Shown: positions 1-64,000 of the stretch, piece by piece
Numbering within the stretch: the first letter of the stretch is position 1
Layout of the letters: the number at the start of each line of letters is the position of its first letter
Notes under the pieces: generated by a model
Told to the model about the DNA's origin: nothing
Database searches by the model: none
The model's input: the letters and a program-made list of their open reading frames with translations, nothing else
Translations under genes and position numbers: made by a program
Assembly (NCBI RefSeq): GCF_900005615.1
Contig: NZ_LN832559.1
Coordinates: forward strand, 2,619,001-2,683,000
Length of the DNA: 64,000 nt
Reading direction: 5' to 3'
From: Paracoccus aminovorans
GTDB lineage: Bacteria > Pseudomonadota > Alphaproteobacteria > Rhodobacterales > Rhodobacteraceae

Positions 1-2
1 CC

Positions 3-668
3 GGCCCGGTGACCGAGACCCGCCCGCCGCTTGCCGCCAACGAGGCCGAGCGCCGGGCACTGGCGCATATCCTGGCCGGCCGGCACATCTGGCTGGCCGC
101 CAGCCCCACCCTGCCCGAGGCGCGGGCCGCCCTGGCCGCGCATCAGGCGACGCTGCACCACAACCACCGGGCGCTTCTGATCCTCGCCGGCCTGTCGCCC
201 GGCCTGCTGCCCGAGATCCTGGCCGAGGTCGAAACCCTGGGTCTGGCCGCCGTGCTACGCTCCGAGGACGACGACCCCGCATCCGACGACCATGTCCTGA
301 TCGCCGAAGAGGACCACGAGATGGGCCTGTGGTATCGCCTGGCCCCGGTCTGCTTCATGGGCGGCACGCTGCTGCCCGGCCCCGGCGCCGCGCCGCGCCA
401 CCCGTTCGAGCCGGCGGCCTTGGGATCGGCCATCATCCACGGCCCGCTGACCGAGGCGCATGCGCCGGAATGGGTGCAGCTGGACGGCGCCTCGGCGGCG
501 CGGCTGGTGACGGATGCGGCGGGACTGTCGCGGGCGGTGGCCGACCTCTCGGCCCCGGACCAGGCGGCCATGCTGGCCGGCAATGCCTGGTCGGTCAGCA
601 CCGGCGGCGCCGCCGTGCTGCGCCGGATCGCCGATACGGTGATCGAAGCGATGGAGACTCGCGCATGA
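3..668 (+). CDS. waaA: 3-deoxy-D-manno-octulosonic acid (Kdo) transferase, C-terminal part
   Basis: This is the carboxy-terminal half of the membrane-associated enzyme that adds Kdo to lipid A precursor. The reading frame is open to the left edge, so the gene starts outside the window; the GTG at position 9 is internal. The visible part carries the glycosyltransferase-B nucleotide-sugar region, with [10 protein letters not shown] followed by FMGGTLLPG and the HPFEPAALG stretch typical of Kdo transferases. The stop codon overlaps the lpxK start (ATGA), so the two lipid A genes are translationally coupled. Identity rests on the motifs and on the lpxK neighbour; it is fairly certain even though only about half the protein is present. 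Confidence 0.88.
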
Positions 669-1654
669 GCCGCCGCGCCCCGGATTTCTGGTTCCGCCGG
701 CCCGGCGCCAAGGCGCGGCTGCTGGCGCCGCTGAGTGCGCTCTATGCCGCCGCCACCGCCCGCCGGCTGGCCCGCGGTCAGCGCGCGAAACTGCCGGTGC
801 CGGTGATCTGCATCGGCAACCTGAACGCCGGCGGCACCGGCAAGACCCCGACCGCCATCATGCTGGCGCAGCTTCTGCAAGCGCGGGGCATCGCGGTGCA
901 TATCGTCTCGCGCGGCTATGGCGGCCGCGAGAAGGGGCCGTTGCGGGTGGACGAAATGCGCCACAAGGCGGCGCAGACCGGCGACGAGCCCTTGCTGATG
1001 GCGGCTTTCGCACCGGTCTGGGTCGCCGACGACCGGCTGGCCGGAGCGCAGGCCGCCGTCGCGGCCGGCGCAGAGGCGGTGCTGCTGGACGACGGCTTCC
1101 AGGATCCGGCACTGGCCCATGACCTGTCGCTGGTGGTGGTCGATGCGGCCAAGGGCTTCGGCAACGGGCTGTGCCTGCCGGCCGGCCCTCTGCGCGAGCC
1201 GGTGGACCGCGGCCTTGCCCGCGCCGACCTGCTCCTGTCGATCGGAGAGCCCGCCGCGCAAGCCGCCTTCGCCGCCGCCTGGGGGCAGCGCCTTTCCCTG
1301 CCGCACCTGACCGGCCGGCTCGCACCGCTGCAGACCGGCATGGACTGGCAGGGCCAGCGCGTCATGGCCTTCGCCGGCATCGGCCATCCCGAGAAATTCT
1401 TTGCCACCCTGCGCGGCCTCGGCGCCGAGGTGGTCCGGGCCGAGGCGCTCGAGGATCACCAGCCCTTCACCCCGCAACTGCTGACCCGGCTCGAGGCCGA
1501 ATCGCGGCTGGTGGGCGCGCAGATGGTGACCACGGAAAAGGACGCCGCCCGCCTGCCGCGCAGCTTCCGGCCCAAGGTGCTGGCGCTGCCGGTGCGGCTG
1601 CAACTGGACGATCCCGCGCCGCTGCTCGACCGGCTGGCGGCGCTGAAGCTCTAG
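665..1654 (+). CDS. lpxK: tetraacyldisaccharide 4'-kinase
   Basis: LpxK phosphorylates the 4' position of the lipid A disaccharide at the inner membrane. The 329-residue protein has the expected size. It shows a hydrophobic amino-terminal segment, the Walker A loop [13 protein letters not shown] at residues 51-63, the SRGYGG element and the DDGFQD motif (about residue 142) that is diagnostic for the family. The ATG overlaps the waaA stop by four bases, so I start here rather than at in-frame upstream codons. A rho-independent hairpin follows directly after the stop. waaA-lpxK adjacency is a common alphaproteobacterial arrangement. Confidence 0.95.
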
Positions 1655-1660
1655 AAAGCA

Positions 1661-1694
1661 GAAAGCCCCGGCGTGACCGGGACTTTCCGTTTTC
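1661..1694. terminator. bidirectional terminator between lpxK and dsbA-like gene
   Basis: An 11-base stem (GAAAGCCCCGG with CCGGGACTTTC, one mismatch) closes a five-base loop and is followed by CGTTTTCC. It lies between two convergent genes and would stop transcripts from both sides. Confidence 0.75.
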
Positions 1695-1725
1695 CAAATA
1701 CCCCTGCGGCGCTGCCGCCAGGCGC

Positions 1726-2394
1726 TCAGCCCTTGGCGGCCAGCTTGGCGTCGATGATCTTCTTCATCTCGTCCCAAGGCTGGTTCGAGACCTTCTCGCC
1801 GTCGATGACGAAGCTGGGCGTGCCCTCGACCTTGTCGGCGGTGGCATGGGTCTGGAAGGTCGCGACCAGGTCCGCGACCTTCTGCTTGTCGTTCCAGCAG
1901 GCGTCCATCTGCTCGGGCGTCATGCCGGCCTTGGCACCGACCTTGCGCAGGTTGGCCGAGATGTCGTCCATGGTCTTGGCATCCAGCCAGGTCTTCTGCC
2001 CGCTCATCAGCAGATCCGAGACGGCGTAATACTTGTCGTCGCCGCCGCAGCGGGCCAGGATCCCGGCCCACAGCCCGACCGCATCGAAATAGACGTCGCG
2101 CTGGATGAACTTCACCTTGCCGGTGTCGATATATTCCGCCTTGAGCTTGGGCAGGTTCTCGTCATGGAAGGCGGCGCAATGCGGGCAGGTGAAGCTCGCA
2201 TATTCGACGATGGTGACCGGCGCATCGGCCTGACCCAACACGATGTCGGGCAGCACCTTGCCCTGCGGCATCTGCTCGGCGGTCTGGGCGCTTTCCGCCG
2301 GGGCGGGCGTCGTCTCCTGCGCCAGCGCGGGCAGCGCGGAAACGGTCAGCGCGGCCGTGGCGGCGACGATGAAAGAGCGGCGGAACAGCGTCAT
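1726..2394 (-). CDS. DsbA-family periplasmic thiol-disulfide oxidoreductase
   Basis: A 222-residue exported thioredoxin-fold protein that probably introduces or shuffles disulfides in periplasmic proteins. Residues 1-26 form a signal peptide ending ALPALAQ. The active site is CPHC at residues 70-73 in FTCPHCAAFH, and a cis-proline loop EGTPSF lies about residue 194. It matches the single-domain alphaproteobacterial DsbA group (Thioredoxin_4) better than classical E. coli DsbA. Its start overlaps the stop of the DUF721 gene by four bases, so the two form a small operon. Whether it acts as an oxidase or an isomerase cannot be read from sequence. Confidence 0.9.
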   Translation of the reverse strand: MTLFRRSFIVAATAALTVSALPALAQETTPAPAESAQTAEQMPQGKVLPDIVLGQADAPVTIVEYASFTCPHCAAFHDENLPKLKAEYIDTGKVKFIQRDVYFDAVGLWAGILARCGGDDKYYAVSDLLMSGQKTWLDAKTMDDISANLRKVGAKAGMTPEQMDACWNDKQKVADLVATFQTHATADKVEGTPSFVIDGEKVSNQPWDEMKKIIDAKLAAKG

Positions 2395-2930
2395 GGATTG
2401 GCCTTTCGGTCGTTGATGTCCCGGCGGGACAGGATGTTCAGCGCCAACTGCCGCATGGCGGCGGAAAGCGCGGGATTGTCGAAGCCTTCGGCGATGCCTT
2501 CGGCCTGCGCGACCCGGGCCGGATCGGGCGGCACGGCACGGCGCGGCGCCGGGGTGAATTCGGCCTGGCCCTCGGCAAAGCCGATGGGTGCGGTCTGGGT
2601 CAGCACGATGCGCGCCACGGCGTTGAAACCGTAGCAGGCATTCACCTTGTCGCGGATCTGCTCGATCTGCATCTGCACCAGCGGCGCGCGCGCCCCGGCC
2701 ACCAGCAGCGTCAGCGTGGCGCCGAAGCCCTTGCCATGGCTGACGCGGACCGGGCGGCTGTGGGCGGCGATCTCAGGGCCGACCACCTCGGCCCAATGCG
2801 TCAGCAGCCGCGCCACGGCAAAACCGCGGCTCTCGCCCACGTTCTTCACGCGGGCGGCGACCAGCTGGGCTGCGGGCTCGAAACCACGCATCCGGCGCTT
2901 GGGCTTGCTGTCGGGTCTGCTCTGGGCCAT
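2391..2930 (-). CDS. DUF721 domain protein (DciA-like)
   Basis: A 179-residue cytoplasmic protein of the DUF721 family, which includes DciA, the ancestral loader of the replicative helicase. The domain spans roughly residues 15-115 (HWAEVVGPEIAAHSRPV and similar), with a basic amino-terminal tail and a proline-rich linker before a short carboxy-terminal helix. It is translationally coupled to the downstream DsbA-like gene and diverges from mutY, an arrangement often seen in Rhodobacteraceae. The family is clear; a helicase-loading role is inferred only. Confidence 0.82.
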   Translation of the reverse strand: MAQSRPDSKPKRRMRGFEPAAQLVAARVKNVGESRGFAVARLLTHWAEVVGPEIAAHSRPVRVSHGKGFGATLTLLVAGARAPLVQMQIEQIRDKVNACYGFNAVARIVLTQTAPIGFAEGQAEFTPAPRRAVPPDPARVAQAEGIAEGFDNPALSAAMRQLALNILSRRDINDRKANP

Positions 2931-3014
2931 CTTGCGACGCTTGGTTCAACTTCGGCGCAGTCTGACCTGCGACGCGCCCGGACGCCAGAGAGATGAGGCT
3001 GAAAATTGCGTGAC

Positions 3015-4082
3015 ATGGCGGTGATCCCGCAGGAGCTGCTGGCCTGGTACGACCGCCACGCCCGCGTGCTGTCCTGGCGCACGCCGCCCGGCGGCACAGG
3101 CGCCGACCCCTATCGAGTCTGGCTGTCCGAGGTCATGCTGCAACAGACCACCGTGGCGGCGGTGAAGTCCTATTTCGAACGCTTCACCACGCTCTGGCCC
3201 ACGGTCCACGACCTGGCCGCGGCCGAGGATGCGCAGGTCATGGCGGAATGGGCGGGCCTGGGCTATTACGCCCGCGCCCGCAACCTGGTGGCCTGCGCCC
3301 GCACTGTCGCGCAACTGGGCGCCTTTCCGGACACCCGCGAAGGGTTGGCGGCCCTGCCCGGCATTGGCGCCTATACCTCGGCCGCCATCGCCGCCATCGC
3401 CTTCGACCGCCCCGAGACCGTGGTCGACGGCAATGTCGAGCGCGTCGTCGCCCGGCTTTTCGCGGTCGAAACCCCGCTGCCCGCCGCCAAGCCGGAACTC
3501 ACCGCCTTGGCCGCCCGCCTGACCCCGCAGGCGCGTCCCGGCGACTTCGCCCAGGCCATGATGGACCTGGGCGCCACCATCTGCACGCCGCGCAGCCCGG
3601 CCTGCGGCATCTGCCCGATCATCCCGCATTGCCAGGCCCGTGCCCAGGGCATCGCCGCGGAACTGCCGCGCAAGGCGCCGAAGAAAGCCAAGCCGCAGCG
3701 CCGGGGCACGGTCTGGATCGGCCTGACCGAGGATGCCGTGCTGGTCGAGACGCGGCCCGACAAGGGCCTCTTGGGCGGCACACTGGCCTTCCCCTCGACC
3801 GGCTGGGACGGCTCCGACCTGCCGCCGCCCGCGCCGGCGGACTGGCAGGAGCTGGGGCTGGTGCGCCATGTCTTCACCCATTTCGCGCTGGACCTGACCG
3901 TCGCGACCGGCCGGTTGACCGCAACGCCGCAACGCGGCAATCTGGTGCCGCTCGGCCGGTTCGACCCCAGCGCCCTGCCCGGCCTGATGCGCAAGGCCTG
4001 GGTCCTCGCCCAGAATCCGTTCCCGGCCACAGCCCGCGACAACGCGCCGCCATGGCAAACCCCCGCAACACGCGATAGGTGA
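3015..4082 (+). CDS. mutY: A/G-specific adenine DNA glycosylase
   Basis: MutY removes adenine mispaired with 8-oxoguanine. The 355-residue protein shows the helix-hairpin-helix LPGIGAYTSAAIAA, the catalytic aspartate in VVDGNVERV, the glutamate in SEVMLQQTT, and the iron-sulfur cluster ligands C-X6-C-X2-C-X5-C in the stretch starting CTPRSPACGIC. The carboxy-terminal Nudix-like domain that reads 8-oxoG contains the FTHFAL motif. I prefer ATG 3015, preceded by GAGG, over the TTG nine bases upstream. It diverges from the DUF721/DsbA pair and is closely followed by alkB. Confidence 0.95.
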   Translation: MAVIPQELLAWYDRHARVLSWRTPPGGTGADPYRVWLSEVMLQQTTVAAVKSYFERFTTLWPTVHDLAAAEDAQVMAEWAGLGYYARARNLVACARTVAQLGAFPDTREGLAALPGIGAYTSAAIAAIAFDRPETVVDGNVERVVARLFAVETPLPAAKPELTALAARLTPQARPGDFAQAMMDLGATICTPRSPACGICPIIPHCQARAQGIAAELPRKAPKKAKPQRRGTVWIGLTEDAVLVETRPDKGLLGGTLAFPSTGWDGSDLPPPAPADWQELGLVRHVFTHFALDLTVATGRLTATPQRGNLVPLGRFDPSALPGLMRKAWVLAQNPFPATARDNAPPWQTPATRDR

Positions 4083-4086
4083 GCCC

Positions 4087-5223
4087 ATGCAGACCGCCTT
4101 CCGTTCCCGCCTGATCGACGCCCTGCCCTTCTGGCTGTCGCTGGGCATGGTGCCGCTGTTTCTGGTCGCGCTGCGCTGGGGCGGCTGGTGGTTCGCGCTG
4201 ATGCCGTTCTACGCCTGGTATCTGATGACCATGCTGGACGCGGTGCTGGGCCTGAACGAGGAAAACCCCGACACCGGGACGCCCGAATCGCAGCTGATCT
4301 GGTATCGCGCCATCACTGTGATCTGGTTCCCGATCCAGGCGGCGATGATCTTCGGCGGCATCTGGTTCGCCACGCGCGGCGGGCTTTCGGGCTGGGAAAA
4401 GGCCGGCCTGTTCTTCGGCATCGGCGTCGCCTCGGGCACCATCGGCATCGTCTATGCCCATGAATTGCTGCACCAGAAGAACAAGCTGGAGCGCTGGCTG
4501 GGCGACCTGCTGCTGGCCTCGACGCTGTATTCGCATTTCCGCACCGAGCACCTGCTGGTGCATCATTCCTGGGTGGCGACGCCGCGCGACGCCGTCTCGG
4601 CCCGCTACAACGAGGGCTTCTTCCGCTTCTTCCTGCGCGTGCTGATCGAATGCCCGGCCAGCGCCTGGGCGGCCGAGACCCGGCGGCTGACCCGCTCGGG
4701 CCGCTCGAAATTCGACCGCCGCAACCCGTTCTGGCGCTACGGCGCCTTGCAGCTGGCGATGCTGGCGCTGGCGGCCGGCTTGGGCGGCTGGCAGGGGCTG
4801 CTGCTCTTCGTCTGGCAGGCCTTCGTCGCGGTCTGGCAGCTGGAACTGACCAATTACGTCGAACATTACGGGCTGACCCGGAAATACCTGGGCAACGGTC
4901 GCTACGAACATGTCCTGCCGCGCCACAGCTGGAATTCCTCGCATACCGCGACGAACTGGCTGCTGATCAACCTGCAGCGCCATTCCGACCACCATTACAA
5001 GCCCGACCGGCGCTTTCCCTTGCTGCAAACCTATTCGCAGGAAGAGGCGCCGCAGCTGCCGATGGGCTATCCGGCGATGACCTTCCTGGCCATGGTGCCG
5101 CCCCTGTGGCGACGGCGGATGAACCCGCGCGTGCGCGCCTGGCGCAAGCAGTTCTACCCCGAAATCACCGACTGGCAGCCCTATACCAAGGGCCAGAACC
5201 CCCCCCCGCGCGGCGCGCTCTGA
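4087..5223 (+). CDS. alkB: alkane 1-monooxygenase
   Basis: An integral-membrane non-heme diiron hydroxylase that oxidises medium-chain n-alkanes to primary alcohols. All histidine clusters are present in order: HELLHQ (125-130), HLLVHHSW (about 155-162), NYVEHYG (256-262) and LQRHSDHH (296-303), interleaved with about six hydrophobic segments. The length of 378 residues is normal for AlkB. It lies only four bases after mutY, so it may be cotranscribed, but no rubredoxin, rubredoxin reductase or AlkS-type regulator is in the window; electron partners must be elsewhere. Related xylene monooxygenases are less likely given the motif set. Confidence 0.93.
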   Translation: MQTAFRSRLIDALPFWLSLGMVPLFLVALRWGGWWFALMPFYAWYLMTMLDAVLGLNEENPDTGTPESQLIWYRAITVIWFPIQAAMIFGGIWFATRGGLSGWEKAGLFFGIGVASGTIGIVYAHELLHQKNKLERWLGDLLLASTLYSHFRTEHLLVHHSWVATPRDAVSARYNEGFFRFFLRVLIECPASAWAAETRRLTRSGRSKFDRRNPFWRYGALQLAMLALAAGLGGWQGLLLFVWQAFVAVWQLELTNYVEHYGLTRKYLGNGRYEHVLPRHSWNSSHTATNWLLINLQRHSDHHYKPDRRFPLLQTYSQEEAPQLPMGYPAMTFLAMVPPLWRRRMNPRVRAWRKQFYPEITDWQPYTKGQNPPPRGAL

Positions 5224-5233
5224 AAGCTAAAAG

Positions 5234-5262
5234 GCCCCGCCCGGCGCAAGGCCGAACGGGGC
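5234..5262 (-). terminator. terminator after ccrM
   Basis: Nested stem: GCCCCG pairs with CGGGGC, enclosing CGGC/GCCG. On the minus strand it is followed by TTTTAG, so it fits termination of ccrM, and it lies between convergent alkB and ccrM. Confidence 0.65.
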
Positions 5263-5321
5263 AAGGCGGTCCCGGCCGCGCCAGAGCTCGCGGAACGTCG
5301 GGACTTGGCGAACCGGAAAAC

Positions 5322-6497
<1,176 letters not shown>

Positions 6498-6501
6498 TCA
6501 T

Positions 6502-6540
6502 GAGTCAGAGGCGATTCGCCGTCAAATTCTTTTTTGAATC
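6502..6540. promoter_or_regulatory. cluster of three GANTC methylation sites upstream of ccrM
   Basis: GAGTC (6502-6506), GATTC (6513-6517) and GAATC (6536-6540) sit 47-85 bases upstream of the ccrM start, partly inside the 3' end of rnhB. GANTC is the target of the enzyme encoded next door. In Caulobacter, methylation of such sites in the ccrM promoter is known to shut it off; the same here is inferred. Confidence 0.6.
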
Positions 6541-7170
6541 AACAGCTTGCGGTTTCAGCTTTACACAAGATATTGTGGACGGGGCGAAGCTGCGCCTATG
6601 ATATGGGGTCACGCCCAAATCTAGCAGCGCCTGGCGATGCGCCGCGGTCGCATAACCGGCATTCGCCTCCCAGCCGTATCCGGGGTGCTGTTGCGCCAAA
6701 TCCACCATGATGCGGTCGCGCAACAGTTTCGCCACGATCGAGGCCGCGGCGATGGACAGACAGCGCCCGTCGCCGCCCACAACCGCCTGCCCGGGCAGGT
6801 CCAGGTCGCGCGGCAGCATGTTGCCGTCGATCAGCACCAGGCAGGGCCGCCGGCGCAGCCCGGCGATGGCCCGGCACATCGCCAGATGCGAGGCGCGCAG
6901 GATGTTTAGCCGGTCGATCTCCTCGACGCTGGCATGTCCCACGGCCCAGTCGCAGCAGGCCATCAGCCGCTCGGCCAGCGCCTCTCGCCGCTTCGCCGTC
7001 AGCTTCTTGGAATCGTTCAGCCCCTCGGGAATGCAGGCGGCATCCAGAATCACCGCCGCCGCCGTCACCGGTCCGGCCAGCGGGCCGCGCCCCACTTCGT
7101 CCACGCCGGCGACGAAGCGGGCGCCGTTGCGCAGCGCCGCTTCCTCGAAGGCATAGTCGGGCCAGTTCAT
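6505..7170 (-). CDS. rnhB: ribonuclease HII
   Basis: RNase HII nicks RNA-DNA hybrids and starts removal of misincorporated ribonucleotides. The 221-residue protein shows GVDEVGRGPLAG (acidic pair D24-E25), the NDSKKL motif, the conserved aspartate in VLIDGN, and AAASIVAKLLRD. I start at the ATG that overlaps the allA stop (ATGA) rather than at upstream in-frame codons lying inside allA. The carboxy terminus carries a short extra tail after YHRRSFAP. rnhB followed by ccrM on one strand is a frequent alphaproteobacterial pairing. Confidence 0.95.
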   Translation of the reverse strand: MNWPDYAFEEAALRNGARFVAGVDEVGRGPLAGPVTAAAVILDAACIPEGLNDSKKLTAKRREALAERLMACCDWAVGHASVEEIDRLNILRASHLAMCRAIAGLRRRPCLVLIDGNMLPRDLDLPGQAVVGGDGRCLSIAAASIVAKLLRDRIMVDLAQQHPGYGWEANAGYATAAHRQALLDLGVTPYHRRSFAPSTISCVKLKPQAVDSKKNLTANRL

Positions 7171-7646
7171 GCCTCGACGGTGACGGGGGCGATGGCGACC
7201 TCTTCCAGGTTCACGCCCTCGCCCTCGCGGTCCACGACAAGGAAATCCGCCGGCCGGTCCAGCGGCGTCAGCACGCCGTGCCACACCCCGGCCCGCAGGT
7301 TCACCCCCATGCCGGCCGGCACCAGAAAGGCCACAGGCGCCCCCGGCCGACCGCCCTCGTCCGGCGCCACGACGGAAAGCCAGGGATCCGCCCCCAGCGG
7401 CACGAAGGCCTGACTGCCCAGCGGATGCCGCTCCAGCAGCGTGCAATCATAGGGCAGGCTCACCGGTTCGGACCGAAAGATCGAGATGATCGCCTCACCG
7501 CCGCCTCGCTCGACCGTGGCCAGCGCATGATGACGCTCGCAGCGCCCGGCATTGATCATCTTGCTGGGCGCCTCGCGCGGCGTCAGCAGCTCTCCGAAGG
7601 GTGCGAAGGCCTCGGCGGTGATCGGCTGGATTTTGATCTTGCTCAT
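7167..7646 (-). CDS. allA: ureidoglycolate lyase
   Basis: A 159-residue cupin-fold enzyme that releases urea from ureidoglycolate to give glyoxylate, the last step of allantoin breakdown. Family hallmarks are ITAEAFAPFGELL at the amino terminus, the ERHPLGSQAFVPL segment and VWHGVLTPLD. Its stop overlaps the rnhB start. No other purine-degradation gene is in the window, and a strong hairpin separates it from the upstream MFS gene, so functional linkage to that transporter is unproven. Confidence 0.88.
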   Translation of the reverse strand: MSKIKIQPITAEAFAPFGELLTPREAPSKMINAGRCERHHALATVERGGGEAIISIFRSEPVSLPYDCTLLERHPLGSQAFVPLGADPWLSVVAPDEGGRPGAPVAFLVPAGMGVNLRAGVWHGVLTPLDRPADFLVVDREGEGVNLEEVAIAPVTVEA

Positions 7647-7683
7647 CTTCCCTGCTTCTTTTGTGTGTAAATATCCTGGGGGT

Positions 7684-7702
7684 GCGGGGGCAAGGCCCCC
7701 GC
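7684..7702 (-). terminator. strong GC hairpin downstream of the MFS gene
   Basis: A perfect eight-base stem, GCGGGGGC/GCCCCCGC with an AAG loop, sits between the MFS stop and the allA start. On the minus strand it is followed by CAGGATATTTACAC. It would uncouple allA from the MFS transcript. Confidence 0.65.
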
Positions 7703-7712
7703 CCCTGTCCTC

Positions 7713-8903
7713 TCAGAGCCGCTCCATCCGCGGCAGAAAGACGGTCAGAAGCCCCATCAGCGGCAGATAGGAACATATCTTGTAGACGAATTCGATCCCC
7801 CTGGCATCCGCCACCAGCCCCAGCACGGCGGCGGCGATCCCGCCCATGCCGAAGGCGAAGCCGAAGAAGATGCCGGCGATCATGCCGGTCCGCCCCGGCA
7901 CCAGCTCCTGGGCAAAGACCACGATGGCCGGAAAGGCCGAGGCCAGGATCAGTCCGATGATCACCGTCAGCACCCCGGTCGCGGCCAGGCCCACATGCGG
8001 CAGCGCCAGGGTAAAGGGCAGGATGCCCAGGATCGAGAACCAGATCACCTTCAGGGGGCCGACACGGTCGCCCAGCAACCCGCCCAGCATGACGCCGGCC
8101 GCCATGCCGCCCAGGAACAGGAACAGCATGATCTGCGCCTGCTGGGTGCTGAGACCGAACTTCTCGATCAGGAAGAAGGTGTAATAGCTGGACAGGCTGG
8201 CGGTATAGATGTTCTTGGTGAAGGTCAGCAGCGCCAGCACCACGATCGCCATCGCGACCCGGCGGGGCGCAAGCGGCGAGGGGCCCACGACCCGCGCGCC
8301 CGCCGCCTTGCGCCGGCCCTCGGCCCAGGTCCCGACCCGCCACAGCATGGCCGAGCCCAGCATGGCCGCGACCGAGAACACCGCCACCGAAGGCCGGCCC
8401 AGCGGCACCACGATGAAGGCCGCCAGCAGCGGCCCCAGCGCCTGGCCGAAATTCCCGCCCAGCTGGAACAGCGATTGCGCGGTGCCGAACCGCCCACCCG
8501 AGGCGATCCGGGCCACGCGCGAGCTTTCCGGATGGAACACCGCCGAGCCGACACCGATCAACATCGCTCCGGCCAGCAGCACCCAGTATTCATGCGCCAG
8601 CGCCAGCAGCAGCACCCCGCAGACCGTGGCGCCCATGCCGACCGCCAGCGACCGCGGCATCGGCTTCTTGTCCGTCACCGCCCCCACCACCGGCTGAAGC
8701 AGCGAGGCCGTCACCTGGAAGGCGAAGGTCATCAGCCCGATCTGCCAATAGGAGAGGGTGAATTCCTGCTGCAGCAGCGGATAGATCGCCGCCAGCATGG
8801 ATTGCATGATGTCGTTGATCATGTGGCACAGGCTGATGGCGATCAGCACGGTCCAGGCCGTGGCCGAAACGCCATGGCCGCGGATGGTCGATGCGTCCGA
8901 CAC
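7713..8903 (-). CDS. MFS transporter, fosmidomycin-resistance (Fsr) type
   Basis: A 396-residue major facilitator with about twelve hydrophobic segments. The amino-terminal stretch HMINDIMQSMLAAIYPLL and the motif VFHPESSRVAR are characteristic of the Fsr subgroup of drug or small-molecule exporters. Start chosen: GTG at 8903, preceded by AAGAGG at good distance; longer versions run into non-coding DNA. It diverges from a GntR-family regulator with a conspicuous dyad between them, so that regulator is the likely controller. Substrate unknown. Confidence 0.85.
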   Translation of the reverse strand: MSDASTIRGHGVSATAWTVLIAISLCHMINDIMQSMLAAIYPLLQQEFTLSYWQIGLMTFAFQVTASLLQPVVGAVTDKKPMPRSLAVGMGATVCGVLLLALAHEYWVLLAGAMLIGVGSAVFHPESSRVARIASGGRFGTAQSLFQLGGNFGQALGPLLAAFIVVPLGRPSVAVFSVAAMLGSAMLWRVGTWAEGRRKAAGARVVGPSPLAPRRVAMAIVVLALLTFTKNIYTASLSSYYTFFLIEKFGLSTQQAQIMLFLFLGGMAAGVMLGGLLGDRVGPLKVIWFSILGILPFTLALPHVGLAATGVLTVIIGLILASAFPAIVVFAQELVPGRTGMIAGIFFGFAFGMGGIAAAVLGLVADARGIEFVYKICSYLPLMGLLTVFLPRMERL

Positions 8904-9015
8904 GGGGATCCACCTCTTGCGAATTGCCCGTATTTCCCCCTGCGTCGGGGAATTGTCAACCTGGCCACGCCGCCGGGCCGGCGCCGAATTGCCTTGACCC
9001 CTGCGACGATTTGCT

Positions 9016-9045
9016 CTCAAAGCTAAACTGAAGAGTTTACTTGAG
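9016..9045. promoter_or_regulatory. 30-bp dyad between MFS and GntR genes
   Basis: Inverted repeat CTCAA-N3-TAAACT-N4-AGTTTA-N1-TTGAG, located in the 272-base divergent intergenic region. Its size and symmetry suit a GntR/HutC dimer, with the neighbouring regulator as candidate binder (inferred). Confidence 0.5.
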
Positions 9046-9175
9046 TTCCAGGGTCGGACGGCGCGACGACAAGCCTTCTTGCTGCCCCGGCCGGTCAGTG
9101 TCAATGCGACGCCCGCCGGCCGCCCCGTTATCGAGTCCCCCGAAAAACCCTCGATAGATCGCCATAATATTCAAA

Positions 9176-9925
9176 ATGATGACATTCCCCAGAAGTGTGG
9201 CGCAGGCCCTCTCGGCCGAGGATCAGGAACGCAAGCGGCGGAACATGACCTGGCAGAGCGTGCAGGAGGACGTGCTCAACCGCATCCGCAACGGCGAATG
9301 GCCCGAGGGCGAACTGATTCCTACCGAGGCGGATCTTGCCACCGAATTCGGCTGCGCCCGGGCCACGGTCAACCGCGCCCTGCAGGCGCTGGCGCAAAGC
9401 GGCGTGCTCGAACGCCGGCGCAAGGTCGGCACCCGCGTCGCCCGGCACCCGCGCGTGCAGATGGTCCGCTTCCTGCTGCGGCGCGAGATCGAGGCCGCGG
9501 GCAAAGTCTACGGCTATGCGCTGCTCGACTATCAGGAGGCCTCGCCGCCCGCGGACATCGCCCAGGCGATGCTGCTGCGCACCGACGACGTGCTCTTGCG
9601 CATCCGTTCGCGCTTTACCGCCGACGGGGCGATTTATTGCTGCGAAGAGCGCTGGCTCAACAATTTCGCCACCCCCGGCCTGACCCGCGACGCGCTGGAA
9701 GAGATCAGCCCCTGCGAATGGCTGCTGGGCCATGTGCCGATCAACCGCGGCAGCATGGCGATGGCGGCGACGGCGGCGGGCAAGGGCTTCGTGTCGCAGG
9801 CGCTGGAACTGCCGGTCGACGCCCCGGTGCTGCTGCTGGAACGGATGGATTGGCTGGACAACATGCCCGTTTCGCTGACCCGGCGCTATTTCCCGCAGGA
9901 ACACCGGATGATTGCGAATATCTAG
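9176..9925 (+). CDS. GntR-family (HutC-type) transcriptional regulator
   Basis: A 249-residue regulator with an amino-terminal winged helix (IPTEADLATEFGCARATVNRAL, about residues 48-70, then the wing GVLERRRKVGTRVA) and a UTRA ligand-binding domain after residue 100 (YGYALLDYQEA, CCEERWLN, ending RRYFPQEHRMIANI). The double ATG at 9176 has no good ribosome site; ATG 9245, just before the DNA-binding domain, is an alternative that leaves 226 residues. Probably represses the divergent MFS gene and itself; effector unknown. Confidence 0.85.
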   Translation: MMTFPRSVAQALSAEDQERKRRNMTWQSVQEDVLNRIRNGEWPEGELIPTEADLATEFGCARATVNRALQALAQSGVLERRRKVGTRVARHPRVQMVRFLLRREIEAAGKVYGYALLDYQEASPPADIAQAMLLRTDDVLLRIRSRFTADGAIYCCEERWLNNFATPGLTRDALEEISPCEWLLGHVPINRGSMAMAATAAGKGFVSQALELPVDAPVLLLERMDWLDNMPVSLTRRYFPQEHRMIANI

Positions 9926-10031
9926 GCCGGATCAACCCGAGTTGACCGCTGCTTGCTTGCCTTGGCGGCCGCATTTCGCCAATGATGCGGGCAAAACAAA
10001 GATACGACAGGCAAACGGACCCGACCCGAGC

Positions 10032-11471
10032 ATGTTCCCGATCAGCACGACGCGGGGGCTTCTTGCGCGCCTTGCGCTGGCCTCTGCCGCCCTTTTCCTG
10101 CCGCTGGCGCCCGCCGGGGCCGAAATCGCCCCCGACCCGGCCGCCGCGGTGGCGCCGCCGAAACCCCGGGCGCTGATCTCGATCACCCGCGACGAGATCG
10201 AGGCGGCGCAATACGACGGCAGCGACCTGCCCCCCGGCCAATCGGCACTGACCGCGAAGGTGCAGATCCTGCTGGACCGGTCGGGCATTTCGCCGGGCGT
10301 GGTGGACGGCTGGCGCGGCGGCATGAGCGAAAGCGCGATCAAGGCCTTCCAGCGCCGGGCCGGCCTGCCGATGTCCGGACGCATGGACCATGCCGTCTGG
10401 GACCTGCTGCAGGGCTATGCCGCGGCGCCGCTGACCGCCGACTATACCATCACCGATGAGGACGCGACCGGCCTTGTCGACAACATCCCCGCGGATTACG
10501 CCGAAAAGGCCGCGATGCGCTCGCAGGGTTATACCAGCGTGCTGGAGAAGCTGGCCGAGCGTTTTCACATGGACGAGAAGTTCCTGGCCAAGCTGAACCC
10601 CGGCAGCGGCTTCCGCCCCGGCGAGACCATCCATGTCACCGTGCCGGCCAAGCCGATCCGCGCCGCCGTCACCCGGATCATCGTGGACAAGGCCACGCGC
10701 CGCGTCGCCGCCTACGACGCCAAGGGCAACATGGTCGCCGACTATCCGGCGACCGTCGGCTCGGCCGACACGCCCTCGCCGCATGGCAAGCATCTGGTCG
10801 ATGCGGTGGCGCTGAACCCGACCTATACCTACAATCCGCAGCGCAACTTCAAGCAGGGCAAGAACGACCGGGTGCTGATCGTGCCGCCGGGACCGAACGG
10901 GCCGGTGGGCAATGTCTGGATCGACCTCTCCGAACCCAGCTACGGCATCCACGGCACCGCGACGCCGTCGCAGCTGTTCCTGAACCAGTCGCATGGCTGC
11001 GTGCGGCTGACGAACTGGGACGCCTGGGAACTGGCGCATATGGTCAAGGCCAAGGTGACCACGGTCGAGTTCCTGGACCCCGGCACCAGCATCGCCGACG
11101 TGACCGGCGTCACCCCGGCGGCGGCGGCGGGCCGCACGGCGATGGCGACGACGCTGGCCCCGACCCGGCCGCCGGCGCGGGGCGTCCGGCAGCCGCCGGT
11201 GCTGGCGGCGGCCGAGCCGGCGCCGGTCCCCGCAGAGGCGGCCATGACCGAGACGGTGGCAGCCAGCACCGCCGCGGCGGTCGCCAACCCGGGGCCGCTG
11301 GTCATCACGCCCGAGACCCCCGCCTCGGCCGAGCCGCTGGTCCCCCAGGCCGCGCCGCCCGCCGCCGTCCCGGAAGAGCCGGAATATCCGTCGGACGTCG
11401 GCTTGCCCGATACCCTGCCGGGCGACCCGGCGGGCAGCGTGACGCTGTATCCCCAACCGGGGCAGCCCTGA
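10032..11471 (+). CDS. L,D-transpeptidase (YkuD) with peptidoglycan-binding domain
   Basis: A 479-residue periplasmic enzyme that probably makes 3-3 cross-links or attaches proteins to peptidoglycan. Order: signal peptide (about 1-30, ending APAGAE); PG_binding_1 domain (about 75-140, KAFQRRAGLPMSGRMD); a LysM-like stretch; YkuD catalytic domain from about 220, with YGIHGT and SHGCVRLTNWD, catalytic Cys323; then a long Ala/Pro-rich tail of about 110 residues. ATG 10032 is chosen because the signal peptide begins there. The extensin-like gene begins one base after the stop, suggesting a cell-wall operon. Confidence 0.92.
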   Translation: MFPISTTRGLLARLALASAALFLPLAPAGAEIAPDPAAAVAPPKPRALISITRDEIEAAQYDGSDLPPGQSALTAKVQILLDRSGISPGVVDGWRGGMSESAIKAFQRRAGLPMSGRMDHAVWDLLQGYAAAPLTADYTITDEDATGLVDNIPADYAEKAAMRSQGYTSVLEKLAERFHMDEKFLAKLNPGSGFRPGETIHVTVPAKPIRAAVTRIIVDKATRRVAAYDAKGNMVADYPATVGSADTPSPHGKHLVDAVALNPTYTYNPQRNFKQGKNDRVLIVPPGPNGPVGNVWIDLSEPSYGIHGTATPSQLFLNQSHGCVRLTNWDAWELAHMVKAKVTTVEFLDPGTSIADVTGVTPAAAAGRTAMATTLAPTRPPARGVRQPPVLAAAEPAPVPAEAAMTETVAASTAAAVANPGPLVITPETPASAEPLVPQAAPPAAVPEEPEYPSDVGLPDTLPGDPAGSVTLYPQPGQP

Positions 11472-11472
11472 G

Positions 11473-12288
11473 ATGCGGGGGCTGGCCCTGGTCCTGCTGG
11501 CCCTGCCGGGCCTAGCGCTGGCCCAGGACGCCCCCGCCCCGCGCCCCGAGCCGCCCGGCGAGCATCGTCCCGCCCCCCGGCCGCAGGACGCGCCCGCCGC
11601 GGACCCGGCGGCGGCCTCTGCCCTGCCAGATCCCGCGCCGGAACAGCCCGAGCCCGCGACCCAGCCGGACGAGCCGCCCGAACCCGCCGGCCCGCCGGTC
11701 CACACCACCTTGCGGGAAAGCGATTTCGACTATGCCGCCTGCCTGATGGAGCTGACGCTGCTGGGCGCCGACTTCGACGAGCAGGCGCCGATCGCCGATG
11801 CCGAGCAGCGCGATTGCGGCATCGACCGTCCGATCCTGCTGCGCGCGCCTCTGCCCGGCATCGAGATCGCCGGCGGCGCGCCGATGCGCTGCGACACCGC
11901 CCGGCAGCTGGCGCATTGGCTGCGCGATTTCGTGCGCCCCGCCGCGGCGCGGCTGCCGGGCCAGCCGCGGCTGTCAGGGCTCGAACCCGGCACGACCTAT
12001 CAATGCCGCGCCACGGTGGGCGGCGAAGGCGCGGGCGGGAAACTGTCGGAACACGCCTTCGGCAACGCCTTCGACATCGCCGCCTTCCGCTTCGAGGACG
12101 GCAGCCGCATCGCGGTCGAGCCACGGGCGGACAGCGGCGACCTGCAAGAGGCCTTCCAGCGCGCGGTGCGCGGGGCGGCCTGCCTGCACTTCACCACCGT
12201 GCTTGGCCCGGGGGCCAATGCCGCGCATGACGACCACCTGCACCTCGACATCAAGGCGCGCCGCGGCGGCTGGCGGCTGTGCCAATAG
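11473..12288 (+). CDS. extensin-like family protein (Extensin_C), exported
   Basis: A 271-residue protein with a signal peptide (ending ALAQ at about residue 18), a proline/alanine-rich linker to about residue 75, and an Extensin_C domain. The domain shows SEHAFGNAFDIAAF and HDDHLHLDIKARR; these His/Asp positions resemble M15-type metallopeptidases such as D,D-carboxypeptidases, so a peptidoglycan-trimming role is plausible. The start lies one base after the L,D-transpeptidase stop, supporting cotranscription. Enzymatic activity in this family is not well established. Confidence 0.85.
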   Translation: MRGLALVLLALPGLALAQDAPAPRPEPPGEHRPAPRPQDAPAADPAAASALPDPAPEQPEPATQPDEPPEPAGPPVHTTLRESDFDYAACLMELTLLGADFDEQAPIADAEQRDCGIDRPILLRAPLPGIEIAGGAPMRCDTARQLAHWLRDFVRPAAARLPGQPRLSGLEPGTTYQCRATVGGEGAGGKLSEHAFGNAFDIAAFRFEDGSRIAVEPRADSGDLQEAFQRAVRGAACLHFTTVLGPGANAAHDDHLHLDIKARRGGWRLCQ

Positions 12289-13020
12289 TCAGCGCCGGAC
12301 CCGGTCCAGTTCCAGATATTCGGGGTTGAACCGCGCCAGCCGCACCAGGCCCTGCCAGTCGAGGATCTCGACCTCGCTGCCGTTCCAGCGGATCAGCCCC
12401 TCGGCGCGCAGATCGCGCACCGCCCGGTTCACATGGATCGGCGTATAGCCCAGGATATTGGCCAGTTCCTTCTGCAGCAGCGGCAGGGTGAAGCGATGGT
12501 CCTGGGCCGCACCCACGCTGGCCAGCCGGATGTAGAGCTCGCAGAGCAGATGCGCCAGATGGCCGCTGGACCGCAACGACGCGGCGGCCACCAGCCATTG
12601 CCGGTGAATCGCCGCGTCGATCACCGTGGACATCCACAACAGCCGGGTCAGATGCGGAAAATTGTCCGTAATCTCGCGCAATTCGCAATGATCGACGAAT
12701 TCGACCTCCGAGTCGCCGACCGAGACCACCTCATGCTCGAGCCCCGCCAGAACGAAACCGTGCAGGTCGACGAAATCGCCGGGCACATGCAGGGCGGTGA
12801 TGACATGTTCGGACGGACGGCCGACCAGCGCATGCTGGCGCGCCGACATGCCGCGCAGCATCATGCAGCTGCGCGTGGCAAGCCGGCCCCTGGGCACGAT
12901 CACCTCGCCCGGTCGGAACGCGACATGGGTGGTCTGGACGGCGCGAAGACGGTCGATGTCTGCGCCGGAAAGCTGGTCCCTTCTTTGCAAGTAGCGGACG
13001 AAATATTCGGTGATGGCCAT
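12289..13020 (-). CDS. Crp/Fnr-family transcriptional regulator
   Basis: A 243-residue regulator with a cyclic-nucleotide-binding-like amino-terminal barrel (FRPGEVIVPRG, HVPGDFVDLHGFV) and a carboxy-terminal helix-turn-helix (LANILGYTPIHVNRAVRDLRAEGLI). No amino-terminal cysteine cluster of the FNR type is present, so iron-sulfur oxygen sensing is unlikely; the ligand is unknown. ATG 13020 is preferred over an upstream codon that adds 14 unrelated residues. It is on the same strand as fliI, 122 bases downstream of it, but nothing ties it to flagella. Confidence 0.88.
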   Translation of the reverse strand: MAITEYFVRYLQRRDQLSGADIDRLRAVQTTHVAFRPGEVIVPRGRLATRSCMMLRGMSARQHALVGRPSEHVITALHVPGDFVDLHGFVLAGLEHEVVSVGDSEVEFVDHCELREITDNFPHLTRLLWMSTVIDAAIHRQWLVAAASLRSSGHLAHLLCELYIRLASVGAAQDHRFTLPLLQKELANILGYTPIHVNRAVRDLRAEGLIRWNGSEVEILDWQGLVRLARFNPEYLELDRVRR

Positions 13021-13142
13021 GATGCTCCTCGGCAGACCGCGGGAGAGTGTCAACTCTGGCACGACGGCGCAATGCCCCGGGGCGGGGGTTAACTTTCATC
13101 AATCATGCCATAACCCCACCGAATTCATAGGCTTGTTGCGTG

Positions 13143-14468
13143 TCAGACCGCCCTTGCCGGGGTCGCGCCCATCGCCTCGGCCAGCAGCGCGAAGCTTTGC
13201 CTTGCGTTCGGGCTTTGCCGGGTGAAGAACTGGTCCAGCGCCGGGTAGAGCCGAACCGCCTCGTCCAGCTTCGGATCCGAGCCCTGGGCATAGAGCCCGG
13301 CGCGAATCATCAGCTCGGATTCGGCATAGGTCCCCAGCAGCGCCCGCGCCCGCGCGATCAGAACGTTTTCCGGCGCGCTTGCCGCCTGCGGCAGCGAGCG
13401 CGAGACCGAACGCAGCACATCCACGGCCGGATAGCGCCCGCGCTCGGCGATGGCGCGGTCCAGAACCACGTGTCCGTCCAGCACCCCGCGCAGGATGTCG
13501 GCCACCGGCTCCTCCATGTCCGAACCCGCGACCAGCACGCTGAAGATCGCCGTGATGTCGCCCGAGCCCTGCGGCCCCGGGCCCGAGCGCTCCGCCAGCG
13601 ACATGATCAGATGCGAGACCGAGGGCGGGAAGCCGCGATAGCTGGGGCTTTCGCCGGCAGCCAGCGCGATCTCGCGATGCGCCTCGGCGAAGCGGGTGAT
13701 GGAATCGGCCAGGAACAGCACATGTTTTCCTTGGTCCCGGAAATGTTCGGCCACCGTCATCGCCGCCCAGGCGCAGCGCCGCCGCATCAGCGGCGACTGG
13801 TCCGAGGTCGCGGCGACGACGACCGACCGTGCCATCCCCTCTTCGCCCAAGGTTTCCTCGACGAATTCGCGCAGCTCGCGCCCGCGCTCGCCCACCAGGG
13901 CGATGACCACGACATCGGCGGATACCCCCTTGGCCAGCGCCGACAGCAGCGTGGACTTGCCCACGCCCGAGCCCGCGAACAACCCCATGCGCTGGCCGCG
14001 CACCAGCGGCAGGATGGTGTCGAAGACCGCCAGCCCGGTATCCAGCCGCGTGCCCAACCGGTTGCGCGAGGCTGCTGGCGGCGGCGGTGGGCGAAAGCCG
14101 CGCTCTTCCCCGCCGGCAAGGATGGGGCGGCCGTCCAGCGGCTTGCCGAAGGGATCGATGATTCGCCCGATCCAGGCATTTGCGGCCGCCAGCGTGGGGG
14201 CAAAGACCAGTTCGACCCGTGTGCCGATGGACAGCCCGTCCATCGGTCCCTCGGGCAGGATCGCCGCGTGCTGCGTATGCAGCGCGACGATCTCTCCGGC
14301 CAGGGTCCTGCCAGAACGCATTGAAAACATGACACGATCCCCCAAGGATGCGTGGCTGTTCAGCCCGCTGGCAGAGATCAGACCGCCCTGGATCGCGCTG
14401 ACCTGGCCGAAGTGGCGCGTCATGCCGATCCCGCGCATCCGGGCCGCGATCGACTGCATTTTATCCAT
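13143..14468 (-). CDS. fliI: flagellum-specific ATP synthase FliI
   Basis: FliI is the ATPase of the flagellar type III export apparatus. The 441-residue protein has Walker A GSGVGKST at 166-173, the export-ATPase signature SPSYRGFPPSVSHLIM and the VGERGRELREFVEE segment. It resembles FliI rather than a virulence-type ATPase because it is divergent from flagellar rod genes. The ATG is preceded by AAGGGGATG. Only 99 bases separate it from flgB, with a CtrA-like site between. Confidence in class is very high. Confidence 0.95.
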   Translation of the reverse strand: MDKMQSIAARMRGIGMTRHFGQVSAIQGGLISASGLNSHASLGDRVMFSMRSGRTLAGEIVALHTQHAAILPEGPMDGLSIGTRVELVFAPTLAAANAWIGRIIDPFGKPLDGRPILAGGEERGFRPPPPPAASRNRLGTRLDTGLAVFDTILPLVRGQRMGLFAGSGVGKSTLLSALAKGVSADVVVIALVGERGRELREFVEETLGEEGMARSVVVAATSDQSPLMRRRCAWAAMTVAEHFRDQGKHVLFLADSITRFAEAHREIALAAGESPSYRGFPPSVSHLIMSLAERSGPGPQGSGDITAIFSVLVAGSDMEEPVADILRGVLDGHVVLDRAIAERGRYPAVDVLRSVSRSLPQAASAPENVLIARARALLGTYAESELMIRAGLYAQGSDPKLDEAVRLYPALDQFFTRQSPNARQSFALLAEAMGATPARAV

Positions 14469-14530
14469 TCCGACATCCCCTTTTTTCGCGCAGGGCCTGC
14501 GCCTCGAAAGGGTTTCTAAACCTATTGGGG

Positions 14531-14545
14531 TTAAGACCGGGTTTA
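14531..14545. promoter_or_regulatory. CtrA-like binding site upstream of flgB
   Basis: TTAA-N7-TTTA matches the CtrA full site TTAA-N7-TTAA at seven of eight defined positions and lies in the fliI/flgB divergent region, 22 bases before the flgB start. CtrA control of flagellar genes is known in Rhodobacteraceae; binding here is inferred. Confidence 0.5.
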
Positions 14546-14567
14546 TCGGAACAGAGGAGATGCCTCG

Positions 14568-14957
14568 ATGTTTGACCGGATCGGAACCCTGCGGATGGCC
14601 GGCGCGCTGACCGCACACGCGGCGGAACGGCAGAAGCTGATCGCCCGGAACGTGGCCAATGCGGACACGCCCGGCTTTCGCTCGCGCGATCTGGCCGGTT
14701 TTGCCGAGACCTATCGCTCGCAACCCGCGGCCGAGATGCGGGCCTCGCGCCCTGGCCATGTGACCGGGATCAGTTGGGGCGGCGGCGCCGAACGGGCGCT
14801 GGACGCCGGCGGCGAGCCCGCCCCGAACGGCAATACCGTCTCGCTGGAAGATGAGATGTTCCGGAGTGCCGCGGCGAAGCGAGAATTCGACATCTCGCTG
14901 GCGGTGACGAAATCCTCGCTGTCGCTCTTGCGCACCAGCATCGGCCGGCGCGGCTGA
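14568..14957 (+). CDS. flgB: flagellar basal-body rod protein FlgB
   Basis: Proximal rod component of the flagellar basal body, exported by the type III apparatus. The 129-residue protein has the FlgB signature AERQKLIARNVANADTPGFR near residues 19-38 and a helical carboxy terminus (EFDISLAVTKSSLSLLRT) that packs in the rod. GAGG lies eight bases before the ATG. First gene of the flgB-to-fliL operon; flgC follows after eight bases. Confidence 0.94.
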   Translation: MFDRIGTLRMAGALTAHAAERQKLIARNVANADTPGFRSRDLAGFAETYRSQPAAEMRASRPGHVTGISWGGGAERALDAGGEPAPNGNTVSLEDEMFRSAAAKREFDISLAVTKSSLSLLRTSIGRRG

Positions 14958-14965
14958 CGGAGGGC

Positions 14966-15361
14966 ATGATGACCGAACCGCTTTCCGCCGTCGAACTGGC
15001 CGTCTCGGGGATGAAGTCGCAATCCGTACGCCTGCGCCACATTTCGGAAAACATCGCCAATGCCGATACGCCCGGCTATCGCCGCAAGACGGTGGCCTTC
15101 CAGGAGCAGATGGATTTCGGCCGTCCGACCGGCGCCGTGGCGCCCGGACCGACCCGGCTGGACCGCCGCGAATTGCCGCAGATCTACGACCCGGCGCATC
15201 CGATGGCGGATGACGAGGGCTATTATGCCGGCTCGAACGTCGACCTGGTGGTCGAGATCGCCGACTCGAAAGAGGCTGGCCGCAGCTACGAGGCCAATCT
15301 TCGCGTTTTTGAACAATCCCGGCAGATGGGCAGCTCGCTGCTGGATCTGATCCGCCGTTGA
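14966..15361 (+). CDS. flgC: flagellar basal-body rod protein FlgC
   Basis: Rod protein of 131 residues, with the conserved amino-terminal RHISENIANADTPGYRRK and the carboxy-terminal helix ANLRVFEQSRQMGSSLLDLI that forms the rod core. Ordered flgB-flgC-fliE as in most flagellar gene sets; spacing of ten bases to fliE indicates cotranscription. Confidence 0.94.
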   Translation: MMTEPLSAVELAVSGMKSQSVRLRHISENIANADTPGYRRKTVAFQEQMDFGRPTGAVAPGPTRLDRRELPQIYDPAHPMADDEGYYAGSNVDLVVEIADSKEAGRSYEANLRVFEQSRQMGSSLLDLIRR

Positions 15362-15371
15362 GGATAGTGCC

Positions 15372-15650
15372 ATGATCACATCGACAATCGCCGCAACCGC
15401 CTATGACCGCGCCCGCGACGCGGTCGCTCCGGCCCAGGGCCTGCCGCAAGGCGTGACCGCCGCCGCCTCGGACTTTGCCAAGGTGATGGAGCAGGTCGAC
15501 GTCGCCGCCAGCGGCGCCATGACCGGCAAGTCCGACACCCATGAACTGGTGCAAAGCATCGCGCAGGCCGAGATCGCGCTCGAGACCGTCGTCGCCATTC
15601 GCGACAAGGTGGTCGAGGCCTATCAGGAAATCCTGCGCATGCCGGTCTGA
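15372..15650 (+). CDS. fliE: flagellar hook-basal body complex protein FliE
   Basis: FliE joins the MS ring and export gate to the rod. The 92-residue product is of normal size and has the family's carboxy-terminal pattern DTHELVQSIAQAEIALETVV followed by RDKVVEAYQEILRMPV. The amino terminus is alanine-rich and variable, as usual. It sits between flgC and fliQ in the operon. Confidence 0.92.
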   Translation: MITSTIAATAYDRARDAVAPAQGLPQGVTAAASDFAKVMEQVDVAASGAMTGKSDTHELVQSIAQAEIALETVVAIRDKVVEAYQEILRMPV

Positions 15651-15660
15651 GGACGGGACG

Positions 15661-15927
15661 ATGGACCAGAACCTGATCTTCGACCTGACCCGCCAGGCGC
15701 TGTGGATCGCGGTGCGCATGGCTGCGCCGCTGCTGATCGTCGCGCTGGTGACCGGCGTGGTCATCGGCCTGTTCCAGGCCCTGACCTCGGTGCAGGAAAT
15801 GACGCTGACCTTCGTGCCCAAGATCGGGCTGATGCTGGTGGTGTTCTGGGTCAGCATGAGCTTCATGACGGCGACTCTGGTCAGCTTCTTCAACGACCAG
15901 ATCCTGCCGCAGATCGCGGGGTCCTAG
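15661..15927 (+). CDS. fliQ: flagellar export gate protein FliQ
   Basis: An 88-residue inner-membrane subunit of the FliPQR export gate with two hydrophobic segments (about residues 14-40 and 52-76) around the conserved LFQALTSVQEMTLTFVPK loop. ATG 15661 starts the recognisable protein; upstream in-frame sequence overlaps fliE and is not FliQ-like. FliP and FliR, its partners, are not in the window. Confidence 0.93.
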   Translation: MDQNLIFDLTRQALWIAVRMAAPLLIVALVTGVVIGLFQALTSVQEMTLTFVPKIGLMLVVFWVSMSFMTATLVSFFNDQILPQIAGS

Positions 15928-15930
15928 GCC

Positions 15931-16647
15931 ATGGACAATGCGATCTATGCCGCCCTGACCCGCCAGTCCGGCCTGATGCGCGAAATGCGCAGCGTGGCCA
16001 ACAACATCGCCAACGCCAACACCACCGGCTTCCGGCGCGAGGGCGTGGTCTTTTCGGAATACATGGTGCCGCTGGACCGCCGGGGCGAAACCCTGGCGAT
16101 GGCCAACGGCCGCGGCCGCATGGTCGACCTGCGCCCGGGCGGCATGACCCAGACCAACGGCCAATACGACCTCGCCCTGGAGGGCGACGGCTTCCTGATG
16201 GTGCAGACCCCCCAGGGCAACCGCCTGACCCGCGCCGGCGCCTTCATGACCAATGCCGAAGGCGAATTGGTCAATAGCGACGGCTACCAGTTGTTGGACG
16301 ACGGCCAGGCCCCGATCGTGATCCCGTCCGGCGTGGGCAGCGTCGGCATCGGCGTGGACGGCACGGTTTCCGCCGATGGCAATCCGGTCGGCCGCGTCGG
16401 CATCTTTGCCAGCCCCGACCCCGCGAAGCTGCAGCACGAGGCCGGCACGCTCTTCGATCCCGGCGGTGCCGTCGAGCCGCTGGACGACGCCAAGCTGCGC
16501 CAGGGCTTCCTGGAGGATTCCAACGTCGACCCGGTGCTGGAACTGTCGCGCATGATCGAGGTGCAGCGCGCCTATGAACTGGGCCAAAGCTTCCTCGACC
16601 AGGAAGACCAGCGCATCCGTCAGACCATCACATCGCTGACCCGGTGA
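15931..16647 (+). CDS. flgF: flagellar basal-body rod protein FlgF
   Basis: Proximal/distal rod component of 238 residues. The amino terminus has the rod/hook family motif VANNIANANTTGFRREG, the middle shows GDGFLMVQTPQGNRLTRAG, and the carboxy terminus has the NVDPVLELSRMIEVQRAYE helix. It precedes flgG as in most gene sets. The three-base gap to fliQ indicates tight coupling. Confidence 0.92.
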   Translation: MDNAIYAALTRQSGLMREMRSVANNIANANTTGFRREGVVFSEYMVPLDRRGETLAMANGRGRMVDLRPGGMTQTNGQYDLALEGDGFLMVQTPQGNRLTRAGAFMTNAEGELVNSDGYQLLDDGQAPIVIPSGVGSVGIGVDGTVSADGNPVGRVGIFASPDPAKLQHEAGTLFDPGGAVEPLDDAKLRQGFLEDSNVDPVLELSRMIEVQRAYELGQSFLDQEDQRIRQTITSLTR

Positions 16648-16658
16648 AAGGACAGACC

Positions 16659-17444
16659 ATGAGAGCACTTCAGATCGCGGCGACCGGGATGAGCGCGCAG
16701 CAGATGCGCGTCGAGGTCATCTCGAACAACCTCGCCAACATGTCGACCACGGGCTACAACCCGCGGCGGGCGGAATTCGCCGACCTGCAATACCAGCAGG
16801 TGACCCGCCCCGGCACGCTGACCGCCACCAATGGCGCCATGGTCCCGGCCGGCGTGCAGCTGGGCCTGGGCGTACGCCCGGCCAGCGTCGCGGTCATGCT
16901 GTCCCAGGGTTCGCTGACCCAGACCAACGGCGACCTGGACGTGGCCGTGGACGGCGCCGGCTATCTCGAGGTGACGCTGCCTTCGGGCATCTCGGCCTAT
17001 ACGCGGGACGGCAGTCTGAAACGCTCGCCCGAAGGGCAGGTGGTGACCTCCGAGGGCTATCCACTTGTCCCCGACATCACCATCCCCGAGGATGCCCGCA
17101 GCATCTCGATCAACCCCAATGGTGAAGTCTTCGCCTATTTCGACGACCGCGTCGAACCCGAGAACCTGGGCCAGATCACCCTGGCCAGCTTCGTCAACGA
17201 AAAGGGGCTGGAAGCGACGGGCTCGAACCTGTTCCTGGAAACCGTGGCCTCGGGGCCGCCGCGCGTCGCGACACCGGGCCAGGAAGGGCTGGGCACGATC
17301 CGCGGCGGTTTCCTGGAAGAAAGCGCGGTAGATCCGGTGCGCGAAATCGCAGAGCTGATCAAGGCACAGCGCGGCTACGAACTGAACTCCAAGGTGATCA
17401 CCGCCGCCGACCAGATGCTGGGCACCACGGTGCAGGTGCGATGA
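16659..17444 (+). CDS. flgG: flagellar basal-body rod protein FlgG
   Basis: Distal rod protein of 261 residues. Hallmarks are ALQIAATGMSAQQMRVEVIS, the NNLANMSTTGYNPRRAEFAD segment typical of FlgG (not FlgF), and the carboxy-terminal EIAELIKAQRGYELNSKVI. ATG 16659 is chosen over a GTG 15 bases upstream because the family starts MRALQ. The stop overlaps flgA by four bases. Confidence 0.94.
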   Translation: MRALQIAATGMSAQQMRVEVISNNLANMSTTGYNPRRAEFADLQYQQVTRPGTLTATNGAMVPAGVQLGLGVRPASVAVMLSQGSLTQTNGDLDVAVDGAGYLEVTLPSGISAYTRDGSLKRSPEGQVVTSEGYPLVPDITIPEDARSISINPNGEVFAYFDDRVEPENLGQITLASFVNEKGLEATGSNLFLETVASGPPRVATPGQEGLGTIRGGFLEESAVDPVREIAELIKAQRGYELNSKVITAADQMLGTTVQVR

Positions 17445-17860
17445 TGCGGTATCTTGCACTTCTTTTGCTGTTGCTGCCGCATTCGGCGCTGGCCGGCGCC
17501 GCGCTGGCCACGCGCACTTTGCCGGCCGGGACCGTGCTCGCGCCCGGGGATGTCGTCCTGGCCGCGGACCAGGACGGCGGCTTGCAGGACGTGTCGCAGG
17601 TCGTCGGCCAACAGTTGCGGGTCATGGTCTACGAGGGACGCCGCATCGACCCCTCGTTCCTGTCGGCGCCGATGCTGGTCGGCCGCAACCAGATCGTCAC
17701 TATCACCTATCAGAAATCCGCCCTGCGGATCGAGGCCGAGGGGCGCGCGCTCTCTGCCGGAAGCGTCGGCCAGATCATCCGCGTCATGAACAACGCGTCG
17801 CGGGTCACCGTCTCGGGGCGCGTCGCCGCCGACGGGACCGTGATCGTCGCGCAGAACTGA
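17441..17860 (+). CDS. flgA: flagellar P-ring assembly chaperone FlgA
   Basis: Periplasmic chaperone for P-ring formation, 139 residues, at the short end for the family. A signal peptide ends at about residue 18 (HSALAG). The SAF-like domain shows GTVLAPGDVVLA and the carboxy-terminal GQIIRVMNNASRVTVSGRVA typical of FlgA. The ATG overlaps the flgG stop. FlgI, whose assembly it supports, is not in the window. Confidence 0.9.
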   Translation: MMRYLALLLLLLPHSALAGAALATRTLPAGTVLAPGDVVLAADQDGGLQDVSQVVGQQLRVMVYEGRRIDPSFLSAPMLVGRNQIVTITYQKSALRIEAEGRALSAGSVGQIIRVMNNASRVTVSGRVAADGTVIVAQN

Positions 17861-17870
17861 AGGACTTGCC

Positions 17871-18623
17871 ATGCCCTACCCCATGCAATCGCGCCCCTTG
17901 GTCCTGCTAGGCGCTGCGACCCTCGCCCTTTCGTTGACGGCCTGCGGCCGGGTTTCGCAGGTCGGGCGGGTGCCCGAAATGACCCAGCCCGAAAGCAGCG
18001 TCGAATTCCAGGCCATGACCTCGCAAGGTTATGGTTCGCAAGAACTGCCCGACCGGCCGGACAGCGCGGCCTCGCTGTGGACGACGTCGCAGAATTCGCT
18101 GGTCGCGGACCGGCGGGCCGCCAATCGCGGCGACATCCTGACCGTGGTGATCGAGATCGACGACCGCGCCGAGATCCAGAACAGTTCGGGCCGCAGCCGC
18201 AGTTCGGCCGACAAGGTCAGCATTCCGTCGCTGGCCGGCCTGCCGCAGCGCATCGACGAAATCCTGCCCGAAGGCGCCAGCATGGACGAGCTGGCCGAGG
18301 CCAAGGCCTCTTCCAGCTACAAGGGCAGCGGCAATATTTCGCGCCGCGACAAGCTGACGCTGCGCGTCGCCGCCACCGTGGTCGACCGATTGCCGAACGG
18401 GGTGCTGCGCATCCAGGGCACGCAAGAGGTGCGTGTGAACTACGAGGTGCGCGAATTGACGGTCAGCGGATTCGTGCGGCCCTCGGACATCGGGCGCCGC
18501 AACGAAATCTCATATGATCGCATTGCGGGCGCGCGCATCTCCTACGGCGGCCGAGGCCATATCAGCGACGTGCAGCAGCCGCGCTATGGCCAGCAGATTG
18601 CCGACATCGTGCTGCCCTATTGA
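17871..18623 (+). CDS. flgH: flagellar L-ring protein FlgH (lipoprotein)
   Basis: Outer-membrane L-ring subunit of 250 residues. A lipobox LSLTAC puts the lipidated cysteine at about residue 25. Family motifs include SLWTTSQNSLVADRRAANRG, ILTVVIEIDDRAEIQNSSGR and the carboxy-terminal IADIVLPY. It follows flgA by ten bases and precedes fliL by nine. Confidence 0.93.
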   Translation: MPYPMQSRPLVLLGAATLALSLTACGRVSQVGRVPEMTQPESSVEFQAMTSQGYGSQELPDRPDSAASLWTTSQNSLVADRRAANRGDILTVVIEIDDRAEIQNSSGRSRSSADKVSIPSLAGLPQRIDEILPEGASMDELAEAKASSSYKGSGNISRRDKLTLRVAATVVDRLPNGVLRIQGTQEVRVNYEVRELTVSGFVRPSDIGRRNEISYDRIAGARISYGGRGHISDVQQPRYGQQIADIVLPY

Positions 18624-18632
18624 GGTGAATGC

Positions 18633-19202
18633 GTGAAAAAGATCCTGCTGATCATTGTTCCCTTGCTCGCCTTCATCGCCGGCGCGGTGGGGGGCGACAT
18701 GCTGCACGCCGGCAAGCCGGCCACGGCGACCGAGACCGCGCCTGGCGCCGAAGCAGCTGAAAAAGCCGAGACCGCCGATGTCGGCGCCCATGGCCAAGAG
18801 GCCGAAGCAGAGGCCGAAGATGGCCATGGCGCCAAGCCTCAGGGTGGGCACGGCGCCGAAGTCGCAAAGGACGATTCCGCGCTGGACTGGTTCAAGTTTC
18901 CGACCCAGTTCTTCGTGCCGATCCTGCGCAACGGCACGCCCACGGCGATCATGGTGCTGTCGCTGACAGTGGAAATGCCGGCCTCGGCCCGGCCCGAGAT
19001 CGAAGCGCAGGAGCATCGCCTGCGCGACGCTCTGCTGAATGCCCTGATGATCGAAGCCAACACCGGGGGCTTCGAAGGCAATTTTACCTCGGATCCGGCG
19101 CAGCAGCGCCTGCGCGCCGCCTTGTTGGCCGCTGCGCAAAACGCTGCAGGTCCCAGCGTCAAGCGGATCCTGATCGAAGACATCGGCCGGCAGCAGCAAT
19201 GA
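18633..19202 (+). CDS. fliL: FliL-like flagellar basal-body-associated protein
   Basis: A 189-residue protein with a single amino-terminal membrane segment (about 4-22), an unusually long Ala/Glu/His-rich periplasmic linker (about 28-85) and a carboxy-terminal domain that resembles FliL. Start is GTG 18633 after GAGGTGA. FliL supports stator function near the motor. Similarity is weaker than for the rod proteins, so the name rests partly on position at the end of the operon. No further flagellar gene follows. Confidence 0.72.
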   Translation: MKKILLIIVPLLAFIAGAVGGDMLHAGKPATATETAPGAEAAEKAETADVGAHGQEAEAEAEDGHGAKPQGGHGAEVAKDDSALDWFKFPTQFFVPILRNGTPTAIMVLSLTVEMPASARPEIEAQEHRLRDALLNALMIEANTGGFEGNFTSDPAQQRLRAALLAAAQNAAGPSVKRILIEDIGRQQQ

Positions 19203-19617
19203 CCCGCTGGGCGGGGTCGCGGGGGCCCGCCGCAAGCATATGCAGGACCTTTGAAGGCCGGGCAAGCTCGCCTTGATCGCGAAATGATCGGTAAGTCTGC
19301 ACGGAGCCCCTTCCTGCAGTGCGCGACCCGTGTTCCGCTCCTGCGCCAGCCATTGCGAACGGCGCTGCCGCCGCGCGGAGCGCAAGAACGTGCTGCGAGA
19401 CCGCTTGTAATCGTCCCGCGGCGGATCGCAGCCCGAGAAAGGTGTCGCAGCGCGAGCGGGGCATGCGCCTCTGCCTTCACTTTCCCAGATCCCGCCGTAT
19501 TCCGGCGCGCCAGCGACCTGGGAACTGCTTTTGGAGCGGCCTTTTTGCCGAGCGGCCCCTTGCCAAGCAAGCGTGGGCGGGCCATTCCGTGACAGCAGCG
19601 TTTCCCGTGAGCCCCTC
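19203..19617. other. gene-free stretch after the flagellar block
   Basis: About 400 bases between fliL and the glycosyltransferase with no supportable gene on either strand. A weak GGCGGG/CCCGCC hairpin lies just after fliL and could terminate the flagellar transcript. I see no remnant of the flagellar genes that would be expected next (fliP, flgI, motA). Confidence 0.5.
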
Positions 19618-20640
19618 TTGAGCAAGGCCGATCCTCCCGTCCCGACCGTCGCAGCCATCGTCGTCACCTTCAATCGAAGGGAACAGTTGCAAAAGACCGT
19701 GGCGCGGCTTCTGGCCGAGCCGGTCGACCGCCTGCTGGTGGTCGAGAACGGCTCGACCGACGGCAGCCGCGCCTGGCTCGCCGCGCTTACGGATCCTCGG
19801 CTGACCGTAATCGAGATGGCCCAGAACGGCGGAGGCGCCTTGGGATTCGAGACCGGGATGCGCGAGGCCAGGCGCCGTTTCGATCCGGACTGGCTGCTAC
19901 TGATGGATGACGACGCCCGCCCCTGCCCGGGCGCCATCGCCCGCTTCCGGCAAGGTCTGGCGGCGAACCGCTGGCCGGGCGCCGAGGCGCTGGCCGCGGC
20001 GGTCCGGTTTCCCGACGGCGGCATCTGCGAGATGAACCGGCCCTGGGTCAACCCTTTCGCCAGCCCGGGCGTGTTCCTGCGCGTGCTCGCGGGAGGCGGT
20101 CGCGCCGCCTTTCATATTCCCGATGCGGCCTATGAGACCGAGGCGCCGCGGCCGCTGGATGGAACCTCTTTCGTGGGCTTCTTCGTCTCCCGTGCCGGCG
20201 CGATCCGCGCGGGCTATCCCGACGGGCGGCTGTTCATCTATGGCGACGACGTGCTCTATACGCTGGGCCTGACCCAGGCGGGCGGACGGCTGCTGTTCGC
20301 GCCGGACCTGGCATTCGAACACGAATGCGGCACGCAACGGGCCGGTGCGATTCCAAGCCCCCTCTGGAAGGTCTATTATACTTATCGCAATCGCTGGCTG
20401 ATCTATCGCCGCGCCGCCGGCGCGTGGATCTTTCCGCTGCTGATGACGGCGATGCTGCCCAGATGGCTGGCGATCGGAGGCGCGCTGCCGCGCCCCGAAA
20501 GACGCACATGCAGGCGGCTGGTCCGGCTGGCGATCAAGGACGCCCTGCACGGCAATTTCACCCGCAGCCATGCCGAGATCGTCGCTCTCGCCAAGCCCGG
20601 GACGCCCGCCCCGCCAAGCAAGAAGTTGCGGGATGGATAG
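19618..20640 (+). CDS. glycosyltransferase family 2
   Basis: A 340-residue GT-A glycosyltransferase that probably transfers a sugar (possibly rhamnose or galactofuranose) during surface polysaccharide assembly. It has the amino-terminal VVTFNRREQLQKTV, the nucleotide-sugar site VVENGSTDGSRAWL, the DDDARP motif binding the metal, and the acceptor-side FIYGDDVLYTLGL characteristic of rhamnosyl/galactofuranosyl transferases. The start is uncertain: TTG 19618 is used here, but the frame stays open to 19531. It converges on the dTDP-rhamnose operon, which fits a rhamnosyltransferase; that is inference. Confidence 0.8.
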   Translation: MSKADPPVPTVAAIVVTFNRREQLQKTVARLLAEPVDRLLVVENGSTDGSRAWLAALTDPRLTVIEMAQNGGGALGFETGMREARRRFDPDWLLLMDDDARPCPGAIARFRQGLAANRWPGAEALAAAVRFPDGGICEMNRPWVNPFASPGVFLRVLAGGGRAAFHIPDAAYETEAPRPLDGTSFVGFFVSRAGAIRAGYPDGRLFIYGDDVLYTLGLTQAGGRLLFAPDLAFEHECGTQRAGAIPSPLWKVYYTYRNRWLIYRRAAGAWIFPLLMTAMLPRWLAIGGALPRPERRTCRRLVRLAIKDALHGNFTRSHAEIVALAKPGTPAPPSKKLRDG

Positions 20641-20914
20641 CGAGACCAAGCCGGAGGACCGGGTGCAGAACACCATCATGGACGGGCGACTGCCGTACGC
20701 TGGCGCCGCTTCCGAAAGCCGCCCTCGTTCGCGCAGAGTCGCAAGCGACAACCGGACGGGTTGGAACAACTCCAACGCGTCCAGCTTTCCATCGCCGCGG
20801 GCGAAGCGTCGCGCCATGCGTTGTATGCCGGCAGCGGCATCCGGACGGCGCGCGTCTGCTCGACCGGCAGAGGCACCGGGGCAGACCGGTCGCGCGCCAG
20901 GTCCAGGGCCGCTC

Positions 20915-21811
20915 TTACCCCGCCTCGCCCAGCACACGCAGCAGATAGCGCCCGTAGGCGTTTTTCGAGAACAGCGCCGCCCGCGCCCGCAGTTCCTCGC
21001 CAGAGATCCAGCCGGCCTCGAAGGCGATTTCCTCGGGGCAGCCGGTCTGCAGGCCCTGGCGTTGTTCCAGCGTGCGCACGAAGTTCCCGGCATCCAGCAG
21101 GCTCGCATGCGTCCCGGTGTCGAGCCAGGCGAAGCCGCGGCCCATGCGCTCGACCGTCAGGCTGCCGTCGTGCAGATAGGTTTCCAGAAGCGTTGTGATC
21201 TCAAGCTCGCCCCGGGCCGAGGGCTTGACCTCGCGCGCACGGGCGGGTGCGCTGCCGTCGAGAAAATAGAGCCCGGTCACCGCGTAATCCGAGGGCGGCA
21301 CCTCGGGCTTCTCGATGATCGCGCTGGCCTTGCCGTCAGCATCGAAGGCGACCACGCCGTAACGCTCGGGGTCGGCGACGCGATAGCCGAAGACGGTGCC
21401 GCCCTCGCTCCGGCGGTCGGCAGCCGCCAGCAGAAGCGGCAGGCCGTGGCCGAAGAAGATATTGTCGCCCAGCACCATGGCCGACGGCGCGCCGGCCAGG
21501 AAATCCTCGGCCAGCAGATAGGCCTGTGCCAGCCCGTCGGGCGAAGGCTGGACCAGATATTCGAAACGCAGCCCCCATTGGCTGCCGTTGCCCAGCAGGC
21601 GCTGGAACTGCAGCTGGTCCTCGGGCGTGGTGATGATGGCGATCTCGCGGATGCCGGCCAGCATCAGCACCGTGATCGGATAATAGACCATCGGCTTGTC
21701 GTAGATCGGCAGCAGCTGCTTGGACACGCCCATGGTGATCGGATAGAGCCGGGTGCCCGAGCCCCCGGCCAGGATGATGCCCTTGCGCGGGGACGAAACG
21801 GTCTGGGTCAT
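20915..21811 (-). CDS. rfbA: glucose-1-phosphate thymidylyltransferase
   Basis: RmlA makes dTDP-glucose, the first step to dTDP-L-rhamnose. The 298-residue protein has the nucleotide-binding GIILAGGSGTRLYPIT, KQLLPIYDKPMVYYP and the GDNIFFGHGL motif. The ATG overlaps the rfbD stop by four bases. It is the last gene of the rfbC-rfbB-rfbD-rfbA operon. Confidence 0.96.
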   Translation of the reverse strand: MTQTVSSPRKGIILAGGSGTRLYPITMGVSKQLLPIYDKPMVYYPITVLMLAGIREIAIITTPEDQLQFQRLLGNGSQWGLRFEYLVQPSPDGLAQAYLLAEDFLAGAPSAMVLGDNIFFGHGLPLLLAAADRRSEGGTVFGYRVADPERYGVVAFDADGKASAIIEKPEVPPSDYAVTGLYFLDGSAPARAREVKPSARGELEITTLLETYLHDGSLTVERMGRGFAWLDTGTHASLLDAGNFVRTLEQRQGLQTGCPEEIAFEAGWISGEELRARAALFSKNAYGRYLLRVLGEAG

Positions 21812-22659
21812 GCTGTCAGCTCCTGCAATACCTTGGCGAGACCGGCGCGCCAGTCGGGGCGGCTGATGCCGAAGTCCCGCAGAATGGCGGCGCAATCCAG
21901 GCGGGAATTCGCCGGGCGTCGCGCCGGGGTGGGATAATCCGAAGTGGAAATGTCGATAATGCGGCAAGCCAGCCCGGCGTCCGCCATGATCGCGCGCGCG
22001 AAATCGGCCCAGGTGATGTCGGGCGCGCCCGAGAAATGATAGAGGCCGCCGCGCGTGGCGTCGCCGCGCATGGCGGCCAGCACGGTCAGGCAGGCGGCCG
22101 CGATGTCGGCGGCGGGCGTCGGGCCGCCGTGCTGGTCGGCGACCACGCGCAGTTCCGACCGCTCGGCCGCCAGCCGCAGCATGGTCCGGACGAAATTGGC
22201 GCCATGGGACGAGAACACCCAGGAGGTGCGCAGCACCGCCCATTGCCCGCCGGACGCGGCGATAGCCTGCTCGCCCGCCAGCTTGGTCGCGCCGTAGATG
22301 CCCAGCGGGCCGGTCGGGTCGGTTTCGACCCAGGGCGCCGCACCCGAACCGTCGAAGACGTAATCGGTCGAGAGGCTGAGGAACGGCACGCCCAGCGCGG
22401 CGCAGGCGCGGGCCATGGCGGCGGGCGCCTCGGCATTGATGCGGCGGGCGAGCTCCGGCTCGGATTCGGCGCGGTCGACGGCGGTATGGGCGGCGGCATT
22501 CAGCACCGCCGCGCAGCCTGATTCGCGAATCGCCTCGGCACAGGCTGCCGGGTCCGAGAGGTCGGCGGCGGCCCGGTCCAGGAATCGCGCCTCAGGCGCC
22601 AGCCGCGCCAATTCCCGCGCGACCTGGCCGGTGCGGCCAAAGACCAGCAGATCGCTCAC
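21808..22659 (-). CDS. rfbD: dTDP-4-dehydrorhamnose reductase
   Basis: RmlD reduces dTDP-4-keto-L-rhamnose to dTDP-L-rhamnose. The 283-residue SDR protein has [15 protein letters not shown] at the amino terminus, [21 protein letters not shown] and the YGATKLAGE catalytic Tyr-X3-Lys. GTG 22659 is chosen because it overlaps the rfbB stop and gives the normal family start. Confidence 0.95.
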
Positions 22660-23693
22660 GCCGTGCCCAGCCGTTCGCCGACGCCCTGCCGCGTCAGCAG
22701 CGGGCGCCACCAGTCCTCGTGGGCGAGATACCATTCGACGGTGCGGCGCAGCCCCTCCTGGACCGTGACCGAAGGGCGCCAGCCCAGTTCGGTGCGGATG
22801 CGGGTCGGGTCGATGGCATAGCGCCGGTCGTGGCCGGGCCGGTCGGTGACGAAGCCGATCAGCCGGTCATGCGGCGCCGAACCGGGACGCAGCCGGTCCA
22901 TCTCGGCGCAGATGGTGCGGACAAGGTCGATGTTCCTGGCCTCGTTCTCGCCGCCGATGTTGTAGCTTTCCCCGAGCGCGCCCTTTTCCAGCACCAGCAG
23001 CAGCGCGTCGGCGTGATCCTCGACATAAAGCCAGTCGCGGACATTGCCGCCGTCGCCGTAGACCGGGATCGGCCGGGCGTGCAACGCGTTCAGGATCACC
23101 ACCGGCACCAGCTTTTCCGGGAAATGGAAGGGCCCGTAATTGTTGGAGCAATTGGTCAGCACCACCGGCAGGCCGTAGGTCTCGTGCCAGGCGCGGACCA
23201 GGTGGTCCGAGGCGGCTTTCGAGGCCGAATAGGGGCTGCGCGGGTCATAGGGGGTGGCTTCGGTGAACTGCCCGGTCTCGCCCAGCGAGCCGAAGACCTC
23301 GTCAGTCGAGATATGGTGGAAGCGGAACCCGTCGGGCCGGCCCTGCGCGGTCCAATAGGCCCGCGCCGCCTCGAGCAGGTTGTAGGTGCCGGTGACATTG
23401 GTCTCGATGAAGGCGCCCGGCCCGTCGATCGAGCGGTCGACATGGCTTTCGGCGGCCAGGTGCATGATCGCGTCAGGCTTGTGTGCGGCAAGGATGCGGT
23501 CCAGCGCGGCGCGGTCGCGGATGTCGGCCCGTTCAAAGGCATAGCGCGGGTCGTCCGCGACCGAGGCGACGTTCGCAAGGTTGGCGGCATAGGTCAACGC
23601 GTCCAGGTTGACGACCTCGTGCCCGCGCGCGATGGCCAGCCGCACCACGGCCGAGCCGATGAATCCCGCGCCGCCGGTAACCAGTATCCTCAT
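22656..23693 (-). CDS. rfbB: dTDP-glucose 4,6-dehydratase
   Basis: RmlB converts dTDP-glucose to the 4-keto-6-deoxy sugar. The 345-residue SDR protein shows [13 protein letters not shown] for NAD binding, the [15 protein letters not shown] motif, [10 protein letters not shown] and catalytic [12 protein letters not shown]. It is overlapped at both ends by rfbC and rfbD (four bases each), so the operon is tightly coupled. Confidence 0.96.
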
Positions 23694-24271
23694 AATCTCG
23701 CCTCGTAATCAAATGGCCCCTCATAGACGAAGGGGCTGTCGAACCGTTCCAATGCCGGAGCGACCGCGTCCTTGCCCGACAGGATCGGCAGGCCGGTCAA
23801 CCTCCAGTCGATGCCGATACTGTCCCACGCCACCGCCCCGTCGCAATCCGGCGCGTAATGATCCGTACATTTATACAGGATTTCCGTATCGGCCTCGCGG
23901 GTCAGGAAGCCGTGCAGGAACCCCGGCGGAATCCACAGCTGGCGGCCGTTCTCGAAAGAAAGCTCCTGCCCGGTCCAGCGCCCATAGGTCGCGCTGCCCT
24001 TGCGGATGTCGACGGCGACATCGAAAAGCCGCCCGCGGCCGCAGCGCACCAACTTGCCCTGCGCATGCGGGGGGGCCTGGAAATGCAACCCGCGCAGGGT
24101 TCCGCAAGTCGATGATAAGGAATGGTTATCCTGCACGAATTCCGGCAGGTCCAAACCCGCCTCATGCAGGGTCCTGCGGTTCCAGCTTTCCGAGAAAAAT
24201 CCGCGTTCGTCGCCGAAGCGCCGGGGGACAAGGACCAGAACGCCCGGAAGCGAGGTCTTTTCGATCTGCAT
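23690..24271 (-). CDS. rfbC: dTDP-4-dehydrorhamnose 3,5-epimerase
   Basis: RmlC, a 193-residue cupin epimerase and first gene of the operon. Motifs: [29 protein letters not shown] with the catalytic histidine, [15 protein letters not shown], and [10 protein letters not shown]. The promoter should lie in the 205 bases shared with the divergent RTX gene. Confidence 0.95.
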
Positions 24272-24476
24272 CTGTCTCTACCAGATAAGCTCCACCCGGC
24301 ATGCCGTATGAAGGAACAGCCCGCGGCGCACAAGCGCCGGATCGCGCCAACCTATGCCTGCGGATATTAAAATGCACGGGGAATAATGCGTGACTCGATT
24401 ACGGGAATTATCGCTTTGTTAGGCAACCGGGAATTGTCCCGTGCACCACCACCACCTGCCACAAGCGACCCCCGCG

Positions 24477-27400
24477 ATGCGTTACCGCCACATTGCCACC
24501 TATGCCGGCACCGACGCAGCCTTCGTGAACAATATCACGGGTTTGCAGACTCATGCCGGGCCCGATGGATACGCGCTCTACAGCACGACCCATCTCGGCG
24601 GCGGCATCGCGGCCTATCGCATCCCCGGCGCCGAGCAGCCGATCCAGATCATGAGCGCCCAGGCCTATCCGGCGGCGGCGGGCTATGCCGGCGTCCCCGG
24701 CGCGGCCGTCCTGGATCTGGGCGGCGATTCCGTGCTGCTGGGCACGGGACTGCGCAACGCTTCGGGCGCCGCGATCCGGCTGGGCGGGCAAGGCGATTTC
24801 CTGGACAGCGCGGCGCCGCTGACCCCCGGCGTGCTGCCTCAGGACCTGATCCAGCTGGGTCAGTTCCGCACGCCCCTGGGCAATTTCCTGTATTCGGCCC
24901 GCGACGGGCAGACCGCCATCGATGTCTGGCGGGTGGGCGGGGACGGCGGCATCAGCCATGTGACGCGCGCACAGCTGCCGGTCGGTGCCGGCGTGCAGGG
25001 GACGGAACTCGACGCCATGCATGTGGCCACCATGGCCGACCGCAGCTTCATCCTGGCGGCCTCGGGCATGGGCAATTACGTCTCGGTGCAGATGATCCAC
25101 GCCGACGGGTCTCTGGGCAGCGCGCAGATGCTGTGGTCCTGGAACGGGCTGGGCATGGACCAGCCCAGCCATATCGACTCGGTGACGGTCGGCGGCGTGA
25201 CCTATGTGGTCATCGCCGCGTCGCAAAGCTCGTCCCTGACGATGATGCGGCTGACCTATGCGGGCGAGTTGCTGCCCGTCGATCACATCGTGGACGAGCG
25301 CACGACCCGCTTTGCCGGCGCCACCGCGCTGGAGACGGTGCAGATGGACGGCCGCGCCTATGTCTTCGTCGGCGGCGGCGACGACGGGATCAGCGTCTTT
25401 ACCGTCATGCCCGGCGGCAAGCTGCTGCATCTGGCGACGCTGGCCGATACCGACGACCGGACGCTGGCGGGTGTCTCGGCGATCTCGGCCACGGTGATCG
25501 ACGGCAGGATCGCGGTCTTCGTCTCGTCCCGGACCGAGCGCGGCATCACCCAGTTCGTCTTCGAGCCGGGCGGGATCGGCCTGACCCGGGTGGTCGGCGC
25601 GGGCGTGCAGGGCGGCACCGACGGCAGCGACATGATGCAGGCCAGCGCCGGCACGACCGAGATGCTGGGCGGCGACGGCGACGACATCCTGATCTCGGGC
25701 AGCAGCCCGGTCAGCATGACGGGCGGTGCCGGCGCCGACGTCTTCGCCGTGACCGAGGTCAACGGCCGCATCACCATCACCGATTTCGAGCTGGGGGTGG
25801 ATCGGCTGGACCTGTCACTGCTGGGCATGATCCGCAGCACCAGCCAGCTGGTGTTCCGCCCGCAGGCCTTCGGCATCAAGATATTTTACGGAAACTCGGT
25901 GATTTTCCTCATGACGAAAGACAACACCATGCTGCAAGCCAGCGCCTTCGACAATTCGCTGTTCCCGATCAGCCATTACGCCGCGCCGAACATGCGAACC
26001 GTCGTGCATGGCACCGCCCGCAACGACACGCTGAGCGCCGCGCGCAACGGCTCGCAGGTCTTCGGCTATCTCGGCAACGACCTGCTGCTGGGCGGCGTGG
26101 GCAACGACATGCTGAACGGCGGCGCCGGCCACGACACGCTGCGCGGCGGTGCCGGCAAGGACACGCTGTTCGGTCTGACCGGCAACGACCGGCTTCTTGG
26201 CGGAGACGGCGACGACAAGCTTTATGGCGGGGCGGGCGATGACACGCTCTACGGCGGCGAAGGCGACGACATCCTGTCGGGGCAGGCCGGCAACGACCGG
26301 CTGTTCGGCGAAAACGGCAACGACCGGCTGATCGATCTGCTGGGCAACAACACGCTCTGGGGCGGGAATGGCAACGACTATCTGAGGATCGGCAATGCCG
26401 CCGGACGGCTCAGCGGCGACAATGGCAACGACACGCTGATTTCGGGTGCGGGCAACGATTATCTGTCCGGGGGGGCGGGGAACGACAGCATGGTTTCCGG
26501 GGCGGGGAACGACACGCTGATCGGCGACGCCGGCAACGACTACATGAGCGGCGGGGCCGGCAACGACAGCATGGACGGCGGCACCGGCAACGACACGCTT
26601 TACGGCGGCGCAGGCCACGACCTCCTGCAGGGCGGCCTGGGCGATGACAAGTTGTACGGCGGCGACGGCCATGACACGCTTTGGGGGGATTCCGGGGCCG
26701 ACATGCTGTCTGGCGGCGAAGGGCACGACCTGCTTTCCGGCGGAACCGGCAACGACAGCCTCTTTGGCGGCGGGGGCAGCGACACCCTTTACGGCGGCGC
26801 GGGCGACGATTTTCTGGCCGGAGAAACCGGCAATGACACGCTTTACGGCAGCCTCGGGAATGACAGCCTCTTTGGCGGCGAGGGCCACGACCTGCTCGAC
26901 GGAGGGGCCGGCAACGACGTGCTGCGCGGTGGCGACGGCCATGATACGTTGCTGGGCGGTGACGGCGACGACCTGCTGTTTGGCGAGGCGGGCAACAATA
27001 GCCTGCGCGGCGGCGCCGGCAACGATACGCTTTGGGGCGACGCCGGAAACGACTATCTCGTCGGCGAGGACGGCGATGACCAGCTCTATGGCATGCTTGG
27101 CGCCGACACCCTGTTCGGCGGGCTGGGCAACGACCTTCTGGATGGCGGCGACGGGGACGACCTGCTCGGCGGCAGCGACGGCAACGACACGCTCCGGGGC
27201 GGCGGCGGTCACGACGTTCTGGGCGGCGGCGCGGGCGACGACCGACTGGAAGGCGGCGCCGGCAACGACACCCTGACCGGTGGGGCGGGAGCCGATAGTT
27301 TCGTCTTCGTCGGCTTGGACAATTTCGACGATAGCCTCGACCTGATTACCGATTTCCAGACCGGGCTGGACCGCATCGACTTCTCGGGTCTGAACCTCAG

Positions 27401-27566
27401 TTTCATCGGGACGGACACCTTTTCCGCCGCGGGCCAGATTCGCGCCGACCTGTCGCAGCCGGGTGCCGGCCGGCTGCTTGTCGACCTCGACGGCGACGGC
27501 CGCGCCGATCTGACCATCGAACTGACGGGGCTGGATACGATCGGGGCCGGAGACCTGCTGCTCTAG
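24477..27566 (+). CDS. large RTX calcium-binding protein with beta-propeller-like N-terminal region
   Basis: A 1029-residue protein probably secreted by a type I system. Residues 1 to about 375 contain repeated beta-rich segments (GGVTYVVIAASQSSS, DGRAYVFVGGGDDGISVF, DGRIAVFVSSRTERGITQF) resembling a beta-propeller. A short RTX-like module (GGDGDDILISG) follows, then from about residue 520 some 45 consecutive nine-residue GGxGxDxLx repeats, ending GGAGADSFVF and a terminal domain typical of RTX secretion signals. No amino-terminal signal peptide. A GTG 36 bases upstream is an alternative start. No HlyB/HlyD-type exporter is in the window. Its stop codon overlaps that of the convergent kpsM-like gene. 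Confidence 0.87.
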   Translation: MRYRHIATYAGTDAAFVNNITGLQTHAGPDGYALYSTTHLGGGIAAYRIPGAEQPIQIMSAQAYPAAAGYAGVPGAAVLDLGGDSVLLGTGLRNASGAAIRLGGQGDFLDSAAPLTPGVLPQDLIQLGQFRTPLGNFLYSARDGQTAIDVWRVGGDGGISHVTRAQLPVGAGVQGTELDAMHVATMADRSFILAASGMGNYVSVQMIHADGSLGSAQMLWSWNGLGMDQPSHIDSVTVGGVTYVVIAASQSSSLTMMRLTYAGELLPVDHIVDERTTRFAGATALETVQMDGRAYVFVGGGDDGISVFTVMPGGKLLHLATLADTDDRTLAGVSAISATVIDGRIAVFVSSRTERGITQFVFEPGGIGLTRVVGAGVQGGTDGSDMMQASAGTTEMLGGDGDDILISGSSPVSMTGGAGADVFAVTEVNGRITITDFELGVDRLDLSLLGMIRSTSQLVFRPQAFGIKIFYGNSVIFLMTKDNTMLQASAFDNSLFPISHYAAPNMRTVVHGTARNDTLSAARNGSQVFGYLGNDLLLGGVGNDMLNGGAGHDTLRGGAGKDTLFGLTGNDRLLGGDGDDKLYGGAGDDTLYGGEGDDILSGQAGNDRLFGENGNDRLIDLLGNNTLWGGNGNDYLRIGNAAGRLSGDNGNDTLISGAGNDYLSGGAGNDSMVSGAGNDTLIGDAGNDYMSGGAGNDSMDGGTGNDTLYGGAGHDLLQGGLGDDKLYGGDGHDTLWGDSGADMLSGGEGHDLLSGGTGNDSLFGGGGSDTLYGGAGDDFLAGETGNDTLYGSLGNDSLFGGEGHDLLDGGAGNDVLRGGDGHDTLLGGDGDDLLFGEAGNNSLRGGAGNDTLWGDAGNDYLVGEDGDDQLYGMLGADTLFGGLGNDLLDGGDGDDLLGGSDGNDTLRGGGGHDVLGGGAGDDRLEGGAGNDTLTGGAGADSFVFVGLDNFDDSLDLITDFQTGLDRIDFSGLNLSFIGTDTFSAAGQIRADLSQPGAGRLLVDLDGDGRADLTIELTGLDTIGAGDLLL

Positions 27567-28381
27567 CGCTCCAGCAGGTCGCGATGGCTGCGCTCAAGCA
27601 GCATCAACCCCAGCACCAGCAACGCGACCGAGATGCCGATGACGTAGCCCTGGCTGATATAGCTGCCCTGATAGGTCGGATAGATGCCCTGCCGCATCAG
27701 GCCGACGCAATGGATCAGCGGGTTGTACCACAGGAAGTTCTGGGCCTGCGTCGGCATCAGGTCATAGGTGAAGAAGATGCCCGACATCAGGAACAGCGGC
27801 CGCGTCAGGATCTGCCAGATCCGCTCCCATATCGGGAAGGCGGTCATCAGGTAGCAGTTCAGGGTGCCGACCCCCACCGCCAGCAGCGCGACCAGCAGCA
27901 GCGACTCGAAGACCGAAGCCAGGTTCACCACCACCGGCAGCTGGAAGATCACGTAGATGCCGATCAGCACGATGGCGATCACCGCCGTATGAGTCAGCGC
28001 GTTCAGAAGCACCCGCGCGATCATCGCGTCGATGAAGGTGACGCTGGGATAGGCCAGGAACGGCCGCGAGAAGCGGATCGCGCTGGCAACCTTGTTCGTC
28101 AGGTCGTTGAACATGGCGAAGGGCAGGAAGCCCGTGGCGTAGAACAGCGGAAAATTCGTGCCCAGCCCCGGCCGATTCAGCGCCAGGCTGAAGATCAGCG
28201 AGAGCAGCGCCACGCCCAGCACCGGCTCGAGCACCGCCCAGATATAGCCTCCGGCGGATTTGCCATAGGTCGTCGCCATCTCGCGCAGCATCAGCGCCAC
28301 GATGATGCGCATCATGCGAAAGCGCGGCCCGATCTTGGACGGACGCTGCGGAGGTCTGATCTCACCTGGAATGTCGGACAT
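27563..28381 (-). CDS. kpsM: ABC-2 type capsule/polysaccharide export permease (KpsM-like)
   Basis: A 272-residue inner-membrane permease with six hydrophobic segments, the ABC-2 family organisation, and motifs seen in capsule exporters (LMLREMATTYGKSAGGYIWA near residue 30; FFTYDLMPTQAQNFLWYNPL near the end). It partners the KpsT-like ATPase and KpsE-like protein encoded divergently next door. Its stop shares three bases with the RTX stop in the sequence CTAG. Confidence 0.88.
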   Translation of the reverse strand: MSDIPGEIRPPQRPSKIGPRFRMMRIIVALMLREMATTYGKSAGGYIWAVLEPVLGVALLSLIFSLALNRPGLGTNFPLFYATGFLPFAMFNDLTNKVASAIRFSRPFLAYPSVTFIDAMIARVLLNALTHTAVIAIVLIGIYVIFQLPVVVNLASVFESLLLVALLAVGVGTLNCYLMTAFPIWERIWQILTRPLFLMSGIFFTYDLMPTQAQNFLWYNPLIHCVGLMRQGIYPTYQGSYISQGYVIGISVALLVLGLMLLERSHRDLLER

Positions 28382-28462
28382 GTGAACGCAAATGCTGGCC
28401 TTGGCGAGCCGCAATATGTAACAACTGCGCGGAAAAGGTAAACCAGCGAAAGCGCAACTGCT

Positions 28463-30073
28463 GTGACCACCCCGTTGAACCCGGCCGGCGCCAAGGCCGG
28501 CCCGCCGGCCGAGCCGGCAGCAGAACAGCAACCCTCCGCGCGTTCCGCACCCGATCCGGCGGCCCGTCCCCGTGCGCAGGCCGACAATCAGGCGCAGCCT
28601 GCGCCGGCCCCACCGCAGCCGAACCGCCCGTTCCAGGCGCAGCCGGCCCCGGCCGGCGCGCCCGTGCAGCGGCCGCCGCAGCCTGCGGCGCAACCGGCGC
28701 AACGGCCGGCCCAGCCGCAGACGCAACAGGGTTCCGGCCAGCCCAACCAGCCGCGACCGCAAGCCGCGACCGGCCAGCCGCCCCGGGCACGGCCGCAGGG
28801 CACCGGCACCCAGCAGCCCCTGGCGGTGCGCCCGCAGGCCCAGGGCCAGCCGATTCCGGTGAAACCCATGGGCCGAGCGGTGGCGCAGCCGGCAGGCCGG
28901 CAGGTGCCCGCCGTGCCGCCCACGCCCGTGCAGCCGGTCCGTCCGGCCGTCGGCCTGGCCCAGCCGCGGCGCCGGCACTGGTTAATGCTGGCCTCGTTCC
29001 TGCTGCTGGTGGTGCTGCCGACGCTGCTCTGGGCCTGGTATCTGTGGGCGCGGGCCAGCGACCAATATGTCTCGACCGTCGGCTTTTCGGTCCGCAAGGA
29101 GCAGGCGGCGCCCTCGATCGACCTGTTGGGCGGGCTCTCCTCGTTTACCGGCGCCAGCGGCACCGCCTCGGACACGGACATCCTGTACGAATACATCCGC
29201 AGTCAGGACATGGTCGAGAAGATCGACTCGGATCTCGACCTGCGGTCGCGCTTCTCGCGCGACTGGCCGCGGGATTTCGTCTTTGCCTTCAATCCCGAAG
29301 GCCATGTCGAGGACCTGACGGAATACTGGCAGCGCCAGGTCAAGGTGCTTTACGACAGCTCGACCGCGCTGATCACGCTGAACGTCAGCGCCTTCAGCGC
29401 CGAGGACGCCCAGGCGATCGCCGCCGCGGTGTTCAAGCAGAGCTCGGACAAGATCAACCAGCTTTCGGCCATCGCCCAGGAGGACGCCACCCGGCTGGCC
29501 AAACTGGAACTCGACAAGACCCGGGACGAACTGACCACGACCCGACAGGCGATGACCGCCTTTCGCATGAAGTCGCAGATCGTCGATCCGCAGGCCGACC
29601 TGGCCGGGCAGATGGGCGTGCTGAGCGGGCTTCAGGCGCAACTGGCCGAGGCACTGGTCGCCCATGACATGCTGCTGGAAAACGCCCAGCCGACCGACCA
29701 TCGCGTGACTCAGTCCCAGCAAAAGATCGACGCCCTGCGCCGGCTGATCGATCAAGAGCGCAGCAAGTTCGGCGCCGAGGGCCAGGGGCCGGCCGGTGAA
29801 AGCTATGCCCAGCTGATGGCCGAATACGAAAAGCTGGCGGTGGACCGCGAATTCGCCGAGGGCGCCTATCGCACCGCCCGCATCGCCTATGAGACCGCCA
29901 TGGCCGAGGCGCAGCGCCAGTCGCGCTATCTCGCCGCGCATATCGAGCCCAAGGTCGCGCAAAGCTCGACCGAACCGCGCCGGCTGTGGCTGCTGTTCAT
30001 GGTCTCCGGCATGCTGCTGGCCGGCTGGTCGATCCTGGTCCTGATCTATTACAGCATCCGCGACCGCGGCTGA
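28463..30073 (+). CDS. kpsE: capsule polysaccharide export inner-membrane protein (KpsE/CtrB-like)
   Basis: A 536-residue polysaccharide co-polymerase/adaptor. The first roughly 170 residues are a low-complexity Pro/Gln/Ala/Arg-rich cytoplasmic tail, unusual for the family. A first membrane helix (about 174-194), a long periplasmic coiled-coil region and a second helix (about 510-530, LLFMVSGMLLAGWSILVLIY) follow. The periplasmic part carries SDQYVSTVGFSVRKE, typical of KpsE/BexC/CtrB. The start is a GTG with a weak ribosome site; a start further inside the tail is possible. KpsT follows after three bases. Confidence 0.86.
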   Translation: MTTPLNPAGAKAGPPAEPAAEQQPSARSAPDPAARPRAQADNQAQPAPAPPQPNRPFQAQPAPAGAPVQRPPQPAAQPAQRPAQPQTQQGSGQPNQPRPQAATGQPPRARPQGTGTQQPLAVRPQAQGQPIPVKPMGRAVAQPAGRQVPAVPPTPVQPVRPAVGLAQPRRRHWLMLASFLLLVVLPTLLWAWYLWARASDQYVSTVGFSVRKEQAAPSIDLLGGLSSFTGASGTASDTDILYEYIRSQDMVEKIDSDLDLRSRFSRDWPRDFVFAFNPEGHVEDLTEYWQRQVKVLYDSSTALITLNVSAFSAEDAQAIAAAVFKQSSDKINQLSAIAQEDATRLAKLELDKTRDELTTTRQAMTAFRMKSQIVDPQADLAGQMGVLSGLQAQLAEALVAHDMLLENAQPTDHRVTQSQQKIDALRRLIDQERSKFGAEGQGPAGESYAQLMAEYEKLAVDREFAEGAYRTARIAYETAMAEAQRQSRYLAAHIEPKVAQSSTEPRRLWLLFMVSGMLLAGWSILVLIYYSIRDRG

Positions 30074-30076
30074 GCC

Positions 30077-30754
30077 ATGATCCGGCTGGAGAACCTGACC
30101 AAGGCCTATCGGCTGAAAGGCCGTCGGACGCTGGTCGCCGACAATGTCAACGCGGTCTTTCCGACCGGCGCCTCGGTGGCGCTTCTGGGCCGCAATGGCG
30201 CGGGGAAATCGACGCTGCTGCGGATGATCGCCGGCACCGTCTCGCCCACGGCGGGACGGGTGCTGTCGAACGGCACGATCTCGTGGCCGGTGGGCTTCAT
30301 GGGCAGCTTCCACGGCGAACTGACCGGGGCGCAGAACGTGCGCTTCGTGGCGCGGATCTATGGCGTCGACACCGACGAATTGGTCGATTACGTCGCCGAT
30401 TTCGCGGAGCTGGGCCAGCATTACCACCAGCCGTTCAGCAGCTATTCCTCGGGGATGCGCTCGCGGCTGGCGATGGGGACCAGCATGGGCATCCATTTCG
30501 ACACCTATCTGGTGGACGAGGTGACCAGCGTCGGCGACGCCAACTTCCGGGTGAAGTCGCAACGTGTGTTCAGCGACCGCATGGCGAATTCCGGCGCCAT
30601 CGTGGTCAGCCACTCCATGCCCATGATCCGCAGCATGTGCACCATGGGCGCCGTGCTGGAACACGGCCATCTGACCGTCTTCGACGACCTCGAAGAGGCG
30701 ATCGCCCATCACGAGGCAATCCTGCGCGTACCCAAGGTGGTCGTGGGCGACTAA
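30077..30754 (+). CDS. kpsT: capsule export ABC transporter ATP-binding protein (KpsT-like)
   Basis: A 225-residue ATPase with Walker A GRNGAGKS (38-45), the capsule-type signature YSSGMRSRLAMG, Walker B YLVDEV and switch histidine in VVSHS. Its short length and FHGELTGAQNVRF are typical of the KpsT/CtrD group that energises export through KpsM. Its stop overlaps the stop of the convergent phosphomutase gene. Confidence 0.92.
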   Translation: MIRLENLTKAYRLKGRRTLVADNVNAVFPTGASVALLGRNGAGKSTLLRMIAGTVSPTAGRVLSNGTISWPVGFMGSFHGELTGAQNVRFVARIYGVDTDELVDYVADFAELGQHYHQPFSSYSSGMRSRLAMGTSMGIHFDTYLVDEVTSVGDANFRVKSQRVFSDRMANSGAIVVSHSMPMIRSMCTMGAVLEHGHLTVFDDLEEAIAHHEAILRVPKVVVGD

Positions 30755-32127
30755 CCGGCCAGCAGGGCCTCGATTTCGGCCCGCCTTGCCGCCACAAGCG
30801 CCGCATCGCCGCGCGATTCGACGTTCAGCCGCACCACCGGTTCGGTGTTCGAGCGGCGCAGGTTGAAGCGCCAATCCGCGAACTCCAGGCTGATACCGTC
30901 GGTGTCGTCGCGGCGAATCGCCTGCGGCGCGAAATGCGCCACCACCCGGTCGATGGCGGCGCCGGGATCGCCGAGGCGGAAGTTGATCTCGCCCGAAGAG
31001 GGAAAGGCCCGCATCCGCTCGGCCACCAGCGCGCCCAGGCTGACGCCTTTGCGGCTGACCAGTTCGGTCACCAGCAGCCAAGGGATCATGCCGCTGTCGG
31101 CGAAGTGGAAGTCGCGGAAATAATGATGCGCCGACATCTCGCCGCCATAGATCGCGCCCGACTCGCGCATGGCGCGCTTGACGAAGGCATGGCCGGTGCG
31201 GGCCTGCACCGCCTGCCCGCCCGCCGCCGCGATCATGTCGCGGCTGTTCAGCACCACACGCGGATCGTGCACGATCTTCTCGCCCGGGTGCTTTTCCAGG
31301 AAAGCGGTCGCCAGCAATCCGACGATATATTCGCCGGGAATGAAATCGCCGTTCTCGTCGAAGAAGAAGCAGCGGTCGAAATCACCGTCCCAGGCCACGC
31401 CCAGGTCGGCGCCATGCTGCCGCACCGCATCCGCCGTCATCGGCTGGTTTTCCGGCAGCAGCGGGTTCGGGATGCCGTTCGGAAAGCTCGGGTCGGCATC
31501 GTGGTTGACACGGATGAAATGCAGGGGCGCCCCGCGCCGTTCCAGTTCGGCCGCGACGGTGTCGAAGGTAGGCCCCGCGGTGCCGTTGCCGGCGTTGACC
31601 AGCACGGTCAGCGGCTTCAGCGCGGCGATATCGACGAAATCGGCCATTGCCCGGGCATAAGTGTCGCGCGCCTCGGGAAAGTCCCGCGTCTCGCCCCGGC
31701 GCCCTGTTTCGGTGAAGGCGCCCGATTGCGCCAGTTCGGCAATGGCGGCGAAATCGCCCTCGGGGTCCAGGGGCGCCGCACCGCGCCCGACCAGCTTCAT
31801 GCCGTTGTAGTCGATCGGATTATGCGAGGCCGTGACCTCGATCCCACCGTCGGCGCCGAAATGGGCGGTGGCGAAATACATCTCCTCGGTGCCGGCAAGA
31901 CCCAGGTCGCGCACATCGGCGCCGCCCTCGTTCAGCCCCCGGATCAGCGCCGCGGCAAGTTCAGGCGAGGTTTCGCGCGTGTCGCGGCCGACGATCACCT
32001 CGCGCGCGCCCAGCACCTGCGCGAAGGCGCGGCCGATGCGCCAGGCGACGTCCGCGTCAAGTTCGGTCCCCAGCCGGCCGCGCACGTCATAAGCCTTGAA
32101 GCAGTCGATCCGTCGCGCCTCAGCCAT
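30751..32127 (-). CDS. phosphomannomutase/phosphoglucomutase
   Basis: A 458-residue alpha-D-phosphohexomutase interconverting mannose- or glucose-1- and 6-phosphate, feeding nucleotide-sugar synthesis for capsule and rhamnose. The catalytic serine is S101 in TASHNP, the metal loop is DGDFDRC, the sugar-binding loop is GGEMSAHH and the phosphate-binding loop RRSNTEP is near the end. It resembles bifunctional AlgC/ManB enzymes; which sugar it prefers cannot be read off. Confidence 0.93.
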   Translation of the reverse strand: MAEARRIDCFKAYDVRGRLGTELDADVAWRIGRAFAQVLGAREVIVGRDTRETSPELAAALIRGLNEGGADVRDLGLAGTEEMYFATAHFGADGGIEVTASHNPIDYNGMKLVGRGAAPLDPEGDFAAIAELAQSGAFTETGRRGETRDFPEARDTYARAMADFVDIAALKPLTVLVNAGNGTAGPTFDTVAAELERRGAPLHFIRVNHDADPSFPNGIPNPLLPENQPMTADAVRQHGADLGVAWDGDFDRCFFFDENGDFIPGEYIVGLLATAFLEKHPGEKIVHDPRVVLNSRDMIAAAGGQAVQARTGHAFVKRAMRESGAIYGGEMSAHHYFRDFHFADSGMIPWLLVTELVSRKGVSLGALVAERMRAFPSSGEINFRLGDPGAAIDRVVAHFAPQAIRRDDTDGISLEFADWRFNLRRSNTEPVVRLNVESRGDAALVAARRAEIEALLAG

Positions 32128-32281
32128 GTCCCATCCCCTTCTTTGCCGCCCTTGGCTACACCAGCCGCCCGGCGATGGGAATAATGCGTCAGCATTGCAG
32201 AAGGGTTAACGCCTCCGCCAAAGGGCCGGGGTGACGCAAGCCCCCCGCCGCGCTAGACCGGACGAAACAAGGAGAATGCCC

Positions 32282-32686
32282 ATGGATACCAAGGCCCTGA
32301 TCGCCGCCTATTACGACGCCTTCAACGCCGGCCGCACCGACGAGATGCTGGCCTATCTGCACGACGAGGTCGAACATCACGTCAACGAGGGCGGCATCCG
32401 TCGCGGCAAACCCGCCTTCGCCGAGTTCAACGCCCATATGACCCACAGCTACAAGGAGCTGCTGACCGACATCGTGATCTTCGCCAACGAGGCAGGCGAC
32501 CGGGCGGCGGCCGAGTTCGTGGTCAACGGCACCTATCTGGCGACCGACGAGGGCCTGCCCGAGGCCAATGGCCAGACCTACGTCCTGCCCGCCGGCACCT
32601 TCTTCACCATCCGCGATGGCAAGATCGCCCGCGTGACCACCTATTACAACCTCGCCGACTGGACGCGGCAGGTCGTCGGCGAATGA
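32282..32686 (+). CDS. NTF2-like / SnoaL-type protein
   Basis: A 134-residue cone-shaped alpha+beta barrel protein of the nuclear transport factor 2-like superfamily (MDTKALIAAYYDAFNAGRTDEML; DGKIARVTTYYNLADW). Such proteins are isomerases, cyclases or ligand binders. ATG 32282 is chosen because AGGAG lies seven bases before it, whereas ATG 32276 is too close. The stop overlaps the GNAT start, making a coupled three-gene unit. Substrate unknown. Confidence 0.82.
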   Translation: MDTKALIAAYYDAFNAGRTDEMLAYLHDEVEHHVNEGGIRRGKPAFAEFNAHMTHSYKELLTDIVIFANEAGDRAAAEFVVNGTYLATDEGLPEANGQTYVLPAGTFFTIRDGKIARVTTYYNLADWTRQVVGE

Positions 32687-33264
32687 TCCGGACCCGCATC
32701 CTGACCGGGGACGCCGTGGCCGAGGCGCTGGACGACCTGGCGCGGCTGCGGATCGCGGTGTTCCGCGACTGGCCCTATCTCTACGACGGCGACCTGGATT
32801 ACGAGCGCGACTACCTGCGCGCCTATCAGTCGCCCGGCGCGGTGGTGGTCGCGGCCTATGACGGTGCCCGCATGATTGGCGCCTCGACCGGCGCGCCGAT
32901 GGAGGATCACGCCGGCGACTTTGCCGCCGCCTTCGCCGCGCGCTCCGAACCGCTGGACCAGATCTTCTATTGCGCGGAATCGGTGCTTTTGCCGGACTAT
33001 CGCGGCCATGGGCTCGGCCACGCCTTCTTCGACGGGCGCGAGGCGCAGGCCCGCGCCCTGGGACGGCGCTTCTGCACCTTCTGCCGCGTGGTCCGGCCCG
33101 AGGACCATCCGCTGCATCCGCAGGACTATCGCCCGCTGGACGGCTTCTGGCGCAAGCGCGGCTACGCGCCTCTGCCGGGGGTGGTGGCCGAGTTCGAATG
33201 GAAGGACATCGGCGAGGACGATCCGACCCGCAAGCCCCTGCAATTCTGGATGAAAACGCTGTGA
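32683..33264 (+). CDS. GNAT-family N-acetyltransferase
   Basis: A 193-residue acetyltransferase-fold protein. The acetyl-CoA loop reads LPDYRGHGLGHAFFDGREAQA (about residues 99-119, R/Q-x-x-G-x-G/A type). It overlaps both neighbours by four bases. The acceptor substrate is unknown; its conserved partners suggest a small amine or amide, which is inference. Confidence 0.82.
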   Translation: MIRTRILTGDAVAEALDDLARLRIAVFRDWPYLYDGDLDYERDYLRAYQSPGAVVVAAYDGARMIGASTGAPMEDHAGDFAAAFAARSEPLDQIFYCAESVLLPDYRGHGLGHAFFDGREAQARALGRRFCTFCRVVRPEDHPLHPQDYRPLDGFWRKRGYAPLPGVVAEFEWKDIGEDDPTRKPLQFWMKTL

Positions 33265-34130
33265 CCCGGACCGTCCGCATCGCCGCCGCCGCCTATCCCT
33301 TCGACTGGCTGGCGGATTTCGACGCCTATCGCGCCAAGATCGCCCGCTGGGTGCAGGAGGCCGCCGATTGCGACCTGCTGGTCTTTCCCGAATATGGCGC
33401 CATGGAACTGGCCTCGCTGGGCGGCCGCGCGGTGGCGGGCGACCTGGAGGCTTCGCTGCATGAGGTCGCCCGGCACGAGCCCGCCCGCGACGCGCTGCAC
33501 AAGGAACTGGCGGCACGACACGGGGTGCACATCCTGGCTGCCTCGGGGCCGGCGTTCGAGGGGCCGCGCCCGGTCAACCGCGCGGTGCTGTTCGGGCCGC
33601 AGGGACGGATCGGCCATCAGGACAAGCAGGTGATGACCCGCTTCGAGCGCGAGGATTGGGACGTCGTCGGCGCCCCCGGCCTGCGGGTCTTTGACACGGC
33701 CGTGGGACGGCTGGGCGTCCTGATCTGCTATGACAGCGAGTTCCCGTTGCTGGGCCGGGCGCTGGCCGAGGCGGGGGCCGAGGTGGTGCTGACCCCCTCT
33801 TGCACCGACACGGTTGCGGGGTTTAATCGCGTCCGCATCGGCGCCATGGCCCGGGCACTGGAGAGCCAATGCGTGGTCGTGCAGGCGCCGACCGTAGGCG
33901 AGGTGGACTGGAACCCCGCCATCGACGAGAATCGCGGCGCGGCGGCGATCTATGCGCCGCCGGACGGGCTGTGGCCCGAAAGCGGCGTGGTGGCCGAGGG
34001 CGCGATGGACGCGCCGGGCTGGGTCAAGGCGAGCGTGGATCTGGACCTGGTGGCCGAAAGCCGACGGAACGGGCGGGTGCTGCCCTTTGCGCATTGGGGC
34101 GAGACGGTGGGCGTGCGGATGGTGGACTGA
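33261..34130 (+). CDS. carbon-nitrogen hydrolase (nitrilase superfamily)
   Basis: A 289-residue amidase-type hydrolase with the Glu-Lys-Cys triad visible: LVFPEYGAMEL (Glu), GHQDKQVMTRFE (Lys) and GVLICYDSEFP (Cys). The start is GTG overlapping the GNAT stop. It is more like aliphatic amidases/omega-amidases than NAD synthetase glutaminase domains. Third gene of the NTF2-GNAT-nitrilase unit and the last intact gene before the IS-rich region. Confidence 0.87.
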   Translation: MTRTVRIAAAAYPFDWLADFDAYRAKIARWVQEAADCDLLVFPEYGAMELASLGGRAVAGDLEASLHEVARHEPARDALHKELAARHGVHILAASGPAFEGPRPVNRAVLFGPQGRIGHQDKQVMTRFEREDWDVVGAPGLRVFDTAVGRLGVLICYDSEFPLLGRALAEAGAEVVLTPSCTDTVAGFNRVRIGAMARALESQCVVVQAPTVGEVDWNPAIDENRGAAAIYAPPDGLWPESGVVAEGAMDAPGWVKASVDLDLVAESRRNGRVLPFAHWGETVGVRMVD

Positions 34131-34257
34131 GGGCTACTTGAAGCCCAAAGGAGTCTTTGATTTCTGCGCTTTCCGGCAATTGAATGGCCTTATGCCTTAG
34201 GGTCCACCCCTATGATTTTCTGTTGCAGGCTAGGGGGTTGAGTGATCCACGCGGATC

Positions 34258-34966
34258 ATGTGCAAGCGAGACAATCGATACTTCTGGCTGAGTGTGCAGC
34301 AGATGCAGCGACTTCGGCCCTTCTTTCCCAAAGTACGGGTGCGGTCCGACGACTGTAAGGTGTTGAGCGGGATCATCTGCGTCAAGCGATATGGGCTGCG
34401 ATGGCAGGATGCGCCTTCTGTCTACGGCCCTTGCAAGACTCTGTATAACCGGTTAGCCCGCTGGTCCAGGATGGGCATCTTTGCGCGACTATTCCAGGAA
34501 CTGGCGCAGCCCGGCGGCCAGGGCGACACGCTGATGATCGACAGCACCTTCATGAAGACGCACCGCACCGCTGCCAGCCTTCGAAAGTCCAAGGATCAGG
34601 AAACGATCCAGTGGATCGTTTTCCCGACGGACGGGATCGGCCGCGGGCGATAGGGCGCACGAAAGGTGGCCTGAACGCCAAACTGCACATGCTCAGCGAC
34701 GGCAAAGACGCCCGCTGGACGTCTTCCGCTCTCCCGGCCAGATGGCCGACAATCGGGTGCCCTCGTGGTGGTGCGCCATCTGGCGACAGCCAGGCGCTTT
34801 CTGAGCGACAAGGCGTATGATGCCGACTGGTTGCGCGACGGCTCAGGGATCGTGGCATCCGCCCCTGCATCCCGCCTCGGAAGAAGCGCAAGAAACCTGC
34901 CAGATATAACAAGCGGCTCTACCGCAAGCGATATCGCATCGAGAATGCCTTCGGCCGCTGTAGGGG
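34258..34966 (+). pseudogene. IS5-family (IS427-type) transposase, frameshifted and truncated
   Basis: The first frame (to 34653) encodes a typical amino-terminal part (LRPFFPKVRVRSDDCKVLSG, MIDSTFMKTHRTAASL). The rest continues in other frames: IGRTKGGLNAKLHMLSDGKD, then FLSDKAYDADWLRD, then KRLYRKRYRIENAFGRCR. At least two frameshifts separate these. The reading stops exactly where the next IS begins, and the missing carboxy terminus is not found on that element's other side. An imperfect palindrome GATCC-N4-GGATC lies just before the ATG. Confidence 0.82.
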
Positions 34967-36016
34967 GGCTCTGTTGCACAAATCCTGTCATGGATTCATC
35001 TGATGAAACCCGTACGGTAGCTGGTCTGCATGAGCCGACCCGCATCCCCGACATACAGAACCCGGAACTGGCCAGCCTACAATGAAGCGCTCAAGCGCCG
35101 GGGTTCGCTGACGATCTGGTTCGACCCCGAGATGAGCTGGGATGCCGCGCCGACAGGCAGGCGTGGCCGCCAGCAGACCTACAGCGATGCCGCCATTCAG
35201 ACGTGTCTTTCGATGAAGGTGCTCTTCGGCATGGCGCTCAGGCAGACGACTGGTTTCGTCGAGAGCCTGCTGCAGTTGGTTGGTCTCGACTGGACGGTGC
35301 CTGACTTCAGCACCCTGTCCCGTCGCCAGAAGACCCTGGCTGTGAACATACCGTATCGCGGGTCCAAGGGGCCGCTGCACCTGCTGATCGACAGCACTGG
35401 CATCAAGGTCGAGGGCGAAGGCGAGTGGCACGCCCGCAAGCATGGCGGCCCGAAACGGCGCGTCTGGCGCAAGATCCATCTGGGGATTGATGAGGAAACG
35501 CTGGAGGTTCGGGCGGTGGAGATCACAGGGAGCCACATCGGCGATGCGCCGGTGTTACCCGACCTGCTCAAACAGATCCCGGCGCACGAGCAGATCGGCC
35601 GCGTCACAGCAGACGGCGCCTACGACACCCGCAAATGCCACGATGCCATCGCTGACCGCGGCGCCGACGCTGTCATTCCGCCCCGCAAGAACGCCAAACC
35701 CTGGAAGACAGTCGCCGCCGGCGCGGGCGCACGAAACGAGGCTCTGCGGGCATCGAAATACCTCGGTCGTGCCCTCTGGCGACGATGGAGTGGATACCAC
35801 CCCCGAAGCCGCGTCGAGACGAAGATGCACTGTGTGAAACTGCTGGGTCAGCGCCTCATGGCACGGGACTTTGACCGACAGGTCGCCGAGCTTCAGGTCC
35901 GTATCGCTATTCTGAACCGTTACACCGCGCTTGGCACCCCCGTCACAGAGGCCGTGGGATAGATCTGTCCGGGGAAAGGGGAAATCCGGCCATCAACTCT
36001 TTGGTGCAACAGAGTC
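34967..36016 (+). mobile_element. IS5-family element (IS903-like), apparently complete
   Basis: About 1050 bp bounded by inverted ends sharing CTCTGTTGCAC (left GGCTCTGTTGCACAAA; right, reverse complement, GACTCTGTTGCACCAAA) and containing one intact transposase. The flanks (gccgctgtagg left, cgcgtcaggg right) show no matching target duplication, so one or both junctions have been rearranged. Confidence 0.85.
35030..35962 (+). CDS. IS5-family transposase (IS903 group)
   Basis: A 310-residue DDE transposase. It has the amino-terminal NWPAYNEALKRRGSLTIWFD, the first acidic residue in LLIDSTGIKVEGEGEW, the second in VTADGAYDTRKCH and the conserved Y-x2-R-x3-E-x6-K pattern (YHPRSRVETKMHCVKLLG). 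No frameshift or stop: likely active. The final 19 residues are also found fused to the capsid pseudogene downstream. Confidence 0.93.
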   Translation: MSRPASPTYRTRNWPAYNEALKRRGSLTIWFDPEMSWDAAPTGRRGRQQTYSDAAIQTCLSMKVLFGMALRQTTGFVESLLQLVGLDWTVPDFSTLSRRQKTLAVNIPYRGSKGPLHLLIDSTGIKVEGEGEWHARKHGGPKRRVWRKIHLGIDEETLEVRAVEITGSHIGDAPVLPDLLKQIPAHEQIGRVTADGAYDTRKCHDAIADRGADAVIPPRKNAKPWKTVAAGAGARNEALRASKYLGRALWRRWSGYHPRSRVETKMHCVKLLGQRLMARDFDRQVAELQVRIAILNRYTALGTPVTEAVG

Positions 36017-36088
36017 CGCGTCAGGGATACCGTCGCCACCATCAACGTGGCCGAAGCGGTCGCGCGGGTGAGCGAGGGCCGGGCATGA
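36017..36088 (+). pseudogene. C-terminal fragment of an unidentified phage gene
   Basis: An open frame emerges from the IS end and codes for 23 residues (ending AEAVARVSEGRA) before a TGA that overlaps the ATG of the virion morphogenesis gene. Its tight coupling to that gene suggests the 3' end of a real phage gene cut by the IS. The fragment is too short to name. Confidence 0.5.
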
Positions 36089-36654
36089 GCGGCATCGGTA
36101 TACAGGTCGAGTTCGATTCCGAGGGCGCACGGCAGCGCCTTCGGGCCCTTATCCAGAAAATGGACAACCGCCGGCCGTTCTTTGAGCAGGTCGGCGAACA
36201 CCTGATGACTTCGACCGGGCGCAGGTTCGACTTGGACACGGCGCCGGACGGAACGAAATGGGCGCCGCTCAAGCCCGGCACGATCAAGAGCCGCATCCGG
36301 CGAGGGAAGTCACCCGCTGGCATCCTGCGCGATCACGGCTGGCTTCGCGGCTCGATCAGCGCGGAAAGCAGCAATGACGATGTGCGCATTGGATCGCCTT
36401 CGCCGTATGCTGCAATCCATCAGCTGGGCGGGACTATCGACATGCCGGCCCGGCAACAGACGCTCTACCTGAAGCGCAACCGCAAAGGCGAGATCGGCCG
36501 CAGGTTCGTGTCCAAGAAGGCGGCGAACCATACCGAAACGATCCAGCGATCCGCGCATAAGCTGACAATCACGGCGCGGCCCTTCCTCGGCATATCGGCA
36601 GTGGATCAGCAGGATATTCTTGACATAGCCGGTGACTGGCTCGGCTTGGGCTGA
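36085..36654 (+). CDS. phage virion morphogenesis protein (Mu gpG-like)
   Basis: A 189-residue protein of the Phage_tail_S/virion morphogenesis family. Hallmarks: the amino-terminal GIQVEFDSEGARQRLRALI, FEQVGEHLMTSTGRRFD, APDGTKWAPLKPGT, LRDHGWLRGSI, YAAIHQLGGT and carboxy-terminal TARPFLGIS. The gene is intact. Its codon usage and lower GC downstream set it apart from chromosomal neighbours. It now points away from the capsid gene, opposite to the usual arrangement. Confidence 0.82.
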   Translation: MSGIGIQVEFDSEGARQRLRALIQKMDNRRPFFEQVGEHLMTSTGRRFDLDTAPDGTKWAPLKPGTIKSRIRRGKSPAGILRDHGWLRGSISAESSNDDVRIGSPSPYAAIHQLGGTIDMPARQQTLYLKRNRKGEIGRRFVSKKAANHTETIQRSAHKLTITARPFLGISAVDQQDILDIAGDWLGLG

Positions 36655-36988
36655 TCGGAAAAATATTCCTAATATCATTTGAATATTGGAACAATATTCT
36701 GAAATCACGAAGCAGGCTGCGCCGTGCCAGTTCGGAAACCTCGGCAGAGAAACAGCGCGAAAGCGGAGCTTAACCTGTTCATATTGTGTGTTTCGGAACT
36801 GGTTTCGCAAGGTAGCAACTCACTTCCGAAACTCCCTTCGCTTTTGCCCCCCCGGAAAGCGGCACCCACAGAGCGCCCCGCTGACGGCCTTTCTTCAATG
36901 CTGGCTGGATGTTAGCAGATGCGCGGTTCATGCTGCCCCAATGTCGATTGCATGCGCGGTGAAAGTTCGGAAACCGCGCATTTTTACC
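36655..36988. other. AT-richer gene-free phage segment with repeated 11-mers
   Basis: No supportable gene. It opens with three AATATT boxes (36662, 36682, 36693), then carries AGTTCGGAAAC at 36729 and 36964, GTTTCGGAACT at 36790 and CTTCCGAAACT at 36823, plus GCGCGAAAGCGG near 36757 and GGTTTCGCAA near 36801. This looks like clustered protein-binding sites, possibly a phage end or operator region. Confidence 0.5.
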
Positions 36989-37100
36989 GACTCTGTTGCA
37001 CCAAAGAGTTGATGGCCGGATTTCCCCTTTCCCCGGACAGATCTATCCCACGGCCTCTGTGACGGGGGTGCCAAGCGCGGTGTAACGGTTCAGAATAGCG
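36989..37100 (-). repeat. inverted 112-bp copy of the IS right end
   Basis: Exact reverse complement of 35905-36016, by base-by-base comparison: it includes the terminal inverted repeat, the transposase stop and its last codons. Identity stops abruptly at 37100, where capsid sequence begins. A relic of a second insertion whose remainder was deleted. Confidence 0.92.
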
Positions 37101-37798
37101 GGCGCGGTATTGTCCACATAGGTGGCTTTCCCGACCGCCAGTTCCTCCAGGTCGAAGAGCCCGGCCAGCATCTTGGCGGTGATGCTGTCGGCGGTGGTGT
37201 ATTTGAACCGTTCCACGATCTTGGGATGGTTCTTCAACGCCATGAACCCCTTGCTGCCGATCACCATGCGGTTCGGCTCGATCCCGCAGGTGGTGCGCAC
37301 CTGATCCTTGGCGGCTTCCACGTCGCCAACCGGATCGCTGTCGTCGCTATCCCAGCGGTCGCCGCCGGTCAGCGCAAGCCGGTTCGCAGGGGTGTAGCTG
37401 GCCGGGTCCGAGGCAAGCTCCGCCTGCTCGATTTCCAGCGTCAGGGTCAGCGTGTCCATGGCGGTATTGACCGCGCGCTTGCCCAGGTCGATCCCCGGAA
37501 CCTCCGCTTCCTCGGCATGTTCACGCGGAACCGGCACATCCAGCGAATACTGGTCGAGGCTGTAAGGCCGGCCCTCATAGCCCAACTGAATGTTCATGGC
37601 GTCCGCGCCCGGCGCGCGGCGGGCCTTGTAGTTGAAGAAGCTCTCGCGTCCGAACTCGATCACGTTGCCACCGCGCTGGGGCACGTCGATGCGGGGGAAG
37701 AGGATATGCCCGACGCGCTGCGCGTGGCGATAACCCTGCGCGATGCCCGACAGAACCGGGTCGATCACGCGGGCGGTGCGGCTGTTCAATCCACTCAT
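37043..37798 (-). pseudogene. phage major capsid protein, 3'-truncated and fused to transposase tail
   Basis: The first 233 or so residues look like a major head protein: VIDPVLSGIAQGYRHAQRVG, LFPRIDVPQRGGNVIEFG, CGIEPNRMVIGSKGFMALKN. After YVDNTAP the frame runs, without a stop, into the IS remnant and ends with the transposase's own carboxy terminus (AILNRYTALGTPVTEAVG) and stop codon. The natural capsid carboxy terminus is missing, so the product is unlikely to assemble. ATG 37798 matches the family start. Confidence 0.82.
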
Positions 37799-37923
37799 GT
37801 TGCCTGTTTTCCTTGGATGCTGATTTCCGGGCCGTGGAGCGGCCCGGAGACGTTCGGGGCTGTCCAGGGGTGCCAAATGAGGGGGAAGCCCTGTTAACCC
37901 CCTGTTAGGATCGCGCTCCGGGC

Positions 37924-38403
37924 CTATTGAGCCGCAAGTTGGCGGGGAGATGTGTCGGAGATGAAGGCGGCAAGCTTCTGGCACCCCACTCCGAAACGTG
38001 TGGCAAGCTCGTGGCCATTCAGACCGGCTCGCGAGCGATGCCGGCGAACCATACGTTCCGAAATGCCGAGAATTCGGGCCACCTCTTGGTTGTTCTTGCC
38101 CTCGGTGATGAGGGCAAGAACGGCGTCACGCCTCCCGGTATTGGCTGAACCATTCGGGATGTAGAAGGACTCGCCCGGCATGATGGCGACCAGCTCCTCC
38201 GCGTCGAGCCGCCCAAGATTGCGAACAAGGGGGTGCTCGTCGGTCAGCGCCTTGATGCGCGTCGGAATCTTGATGGAGGTTCCGCCCATGGTGGCGACCA
38301 TCTTGTCGCGGAGGCCCGCGCCCAGCATGTCGGCGATGTAAGCCATCGCGCCTTCCGGGCAGTTGCTTTGGTATTCTTCCATCCTGACGGCTTTGCTGTT
38401 CAT
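37924..38403 (-). CDS. Mor/C-family phage transcription activator
   Basis: A 159-residue protein resembling Mu Mor (middle operon activator). The diagnostic region is MPGESFYIPNGSANTGRRDA followed by a helix-turn-helix (NNQEVARILGISERMVRRHR). The amino-terminal MEEYQSNCPEGAMAYIADML fits the dimerisation domain. It is longer than Mor by about 30 carboxy-terminal residues (GCQKLAAFISDTSPRQ). GAGG precedes the ATG. Two palindromes lie upstream. It is now only 125 bases from the capsid gene, so most intervening phage genes are lost. Confidence 0.75.
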   Translation of the reverse strand: MNSKAVRMEEYQSNCPEGAMAYIADMLGAGLRDKMVATMGGTSIKIPTRIKALTDEHPLVRNLGRLDAEELVAIMPGESFYIPNGSANTGRRDAVLALITEGKNNQEVARILGISERMVRRHRSRAGLNGHELATRFGVGCQKLAAFISDTSPRQLAAQ

Positions 38404-38439
38404 GCCAATCCTCGCCTTCCTTGGTCTTCGCGCCCGTCA

Positions 38440-38487
38440 ACCGGACTACAGTCCGGTCTGGTGGCGGTAGCCCGGACGCATGTCCGG
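38440..38487. promoter_or_regulatory. two palindromes upstream of the Mor-like gene
   Basis: ACCGGACT-AC-AGTCCGGT (38440-38457) and CCGGAC-GCAT-GTCCGG (38472-38487) are perfect inverted repeats sharing the core CCGGAC/GTCCGG, 37-84 bases before the start codon. Candidate operators for a phage repressor or for the Mor-like protein itself. Confidence 0.5.
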
Positions 38488-38651
38488 CCGAGGTTGGAAC
38501 GGACTTCCGGCTAAGGGGGTGTCCTGCGCGAAGGGCTCCTCCCGCGCGCGGATCGGGGGATGGCGGGCGGTATCGCGCCTGCCCGCCGTCTCCCCCTCGG
38601 GGCTGGCAGATCGTCGCCCGCGTCGCCTGTCGCTGGCGACAGAAGACGCCA

Positions 38652-38924
38652 AGGGCGGCTGGCGGGTTCGACACGGTCACCCACGAATGACCGAGGAACT
38701 GAAAGAGGCCGGTGTCGATGTGGGGCACCGGCGCGTCGGTCGCCTGATGCGCGAAAACGGGATCGCCGTTGAAAGAACGCGCAAGTTCAAGGCGACCACA
38801 GACAGCGATCATACATTCAACATCGCCCCGAACCTGCTAGACCGCGACTTCCGTGCGGCCGGGCCGAACCAGAAATGGGCAGGTGACATTAGCTACATCT
38901 GGACCCGCGAGGGGTGGCTGTATC
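38652..38924 (+). pseudogene. IS3-family transposase OrfB fragment
   Basis: About 90 residues of an IS3-type integrase-like transposase (GHPRMTEELKEAGV, RRVGRLMRENGIAVERTRKF, DSDHTFNIAPNLL, DISYIWTREGWLY), without amino terminus and without the DDE core after the first Asp. It is cut off at GWLY, where the IS66 end begins. Confidence 0.85.
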
Positions 38925-39023
38925 GTATGCGGCGGCTGCGCCCCATTGATTTCAGGCTTGCGCCGCGGGGTGCCGGACAGAGCTGATGCCCGTTCGTAGC
39001 TCAGAAAGGAGTCCTTTATGAGC

Positions 39024-40144
39024 TCATCCCGGCTGGTTTCGCCGCCTGGGCATATGGGCGTCGATGTCTTTTTCCCGGTGGCCGTTGGCCAGGCGCGTGA
39101 AGAGATCGCGCAGGTAGGCATAGGGCTCGACGCCATTCATCTTGCATGTGCCGATGAGGCTGGCGAAGCGAGCCCAGTTGCGTCCGCCCTCGTCATGGCC
39201 GGCGAACAATGCGTTGCGGCGGTTCATGGCCGGCTTCGGATGGCATTCTCGACCAAGTTGGAGTCGATGTCGACGCGGCCGTCATCAAGGAACAGCCGGA
39301 AGCCGTCCTGGCGCTTCAGCATATAGGCCATGGCCTCACCAAGGTCGGATTTTCGCGAGACCCGGGCAGCCTGCGCCTTCAGCCAGGTAAAGAACGCGTC
39401 GACTAGGGGGCGGGACAGTTCCTGCCGGACGGCCCGTCGATGTTCCGGATCGCTTCCGCGGATGGCATCCTCGACCTTGTAGAGTGCAGCAATGCGCAGG
39501 AGCGCCTCATCGATGATCGGTGAGCCTTTCTTCGGCTTGGCCTTGATCAGCTTGCGCCGACCGTGCGCCCAACAAAAGGCCAACCGCAAGGGAGCGCCGC
39601 CGGTGCGTTTTGGCGTGGCGAGATGGGTATAGGCACCATAGGCATCAACCTGGATCGTGCCATCGAAGCCAGCAAGGATTTCAGCGGCATATTCGCCCTT
39701 ACGCCCGGGCCGGTAGTGGAATACCACGCCGGGCGGAGCGGTGCCGCCCCAACCCCGGTCGTCCCGTAAAACGGCCCAGAGGTAGCCGGTTTTCGTCGTG
39801 CCACGCCCTGGATCGAGCACCGGGGCGGTGGTTTCATCGACATAGAGCCGCGTGCTTTCCGCCATCAGCCGCCTGGCCATGTGGTCGACCACGGGCGCGA
39901 TCAGGGCACCGGTCCGGCCCATCCAGTCGGCCAGCACCGAGCGCTCGATCGGCAGCCCGTGCCGCGCCATCACCACGGCCTGCCGGTTCAGCGGCATATG
40001 CTCGGAATGCTTGGAAACGGCGATCTGCGCCAGCAGTGCCTCGGTCGGCCAACTGCCCTCCAGAAGATGCGCGGGTGCCTTGGCCTGCACCACACCGGCT
40101 CGCCCCTTGGGGCAGGCATAACGGGGGCGCACTGTGGCGATCAA
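39024..40144 (-). pseudogene. IS66 transposase (TnpC), N-terminally deleted and frameshifted
   Basis: Recognisable IS66 transposase from RPRYACPKGRAGVV through LYVDETTAPVLDPG, FCWAHGRRKLIKA and DSNLVENAIR, then a frameshift near 39226-39240 shifts the carboxy terminus (RRNALFAGHDEGG, KMNGVEPYAYLRDL) into another frame. The normal amino-terminal third (zinc-binding region) is missing; the open part begins directly at the end of tnpB. Not functional. Confidence 0.85.
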
Positions 40145-40412
40145 CCGTCCGCCGCCAGTCCAGACCCTCGAACAGAGCTTCCGCCTGCGCCCGCGACAGC
40201 CGCATCACCCCGTCCTGGACCTTGGGCCAGGCGAAGCTGCCGTGTTCCAGAACCTTGTAGGTCAGCACCATTCCGGTGCCGTCCCAGACCAGGATCTTCA
40301 ACCTGTCCCCGCGTTTCGACCGGAAGATCACCGTCACCCCGGAATGCGGGTCGAGCTTCAACTCTGTCTGAACCATCAGCGCAAGGGCCTGGTGCCCGCA
40401 GCGGAAGTCCAC
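40143..40412 (-). pseudogene. IS66 accessory protein TnpB, fused end
   Basis: About 90 residues of IS66 Orf2: VDFRCGHQALALMVQTEL, VTVIFRSKRGDRLKILVWDG, SRAQAEALFEGLDWRR. The normal carboxy terminus is replaced by readthrough into tnpC DNA in a different frame, marking the deletion joint at about 40140. GTG 40412 is only a nominal start; the family usually extends about 15 residues further upstream. Confidence 0.8.
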
Positions 40413-40516
40413 CGGCTTCGTCTCGGTCAGAAGCCGGGCATTTCCGGCCGATTCCAGGTGAATTTCCTGGTTTCCGGCGCGGAATGTGCCGTCACGCGGA
40501 CTTTTTCAGCAGCCTG

Positions 40517-41980
40517 TCAATTGTTCGCGCCCCCCTCGACCGGCTCCGCCGGCACCGCGCTCTCGGGCGTGGCGCCTTCCGGGGCCGTTCCCTCGGTCGG
40601 GACGGCCAGCCGGTTGTCGTCCCATTCGCCCGAGGCCACCTCGCCCGTCGCATAGCGCATCACCCCCGCGCCCTGCCGCTTGCCGTCGCTGAAATGCCCG
40701 GTATAGACGTCGCCGTTGGCATAGGTGGCCACGCCCTCGCCGTCGATCTCGCCTTCCTTCCAGCTGCCCTCGTAGCGGAAGCCGTCCGGCGCGATCAGCC
40801 GGCCCTTGCCGTGGCGCAACCCGTCCACGAAGGAGCCGTCGTAGGTCGTGCCGTCGGGATAGGTCGCCTGCCCCTGGCCGTGGCGCTGCCCGTCGCGCCA
40901 GGCGCCGTTGTAAACATAGCCGTCCGGATAGGTCATCCGGCCCTGCCCCTCGTTGCGGCCGCGCTTGAAACCGCCTTCGTAGACCAGGCCGTTGGCGTAT
41001 TTCGCCACGCCCTGACCCTCGATCACGCCCGCGATCCAGGTGCCGTCGTAGGTGGCGCCGTCCGGATAGGTGATCAGCCCGCGCCCGTCCGGCATGTCGG
41101 CTTTCAGCGCGCCCTCGTAGACCGAGCCGTCGGGATAGGTGATGCGGCCCAGCCCCTCCATCCGGCCCTCGACCCAGTCGCCGGAATAGACATAGCCGTC
41201 GGTGCCGGTGAAGGTGCCCACGCCCCAGCGCTTGTCGGCGCGGAAGTCGCCCTCGTAACGGTCGCCGTTGGCGAATTTGGCGATGCCCTTGCCCTCGCGC
41301 TTGCCATTGGCGAAGCGGCCCTCGTAGCTGTCGCCCGAGGGCTGGACCAGCTTGCCCTGCCCCGCCATCTGACCGGCCGACCAGCCGCCCTCGTAGGACA
41401 GCCCGTCCGGCATGGTAAGCTTGCCCTGACCCGAGCGCTGGTTGGCCTTCATCTCGCCTTCATAGGCCGCGCCGTCGGGATAGGTGATCTTGCCGAAGCC
41501 CTCTTTCACGCCGGCCTTCCAGTCGCCATGGTAGCGATAGCCGTTGGGTTGCGTCAGCACCCCCTTGCCGTCGTGCAGCGCGTTCAGGAAGCCGCCCTCA
41601 TAGACCGAGCCGTTGGCGTAATGCGCCACGCCCTGGCCGGTGATCTGGCCGTCCAGCCAGTCGCCCTCGTAGGTGCCGCCGTCCTCGTAGGTGATCTTGC
41701 CCTTGCCATGCGGCTTGCCGCGGGCGAAGGCGCCTTCATAGACCGAGCCGTTGGGGAACCTGGCCTCGCCCTGACCGCGGATCTCGCCCTCGACCCAGTC
41801 GCCGGTATATTCATAGCCCGAGGGCAGCGTGTAGGTGCCGCGCCCATGCTGCTTGCCGTTGCGAAAGGTGCCCTCATAGACGCCGCCGTCGTCATATTGC
41901 TTGGTGATGACGGATTGCGCGCCGGCCGTGCCGCTGCCGGCCAATATCATCGCGCATGCGACAAGGGCTGCTGCCTTCAT
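40517..41980 (-). CDS. secreted MORN-repeat protein
   Basis: A 487-residue protein with a signal peptide (ending GTAGAQ at about residue 22) followed by 19 tandem 23-residue MORN repeats (pattern YPDG-x-YEG-x-W/F-x2-G-x3-GxG) from about residue 28 to 465, and a Pro/Glu/Ala-rich tail. MORN repeats form elongated beta-hairpin stacks and bind lipids or proteins. AGG lies ahead of ATG 41980. The gene is intact although its stop sits only about 12 bases from IS66-derived sequence. No specific role can be assigned. Confidence 0.88.
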   Translation of the reverse strand: MKAAALVACAMILAGSGTAGAQSVITKQYDDGGVYEGTFRNGKQHGRGTYTLPSGYEYTGDWVEGEIRGQGEARFPNGSVYEGAFARGKPHGKGKITYEDGGTYEGDWLDGQITGQGVAHYANGSVYEGGFLNALHDGKGVLTQPNGYRYHGDWKAGVKEGFGKITYPDGAAYEGEMKANQRSGQGKLTMPDGLSYEGGWSAGQMAGQGKLVQPSGDSYEGRFANGKREGKGIAKFANGDRYEGDFRADKRWGVGTFTGTDGYVYSGDWVEGRMEGLGRITYPDGSVYEGALKADMPDGRGLITYPDGATYDGTWIAGVIEGQGVAKYANGLVYEGGFKRGRNEGQGRMTYPDGYVYNGAWRDGQRHGQGQATYPDGTTYDGSFVDGLRHGKGRLIAPDGFRYEGSWKEGEIDGEGVATYANGDVYTGHFSDGKRQGAGVMRYATGEVASGEWDDNRLAVPTEGTAPEGATPESAVPAEPVEGGANN

Positions 41981-42110
41981 GGGCCTGCCTCCGGCTGTTC
42001 GTTCTTTCGGCAGGGGTTTACCGCATGGGCGCCGCCGGCGCAAAGCCCGACTTTTCCTTTGCCGCAGGCTGACCTATCAACAACGGCAAGACCCGGGCAA
42101 AGGAAGCGCC

Positions 42111-43781
42111 ATGACCGACACGTTCCGCATCACTCTCGGACAGCTGAACCCGACCGTGGGCGACCTGCCCGGCAATGCCGCCCAGGCGCGCGAGGCATGG
42201 GCGAAGGCGCGCGAGGCCGGCGCGAACCTGCTGGCCCTGCCCGAGATGTTCATCACCGGCTACCAGACCCAGGACCTGGTGCTGAAGGCGGGCTTCACCC
42301 GCGACGCCATGGCCGCGATCGAGGCGTTGGCGCGGGACTGCGCCGACGGTCCCGCCATCGGCATCGGCGGCCCCCATGCCGAGGGCGACCGACTCTACAA
42401 CGCCTATTGGATCCTCCGCGGCGGCAAGGTGGTGGCCCGGGTGCTCAAGCACGAATTGCCGCACAAGCAGCTGTTCGACGAGTGGCGGCTGTTCAACGTC
42501 GGGCCGATCTCGGGTCCCTACAGCCTGGACGGGCTGCGGATCGGCAGCCCGATCTGTGAGGACGCCTGGTGGCCCGAGGTGGCCGAGACCCTGGCCGAGA
42601 CCGGGGCCGAGATCATGCTGGTCCCGAACGGCAGCCCCTATCATCGGGGCAAGCTGGACCTGCGCATGGGCCATATGGTGGCCCGCGTGGTCGAAACCGG
42701 CCTGCCGCTGATCTATCTGAACTCGGTCGGCGGGCAGGACGACCAGATCTATGACGGCGGCAGCTTCGTGCTGAATCCGGGCGAGGACGGCGGCGCGGTC
42801 AAGGTGATGCAGCTGGCCCCCTTCGACGAGATGCTGGTGCATGTCGATTTCACCCGCACCCCGCAGGGCTGGCGCGCGGTGCCTGGCCGGATGGACCACC
42901 AGCCCGACGAATGGGAACAGGATTATCGCGCCATGATGCTGGGGCTGCGCGACTACATGCGCAAGTCCGGGTTCCGCAAGGTGGTGCTGGGCCTGTCGGG
43001 CGGCATCGACTCGGCGCTGGTCGCCACCATCGCCGCCGACGCCGTCGGGCCCGAGAACGTGCGCTGCGTCATGCTGCCCAGCGAATACACCTCGCAGGCC
43101 AGCCTGGACGACGCCGCCGATTGCGCGGCCCGGCTGGGCACGCGGCTGGATACCGTGCATATCGAGGGCGCCCGCGACGCCGTCGGTGCGGCGCTGGCGC
43201 ATCTGATGGCCGGCACCCAGCCCGACATCACCGAGGAAAACATCCAGTCCCGGCTGCGCGGCGTGATGCTGATGGCGCTGTCGAACAAGTTCGGCGAACT
43301 GCTGCTGACCACCGGCAACAAGTCCGAGGTCGCGGTGGGCTATGCCACGATCTACGGCGACATGGCCGGCGGCTACAACCCGATCAAGGACCTTTACAAG
43401 ACCCGCGTCTTCGAGACCTGCCGCTGGCGCAACCGCAACCATCGCGACTGGATGCTGGGCCGCGCGGGCGCGGTGATCCCGCCGCAGATCATCTCGAAAC
43501 CGCCCTCGGCCGAGCTGCGCCCGGACCAGAAGGACCAGGACAGCCTGCCGCCCTATGAGGTGCTGGACGCGATCCTGGAAGGGCTGGTGGAAAAGGACCT
43601 GGCGCTGCAGGACCTGGTCGCCCAAGGCTTTGATCCCGAGACGGTCAGGAAGGTCGAATCCCTGCTCTATGGCAGCGAGTGGAAGCGTTACCAGGCAGCG
43701 CCGGGACCGCGCATCTCGACCAAGGCCTTCTGGCTGGACCGGCGCTATCCGCTGGTGAACCGCTGGCGCGACCGGATCTGA
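42111..43781 (+). CDS. nadE: glutamine-dependent NAD+ synthetase
   Basis: Converts deamido-NAD to NAD with glutamine as nitrogen donor. The 556-residue protein joins an amino-terminal nitrilase-type glutaminase domain (Glu in LPEMFITGY, Lys in LKHELPHKQ, Cys in GSPICEDAWWPE) to a carboxy-terminal synthetase with the PP-loop LGLSGGIDSALV and the TTGNKSEVAVGY and GDMAGGYNPIKDLYKT segments. ATG 42111 follows AAGGAAG. pncB and pncA, acting in the same pathway, lie about 1.5 kb downstream on the other strand. Confidence 0.96.
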   Translation: MTDTFRITLGQLNPTVGDLPGNAAQAREAWAKAREAGANLLALPEMFITGYQTQDLVLKAGFTRDAMAAIEALARDCADGPAIGIGGPHAEGDRLYNAYWILRGGKVVARVLKHELPHKQLFDEWRLFNVGPISGPYSLDGLRIGSPICEDAWWPEVAETLAETGAEIMLVPNGSPYHRGKLDLRMGHMVARVVETGLPLIYLNSVGGQDDQIYDGGSFVLNPGEDGGAVKVMQLAPFDEMLVHVDFTRTPQGWRAVPGRMDHQPDEWEQDYRAMMLGLRDYMRKSGFRKVVLGLSGGIDSALVATIAADAVGPENVRCVMLPSEYTSQASLDDAADCAARLGTRLDTVHIEGARDAVGAALAHLMAGTQPDITEENIQSRLRGVMLMALSNKFGELLLTTGNKSEVAVGYATIYGDMAGGYNPIKDLYKTRVFETCRWRNRNHRDWMLGRAGAVIPPQIISKPPSAELRPDQKDQDSLPPYEVLDAILEGLVEKDLALQDLVAQGFDPETVRKVESLLYGSEWKRYQAAPGPRISTKAFWLDRRYPLVNRWRDRI

Positions 43782-44063
43782 CAGCGGTTGACGCCACGTC
43801 ACCCCGGCGGCGCAACCGGCATAGGCAATCGCCAAATCAAGACAAGCCGTTGATATGGTTTGAATCTACAATCGGGATCGCTGCAAACTTGGCGATTTCG
43901 ACAGGTTCTTAAACTTCGCGATATTCCTTAGCTATGCGGTTGGACCGGGGGTGCGTATTCTCCGGGCAATCCACCATGCGCCGCGTTCCGGTGCTGTCTG
44001 GTGGGATGGTTGATTGGTCACCGATACCTCTTCGGAGGGTCTGTTAATGATGAGGGTCTGCTT

Positions 44064-45194
44064 ATGCTGACAACGACGATTCGCGTCATCTATCTTGGTC
44101 AACACTGCGATCTGGACCCCGACGAGCGGCACCTGGGCGCCGAACGCGCCCATGAGCTTGTCGGTTCGTCCTTCGGCAGCGCCGACGCCCCGCTGGCGCG
44201 CGACATCAACAGCATCACCCTGATGGACGGCAATGCCGACGGCAGGATTTCCTTCGACAACCGCTACGGCTCGCCCTCGGACGAATACGGCCTGCATGAC
44301 GGCGCCCGCCACTATGCGGATTCGGGGATCATGTATCGCGGCACGGTGACCTATATGGACGGCAGCTGCGCCACCGACGTGACGCTGCGCGTGTTGCAGG
44401 ACACCGACGGCAACCTGGTGCTGCTGCCGCCGCCCACCTCGGCCTCGCAATCCGAAATCGACGCGGTCACCACCAAGCCGATCCAGTCGATCACCCTGAC
44501 CGACTATGTGCGCAGCGACTTCGGCGGGCTCGACACCTCGCGCTACGGGCTCGAGGCGCCGGCCTTCGTCTGCTTCCGCAACGGCACGCTGATCCTGACC
44601 ACGCGCGGCAATGTCCCGGTCGAGGACCTGCGCCCGGGCGACATGGTCGTCACCCGCGACCACGGCCCGCAGCCGCTGCGCTGGATCGGCTCGAAACAGG
44701 TGACCTCGGACCTGCTGCAGCTGTTCCACAAGATGCGGCCGGTGCGGATCCGGGCCGGGGCGCTGGGGGCGGGCCTGCCGGCGCGCGATCTACATGTCTC
44801 GCAGCAGCACCGCGTCCTGGTCGGCTCCAAGATCGCCGAACGCATCTTCGGCGAGCCCGAGGTCCTGGTCGCCGCCAAGCACCTGACCGCGATCGAGGGC
44901 ATCGAGATCGACGACAGCGCCGAGGAGCTGACCTATTTCCACCTGCTCTTCGACCGGCACGAGATCGTCTGCTCGGAAGGCGCGCAGACGGAATCGCTGT
45001 TCACCGGGCCCGAGGCGCTGAAATCGGTTTCTCCCGAGGCGCGGGCCGAAATTCTGGCGCTGTTCCCCGAGTTGCTGTCCGAAACCTGCGCGCAGGAACC
45101 CGCGCGCAGGATCGGTTCCGGCCGCGAGGGGCGGCAGCTCGCGAAGCGCCATTCCGCAAACGGACGCGAGCTGCAAAAGGCGCTGTCGCGCTGA
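44064..45194 (+). CDS. Hint-domain protein (Hedgehog/intein-type)
   Basis: A 376-residue protein with an amino-terminal region of about 160 residues of unknown fold, then a Hint_2 domain: PAFVCFRNGTLILTTRGNVPVEDLRPGD (Cys170 would be the splicing-type nucleophile), LRWIGSKQV, DLHVSQQHRVLV and YFHLLFDRHEIV. Such proteins are abundant in Rhodobacteraceae and may self-cleave. No signal peptide. ATG 44064 follows GAGG; an in-frame upstream ATG at 44001 is less likely. A terminator follows the stop. The 282 bases upstream hold no gene. Confidence 0.82.
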   Translation: MLTTTIRVIYLGQHCDLDPDERHLGAERAHELVGSSFGSADAPLARDINSITLMDGNADGRISFDNRYGSPSDEYGLHDGARHYADSGIMYRGTVTYMDGSCATDVTLRVLQDTDGNLVLLPPPTSASQSEIDAVTTKPIQSITLTDYVRSDFGGLDTSRYGLEAPAFVCFRNGTLILTTRGNVPVEDLRPGDMVVTRDHGPQPLRWIGSKQVTSDLLQLFHKMRPVRIRAGALGAGLPARDLHVSQQHRVLVGSKIAERIFGEPEVLVAAKHLTAIEGIEIDDSAEELTYFHLLFDRHEIVCSEGAQTESLFTGPEALKSVSPEARAEILALFPELLSETCAQEPARRIGSGREGRQLAKRHSANGRELQKALSR

Positions 45195-45200
45195 TACCTC

Positions 45201-45233
45201 AGGCCCCGGACCACCACATGCCGGGGCCTTTTC
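45201..45233. terminator. bidirectional terminator between Hint gene and pncB
   Basis: Perfect nine-base stem AGGCCCCGG/CCGGGGCCT with an 11-base loop, followed by TTTTCCC, between convergent genes. Confidence 0.8.
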
Positions 45234-45246
45234 CCTTTCCGGGCGG

Positions 45247-46557
45247 TCAGACGACCACCGCCCTGCGCTCTTGCTGGCCGACGCCAAAGACCCGCTTGTA
45301 ACGCGCGATCTCGTCCGCCGGGCCGGTGGCCTTTTCCGGGTTGTCGGACAGTTTCACCGTCGGCCGCCCCTCGGCCGCCACCGCCTTGCAGACCAGCGAG
45401 AACGGCGCCAGCCCGTCGCCCGGCACCAGTCCACGGAAATCGTTGGTCAGCAGCGTGCCCCAGCCGAAACTGGGCTTCACCCGGCCGTGGAAGCGCCGGA
45501 ACAATTCGCTGATCTTGTCCACGTCCAGCCCGTCCGAAAAGATGATCAGCTTTTCGCGCGGGTCCTCGCCCCGGTCCTGCCACCAGCGGATCGCGGTTTC
45601 GGCGCCCTCGGCCGGGTCACCGCTGTCGACGCGGATGCCGGTCCAGCCGGCCAGCCAATCCGGGGCGTGTTCCAGAAACCCGTTCGTGCCATAGGTGTCG
45701 GGCAGGATGATGCGCAGCATGCCGTCATGTTCCTCGTGCCAGTCGGCGAGGACGCGATAGGGCGCCTGGCGCAGCTCTTCGTCGCTGTCGGCCAGGGCGG
45801 CATAGACCATGGGCAGTTCGTGGGCATTGGTGCCGATGGCCTCGATGTCGCGACGCATGGCGATCAGGCAGTTCGAGGTGCCGATGAAGCGATCCTCGCC
45901 CAGCCCTTCGTACATCGCCTGCACGCACCAGTCCTGCCACAGGAAACTGTGCCGCCGCCGGGTGCCGAAATCGGCGATGCGCAGGTCGGGGCCGAGCTTG
46001 CGCAGCTCTTCGATCTTTTCCCACAGCCGGGCCATGGCGCGGGCATAAAGCACCTGCAGCTCGAACCGGCCCATGTCCTTCAGGACGGCGCGCGAACGCA
46101 GTTCCATGATGATCGCCAGGGCCGGGATCTCCCACAGCATGACCTCGGGCCAGCGGCCCTCGAAGGTCAGCTCGTATTGCCCGTCCCGCTTTTCCAGCTG
46201 ATAGGCCGGCAGGCGCAGGTTCTCCAGGAACTCCATGAAATCGGGGCGGAACATCTGCCGCTTGCCGTAGAAGGTGTTGCCGCGCAGCCAGGTGCTTTCG
46301 CCCCGAGTCAGCGTCAGCCCGCGCACATGGTCCAGCTGCTCGCGCAGCTCGCCCTCGTCGATCAGGTCGGCCAGGCGGATACGGCTGGTGCGGTTGATCA
46401 GGCTGAAGGTGACATTCGTGTCCGGCCGGTTGCGGAACACCGACTGGCACATCAGCAGCTTGTAGAAATCGGTATCGATCAGCGACCGCACGATCGGATC
46501 GATCTTCCACTTGTGGTTATAGACGCGGGTCGCGATATCGACCGTCGGAATCATCAT
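45247..46557 (-). CDS. pncB: nicotinate phosphoribosyltransferase
   Basis: PncB converts nicotinate and PRPP to nicotinate mononucleotide in NAD salvage. The 436-residue protein has [17 protein letters not shown], the [14 protein letters not shown] segment, [20 protein letters not shown] (with the phosphorylated-histidine region nearby) and the ligand loop [16 protein letters not shown]. Its ATG overlaps the pncA stop, so nicotinamide is handed directly from PncA's product to PncB. Confidence 0.95.
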
Positions 46558-47150
46558 GCCAGGGTCACTCCTGCCTTGCGCATGGCGTCGCGGGCGGCCT
46601 CGCGCGAGCCGTTCAGGTCGATGGCGCGGGTGGCGCCCTCGATCACCGTCGCGGCGAAACCCAGACGCGCGGCATCCATCGCCGACCAGGCGACGCAGAA
46701 ATCCTGCGCCAGGCCGACGAAGGTCAGGTCGCTCAGCCCACGCTCGCGCAGGTATCCGGCCAGGCCGGTGGGCGTGCGGCGGTCGTTCTCGTAAAAGGCG
46801 GAATAGCTGTCGATCTGCGGCCGGAAGCCCTTGCGGATCACCAGATCGGCGCAATCGACGGCCAGCGCCGGGTGGAACCCCGCCCCCACCGAGCCGATCA
46901 CGCAATGCGCCGGCCACAGCACCTGCGGACCATAGGCCATCTCGACCACCGAAAACGGCGCCGCGCCGGGATGGTTGTCGGCAAAGCTGGCGTGATCCTG
47001 CGAATGCCAGTCCTGGGTCAGCACCACCGCGTCGTAATCGGCCATCAGGTCGTTGATCGGCGCGACGATCTCGTCCCCGCCGGCGACGGCAAGCCGTCCG
47101 CCGGGGCAGAAATCCAGCTGCATGTCGATGACGATCAGGGCTTTTGCCAT
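46554..47150 (-). CDS. pncA: nicotinamidase
   Basis: PncA hydrolyses nicotinamide to nicotinate. The 198-residue protein shows the catalytic triad: Asp9 in [12 protein letters not shown], Lys in LVIRKGFRP and Cys in [12 protein letters not shown], plus metal-binding [10 protein letters not shown]. First gene of pncA-pncB. Confidence 0.95.
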
Positions 47151-47252
47151 CGGGGCCCCCTTTGGTTCTTCCCTGAAAACTGGTAGGCGCAGGCGGCGAG
47201 GGCGTCAATGCGGCAACTTGAATGCGCGCCCCGGCAGCGCTATGGCCGGGCC

Positions 47253-48149
47253 ATGCTGATCGTCGCCGCGCTTTACCATTTCACCCGCTTTTCCGACCCC
47301 GCCGCGCTGAAGGCGCCGCTGGCCCGATGCGCCTGCACGAACGGGGTCCGCGGCACCTTGCTGCTGGCGCCCGAAGGCATCAACGGCACCATCGCCGGCA
47401 CCCGCGCCGGCATCGAAGCGGTGCTGGCGCATATCCGCGCCCTGCCCGGCTGCGCGGCGCTGGAGTGGAAGGAAAGCACCGCCGAGACCATGCCCTTCGG
47501 CCGCATGAAGGTGCGGCTGAAGCGGGAAATCGTCACCATGGGCCAGCCCGAGGTCGATCCGGTGGCCGCGGTCGGGCGCTATGTCGAGGCGCGGGACTGG
47601 AACGCGCTGATCGCCGCCCCGGACGTGGCGGTGATCGACACCCGCAACGATTACGAGGTCGAGATCGGCAGCTTCGCCGGCGCCATCGATCCCGGGACCC
47701 GCAGCTTTCGCGATTTTCCCGGCTGGTGGCGCGAGAACCGCGACCGCTTTGCCGGCAAGCGCATCGCCATGTTCTGCACCGGCGGCATCCGCTGCGAGAA
47801 ATCCACGAATTTCCTGCTGGGCGAAGGCGTGCCCGAGGTGTTCCACCTCAAGGGTGGCATTCTGAAATACCTGGAAGAGGTGCCCGAGACCGACAGCCTG
47901 TGGCGCGGCGAATGTTTCGTCTTCGACAAGCGCGTCAGCCTGGGCCACGGGCTGCGGCAGGGCCGCCATGCATTGTGCCATGCCTGCCGCCGACCGCTGG
48001 CGCCCGAGGACCGCGCCCGCCCGGAGTATGAGGAAGGCGTATCCTGCCACCGCTGTGCCGACGACTATTCCGAGGCCGACCGCAGCCGATTCCGCACCCG
48101 CCAGCGCCAGGCCGAGCGCGGCGAGTGTTTCGGCGAGCCCCGCGACTGA
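47253..48149 (+). CDS. trhO: tRNA uridine(34) hydroxylase, rhodanese-type
   Basis: TrhO (formerly UPF0176/YceA) oxygenates U34 of certain tRNAs during cmo5U formation. The 298-residue protein has an amino-terminal acylphosphatase-like domain ([14 protein letters not shown]), a rhodanese domain with the paired-cysteine loop [11 protein letters not shown] (C175 and C181) and a carboxy-terminal four-cysteine segment. ATG 47253 gives the family start [10 protein letters not shown]; an upstream frame extension looks non-coding. Diverges from pncA. Confidence 0.92.
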
Positions 48150-48408
48150 CGCTCGGGAGTCATTTGGACATATCCGGCAACGCTTTGAAAATAAAAAAAT
48201 TACCCGGATCACGCCTGCTCAAATCCGCTTGATCGGCTAAGCCTTTCATCCTGCACCTTTTCCCGCCACGCGCCTGGGTGCGGGTCTCACCGACTGACAC
48301 TTGTCCGTGCTGCGGGGCCGCGACAGCTTCCATCCGGCGGGCATGGTGCTAGGCATGAAGGCCGAGTGATCTGGGCCGCACCGGCCCGCAAGAAATGGAG
48401 AACTCACC

Positions 48409-49008
48409 ATGAAAGCAATTGGTTATGCCGCCCTTGCCTCGCTGATCGCGGGCGGGGCCTATGCCGGGGGCTATGTCGCCCCGGTGGTCGAGCAGCCCGT
48501 GATCACCCCGGTCGAGACGGTCGCTCCGTCTGTCGGCACCTGGGACGGCTTCTATGCCGGTCTGCAATACGGCAAGGGCACCGGCGATTTGGGCAACCGC
48601 GGCGCGCTGGCGGACTTCGGCGACTTCGACGCCTATGGTCTGCACGCCGGCTATCAGAAGGGCTTCGGCAAGTTCGTGCTGGGCGGCGAGCTGGACTATA
48701 ACAAGGTCTCGCCCGACGAGGTTTACAGCGACGGCGACCTGACGCGGCTGCGGCTGCGGGCCGGCTATGACGCGGGCCGGTTCCTGCCCTATGTCACGCT
48801 GGGCGCGGCCAAGCTGGACACCGACGAATTCTCGGACACCGGCCTGACCTATGGCCTGGGCGTGGACTACAAGGTGGCCGAGCATTTCACCGTCGGCGCG
48901 GAATATACCCGCAACGACTTCAAGGACGTGCTGCACGACAGCCTGGGCGTGGACGGCAACGACCTCGACATGAACATGGTGCAGGTCCGCGCCTCCTACA
49001 AGTTCTGA
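48409..49008 (+). CDS. outer-membrane beta-barrel protein (OMP_b-brl family)
   Basis: A 199-residue exported protein. A signal peptide (ending GGAYAG, about residue 20) precedes a small eight-strand-type barrel with alternating hydrophobic strands (WDGFYAGLQYGKGTGDLG, FVLGGELDYNKV, LTYGLGVDYKVAEHFTVGAE) and the carboxy-terminal MVQVRASYKF ending in phenylalanine, typical for outer-membrane insertion. GGAG lies eight bases before the ATG. Function unknown; possibly a structural or adhesion-related barrel. Confidence 0.88.
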   Translation: MKAIGYAALASLIAGGAYAGGYVAPVVEQPVITPVETVAPSVGTWDGFYAGLQYGKGTGDLGNRGALADFGDFDAYGLHAGYQKGFGKFVLGGELDYNKVSPDEVYSDGDLTRLRLRAGYDAGRFLPYVTLGAAKLDTDEFSDTGLTYGLGVDYKVAEHFTVGAEYTRNDFKDVLHDSLGVDGNDLDMNMVQVRASYKF

Positions 49009-49015
49009 CGCCAGG

Positions 49016-49045
49016 GGACGGGCGCGGCTTCGGCAGCGCCCGTCC
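49016..49045 (+). terminator. terminator-like hairpin after the beta-barrel gene
   Basis: Perfect ten-base stem GGACGGGCGC/GCGCCCGTCC enclosing GGCTTCGGCA, which can form a stable GC-TTCG-GC cap. It begins eight bases after the stop. No T-run follows. Confidence 0.65.
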
Positions 49046-49169
49046 TGCCCCATCGGCCCGCAAGCGCCGGGGCCGGACGCGGCAAATTACTTCAATTTGA
49101 CCGGATAGATAGCTGGCCCGCCCGCTCGACCCGCATTAGCGATCGGAAAGGTTGCAATCTGACGGGTGA

Positions 49170-50324
49170 ATGATGACGATTATCCGCAACGGCACAGCGG
49201 GCAACGACCGGATCCGGATGGAGAATCTGTTTCCCTTTTCGGAAACGATTCGCGTGAATGGCTTGGCCGGGCATGACGAGCTTGTCGGCGCATTTCTTCA
49301 TTACAACGAACTTTTCGGCGGCACCGGCAACGACACGCTCATGGGTGGCGCAAACGGCAACCTGCTGGACGGCGGGGCCGGGAACGACGTGATGGATGCG
49401 TGGCAGAGCGACAGCTTCTCGACCTTCCGGGGCGGGACCGGCAACGACTACATGCGCGGCGGCAACAGCGGCAACCTGTTCGACGGCGGTACTGGCAACG
49501 ACACCATGATCGGTGGCAACGGCGCGGACATCTATGTCGTGGATTCGCTTCTGGACAGAATCCAGGAAACATATGTGCCGTATTTCGACAACGACCCCAA
49601 CCCCGCCGATCAGGTGAACAGTTCGGTCAGCTGGAAGCTGGGGGCCAATCTCGAAAACCTTACGCTGCTCGGCACCGGCGCCATCAACGGCACGGGGAAC
49701 GGATTGGCCAATCTCATCATCGGCAACAGCGGCAACAACACGCTTTCAGGCGGCGCCGGCGCCGATACGCTGGAAGGCGGTCTCGGCAATGACGTGCTGG
49801 ACGGCGGTGCCGGCATCGACACCGTCCGCTTTTCGGGTGCGAACGCCGTGCGGATCAACCTGGGCAACGCCAATCCGCAGGCTACCGGCTTCGGCAACGA
49901 CAATATCCGCAATATCGAGAACGTGCTGACTGGCGCCGGCAACGACAATATCGTCGGCAATGCCGTGGCCAATGCGATCACGGCCGGAGCAGGCAATGAC
50001 GTGCTCTGGGGCATGGCGGGCAATGACCGGCTGTTCGGCCAGGCCGGCAACGACCGTCTGCGCGGCGGGCTGGGCAATGACACGCTGCACGGCGGGGCGG
50101 GCGCCGACCGCTTCATCTTCGCCGCCGGCGACGGCGCGGACCGGATCAACGATTTTACCGACGGCCAGGACCGGATCGTGATCGAATCCGGGGCCGAGCG
50201 TTTCACCGACCTGCGCATCGCCGACCTGGGCGCCGACGCCCGGATCAGCTTCGGCAATGTCACCATCACGCTGGCGAATTCCGATCACGCCCTGCTGACG
50301 GCAGAGGATTTTCTGTTTACCTGA
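49170..50324 (+). CDS. RTX calcium-binding protein
   Basis: A 384-residue protein of hemolysin-type calcium-binding repeats in three blocks: about 45-125 (GGTGNDTLMGG, GGAGNDVMDAW), about 180-215 (NNTLSGGAGADTLEGG) and about 265-320 (GAGNDVLWGMAGNDRLFG), separated by beta-rich spacers such as NLENLTLLGTGAINGTGNGLAN. No signal peptide; the carboxy terminus (ADRFIFAAGDGADRINDFTD onward) fits a type I secretion signal. The ATGATG start lacks a strong ribosome site. Confidence 0.85.
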   Translation: MMTIIRNGTAGNDRIRMENLFPFSETIRVNGLAGHDELVGAFLHYNELFGGTGNDTLMGGANGNLLDGGAGNDVMDAWQSDSFSTFRGGTGNDYMRGGNSGNLFDGGTGNDTMIGGNGADIYVVDSLLDRIQETYVPYFDNDPNPADQVNSSVSWKLGANLENLTLLGTGAINGTGNGLANLIIGNSGNNTLSGGAGADTLEGGLGNDVLDGGAGIDTVRFSGANAVRINLGNANPQATGFGNDNIRNIENVLTGAGNDNIVGNAVANAITAGAGNDVLWGMAGNDRLFGQAGNDRLRGGLGNDTLHGGAGADRFIFAAGDGADRINDFTDGQDRIVIESGAERFTDLRIADLGADARISFGNVTITLANSDHALLTAEDFLFT

Positions 50325-50331
50325 AAACGGC

Positions 50332-50355
50332 CGGGGCCGGCACCCGCCGGCCCCG
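50332..50355 (-). terminator. terminator after maeB
   Basis: Perfect ten-base stem CGGGGCCGGC/GCCGGCCCCG with loop ACCC; on the minus strand it is followed by CCGTTTTCAG. It lies between convergent maeB and the RTX gene. Confidence 0.75.
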
Positions 50356-50361
50356 ACGCGC

Positions 50362-52644
<2,283 letters not shown>

Positions 52645-52724
52645 CCGGTTCCTCCTCATGACGTGGCTATGCCATAGCGCCGGTGGACGAGGAACCGGAA
52701 GGGGGAAAATGCCTGAATCAGCCC

Positions 52725-54083
52725 CTAGGAAAACAGCGCGGCGGCGATGGCGTCGCGATGGGCAGCCAAGGCCGCCGCGGCCGCGACCACGGCGACCAGA
52801 GCGGCGACCAGATCGTGGCGGGGGTCCCAGCAGTCGTGCCGCCGGGCCAGCCAGACCGTGACCGGATAGCAGAACACCTGCGACAACGCCTGGCCGACCA
52901 GCAGCCCCGGCAGGCCGTAGAGAAAGGCACCCCCCGCGACCAGGCCGAAATAGATCGCCGCACGCGCGGACTGCATGACGAAGAAGCCGCGCGAATCCCC
53001 CGCCGCCAGGGCCGAATATTCATAGCTGATGGGGATGACCTGCAGCATCTGGATGCAGGCGATCGCGACCAGGATGCCCCCTGCGCTGGTATAGCGCGCG
53101 TCGTAGAGCAGATCGACCAGCGGCGGGCCGACCCAGGCCAGGACGATGGCGGCGAACAGCAGCAGCGCGGTCAGGCCGGCGCGGGTGCGCGCCAGGGTGC
53201 GACGATGATGCGCGCCCTCGGAGGGCGGATGCTCGCGATACATCGGGATGAACAGCCGACTGCCGATCGAGGAGCCCAGCATCGCCGGCACCGTCGCCAG
53301 GAACAGGCCGATGTTGTAGATGCCCAGCTGGTGCAGCGTCAGCACCCGGCCCAGGATGATGCGGTCGCCCTGGAACAGCAGGAAGCCGCAGATGGTGCTG
53401 AAAAAGATCCACTTGCCGAACTTCATCACCTCGGCCCGGGCCTCGGGCTCCATGCGGAAGCGGTTGCGGTGGCCGGGCAGGAACAGCCGGAACATCAGCA
53501 GCTGCGCGAAGGCACCCAGCACGTTCCCCCAGACCAAGGCCCAGACCGATTGCAGGATCAGCGCCGCGGCGACGGTGATCAGGATGCCGATCAGCTGGTT
53601 GCCGAGCTCGATCACGGTCAGCCGGCCCAGCTGCAGGTGGCGCGCGGCGCTGTCGATGCGGGTCGGCAGGAAGCCGCCCACGATCATCGAGGTGGCGGCG
53701 ACGGGGAATACCCAGCTGAACAGCGGCGCGTCGTAGAACAGCGACAGCGGCCAGGCCATGGCCATCGCGGCCAGGAAAATCAGGAAGCCGCGGATGATCT
53801 TCAGCGTCCAGATCGTGTCGAGGAAATCCGGGTCGTCGCCCCGCTTGCTCTGCATGATCGAGGGGCCGAAGCCCATGTCGCTGAACATGCTCAGCCCGAT
53901 CAGAAAGCTGGTCACCAGCGCCATCAACCCGAAGTCGTCCGGGCTGAGGATGCGGGTCAGGATCAGGTTCGAGCCCAGCCGCATGATCTGGCCCAGGCCG
54001 AAATTGGCCATGGTCCAGGCGCTGCTGCCCAGGGCACGCGAGGCAAAGGCCTTGCGCGGCGCCTGCGGGACGGTCTCGCTCAT
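52725..54083 (-). CDS. polysaccharide flippase (Wzx/MOP family)
   Basis: A 452-residue integral membrane protein with about 12-14 hydrophobic segments and the amino-terminal pattern SAWTMANFGLGQIMRLGSNLIL, LTRILSPDDFGLMALV of PST/Wzx-type flippases that move undecaprenyl-linked repeat units across the inner membrane. Its ATG overlaps the stop of the Wzz-like gene. A Wzy polymerase is not in the window. Confidence 0.88.
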   Translation of the reverse strand: MSETVPQAPRKAFASRALGSSAWTMANFGLGQIMRLGSNLILTRILSPDDFGLMALVTSFLIGLSMFSDMGFGPSIMQSKRGDDPDFLDTIWTLKIIRGFLIFLAAMAMAWPLSLFYDAPLFSWVFPVAATSMIVGGFLPTRIDSAARHLQLGRLTVIELGNQLIGILITVAAALILQSVWALVWGNVLGAFAQLLMFRLFLPGHRNRFRMEPEARAEVMKFGKWIFFSTICGFLLFQGDRIILGRVLTLHQLGIYNIGLFLATVPAMLGSSIGSRLFIPMYREHPPSEGAHHRRTLARTRAGLTALLLFAAIVLAWVGPPLVDLLYDARYTSAGGILVAIACIQMLQVIPISYEYSALAAGDSRGFFVMQSARAAIYFGLVAGGAFLYGLPGLLVGQALSQVFCYPVTVWLARRHDCWDPRHDLVAALVAVVAAAAALAAHRDAIAAALFS

Positions 54084-55588
54084 CAACCCATCCCGTCGGT
54101 GAGGGTGGAGACGACGCCGGGCGACGGCAGGCCGGGGATCCGGCCCAGCAGCCACAGCGCCACGAACAGACCCACCGTCAGCAGGACCAACAGGTAGATG
54201 TTGCGCCGCCGCCGGGCGCGCAGATCCTTTTCGGACAGGCGATAGGGCAAGGCGATCACCGGCCGGGTGCCGGTCGCCCGCGCGAACTGGTCCGTGCGGC
54301 GCAGGACCGGGTTCAGCATTTCCAGCAGAAAGGCCACGGTCAGCGCCAGCGCCAGGCTGCCGCCCACCCCCATCACCGCGCTTTTCTTGCGGTTGGACAG
54401 CGCCGGGTATTCCGGCGGCAGGGCGCGCTCCAGCAGCACAAAACGCTCGGTCTGGTCGTTCTCCATCAGCATCTGCTGGGTTTCGACCTGGGCCAGCTGG
54501 CGCGAGATCTCGTTGTAGCGGTCCTGCAGCCGACGCTGATCGCGCTGCATGGTCTCCAGCTCGCGGGTGACCTGGGGTGCGCGGGCGCGGGCCTGGTCGA
54601 TCTCGGCCCGGCGCAAGGCGAAGCCCGCCTTCTGCTGGTTCAGCTGCGCCAGCTGGGCGTCGATCAGTTCGGCCTGGCGGCGGACCACGTCCGAGGCGCC
54701 GCTGCCGCCGCCGCTGTTCAGCCGCTCGAGGTTGTCCTCGAGCCGCTTGATCTCGGGGTGGTTGGGGGCCAACGTGCGACGCGCCTGCGCCAGCTCGATC
54801 TCGGCCGAGCGGATCTGCTGCACCAGCGAGGCCGAGGGCCGCACCTCGGTCCCCGACCCGCCCGCTTCCAGCGAAAGCCGCTCGCGCTGCAGGTCCATGA
54901 GGTTGCGGTCCATCGTGGTCTCCAGCTCGGTCAGCTGGGCCAGTTCGGTCTGCAGGAAGGCCTGCGACGACGGCAGGGCGTCTTCGTTGCGGGCGCTGTA
55001 TTCGACCACCTTGCGCTCTTGGATGGCGATCTGCTCGTTCAGCCGCGCCTCTTCGCTGCGCAGGTAGTCCTGCGATTCCCGGATGCGGACCTTGCGGTTC
55101 TCGCGGTCGCGGTTGACCACGCTGTCGGCGAAGTCGTTGGCGATGGCGGCGGCCATGGCCGGCGTCTCGGCCTGCGAGGTGATGACGATTGCGGCCAACG
55201 CCAGCCGCGAATCGACCGAGACGCCGGGCGCGGTGATGCTTTCGATGCGCGTCGAATTGCGCAATGCCGCCAGCTTGTCGGTCTCGCTGAGGCCGTGGCT
55301 GTCGGCGAACAGCCCCAGCCGCTCGATCACGTCGCGCAGGTTGGCCCGCGCCATCAGCCGCTGCTCGATCAGCTGCACCCGACGCGAGGCCGGCAGCGAG
55401 CTGTCGGCGCCCTGGTCCATCACCGCCGGCATGTCGAGCTGGATCACCGCCGAGGCCTGATAGACCCGGGGCGAGGAGACGATCAGATAAAACGAAATCA
55501 GCACACCCAGGATCAGGATCGTCATCACCAGCGGCAGCCGCCGCCAGATCAGAGAGATCAGGTCCTGCAAGGATTGAATCGGTCCCAA
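54083..55588 (-). CDS. polysaccharide chain-length determinant (Wzz/GumC-like)
   Basis: A 501-residue co-polymerase with a first membrane helix (about 18-38), a large periplasmic region with extended coiled coils (about 160-390) and a second helix near 410 followed by a third hydrophobic stretch near 465-485. The Wzz domain (SSPRVYQASAVIQLD, TAPGVSVDSRLALAAIVIT) is clear. It is separate from the ATPase encoded upstream. Overlaps the flippase by one base at ATGA. Confidence 0.87.
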   Translation of the reverse strand: MGPIQSLQDLISLIWRRLPLVMTILILGVLISFYLIVSSPRVYQASAVIQLDMPAVMDQGADSSLPASRRVQLIEQRLMARANLRDVIERLGLFADSHGLSETDKLAALRNSTRIESITAPGVSVDSRLALAAIVITSQAETPAMAAAIANDFADSVVNRDRENRKVRIRESQDYLRSEEARLNEQIAIQERKVVEYSARNEDALPSSQAFLQTELAQLTELETTMDRNLMDLQRERLSLEAGGSGTEVRPSASLVQQIRSAEIELAQARRTLAPNHPEIKRLEDNLERLNSGGGSGASDVVRRQAELIDAQLAQLNQQKAGFALRRAEIDQARARAPQVTRELETMQRDQRRLQDRYNEISRQLAQVETQQMLMENDQTERFVLLERALPPEYPALSNRKKSAVMGVGGSLALALTVAFLLEMLNPVLRRTDQFARATGTRPVIALPYRLSEKDLRARRRRNIYLLVLLTVGLFVALWLLGRIPGLPSPGVVSTLTDGMG

Positions 55589-55619
55589 AATCCTGAACCC
55601 TTAGTTAAAACTCATGAAA

Positions 55620-56357
55620 TCAATCTTCTGACTTGTTCAGCACCACGCCCATCACCGGGGGCATGCCGACCAGCAGTCGCTCGGCCTCGGCCATGTCGGC
55701 GGCGGTGCCCTTGCGGCCGTCGGCGACCAGCAGCAGCGCATCGGCCAGCGGCAGCGCCGCCAGCGCGGCGTCCTCCGCCAGCAGGGCGGCGGTGTCCAGG
55801 ATCACGATCTCGGCCGGATGCAGCTCGTGCAGCCGCTGCATCGCCTGCGCCAGCGTCTCGTCCTGCAGGATCTCGGCGGCTTCGGCCTCGGGCCGTTCAG
55901 GCGCCAGCACGGCCAGGTTCGGCGCCTCGTCCACGCAGACGACCAGTTCGTCCAGCTCGGTGCCCGCGCGCAGCACCGGCACCACCGGGGCGCAGCCCGG
56001 GATGCCCAGCTGGCGCGCCACGCCCGGGTTGCCGAGGTCGAGATCGACCAGCGCCACCCGCGTATGCGGCTGCCGCGCCAGGGCGAGCGACAGGTTCACC
56101 GCGACGAAGGTGCCGCCGGCGCCGGGCGTGACCGGCACCACGGCCAGCTTGCTCCAGCCGCGGTTGCGCATCTCGTGCAGGATGCGGGTGCGCAGCAGCG
56201 AGAAACGCTGCGCGATGATCCGGGCATGTTTCGCGTCCGAGGCCGCCATCGCGGCCTCGCGCCGGACGAACCTGCTGGAGACCTTGCCGCGCCGGTCCTC
56301 GGGCGCAAGGCCTTGCTCCGGCGCCTTGTCCGGTGTCTTCTCTGTCGCGGGCTTCAA
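55620..56357 (-). CDS. CpsD/CapB-like ATPase, degenerate Walker A
   Basis: A protein of about 245 residues resembling the cytoplasmic half of bacterial tyrosine autokinases that pair with Wzz proteins. MinD/ParA-like features are present (FVAVNLSLALA, VALVDLDLGNPGVARQLG for Walker A', ADALLLVADGRKG), but the P-loop reads TPGAGGTF instead of the usual GKT/S form, so the catalytic lysine is absent, and the predicted protein has no tyrosine. The start is uncertain: TTG 56357 (AGAGG upstream) or ATG 56249. It lies 31 bases upstream of the Wzz-like gene. Confidence 0.78.
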   Translation of the reverse strand: MKPATEKTPDKAPEQGLAPEDRRGKVSSRFVRREAAMAASDAKHARIIAQRFSLLRTRILHEMRNRGWSKLAVVPVTPGAGGTFVAVNLSLALARQPHTRVALVDLDLGNPGVARQLGIPGCAPVVPVLRAGTELDELVVCVDEAPNLAVLAPERPEAEAAEILQDETLAQAMQRLHELHPAEIVILDTAALLAEDAALAALPLADALLLVADGRKGTAADMAEAERLLVGMPPVMGVVLNKSED

Positions 56358-56645
56358 ACCTGTGGCCCCTCTGCCTCTGGTGGAATGCGGCCGCCTGCAA
56401 GGGCGCCGCCTGCCGTGACTTTCATGGCAGCGGCATGGTAGCGTCCGCGCCATGAAGGCCACAACCGAAAACACGTCCGATCACGAGAATGCGCCGCATT
56501 TCGCGGGCTTGCCTGACCATTTATACAGGCCCCGCCGCGCAGCCGCCGCAGGCCCCGCGCCGGCTGCCGGGGGCCGGGGGCACCCGCGCCGCGATCCCGG
56601 CCGGCCGAATCGGCCTTTCCGCCCCGAAGCCGCGAAAGCGAAAAG

Positions 56646-57473
56646 ATGACGCCCTGCACCATCATCCTGCCGGCCCATGACGAAGCCGGCTATATCGACT
56701 CCTGCCTCGACCACCTGCTGGCCCAGGATCACGACGGCCCGGTCGCGGTGGTGGTGGTGGCCAACGGCTGCACCGACGATACCGCCGCCCGGGCCCGCGC
56801 GCAGGCGCCGCGCTTTGCCGCCCGCGGCTGGTCGCTGCGGGTCGAGGAACTGACCCAGGGCGGCAAGATCGGCGCGCTGAACCATGGCGACGCCTGCGCC
56901 GGGCCCGGCGTGCGCCTGTATCTGGACGCCGACATCCATATGGGACCGCGGCTGCTGTCCGGCATCATGCGGGCGCTGGACGGAAACGAGCCGCGCTATG
57001 CCGGCGGGCGGCTGGTCGTCGCACCGGCGCGCAGTCCGGTCTCGCGCGCCTATGCCCGGTTCTGGCAGAAGCTGCCCTTCGTCGCCCAGGGCGTCACCGG
57101 CGCCGGGCTGTTCGCGGTGAACCAGGCCGGCCGGGCGCGCTGGGGCGCCTTTCCGCAGATCATCTCGGACGACACCTTCGCCCGGCTGCAGTTTTCGGAA
57201 TCCGAGCGCTTCCTGGTGGACGAACCCTATCGATGGCCGCTGGTCGAGGGTTTTTCGCCCCTGGTGCGGGTGCGCCGGCGCCAGGACATGGGCGTGGCCG
57301 AGATCGCAAGGCTCTTTCCCGAGCTGCCGCCGCGGCAGGGCCATGTCCGGCCCAGCCGCGGTGAATTGCTGCGGCTGGCAGTCCGCGACCCCGTCGGCTT
57401 CGCCACCTATGCCGCCGTCGCGCTGGCGGTCCGGCTGGGCCGCAACCGGCAGGGCTGGGCGCGGGGCCGCTGA
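56646..57473 (+). CDS. glycosyltransferase family 2
   Basis: A 275-residue GT-A enzyme with TIILPAHDEAGYIDSCLDHL, the NGCTDDT nucleotide-sugar motif, metal-binding YLDADIHM and the carboxy-terminal catalytic stretch ISDDTFARLQF. No membrane segments in the catalytic part; the end is weakly hydrophobic. It diverges from the CpsD-like gene and probably adds one sugar in exopolysaccharide synthesis. Donor unknown. Confidence 0.86.
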   Translation: MTPCTIILPAHDEAGYIDSCLDHLLAQDHDGPVAVVVVANGCTDDTAARARAQAPRFAARGWSLRVEELTQGGKIGALNHGDACAGPGVRLYLDADIHMGPRLLSGIMRALDGNEPRYAGGRLVVAPARSPVSRAYARFWQKLPFVAQGVTGAGLFAVNQAGRARWGAFPQIISDDTFARLQFSESERFLVDEPYRWPLVEGFSPLVRVRRRQDMGVAEIARLFPELPPRQGHVRPSRGELLRLAVRDPVGFATYAAVALAVRLGRNRQGWARGR

Positions 57474-57981
57474 CCGCGCCTCGGTTTTCTACCCTCTGAT
57501 TCGGCTGCCTTTCGGTTCGCCTGCGCCCGGTCGGGATGCGCCGTCCTCCGCCGCGCCGGCGAGGGCGGATTCTGAACCGAACGGTATAGAAATCATTGCG
57601 CCTTTCGACCCGAAGGATGGATGCTGCGATGCGAACCTCGCGACCGGCTTCTATCCAGAATTGAAATAAACTGGATGTTAATTCAACCGAAAGTTGCCGA
57701 AATGGATATTCGGCGATTTCCTGAAAGAAGCCGTGCGCCTGTGAAATTCAACTTTCGGTTGTTATCAATAAACCAAGCCCTCCCTCCTGTTGCAAGCCGC
57801 TGCGCGACCAGGAAAGCCCGGCCGATCCTGACCCAACGTAACCCGCGCCGAGGCATCGAGAAAATCATCTCAACCTATTGATTATAAACGAACCTATACT
57901 TTTGGTCAGCCCGGCATTTCGATCTAGTTTTATTAAAATGCATGGCTATACTGCCGCTGTAGTGATTAGGACAGGTTTATC
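57474..57981. other. 508-base AT-richer leader upstream of the sugar transferase
   Basis: No supportable gene. GC content falls visibly toward the 3' end (TTGATTATAAACG, TTTTATTAAAATGC), suggesting promoter DNA. The motif TTTCGGTT/AACCGAAA appears at 57510, 57575 (AACCGAAC), 57686 and 57753. Two of these form an exact 13-base inverted repeat, annotated separately. Confidence 0.5.
57684..57761. promoter_or_regulatory. inverted repeat and repeated CCGAAA motifs upstream of the sugar transferase
   Basis: CAACCGAAAGTTG (57684-57696) and its exact reverse complement CAACTTTCGGTTG (57749-57761) are 52 bases apart; between them GCCGAA-N7-TTCGGC (57696-57714) forms a second dyad. Candidate regulator-binding array or RNA structure; the binding protein is unknown. 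Confidence 0.45.
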
Positions 57982-58683
57982 ATGCGGCACAGTTCAGATT
58001 TCGATATCGAGTCCATTGACTCGGTGCTGCAATCCCCCGCCACTGGAACCAGCATCGGGGAGCCCACGGGTATCAGTTCATTTTATGCGCGCTTCCTGAA
58101 ACGGCCGATGGACATCCTGGCCGTATTGCTGGCCGCGCCGATCGTCCTGCCGCTGGTGCTGCTGCTGGCGCTCGTCATCCTCTGGCATGGCGAGAAGCCC
58201 TTTTATACGCAATTGCGCGTCGGCCGTTCGGGCCGCAGCTTCCGGCTGTGGAAGCTGCGCACGATGGTCGAGGATGCGGATCTGCGCCTGACCGAATACC
58301 TGGCCGGCAATCCCGAAGCCCGGGCCGAGTGGGACTCGACCCAGAAGCTGAAGAACGACCCGCGCATCACCAAGACCGGGCATTTCCTGCGCAAGACCTC
58401 GCTGGACGAGCTGCCGCAGCTGTGGAACGTGTTCCGCGGCGACATGAGCATCGTCGGCCCGCGTCCGATGATGCTGGAGCAGGCGCAGCTTTACCCGGGT
58501 GCGGATTATTATCACCTGCGTCCCGGCGTGACCGGGCTGTGGCAGATCTCGGATCGGAACGACAGCACCTTCGCGGCCCGCGCCACCTTCGACGCGCGTT
58601 ATGCGGCCGATCTCAGCCTGACCGGGGACGTGACCATCGTCGCCAAGACGGTGGGCGTGGTCCTGCGCTGCACGGGCTACTGA
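57982..58683 (+). CDS. undecaprenyl-phosphate sugar phosphotransferase (ExoY/WbaP-like)
   Basis: Initiates repeat-unit synthesis by moving a hexose-1-phosphate to undecaprenyl phosphate. The 233-residue protein has an amino-terminal soluble tail (1-38), one strong hydrophobic segment (about 44-68) and the catalytic domain: KLRTM, TGHFLRKTSLDELPQLWNV, GDMSIVGPRPMM and RPGVTGLWQ. It is the short ExoY form without the extra membrane region of full WbaP. Donor (often galactose or glucose) is not readable. Confidence 0.92.
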   Translation: MRHSSDFDIESIDSVLQSPATGTSIGEPTGISSFYARFLKRPMDILAVLLAAPIVLPLVLLLALVILWHGEKPFYTQLRVGRSGRSFRLWKLRTMVEDADLRLTEYLAGNPEARAEWDSTQKLKNDPRITKTGHFLRKTSLDELPQLWNVFRGDMSIVGPRPMMLEQAQLYPGADYYHLRPGVTGLWQISDRNDSTFAARATFDARYAADLSLTGDVTIVAKTVGVVLRCTGY

Positions 58684-58689
58684 GCGGCT

Positions 58690-58923
58690 TCAGCCCCGGG
58701 GCTGCATCTTGTGATGATCCAGACATCTGACGCGCCGCCATGCAACGAAAAGCGTGGCGGCCGTTCCGCTGACCGAGTAGAGCAGCAAGGCAGTCCAGAA
58801 CGACAGGCCAAGGGCCACGACCCCGACCACCGTGCTGAACAGCGCGACTGCAATCCCTATGGTCAAGATCCCGCTCAGGGGTTTACTCCGTGAAATGCCT
58901 GCTTTCCTTATCCATACTGCCAA
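58690..58923 (-). CDS. small hypothetical membrane protein
   Basis: A 77-residue frame with two hydrophobic stretches (about 18-38, ILTIGIAVALFSTVVGVVALG, and 43-62) and a basic carboxy terminus. It starts with TTG and has no clear ribosome site; its end lies seven bases from the convergent sugar-transferase stop. No family recognised. Could be non-coding. Confidence 0.35.
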   Translation of the reverse strand: MAVWIRKAGISRSKPLSGILTIGIAVALFSTVVGVVALGLSFWTALLLYSVSGTAATLFVAWRRVRCLDHHKMQPRG

Positions 58924-59062
58924 AGAAAAATCGAATCGCCATACAAACTTTCATCTGACGGCGGCTACTACTGCATATCCGCTTATTCTTGAGCAAAAAT
59001 CAGCGTAATCCAGCCGAAATGCCGCAAGGTCGCGGCGTTTCCTCTTGGATAAGGAGCCGCAA

Positions 59063-60268
59063 TTGCGAATCGGCTATCTGGTCAACACCTATCCGCGTCC
59101 CTCGCACAGCTTCATCCGGCGCGAGATCGCCGCGCTGGAGCAGCGGGGCTTTCAGGTCCATCGCTTCGCCATGCGCGGCGATGCGGCGGCGCTGACCGAT
59201 CCCGCCGACCTGGCCGAGCATGACCGGACCGAGCGGGTGCTGGACACCGGCGGCAAGCGGCTGCTGGCCGGCTTGGCACGGCAGGCGCTGGCCGCGCCAG
59301 GCCGTTTCCAGGCGGCGTTCAAGTCCGCTCGCGCCCGCGCGCGCGCCGGCGAATCCGGGCTGGCGCGGCAGATCATCTATATGGCCGAAGGCGCCCATGT
59401 CGCCGCCCGCGCCCGCGAACTGGGGCTGCGGCATCTGCACGCGCATTTCGGCACCAATTCGGCCCGCGTCGCCGGCTATGCACGGCTCTTCGGCGGCCCG
59501 CCCTTCAGCTTCACGGTGCATGGCCCCGAGGAGTTCGACAACGTCCAGCCGCTGGACCTGGGCGGCAAGCTGGCCCTGGCCGATTTCTGCGTCACCGTCA
59601 GCAGCTATGGCCGGTCGCAGATGTATCGCTGGGCCGCCGCCGGCGACTGGGCCAAGGTCCGGGTCGTGCATTGCGGACTGGACCTCGACCGCTGGGCCGA
59701 GCCCGCGCCCCTGCCCCCCGGTCCCTTCCACATGGTCGCCGTCGGCCGCTTCGCCGAGCAGAAGGGTTTCGGCCTGCTGATCCGCGGCTTCGCCCACGCC
59801 TGGCGGCAAAACCCGGCGCTGCGGCTGTCGCTGGTCGGAGATGGCGAGTTGCGGCCGCAGATCGAAAGCCAGATCGCCGCCGCTGGCATGGGCGAGGCCG
59901 TGTCGCTGCTGGGCTGGCAGAACGAAGCCGGCGTCCGCGCCGCGATGAACGCCGCCCATGCCCTGGTCACCCCCAGTTTCGCCGAGGGCCTGCCGGTGGT
60001 GATCATGGAGGCCATGGCCTGCGCCCGCCCGGTCATCGCCACCTATATCGCCGGCATCCCCGAACTGGTTCGGCCCGGGATCGAGGGCTGGCTGGTCCCC
60101 GCGGGCGACGATGCCGCCCTGGCCCAGGCGATGCTTGAAGCCGCCGAAACCCAGCCCGAGACTCTGGCCGCCATGGGCGCCTCGGCCCGCACCCGCGTCG
60201 CCGAACGCCACGACATCCGGGAATCGGCGGACCGCCTGTCGGCGCTGTTCAGCCGCGCCACAGGCTGA
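59063..60268 (+). CDS. glycosyltransferase family 4
   Basis: A 401-residue GT-B enzyme for polysaccharide assembly. Amino-terminal acceptor domain begins RIGYLVNTYPRPSHSFIRRE; carboxy-terminal donor domain has VAVGRFAEQKGFGLLIRGF, VGDGELRPQIE and the E-x7-E motif TPSFAEGLPVVIMEAMACARPV. The start is TTG 59063, chosen because AAGGAG lies six bases ahead; a TTG 18 bases upstream is the alternative. The last 20 bases overlap the convergent phosphopantetheinyl transferase gene. Confidence 0.9.
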   Translation: MRIGYLVNTYPRPSHSFIRREIAALEQRGFQVHRFAMRGDAAALTDPADLAEHDRTERVLDTGGKRLLAGLARQALAAPGRFQAAFKSARARARAGESGLARQIIYMAEGAHVAARARELGLRHLHAHFGTNSARVAGYARLFGGPPFSFTVHGPEEFDNVQPLDLGGKLALADFCVTVSSYGRSQMYRWAAAGDWAKVRVVHCGLDLDRWAEPAPLPPGPFHMVAVGRFAEQKGFGLLIRGFAHAWRQNPALRLSLVGDGELRPQIESQIAAAGMGEAVSLLGWQNEAGVRAAMNAAHALVTPSFAEGLPVVIMEAMACARPVIATYIAGIPELVRPGIEGWLVPAGDDAALAQAMLEAAETQPETLAAMGASARTRVAERHDIRESADRLSALFSRATG

Positions 60269-60872
60269 GCGCCAGCCAGCAGCCCGCTGCGCGTCCCCAG
60301 CGCCCGCCGATCAGCCGCTCGCCCATGCAACCGCGAAAGCGGTCGCCGCGGATCACCACCGGCACCTCGCGAAAGTCCAGCATGCGCCCGGTCAGCGGAT
60401 ATTGCGCCTTGAACATCGCCTCCTTGGCACAAAATGCCAGCAGCGGCGGCAGGTCCGCGGCCATGCGAAAGGGCATTACCATCCCCGCCAGCCCCTCGGG
60501 CGGGTTGCGGTCGCTGGGTTCCAGATCGATGCCCAGGCTGGGGCCGCCCGGCGGCGCGGCGATGGCGATGCAGTAATCGCCGCCATGCGACAGGCTGGCG
60601 CGGATGCCCGCGGGCAGGTCGGGCTGGCGATCCGGCCGCATGGCGATGGGACGCGACTCCGGCAGCTCATGCCCCGCCTGGCGGATCGCCGCCCGCAAGA
60701 CTAGGCGTCCCAGCGCAAACTCGTGCCGCCGCTTCGGGACGGCACGGGCCATGGCTTCGGCCTCGGCCGGCAGCAGCGGCGCCGGCTCGGCCATAAGCGG
60801 CAACACGGCGCAACCATAGCCGACCGGCAGCAGGCCCCGCGCCAGGTCGCGCAGCGCTTCGGCTTCGCTCAC
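60249..60872 (-). CDS. 4'-phosphopantetheinyl transferase (EntD/Sfp superfamily)
   Basis: Loads the phosphopantetheine arm onto carrier domains, here presumably the NRPS upstream. The 207-residue protein has KRRHEFALGR, SLSHGGDYCIA, the Mg-binding GIDLE and the FCAKEAMFKAQYP signature, and resembles the EntD-type siderophore enzymes. GTG start overlaps the NRPS stop by four bases, so the two are coupled. Overlaps GT4 at the 3' end. Confidence 0.92.
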   Translation of the reverse strand: MSEAEALRDLARGLLPVGYGCAVLPLMAEPAPLLPAEAEAMARAVPKRRHEFALGRLVLRAAIRQAGHELPESRPIAMRPDRQPDLPAGIRASLSHGGDYCIAIAAPPGGPSLGIDLEPSDRNPPEGLAGMVMPFRMAADLPPLLAFCAKEAMFKAQYPLTGRMLDFREVPVVIRGDRFRGCMGERLIGGRWGRAAGCWLALSLWRG

Positions 60873-63800
60873 CGTCCGCCGCGCAATTGCGCGCGCAGCG
60901 CCCGGCGCTTGGCCATGGCATCGTCGCCGGCCGCCGCAGCCTCGGGCGCGGGCGCGGAAGCGGGCGAAGCCGCGGGGGCCACAGCCGCGGCCGCCACCGG
61001 CGTCACGGCCGGTGCCGCGGGCGACAGCGAGGCGATATGCTTCAGGAAATCAGCCATCACCGGGAAACGGAAAATATCCGTCACCCCCAACCGCGGCAGC
61101 GCCAGCCGGTCGCGCATCGTGCGATGCAGCTGGATCGCCAGCAGCGAATGGCCGCCGAGCGCGAAGAAATTGTCGCGCGGGCCGATCTGCGGCACGCCCA
61201 GGGTCTCGGCCCATAGCGCATGCACGGCCGCCGCCAGATCCTCGGTCGGCGCGGCATTGGCGGCGCCAGCCGCCGCGGCGGGGGCGGTCTCGACGACCGC
61301 CGCCGGCGCCACCCCCACCGCAGCCGAGACGACCGCACCCGGCACCGGCAGATGCTTGCGGTCGATCTTGCGGTTCGGGGTCAGCGGCATCCGGTCCAGC
61401 CGCACGATCCGGCCCGGCACCATATGCGCCGGCAGATGCGCCAGCAGCGCCTCGCGCAGCGCCTTTTCGGACAGCGACGGCTCGCCAGTGACATAGGCCA
61501 CCAGCCGCTTGTCGCCGGGCGCGTCCTCGCGAACCAGGGCCACCGCCTCGCGCACACCGGGCTGACCGGTCAGTTGCGCCTCGATCTCGCCCAGCTCGAT
61601 GCGGAAGCCGCGCAGCTTCACCTGATGGTCGGCCCGGCCCAGATAGTCCAGCCCGCCATCCTCGCGCCAGCGCACTAGGTCGCCGGTGCGATAGATGCGC
61701 GCGCCCCAGGGCGCGGCGCGATCCGCCGGCACGAAGGGATCCGGCCGGAACGCGCCCGAGGTCAGATCCTCGCGCTGCCAATAGCCGCGCGTCACGCCAT
61801 GGCCGCCGATCCACAGCTCGCCCTGCGCGCCCGGAGGCACCGGCACGCCGTCCGCGTCCAGCACATAAAGCTGGGTATTGGCGATGGGCCGGCCCAGCGT
61901 CACCTCGGCCGCATCGGTCAGGTCGGCGACGGTGGACCAGATCGTGGTCTCGGTCGGGCCGTACATGTTCAGCACCCGCGCCCGCGTCGCCGCCTTGATC
62001 TCGGCCAGCAGCGAGGGCGGCAGCGCCTCGCCGCCGACCATGACGCATTTCAGCCCCGCCATCGCCGCCGCCACCTGCGGGTCCGAAACCAGGATCCGCG
62101 CCATGCTGGGCGTGCATTGCAGATGCGTCACCTTCCAGCGCCGGATCTGCGCCGCGATCGAGAAATCGCCGTCCGCGGGCGCGGCGCCATGCGGGTTCAC
62201 CTCGGCCCGCAGCCGCGCCAGCATCGGGAAGCCGGCCATCACCTGCTCGGGGGCGATGCCATAGTCGATCAGGCAGGCGATCTCGCCCACGCCGATGGTC
62301 TTCAGCTGTTCGACCCGCGCGATGGCGTCGTCCATCGAACCGAACAGGCCCGAATCCTCGAAATAGCGCAGGAAGGCGAATTCCAGGATGCCGTCCAGCT
62401 CTTCCTCGGAGAGCGAGCCCAGGTCGATGGCCATGGGGTTGGTCATGCCCGCAGGCTTGCGGAAGGCGGGGAAATCCCAGGCATATTGCTTGACCAGCGC
62501 CGCCGCGCTGCGCAGGTAGTTCTTCATCGGCTCGCGGGCGATCTCGCGCGCGGTCTCGCGGTCCTCGGCCAGGCAGGTGTGCAGCATCAGCGTGACGGTG
62601 AAATGCGCCGGATCATGCCCGACCGAGCGCAGCGCCGCGTGATAATCCTTGATCCGCGCCGCCACCGTTTCGATGCTCTGGCCCAGCAAATGGGTCAGCA
62701 CGTTCATGCCCAGCCGTCCGGCCTCGACCCAGGTTTCCGGGTTGCCGGCCACGGTCAGCCACAGCGGCAGTTCCTTCTGCACCGGGCGCGGCTGGGTCAC
62801 GACGCCGAAGCTGCCGCCGCCGGCGCGCGGGAAATCCACGCTTTCGCCGCGCCACAGCCGGCGCAGCTGTTCGATGCCTTCGATCATCGCCGCCTTGTTG
62901 TTCGGCGGCGCGTTTTCCGGGCGCAGCACGAAATCGTCCGGCTGCCAGCCCGAGGCGATGGCTAGGCCCGCCCGCCCCGAGGTCAGGTTGTCGATCACAG
63001 CCCATTCCTCGGCCACCCGGGCCGGATGGTGCAGCGGCAGCACGCAGCTGCCGGCGCGGACCGAGATGTTTCTGGTCACCGCCGCCACCGCCGCGCCCGA
63101 CACCGCCGGGTTCGGATAGGGGCCGCCGAAGGCGTGGAAATGCCGCTCGGGCGTATAGACGGCGACGAAGCCGTTCTGGTCGGCAAAACGCGCCCCCTCC
63201 AGCAGCAGTTGGTATTTCTTCGGCCCCGGCCCGTCGTCGTTGCCCCAATAGAACAGGCTGAAGTCCATGCCGCCGGCAACCTCGCGCCGCGGCTGCGCCG
63301 GGGCCGAGGACACCGCCAGCCGCGATTCCTCGCCCGCGATCACCAGCTTGAGCCCGCGCGCCAGCGACCAGAAGATCTCCAGCACCGAAATGTCGAAGCT
63401 GAGGCTGGTCACCGCCAGCCAGGCATCGCCCTCGGCATGCGGGATCACCGCATCCATGCCGGCGAAGAAATTGGCGACGTTGCGATGCTCGACCATCACC
63501 CCCTTGGGCAGGCCGGTCGAGCCCGAGGTATAGATCAGATAGGCCAGGTGCTGCGGCCCGACCGTGCCGACCGGCGCCGCCACCATGCCATGCGGCAGGT
63601 CCGAGGGAATGGTCACCACCTGCGCGCCATGCGCCGGCAGCCTGTCGGCCAGACCGTCCTGGACCAGCACCACGCGCGCGCCGGAATCCTGGAGGTAAAG
63701 CTCGACCCGCTCGGCGGGATAATCGGGGTCCAGCGGCACATAGGCGCCCCCCGCCTTCCAGATCGCCAGCGCGCCGATCACCAGTTCGGGCGAGCGTTTC

Positions 63801-64000
63801 GCGAACAGGCCCACCGGCTGATCGGGACCGACACCCATCGCCACCAGCTTTTCGGCCAGCGCATTGGCGGCGCGGTCCAGCTGGCCGCGGGTCAGGCCGT
63901 GGTCCTCGAAGGCAAGGGCCGATGCATCCGGGTTCTCGGCGGCCTTTTCCGCGATCAGCTCGTGGATGCAGGCCAGCCGCACCTCGGCCTGCGTGGCGTT
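60869..64000 (-). CDS. NRPS module with luciferase-like monooxygenase embedded in the adenylation domain (partial)
   Basis: The frame is open to the right edge, so the beginning (probably a condensation domain) is missing. Seen in order: A-domain start (HELIAEKAAENPDASAL), A3 YTSGSTGLPKGV, A4 FDISVLEIFW; then an inserted flavin-dependent luciferase-like domain of about 370 residues (MDFSLFYWGNDDGPGPKKYQ, YTPERHFHAFGGPYPNP, GRAGLAIASGWQPDDFVL) of the MupA/Atu3671 type; then A5 YGPTETTIWS, A7 YRTGDLVRW, A8 KLRGFRIELGEIE and A10 PNRKIDRKHLP; a carrier domain DNFFALGGHSLLAIQLH; and an Ala/Pro-rich tail without a thioesterase. By eye, the specificity positions read DILQ-M-G-M-I-W-K, close to glycine codes. 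Product unknown. Confidence 0.93.
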   Translation of the reverse strand, partial: NATQAEVRLACIHELIAEKAAENPDASALAFEDHGLTRGQLDRAANALAEKLVAMGVGPDQPVGLFAKRSPELVIGALAIWKAGGAYVPLDPDYPAERVELYLQDSGARVVLVQDGLADRLPAHGAQVVTIPSDLPHGMVAAPVGTVGPQHLAYLIYTSGSTGLPKGVMVEHRNVANFFAGMDAVIPHAEGDAWLAVTSLSFDISVLEIFWSLARGLKLVIAGEESRLAVSSAPAQPRREVAGGMDFSLFYWGNDDGPGPKKYQLLLEGARFADQNGFVAVYTPERHFHAFGGPYPNPAVSGAAVAAVTRNISVRAGSCVLPLHHPARVAEEWAVIDNLTSGRAGLAIASGWQPDDFVLRPENAPPNNKAAMIEGIEQLRRLWRGESVDFPRAGGGSFGVVTQPRPVQKELPLWLTVAGNPETWVEAGRLGMNVLTHLLGQSIETVAARIKDYHAALRSVGHDPAHFTVTLMLHTCLAEDRETAREIAREPMKNYLRSAAALVKQYAWDFPAFRKPAGMTNPMAIDLGSLSEEELDGILEFAFLRYFEDSGLFGSMDDAIARVEQLKTIGVGEIACLIDYGIAPEQVMAGFPMLARLRAEVNPHGAAPADGDFSIAAQIRRWKVTHLQCTPSMARILVSDPQVAAAMAGLKCVMVGGEALPPSLLAEIKAATRARVLNMYGPTETTIWSTVADLTDAAEVTLGRPIANTQLYVLDADGVPVPPGAQGELWIGGHGVTRGYWQREDLTSGAFRPDPFVPADRAAPWGARIYRTGDLVRWREDGGLDYLGRADHQVKLRGFRIELGEIEAQLTGQPGVREAVALVREDAPGDKRLVAYVTGEPSLSEKALREALLAHLPAHMVPGRIVRLDRMPLTPNRKIDRKHLPVPGAVVSAAVGVAPAAVVETAPAAAAGAANAAPTEDLAAAVHALWAETLGVPQIGPRDNFFALGGHSLLAIQLHRTMRDRLALPRLGVTDIFRFPVMADFLKHIASLSPAAPAVTPVAAAAVAPAASPASAPAPEAAAAGDDAMAKRRALRAQLRGGR

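Follow-up and report, generated by a model that had tools for sequence, protein, structure and literature searches.

The assembly line formed by a nonribosomal peptide synthetase (NRPS) and a polyketide synthase (PKS) in this part of the Paracoccus aminovorans genome is predicted to make a formylated, alpha-hydroxylated glycine-polyketide unit, which we propose, at about even chances, to be an acyl decoration of a Wzx/Wzy polysaccharide. Somewhat more tentatively, the PKS-NRPS would be a fixed part of the exopolysaccharide (EPS) pathway, with the unit put on the polysaccharide and the glycosyltransferase of its operon serving the polymer rather than a free metabolite. The window, the whole stretch of 64,000 nucleotides that was analyzed, contains the C-terminal two thirds of the NRPS; the formyltransferase (FT) domain and most of a probable condensation remnant lie outside it. 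The features of the operon are as follows, with window numbering continued past the right edge.

60249..60872, minus strand: 4'-phosphopantetheinyl transferase (PPTase), 4-base overlap with the NRPS end
60869..64000, minus strand: part of the NRPS gene inside the window, an open frame reaching the right window edge
61034..61228, minus strand: peptidyl carrier protein, residues 1434-1498, with Ser1461 (Pfam)
61367..61588, minus strand: AMP-binding_C subdomain, residues 1314-1387 (Pfam)
61538..62155, minus strand: adenylation domain, piece starting just before motif A5, residues 1125-1330 (TIGR01733)
62207..63262, minus strand: inserted MupA/Atu3671 FMN-dependent luciferase-like monooxygenase, residues 756-1107 (TIGR04020; PuwE)
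63317..63952, minus strand: adenylation domain, N-terminal piece up to motif A4, residues 526-737 (Pfam)
63968..64000 inside the window, continuing to 64702, minus strand: probable condensation-domain remnant, residues about 276-520, without HHxxxDG
64703-65527, beyond the window edge, minus strand: FT domain at the N terminus of the NRPS
65524-66498, beyond the window edge, upstream of the NRPS: core glycosyltransferase
66501-72785, beyond the window edge, upstream of the NRPS: PKS, ending in a thioesterase (TE)

In the genome sequence, the full NRPS gene occupies 60869-65527 on the minus strand and encodes 1552 residues, from an ATG start and free of stops. Pfam models find AMP-binding in two pieces with Bac_luciferase in between, then AMP-binding_C and PP-binding; the complete domain order is FT, probable condensation remnant, adenylation (A) domain split by the monooxygenase between A4 and A5, and carrier protein. 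The original prediction of an NRPS whose A domain is interrupted by a luciferase-like monooxygenase is borne out by Pfam, TIGR04020 and the full gene as a real and complete arrangement. A truncated or frameshifted NRPS is ruled out by the intact frame that the sequence right of 64000 provides and by long frames in most relatives, the exceptions being a split copy in one genome (G030) and fragments at contig ends. Pfam results on the full protein agree that no TE ends the module, and the PPTase gene downstream overlaps the NRPS end by 4 bases, in keeping with the proposed coupling.

The inserted monooxygenase matches TIGR04020 over positions 1-341 of 341 with 465.6 bits, against a cut-off of 244.45, which places it, as predicted, in the MupA/Atu3671 group. 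Loss of the flavin-site residues, which would have counted against the prediction, is addressed by this full-length match indirectly. It follows FDISVLEIF (A4) and precedes NMYGPTETTIW (A5), and its nearest solved structure is PuwE (6ket, 335 bits). Across an alignment of 80 NRPS proteins, from which L043 was left out for a frame under 1300 residues, both motifs and the substrate-code positions are nearly invariant, and the monooxygenase is the best conserved region. The code, DILQMGMIWK by column reading, appears glycine-like, as had been proposed, beside the Gly code DILQLGLIWK.

All 80 aligned proteins retain the carrier serine and the residues N-H-D, which we take to be the FT catalytic triad. 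The HHxxxDG motif occurs in none of the 80 and a looser form of the pattern in one, nor does the NRPS have any Pfam condensation match. A profile search with the linker between FT and A gave strong matches to the ends of condensation domains, confined to the last 70 positions together with the C-A linker and the start of A, and a weak match to the middle of such domains (EntF, at E 0.001). We considered the linker as a novel domain but set this aside, since the profile search points to condensation domains; it is probably a non-working condensation remnant, as judged from sequence. LgrA, the FT-A-T initiation module of linear gramicidin, is among the PDB matches of the FT domain by sequence similarity. 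The NRPS resembles it in having an FT domain with its triad at the N terminus, similar in sequence to that of LgrA, and no functional condensation domain before A; it differs in the condensation remnant between FT and A, in the A domain split by the monooxygenase, and in the glycine-like code. Because a working condensation domain is lacking, the module is expected to start the chain.

PKS, glycosyltransferase, NRPS and PPTase form, in that order, an operon of overlapping genes, with the core glycosyltransferase directly upstream of the NRPS at all 80 loci. PKS catalytic residues are invariant in 74 PKSs, nine loci with frames under 1800 residues having been left out of the alignment, and the TE triad is conserved likewise. 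The domains, the glycine-like code, the operon, the preserved active-site residues in FT, carrier and PKS, and the linkage and co-occurrence described below can be read from the sequences; we infer the activity of each domain, the order of formylation and hydroxylation, the single extension round and the final acceptor. In this two-protein NRPS-PKS line the NRPS would serve as the loading module, its A domain activating glycine and loading the carrier protein, its FT domain formylating the glycine nitrogen, and its monooxygenase, supplied with reduced FMN by a reductase encoded elsewhere, hydroxylating the carrier-bound glycine at its alpha carbon. The PKS would receive the resulting N-formyl-alpha-hydroxyglycyl starter at its KS and add malonate, after which the KR would reduce and the DH dehydrate; one such round may give something like a 4-formamido-4-hydroxy-crotonyl unit, to be released or transferred by the TE. 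In the final step the unit would become an acyl decoration of the exopolysaccharide, a proposal we make because the line tracks the Wzx/Wzy EPS pathway. No acyltransferase able to attach the unit to the polysaccharide was identified in this analysis.

Oxidation of a tethered unit, part of the original prediction, may stand as a working idea, but the N-hydroxylation offered as its example finds less favor. Acting on formylated glycine, N-hydroxylation would give a hydroxamate, a hadacidin-like unit, and with it a metal-binding product; known siderophores do contain formyl plus N-hydroxy units. No siderophore receptor, however, is named among the genes of the annotated stretches examined, and described relatives hydroxylate carbon, so that we regard this outcome as very improbable. 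The same annotated stretches nevertheless include a TolC protein (L172) and a type I secretion system (L174). Hydroxylation at C-alpha of carrier-bound glycine appears likelier, because MupA and the glycine modules of myxothiazol and melithiazol, MtaG and MelG, place the hydroxyl group alpha to the thioester. The passages found of PMC11342130 and PMC10204066 describe this position for the myxothiazol/melithiazol glycine monooxygenase and for the solanimycin FMO. For MupA, a member of the same TIGR04020 family, alpha-hydroxylation of an ACP-bound beta-keto thioester has been shown, and a reductase was not found in its cluster, according to passages of PMC10952193. The MupA substrate was beta-keto, not beta-hydroxy (PMC10952193, same passages), and a glycyl thioester is without the beta-keto group. 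MupA and OocM are separate proteins, whereas the monooxygenase here is embedded in an A domain.

Insertion between A4 and A5 is already known: passages of PMC10204066 and PMC11342130 place a monooxygenase within the glycine A domain in MtaG/MelG and in corallorazine-like clusters, and in myxothiazol and melithiazol between the same two motifs as here. What we find here is an NRPS that tracks an EPS pathway. MtaG/MelG, as described in those passages, end their line, with a TE after them and a terminal amide as the outcome, whereas the NRPS here has FT first, shows no working condensation domain (HHxxxDG in 0 of 80), has no TE in the protein, starts the line and is followed by a PKS. The same passages describe cleavage as the fate of alpha-hydroxyglycine in myxothiazol and melithiazol. 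Were it to operate here, the alpha-hydroxylated formyl-glycine would be an unstable carbinolamide, breaking down into formamide and a glyoxylyl thioester that the PKS would extend, with the formyl group as a leaving aid only. We consider this improbable: the myxothiazol and melithiazol modules precede a terminal TE while the module here begins the chain, cleavage is absent in solanimycin B as described (PMC11342130, PMC10204066), and it would make the conserved FT domain wasteful.

Decoration of a polysaccharide, the reading we prefer, brings in the neighboring EPS genes, which lie partly inside the window and partly beyond its right edge.

52725..54155, minus strand: Wzx-type flippase, below cut-offs; a marine homologue passes the Pfam cut-off
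54083..55588, minus strand: Wzc/Wzz-type chain-length determinant, below cut-offs
55620..56474, minus strand: polysaccharide tyrosine autokinase, below cut-offs
56646..57473, plus strand: family-2 glycosyltransferase, by a weak match and the Pfam result of a marine homologue
57982..58683, plus strand: initiating polyprenyl-phosphate sugar transferase, below the cut-offs of full-length models
59045..60268, plus strand: GT4 glycosyltransferase, EpsE-like, below the equivalog cut-off
72888-74555, beyond the window edge: Wzy-like gene
74245-75198, beyond the window edge, plus strand: WecG

The set expected of a Wzx/Wzy locus is present, with flippase, polymerase, chain-length protein, initiating transferase and glycosyltransferases, several of them matching below curated cut-offs. 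Wzx/Wzy EPS loci of the EpsA/EpsE-like kind share the flippase, polymerase-like protein, chain-length protein, kinase, initiating transferase and glycosyltransferases; the present locus differs in scores below equivalog cut-offs and in the PKS-NRPS inside it, its unusual part. A holdfast locus was considered and rejected: for HfsE, whose cut-off is 750 bits, the sugar transferase reaches 84, and the remaining genes look more Eps-like.

Among 63 loci of at least 26 kb, 61 have at least one of eight EPS genes, 57 at least one of six when two broad glycosyltransferase queries are left out, and 50 WecG or Wzy. For 149 Rhodobacteraceae genomes, counted without correction for phylogeny, NRPS and Wzy occur together in 54, NRPS only in 3, Wzy only in 5 and neither in 87; the corresponding counts for WecG are 55, 2, 3 and 89. 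Within the genus Paracoccus, Wzy is found in 15 of 15 NRPS genomes versus 6 of 22 others (G013 was left out of the NRPS count, its match covering the monooxygenase part only, at 46% identity). The FT part is carried by 141 of 394 sampled genomes of the family. Linkage of NRPS and EPS genes is repeated, in another gene order, on four plasmids of Hyphomicrobiales, from Aminobacter, Shinella, Rhizobium and Neorhizobium. Two loci, L073 and L080, have none of the eight EPS genes within about 10 kb. G506 and G491 are the two genomes in which a single contig carries NRPS and Wzy at a large distance from each other; inheritance as an island may still apply, because the PKS-NRPS there adjoins other EPS genes.

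PKS, glycosyltransferase, NRPS and PPTase together at the locus match a conserved roseobacter cluster whose product was unidentified (Martens et al. 2007, as cited in PMC5014874). The passage of PMC5014874 found treats that cluster as of secondary-metabolite type and mentions neither the FT-A(monooxygenase) architecture nor a polysaccharide link, which none of the literature passages found states. This treatment would suit a view in which the loading module and PKS make a free small molecule, such as a signal, chelator or antibiotic, perhaps glycosylated by the core glycosyltransferase, and only share the island. So would the TE triad conserved in 74 PKSs, the NRPS and PKS pairs of L137 and L138, from other alphaproteobacterial families, where no EPS homologue tried occurs within 19 kb, and the divergent G562, which lacks both Wzy and WecG. 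The near one-to-one co-occurrence with one Wzy subfamily argues against a free molecule, as does the recurrence of the linkage in another bacterial order with different gene order. The core glycosyltransferase itself gives evidence on both sides: its homologue is missing from the two NRPS-less Paracoccus EPS loci examined (L155 and L156), yet all five Wzy-only genomes of the family sample have, within the 20 kb examined, a glycosyltransferase that among the queries used matches it best (33-36% identity), adjoining Wzy in three (L142, L143 and L145). On this evidence we judge a free product less likely than decoration, though far from negligible.

Variants of the line bear on the roles of its domains. 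G503 is without the monooxygenase, the DH and the KR residues and keeps FT, A, carrier, core glycosyltransferase and EPS locus. G515 has lost the monooxygenase and kept the DH; considered as a second clean variant of this kind, it was instead read as a decayed copy because it no longer has the FT triad or the carrier serine and its KS match is truncated. Since this decayed copy kept the DH, G503 stands alone in having lost monooxygenase and DH together. In L138, Phe takes the place of the FT His. G503 offers a natural comparison for what the monooxygenase and DH contribute.

If the line does decorate a surface polysaccharide, searches for free metabolites in culture extracts would miss its product, and the search should therefore move to the polymer. 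Thiotemplate chemistry would then be linked to exopolysaccharides in a large bacterial group.

The window occupies G000:C1:2619001-2683000 in a genome of 4.04 Mb. The gene under study extends past the window's right edge at 64000, and window numbering is continued beyond it here. The original prediction of an NRPS split by a luciferase-like monooxygenase was sound as an observation, but its frame at 60869-64000 (minus strand) belongs to a 1552-residue gene at 60869-65527 (minus), of which it covers the C-terminal two thirds. Along the protein, Pfam models place Formyl_trans_N at 59-162, then Formyl_trans_C (20.6 bits, narrowly under the 21.1 cut-off), an AMP-binding domain split around Bac_luciferase, AMP-binding_C, and PP-binding. 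The insert matches TIGR04020 end to end (465.6 bits; cut-off 244.45), and PuwE (6ket, 335 bits) is its nearest solved structure. Scanning the species-genome collection by pattern found 262 relatives. The best 80, retained for analysis, are nearly all titled Rhodobacteraceae or its genera, and the closest named ones are Paracoccus. The C terminus (residues about 1535-1552) carries a basic tail, MAKRRALRAQL, that by eye has the look of a docking peptide.

The N terminus resembles formyltransferases (10-formyl-THF dehydrogenase, ArnA, Fmt, LgrA). About 245 residues between this domain and the adenylation domain have no Pfam match. A profile built from 50 relatives matches condensation domains (Txo1, McyB, others) with E down to 1.1e-14; the match is strong over the final 70 positions, a stretch that takes in the C-A linker and the beginning of the adenylation domain, and weak in the middle (EntF, E 0.001). 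HHxxxDG occurs within the first 700 residues of none of the 80 NRPS proteins examined. We read the linker as a putative condensation domain whose N-terminal lobe has been replaced by the formyltransferase; a module so built could only start a chain, and this NRPS would act solely as chain starter. Most of the linker is missing from the aligned second NRPS copy of genome G662 (locus L170), and in Paracoccus marcusii CP157 the annotation gives the formyltransferase a separate gene that overlaps the remainder of the NRPS.

The features beyond the window edge are as follows.

64703-65527, minus: formyltransferase domain of the NRPS
65524-66498, minus: core glycosyltransferase
66501-72785, minus: PKS (L006:6502-12786 in locus coordinates)
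72888-74555, minus: Wzy-like gene (Wzy_C, 26.6 bits against a cut-off of 31.7)
74245-75198, plus: WecG

On the minus strand the order is PKS, family-2 glycosyltransferase (the core glycosyltransferase), NRPS, PPTase. Overlaps of 4 bases join glycosyltransferase to NRPS and NRPS to PPTase, and likewise PKS to glycosyltransferase if the latter starts at its GTG. All 80 loci (best 80 of 262 relatives) have a core glycosyltransferase homologue immediately upstream of the NRPS. The PKS has the domains KS-AT-KR-DH-ACP-TE. That DH comes after KR is unusual for a cis-AT PKS, and the same arrangement appears in the PKSs of loci L137 and L138 and of Aminobacter. Residues assigned to catalysis in all six domains are invariant in 74 PKSs longer than 1800 residues, L137 and L138 included. 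The genome also has condensation-domain loci at two other positions (G000:C1:404272-405504 and 2888242-2889267), which are separate from this finding. The PKS, glycosyltransferase, NRPS and PPTase set fits a conserved roseobacter cluster, without identified product, that PMC5014874 describes on the authority of Martens et al. 2007.

Eighty NRPS proteins were aligned (P0001 plus 79 of the 80 loci, L043 left out; loci from the best 80 of 262 relatives). Invariant among them are N90, H92 and D128 of the formyltransferase, D712, I713, L716, Q1137, G1165, M1188 and W1197 of the adenylation domain, and S1461 of the carrier; I1196 is present in 79, the residue at position 1163 is Met (59 proteins), Leu (20) or Phe (1), and the monooxygenase stretch is the best conserved region. 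The adenylation code is DILQMGMIWK; DILQLGLIWK we take to be a glycine code.

N-hydroxylation of glycine, the example offered by the original prediction, gives way to hydroxylation at C-alpha as the better guess by analogy, because the characterized relatives act on that carbon. Myxothiazol and melithiazol modules carry the monooxygenase within a glycine adenylation domain (PMC11342130, PMC10204066), between A4 and A5 (PMC10204066), where it hydroxylates the alpha carbon before amide cleavage (PMC11342130, PMC10204066). In solanimycin B the FMO lies between A8 and A9 and alpha-hydroxyglycine is retained (PMC11342130, PMC10204066). MupA hydroxylates an ACP-bound beta-keto thioester, is inactive on the free pantetheine substrate and the beta-hydroxy analogue, and has no flavin reductase found in its cluster (PMC10952193); glycine, with no beta-keto group, is a reservation to the analogy. 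Formylation and a single PKS round would give something close to a 4-formamido-4-hydroxy-crotonyl unit.

Genome G503 has the operon and an exopolysaccharide locus, with an NRPS of 1114 residues whose adenylation domain is uninterrupted (code DILQLGLIWK) and whose formyltransferase triad is intact; it too ends in a similar basic tail. Its PKS (1763 residues) gives no match for DH, and inspection by eye and by pattern finds the KR catalytic residues missing. The FT, A, carrier, KS, AT and TE motifs are retained. Joint loss of the monooxygenase, DH and KR steps, seen in this single case, is consistent with one pathway that makes a simpler product. The NRPS of G515 (L169:4690-8016) also lacks the monooxygenase, and its locus keeps DH and the exopolysaccharide genes, but loss of the formyltransferase triad and carrier serine makes it look decayed, and it was rejected as a clean variant.

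The neighbourhood of the operon resembles a Wzx/Wzy-type locus, with several of its genes scoring below curated cut-offs. Among the best 80 of 262 relatives, 63 loci hold at least 26 kb and were tested for homologues of eight exopolysaccharide genes: 61 have at least one, 36 have seven or eight, and two (L073, L080) have none. With two broad glycosyltransferase queries left out, 57 of the 63 match one or more of the remaining six; WecG or Wzy is found in 50. The single WecG of the P. aminovorans genome is at the NRPS locus. Two repeat-rich, calcium-binding-like proteins, RTX-like by eye, adjoin it outside the window (L006:15238-16878 and 17055-19025), with homologues in several Paracoccus loci.

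Co-occurrence was examined in 149 family genomes, nearly all from different genera. First searches found the NRPS in 53, Wzy in 59 and both in 51 (Fisher 1e-28), and WecG in 58, with NRPS in 52 (Fisher 4e-32), p values that ignore phylogeny. Matches to the formyltransferase profile, which occurs in 141 of the 394 family genomes sampled, added G503, the decayed G515, and fragments in G442 and G565. NRPS and Wzy then occur together in 54 genomes, NRPS only in three (G442, G516, G562; completeness is 85% for G442 and 84% for G516), Wzy only in five, and neither in 87; for WecG the counts are 55, two, three and 89. Wzy matches in the five Wzy-only genomes are distant, none better than E 1.8e-143, yet NRPS-bearing G536 is also at 8e-134. 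All five encode, within the 20 kb examined, a glycosyltransferase best matched, among the queries used, by the core glycosyltransferase (33-36% identity), adjoining Wzy in three (L142, L143, L145); no such gene is found in L155 or L156, exopolysaccharide loci of NRPS-less Paracoccus. Among 37 Paracoccus genomes, Wzy is present in 15 of 15 with the NRPS, and the other 22 give three strong and three weak matches (Fisher 6e-6, again ignoring phylogeny). In the 51 genomes where the first searches found both NRPS and Wzy, the two lie within 30 kb of each other in 41, share a contig at a wide distance (178 and 420 kb) in two, and are on different contigs, some of them small, in eight. In both far cases the PKS-NRPS adjoins Wzc and kinase genes, so these do not fully separate the two systems.

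GHSL-block proteins, SGNH-hydrolase-like by eye and with no Pfam match, are encoded at L060:17508-18443, L060:18440-20953 and L028:20067-20840, and have homologues in a further 51, 57 and 51 loci, respectively; no such frame was seen at the corresponding place in the window. A role as esterases on the proposed polysaccharide decoration is possible.

TIGR04020 passes its cut-off in 11 of 385 class-sample genomes, six of them outside the family, of which five were examined. In L137 and L138 the formyltransferase NRPS adjoins a KS-AT-KR-DH-ACP-TE PKS, and Rhodobacteraceae queries find only PKS and NRPS, as do, in L137, the tblastn queries applied to the plasmids described below; L139, L140 and L117, matches outside the family, are other contexts. 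L082, a contig titled Nocardioides marinus (an actinobacterium), holds a roseobacter-type locus (51% identity) with exopolysaccharide homologues around it, and is probably a mislabelled or contaminated assembly. The plasmid collection gave 28 matching records, Streptomyces and Burkholderia plasmids among them, and six from other genera were examined. Plasmids of Aminobacter and Shinella (Hyphomicrobiales) encode the formyltransferase NRPS, an opposite-strand PKS and a PPTase, with annotated flippase and glycosyltransferases, plus O-antigen ligase and polysaccharide export in Aminobacter and a WecB/TagA/CpsF transferase and polyprenyl glycosylphosphotransferase in Shinella; neither has a glycosyltransferase between PKS and NRPS. 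In Rhizobium BG6 and Neorhizobium SOG26, records lacking gene annotation, tblastn finds flippase, PKS, NRPS, PPTase, WecG and GT2. These plasmids are an independent repeat of the polysaccharide linkage.

Monooxygenase insertion between A4 and A5 and the PKS-NRPS cluster are of known kinds. The portions of the literature consulted yielded no published description of a loading module of formyltransferase and condensation remnant with an embedded monooxygenase, nor of its proximity to a polysaccharide pathway. The most likely reading, which we hold about equal in probability to everything else combined, is that the PKS-NRPS product serves as an acyl decoration of a Wzx/Wzy-type polysaccharide.
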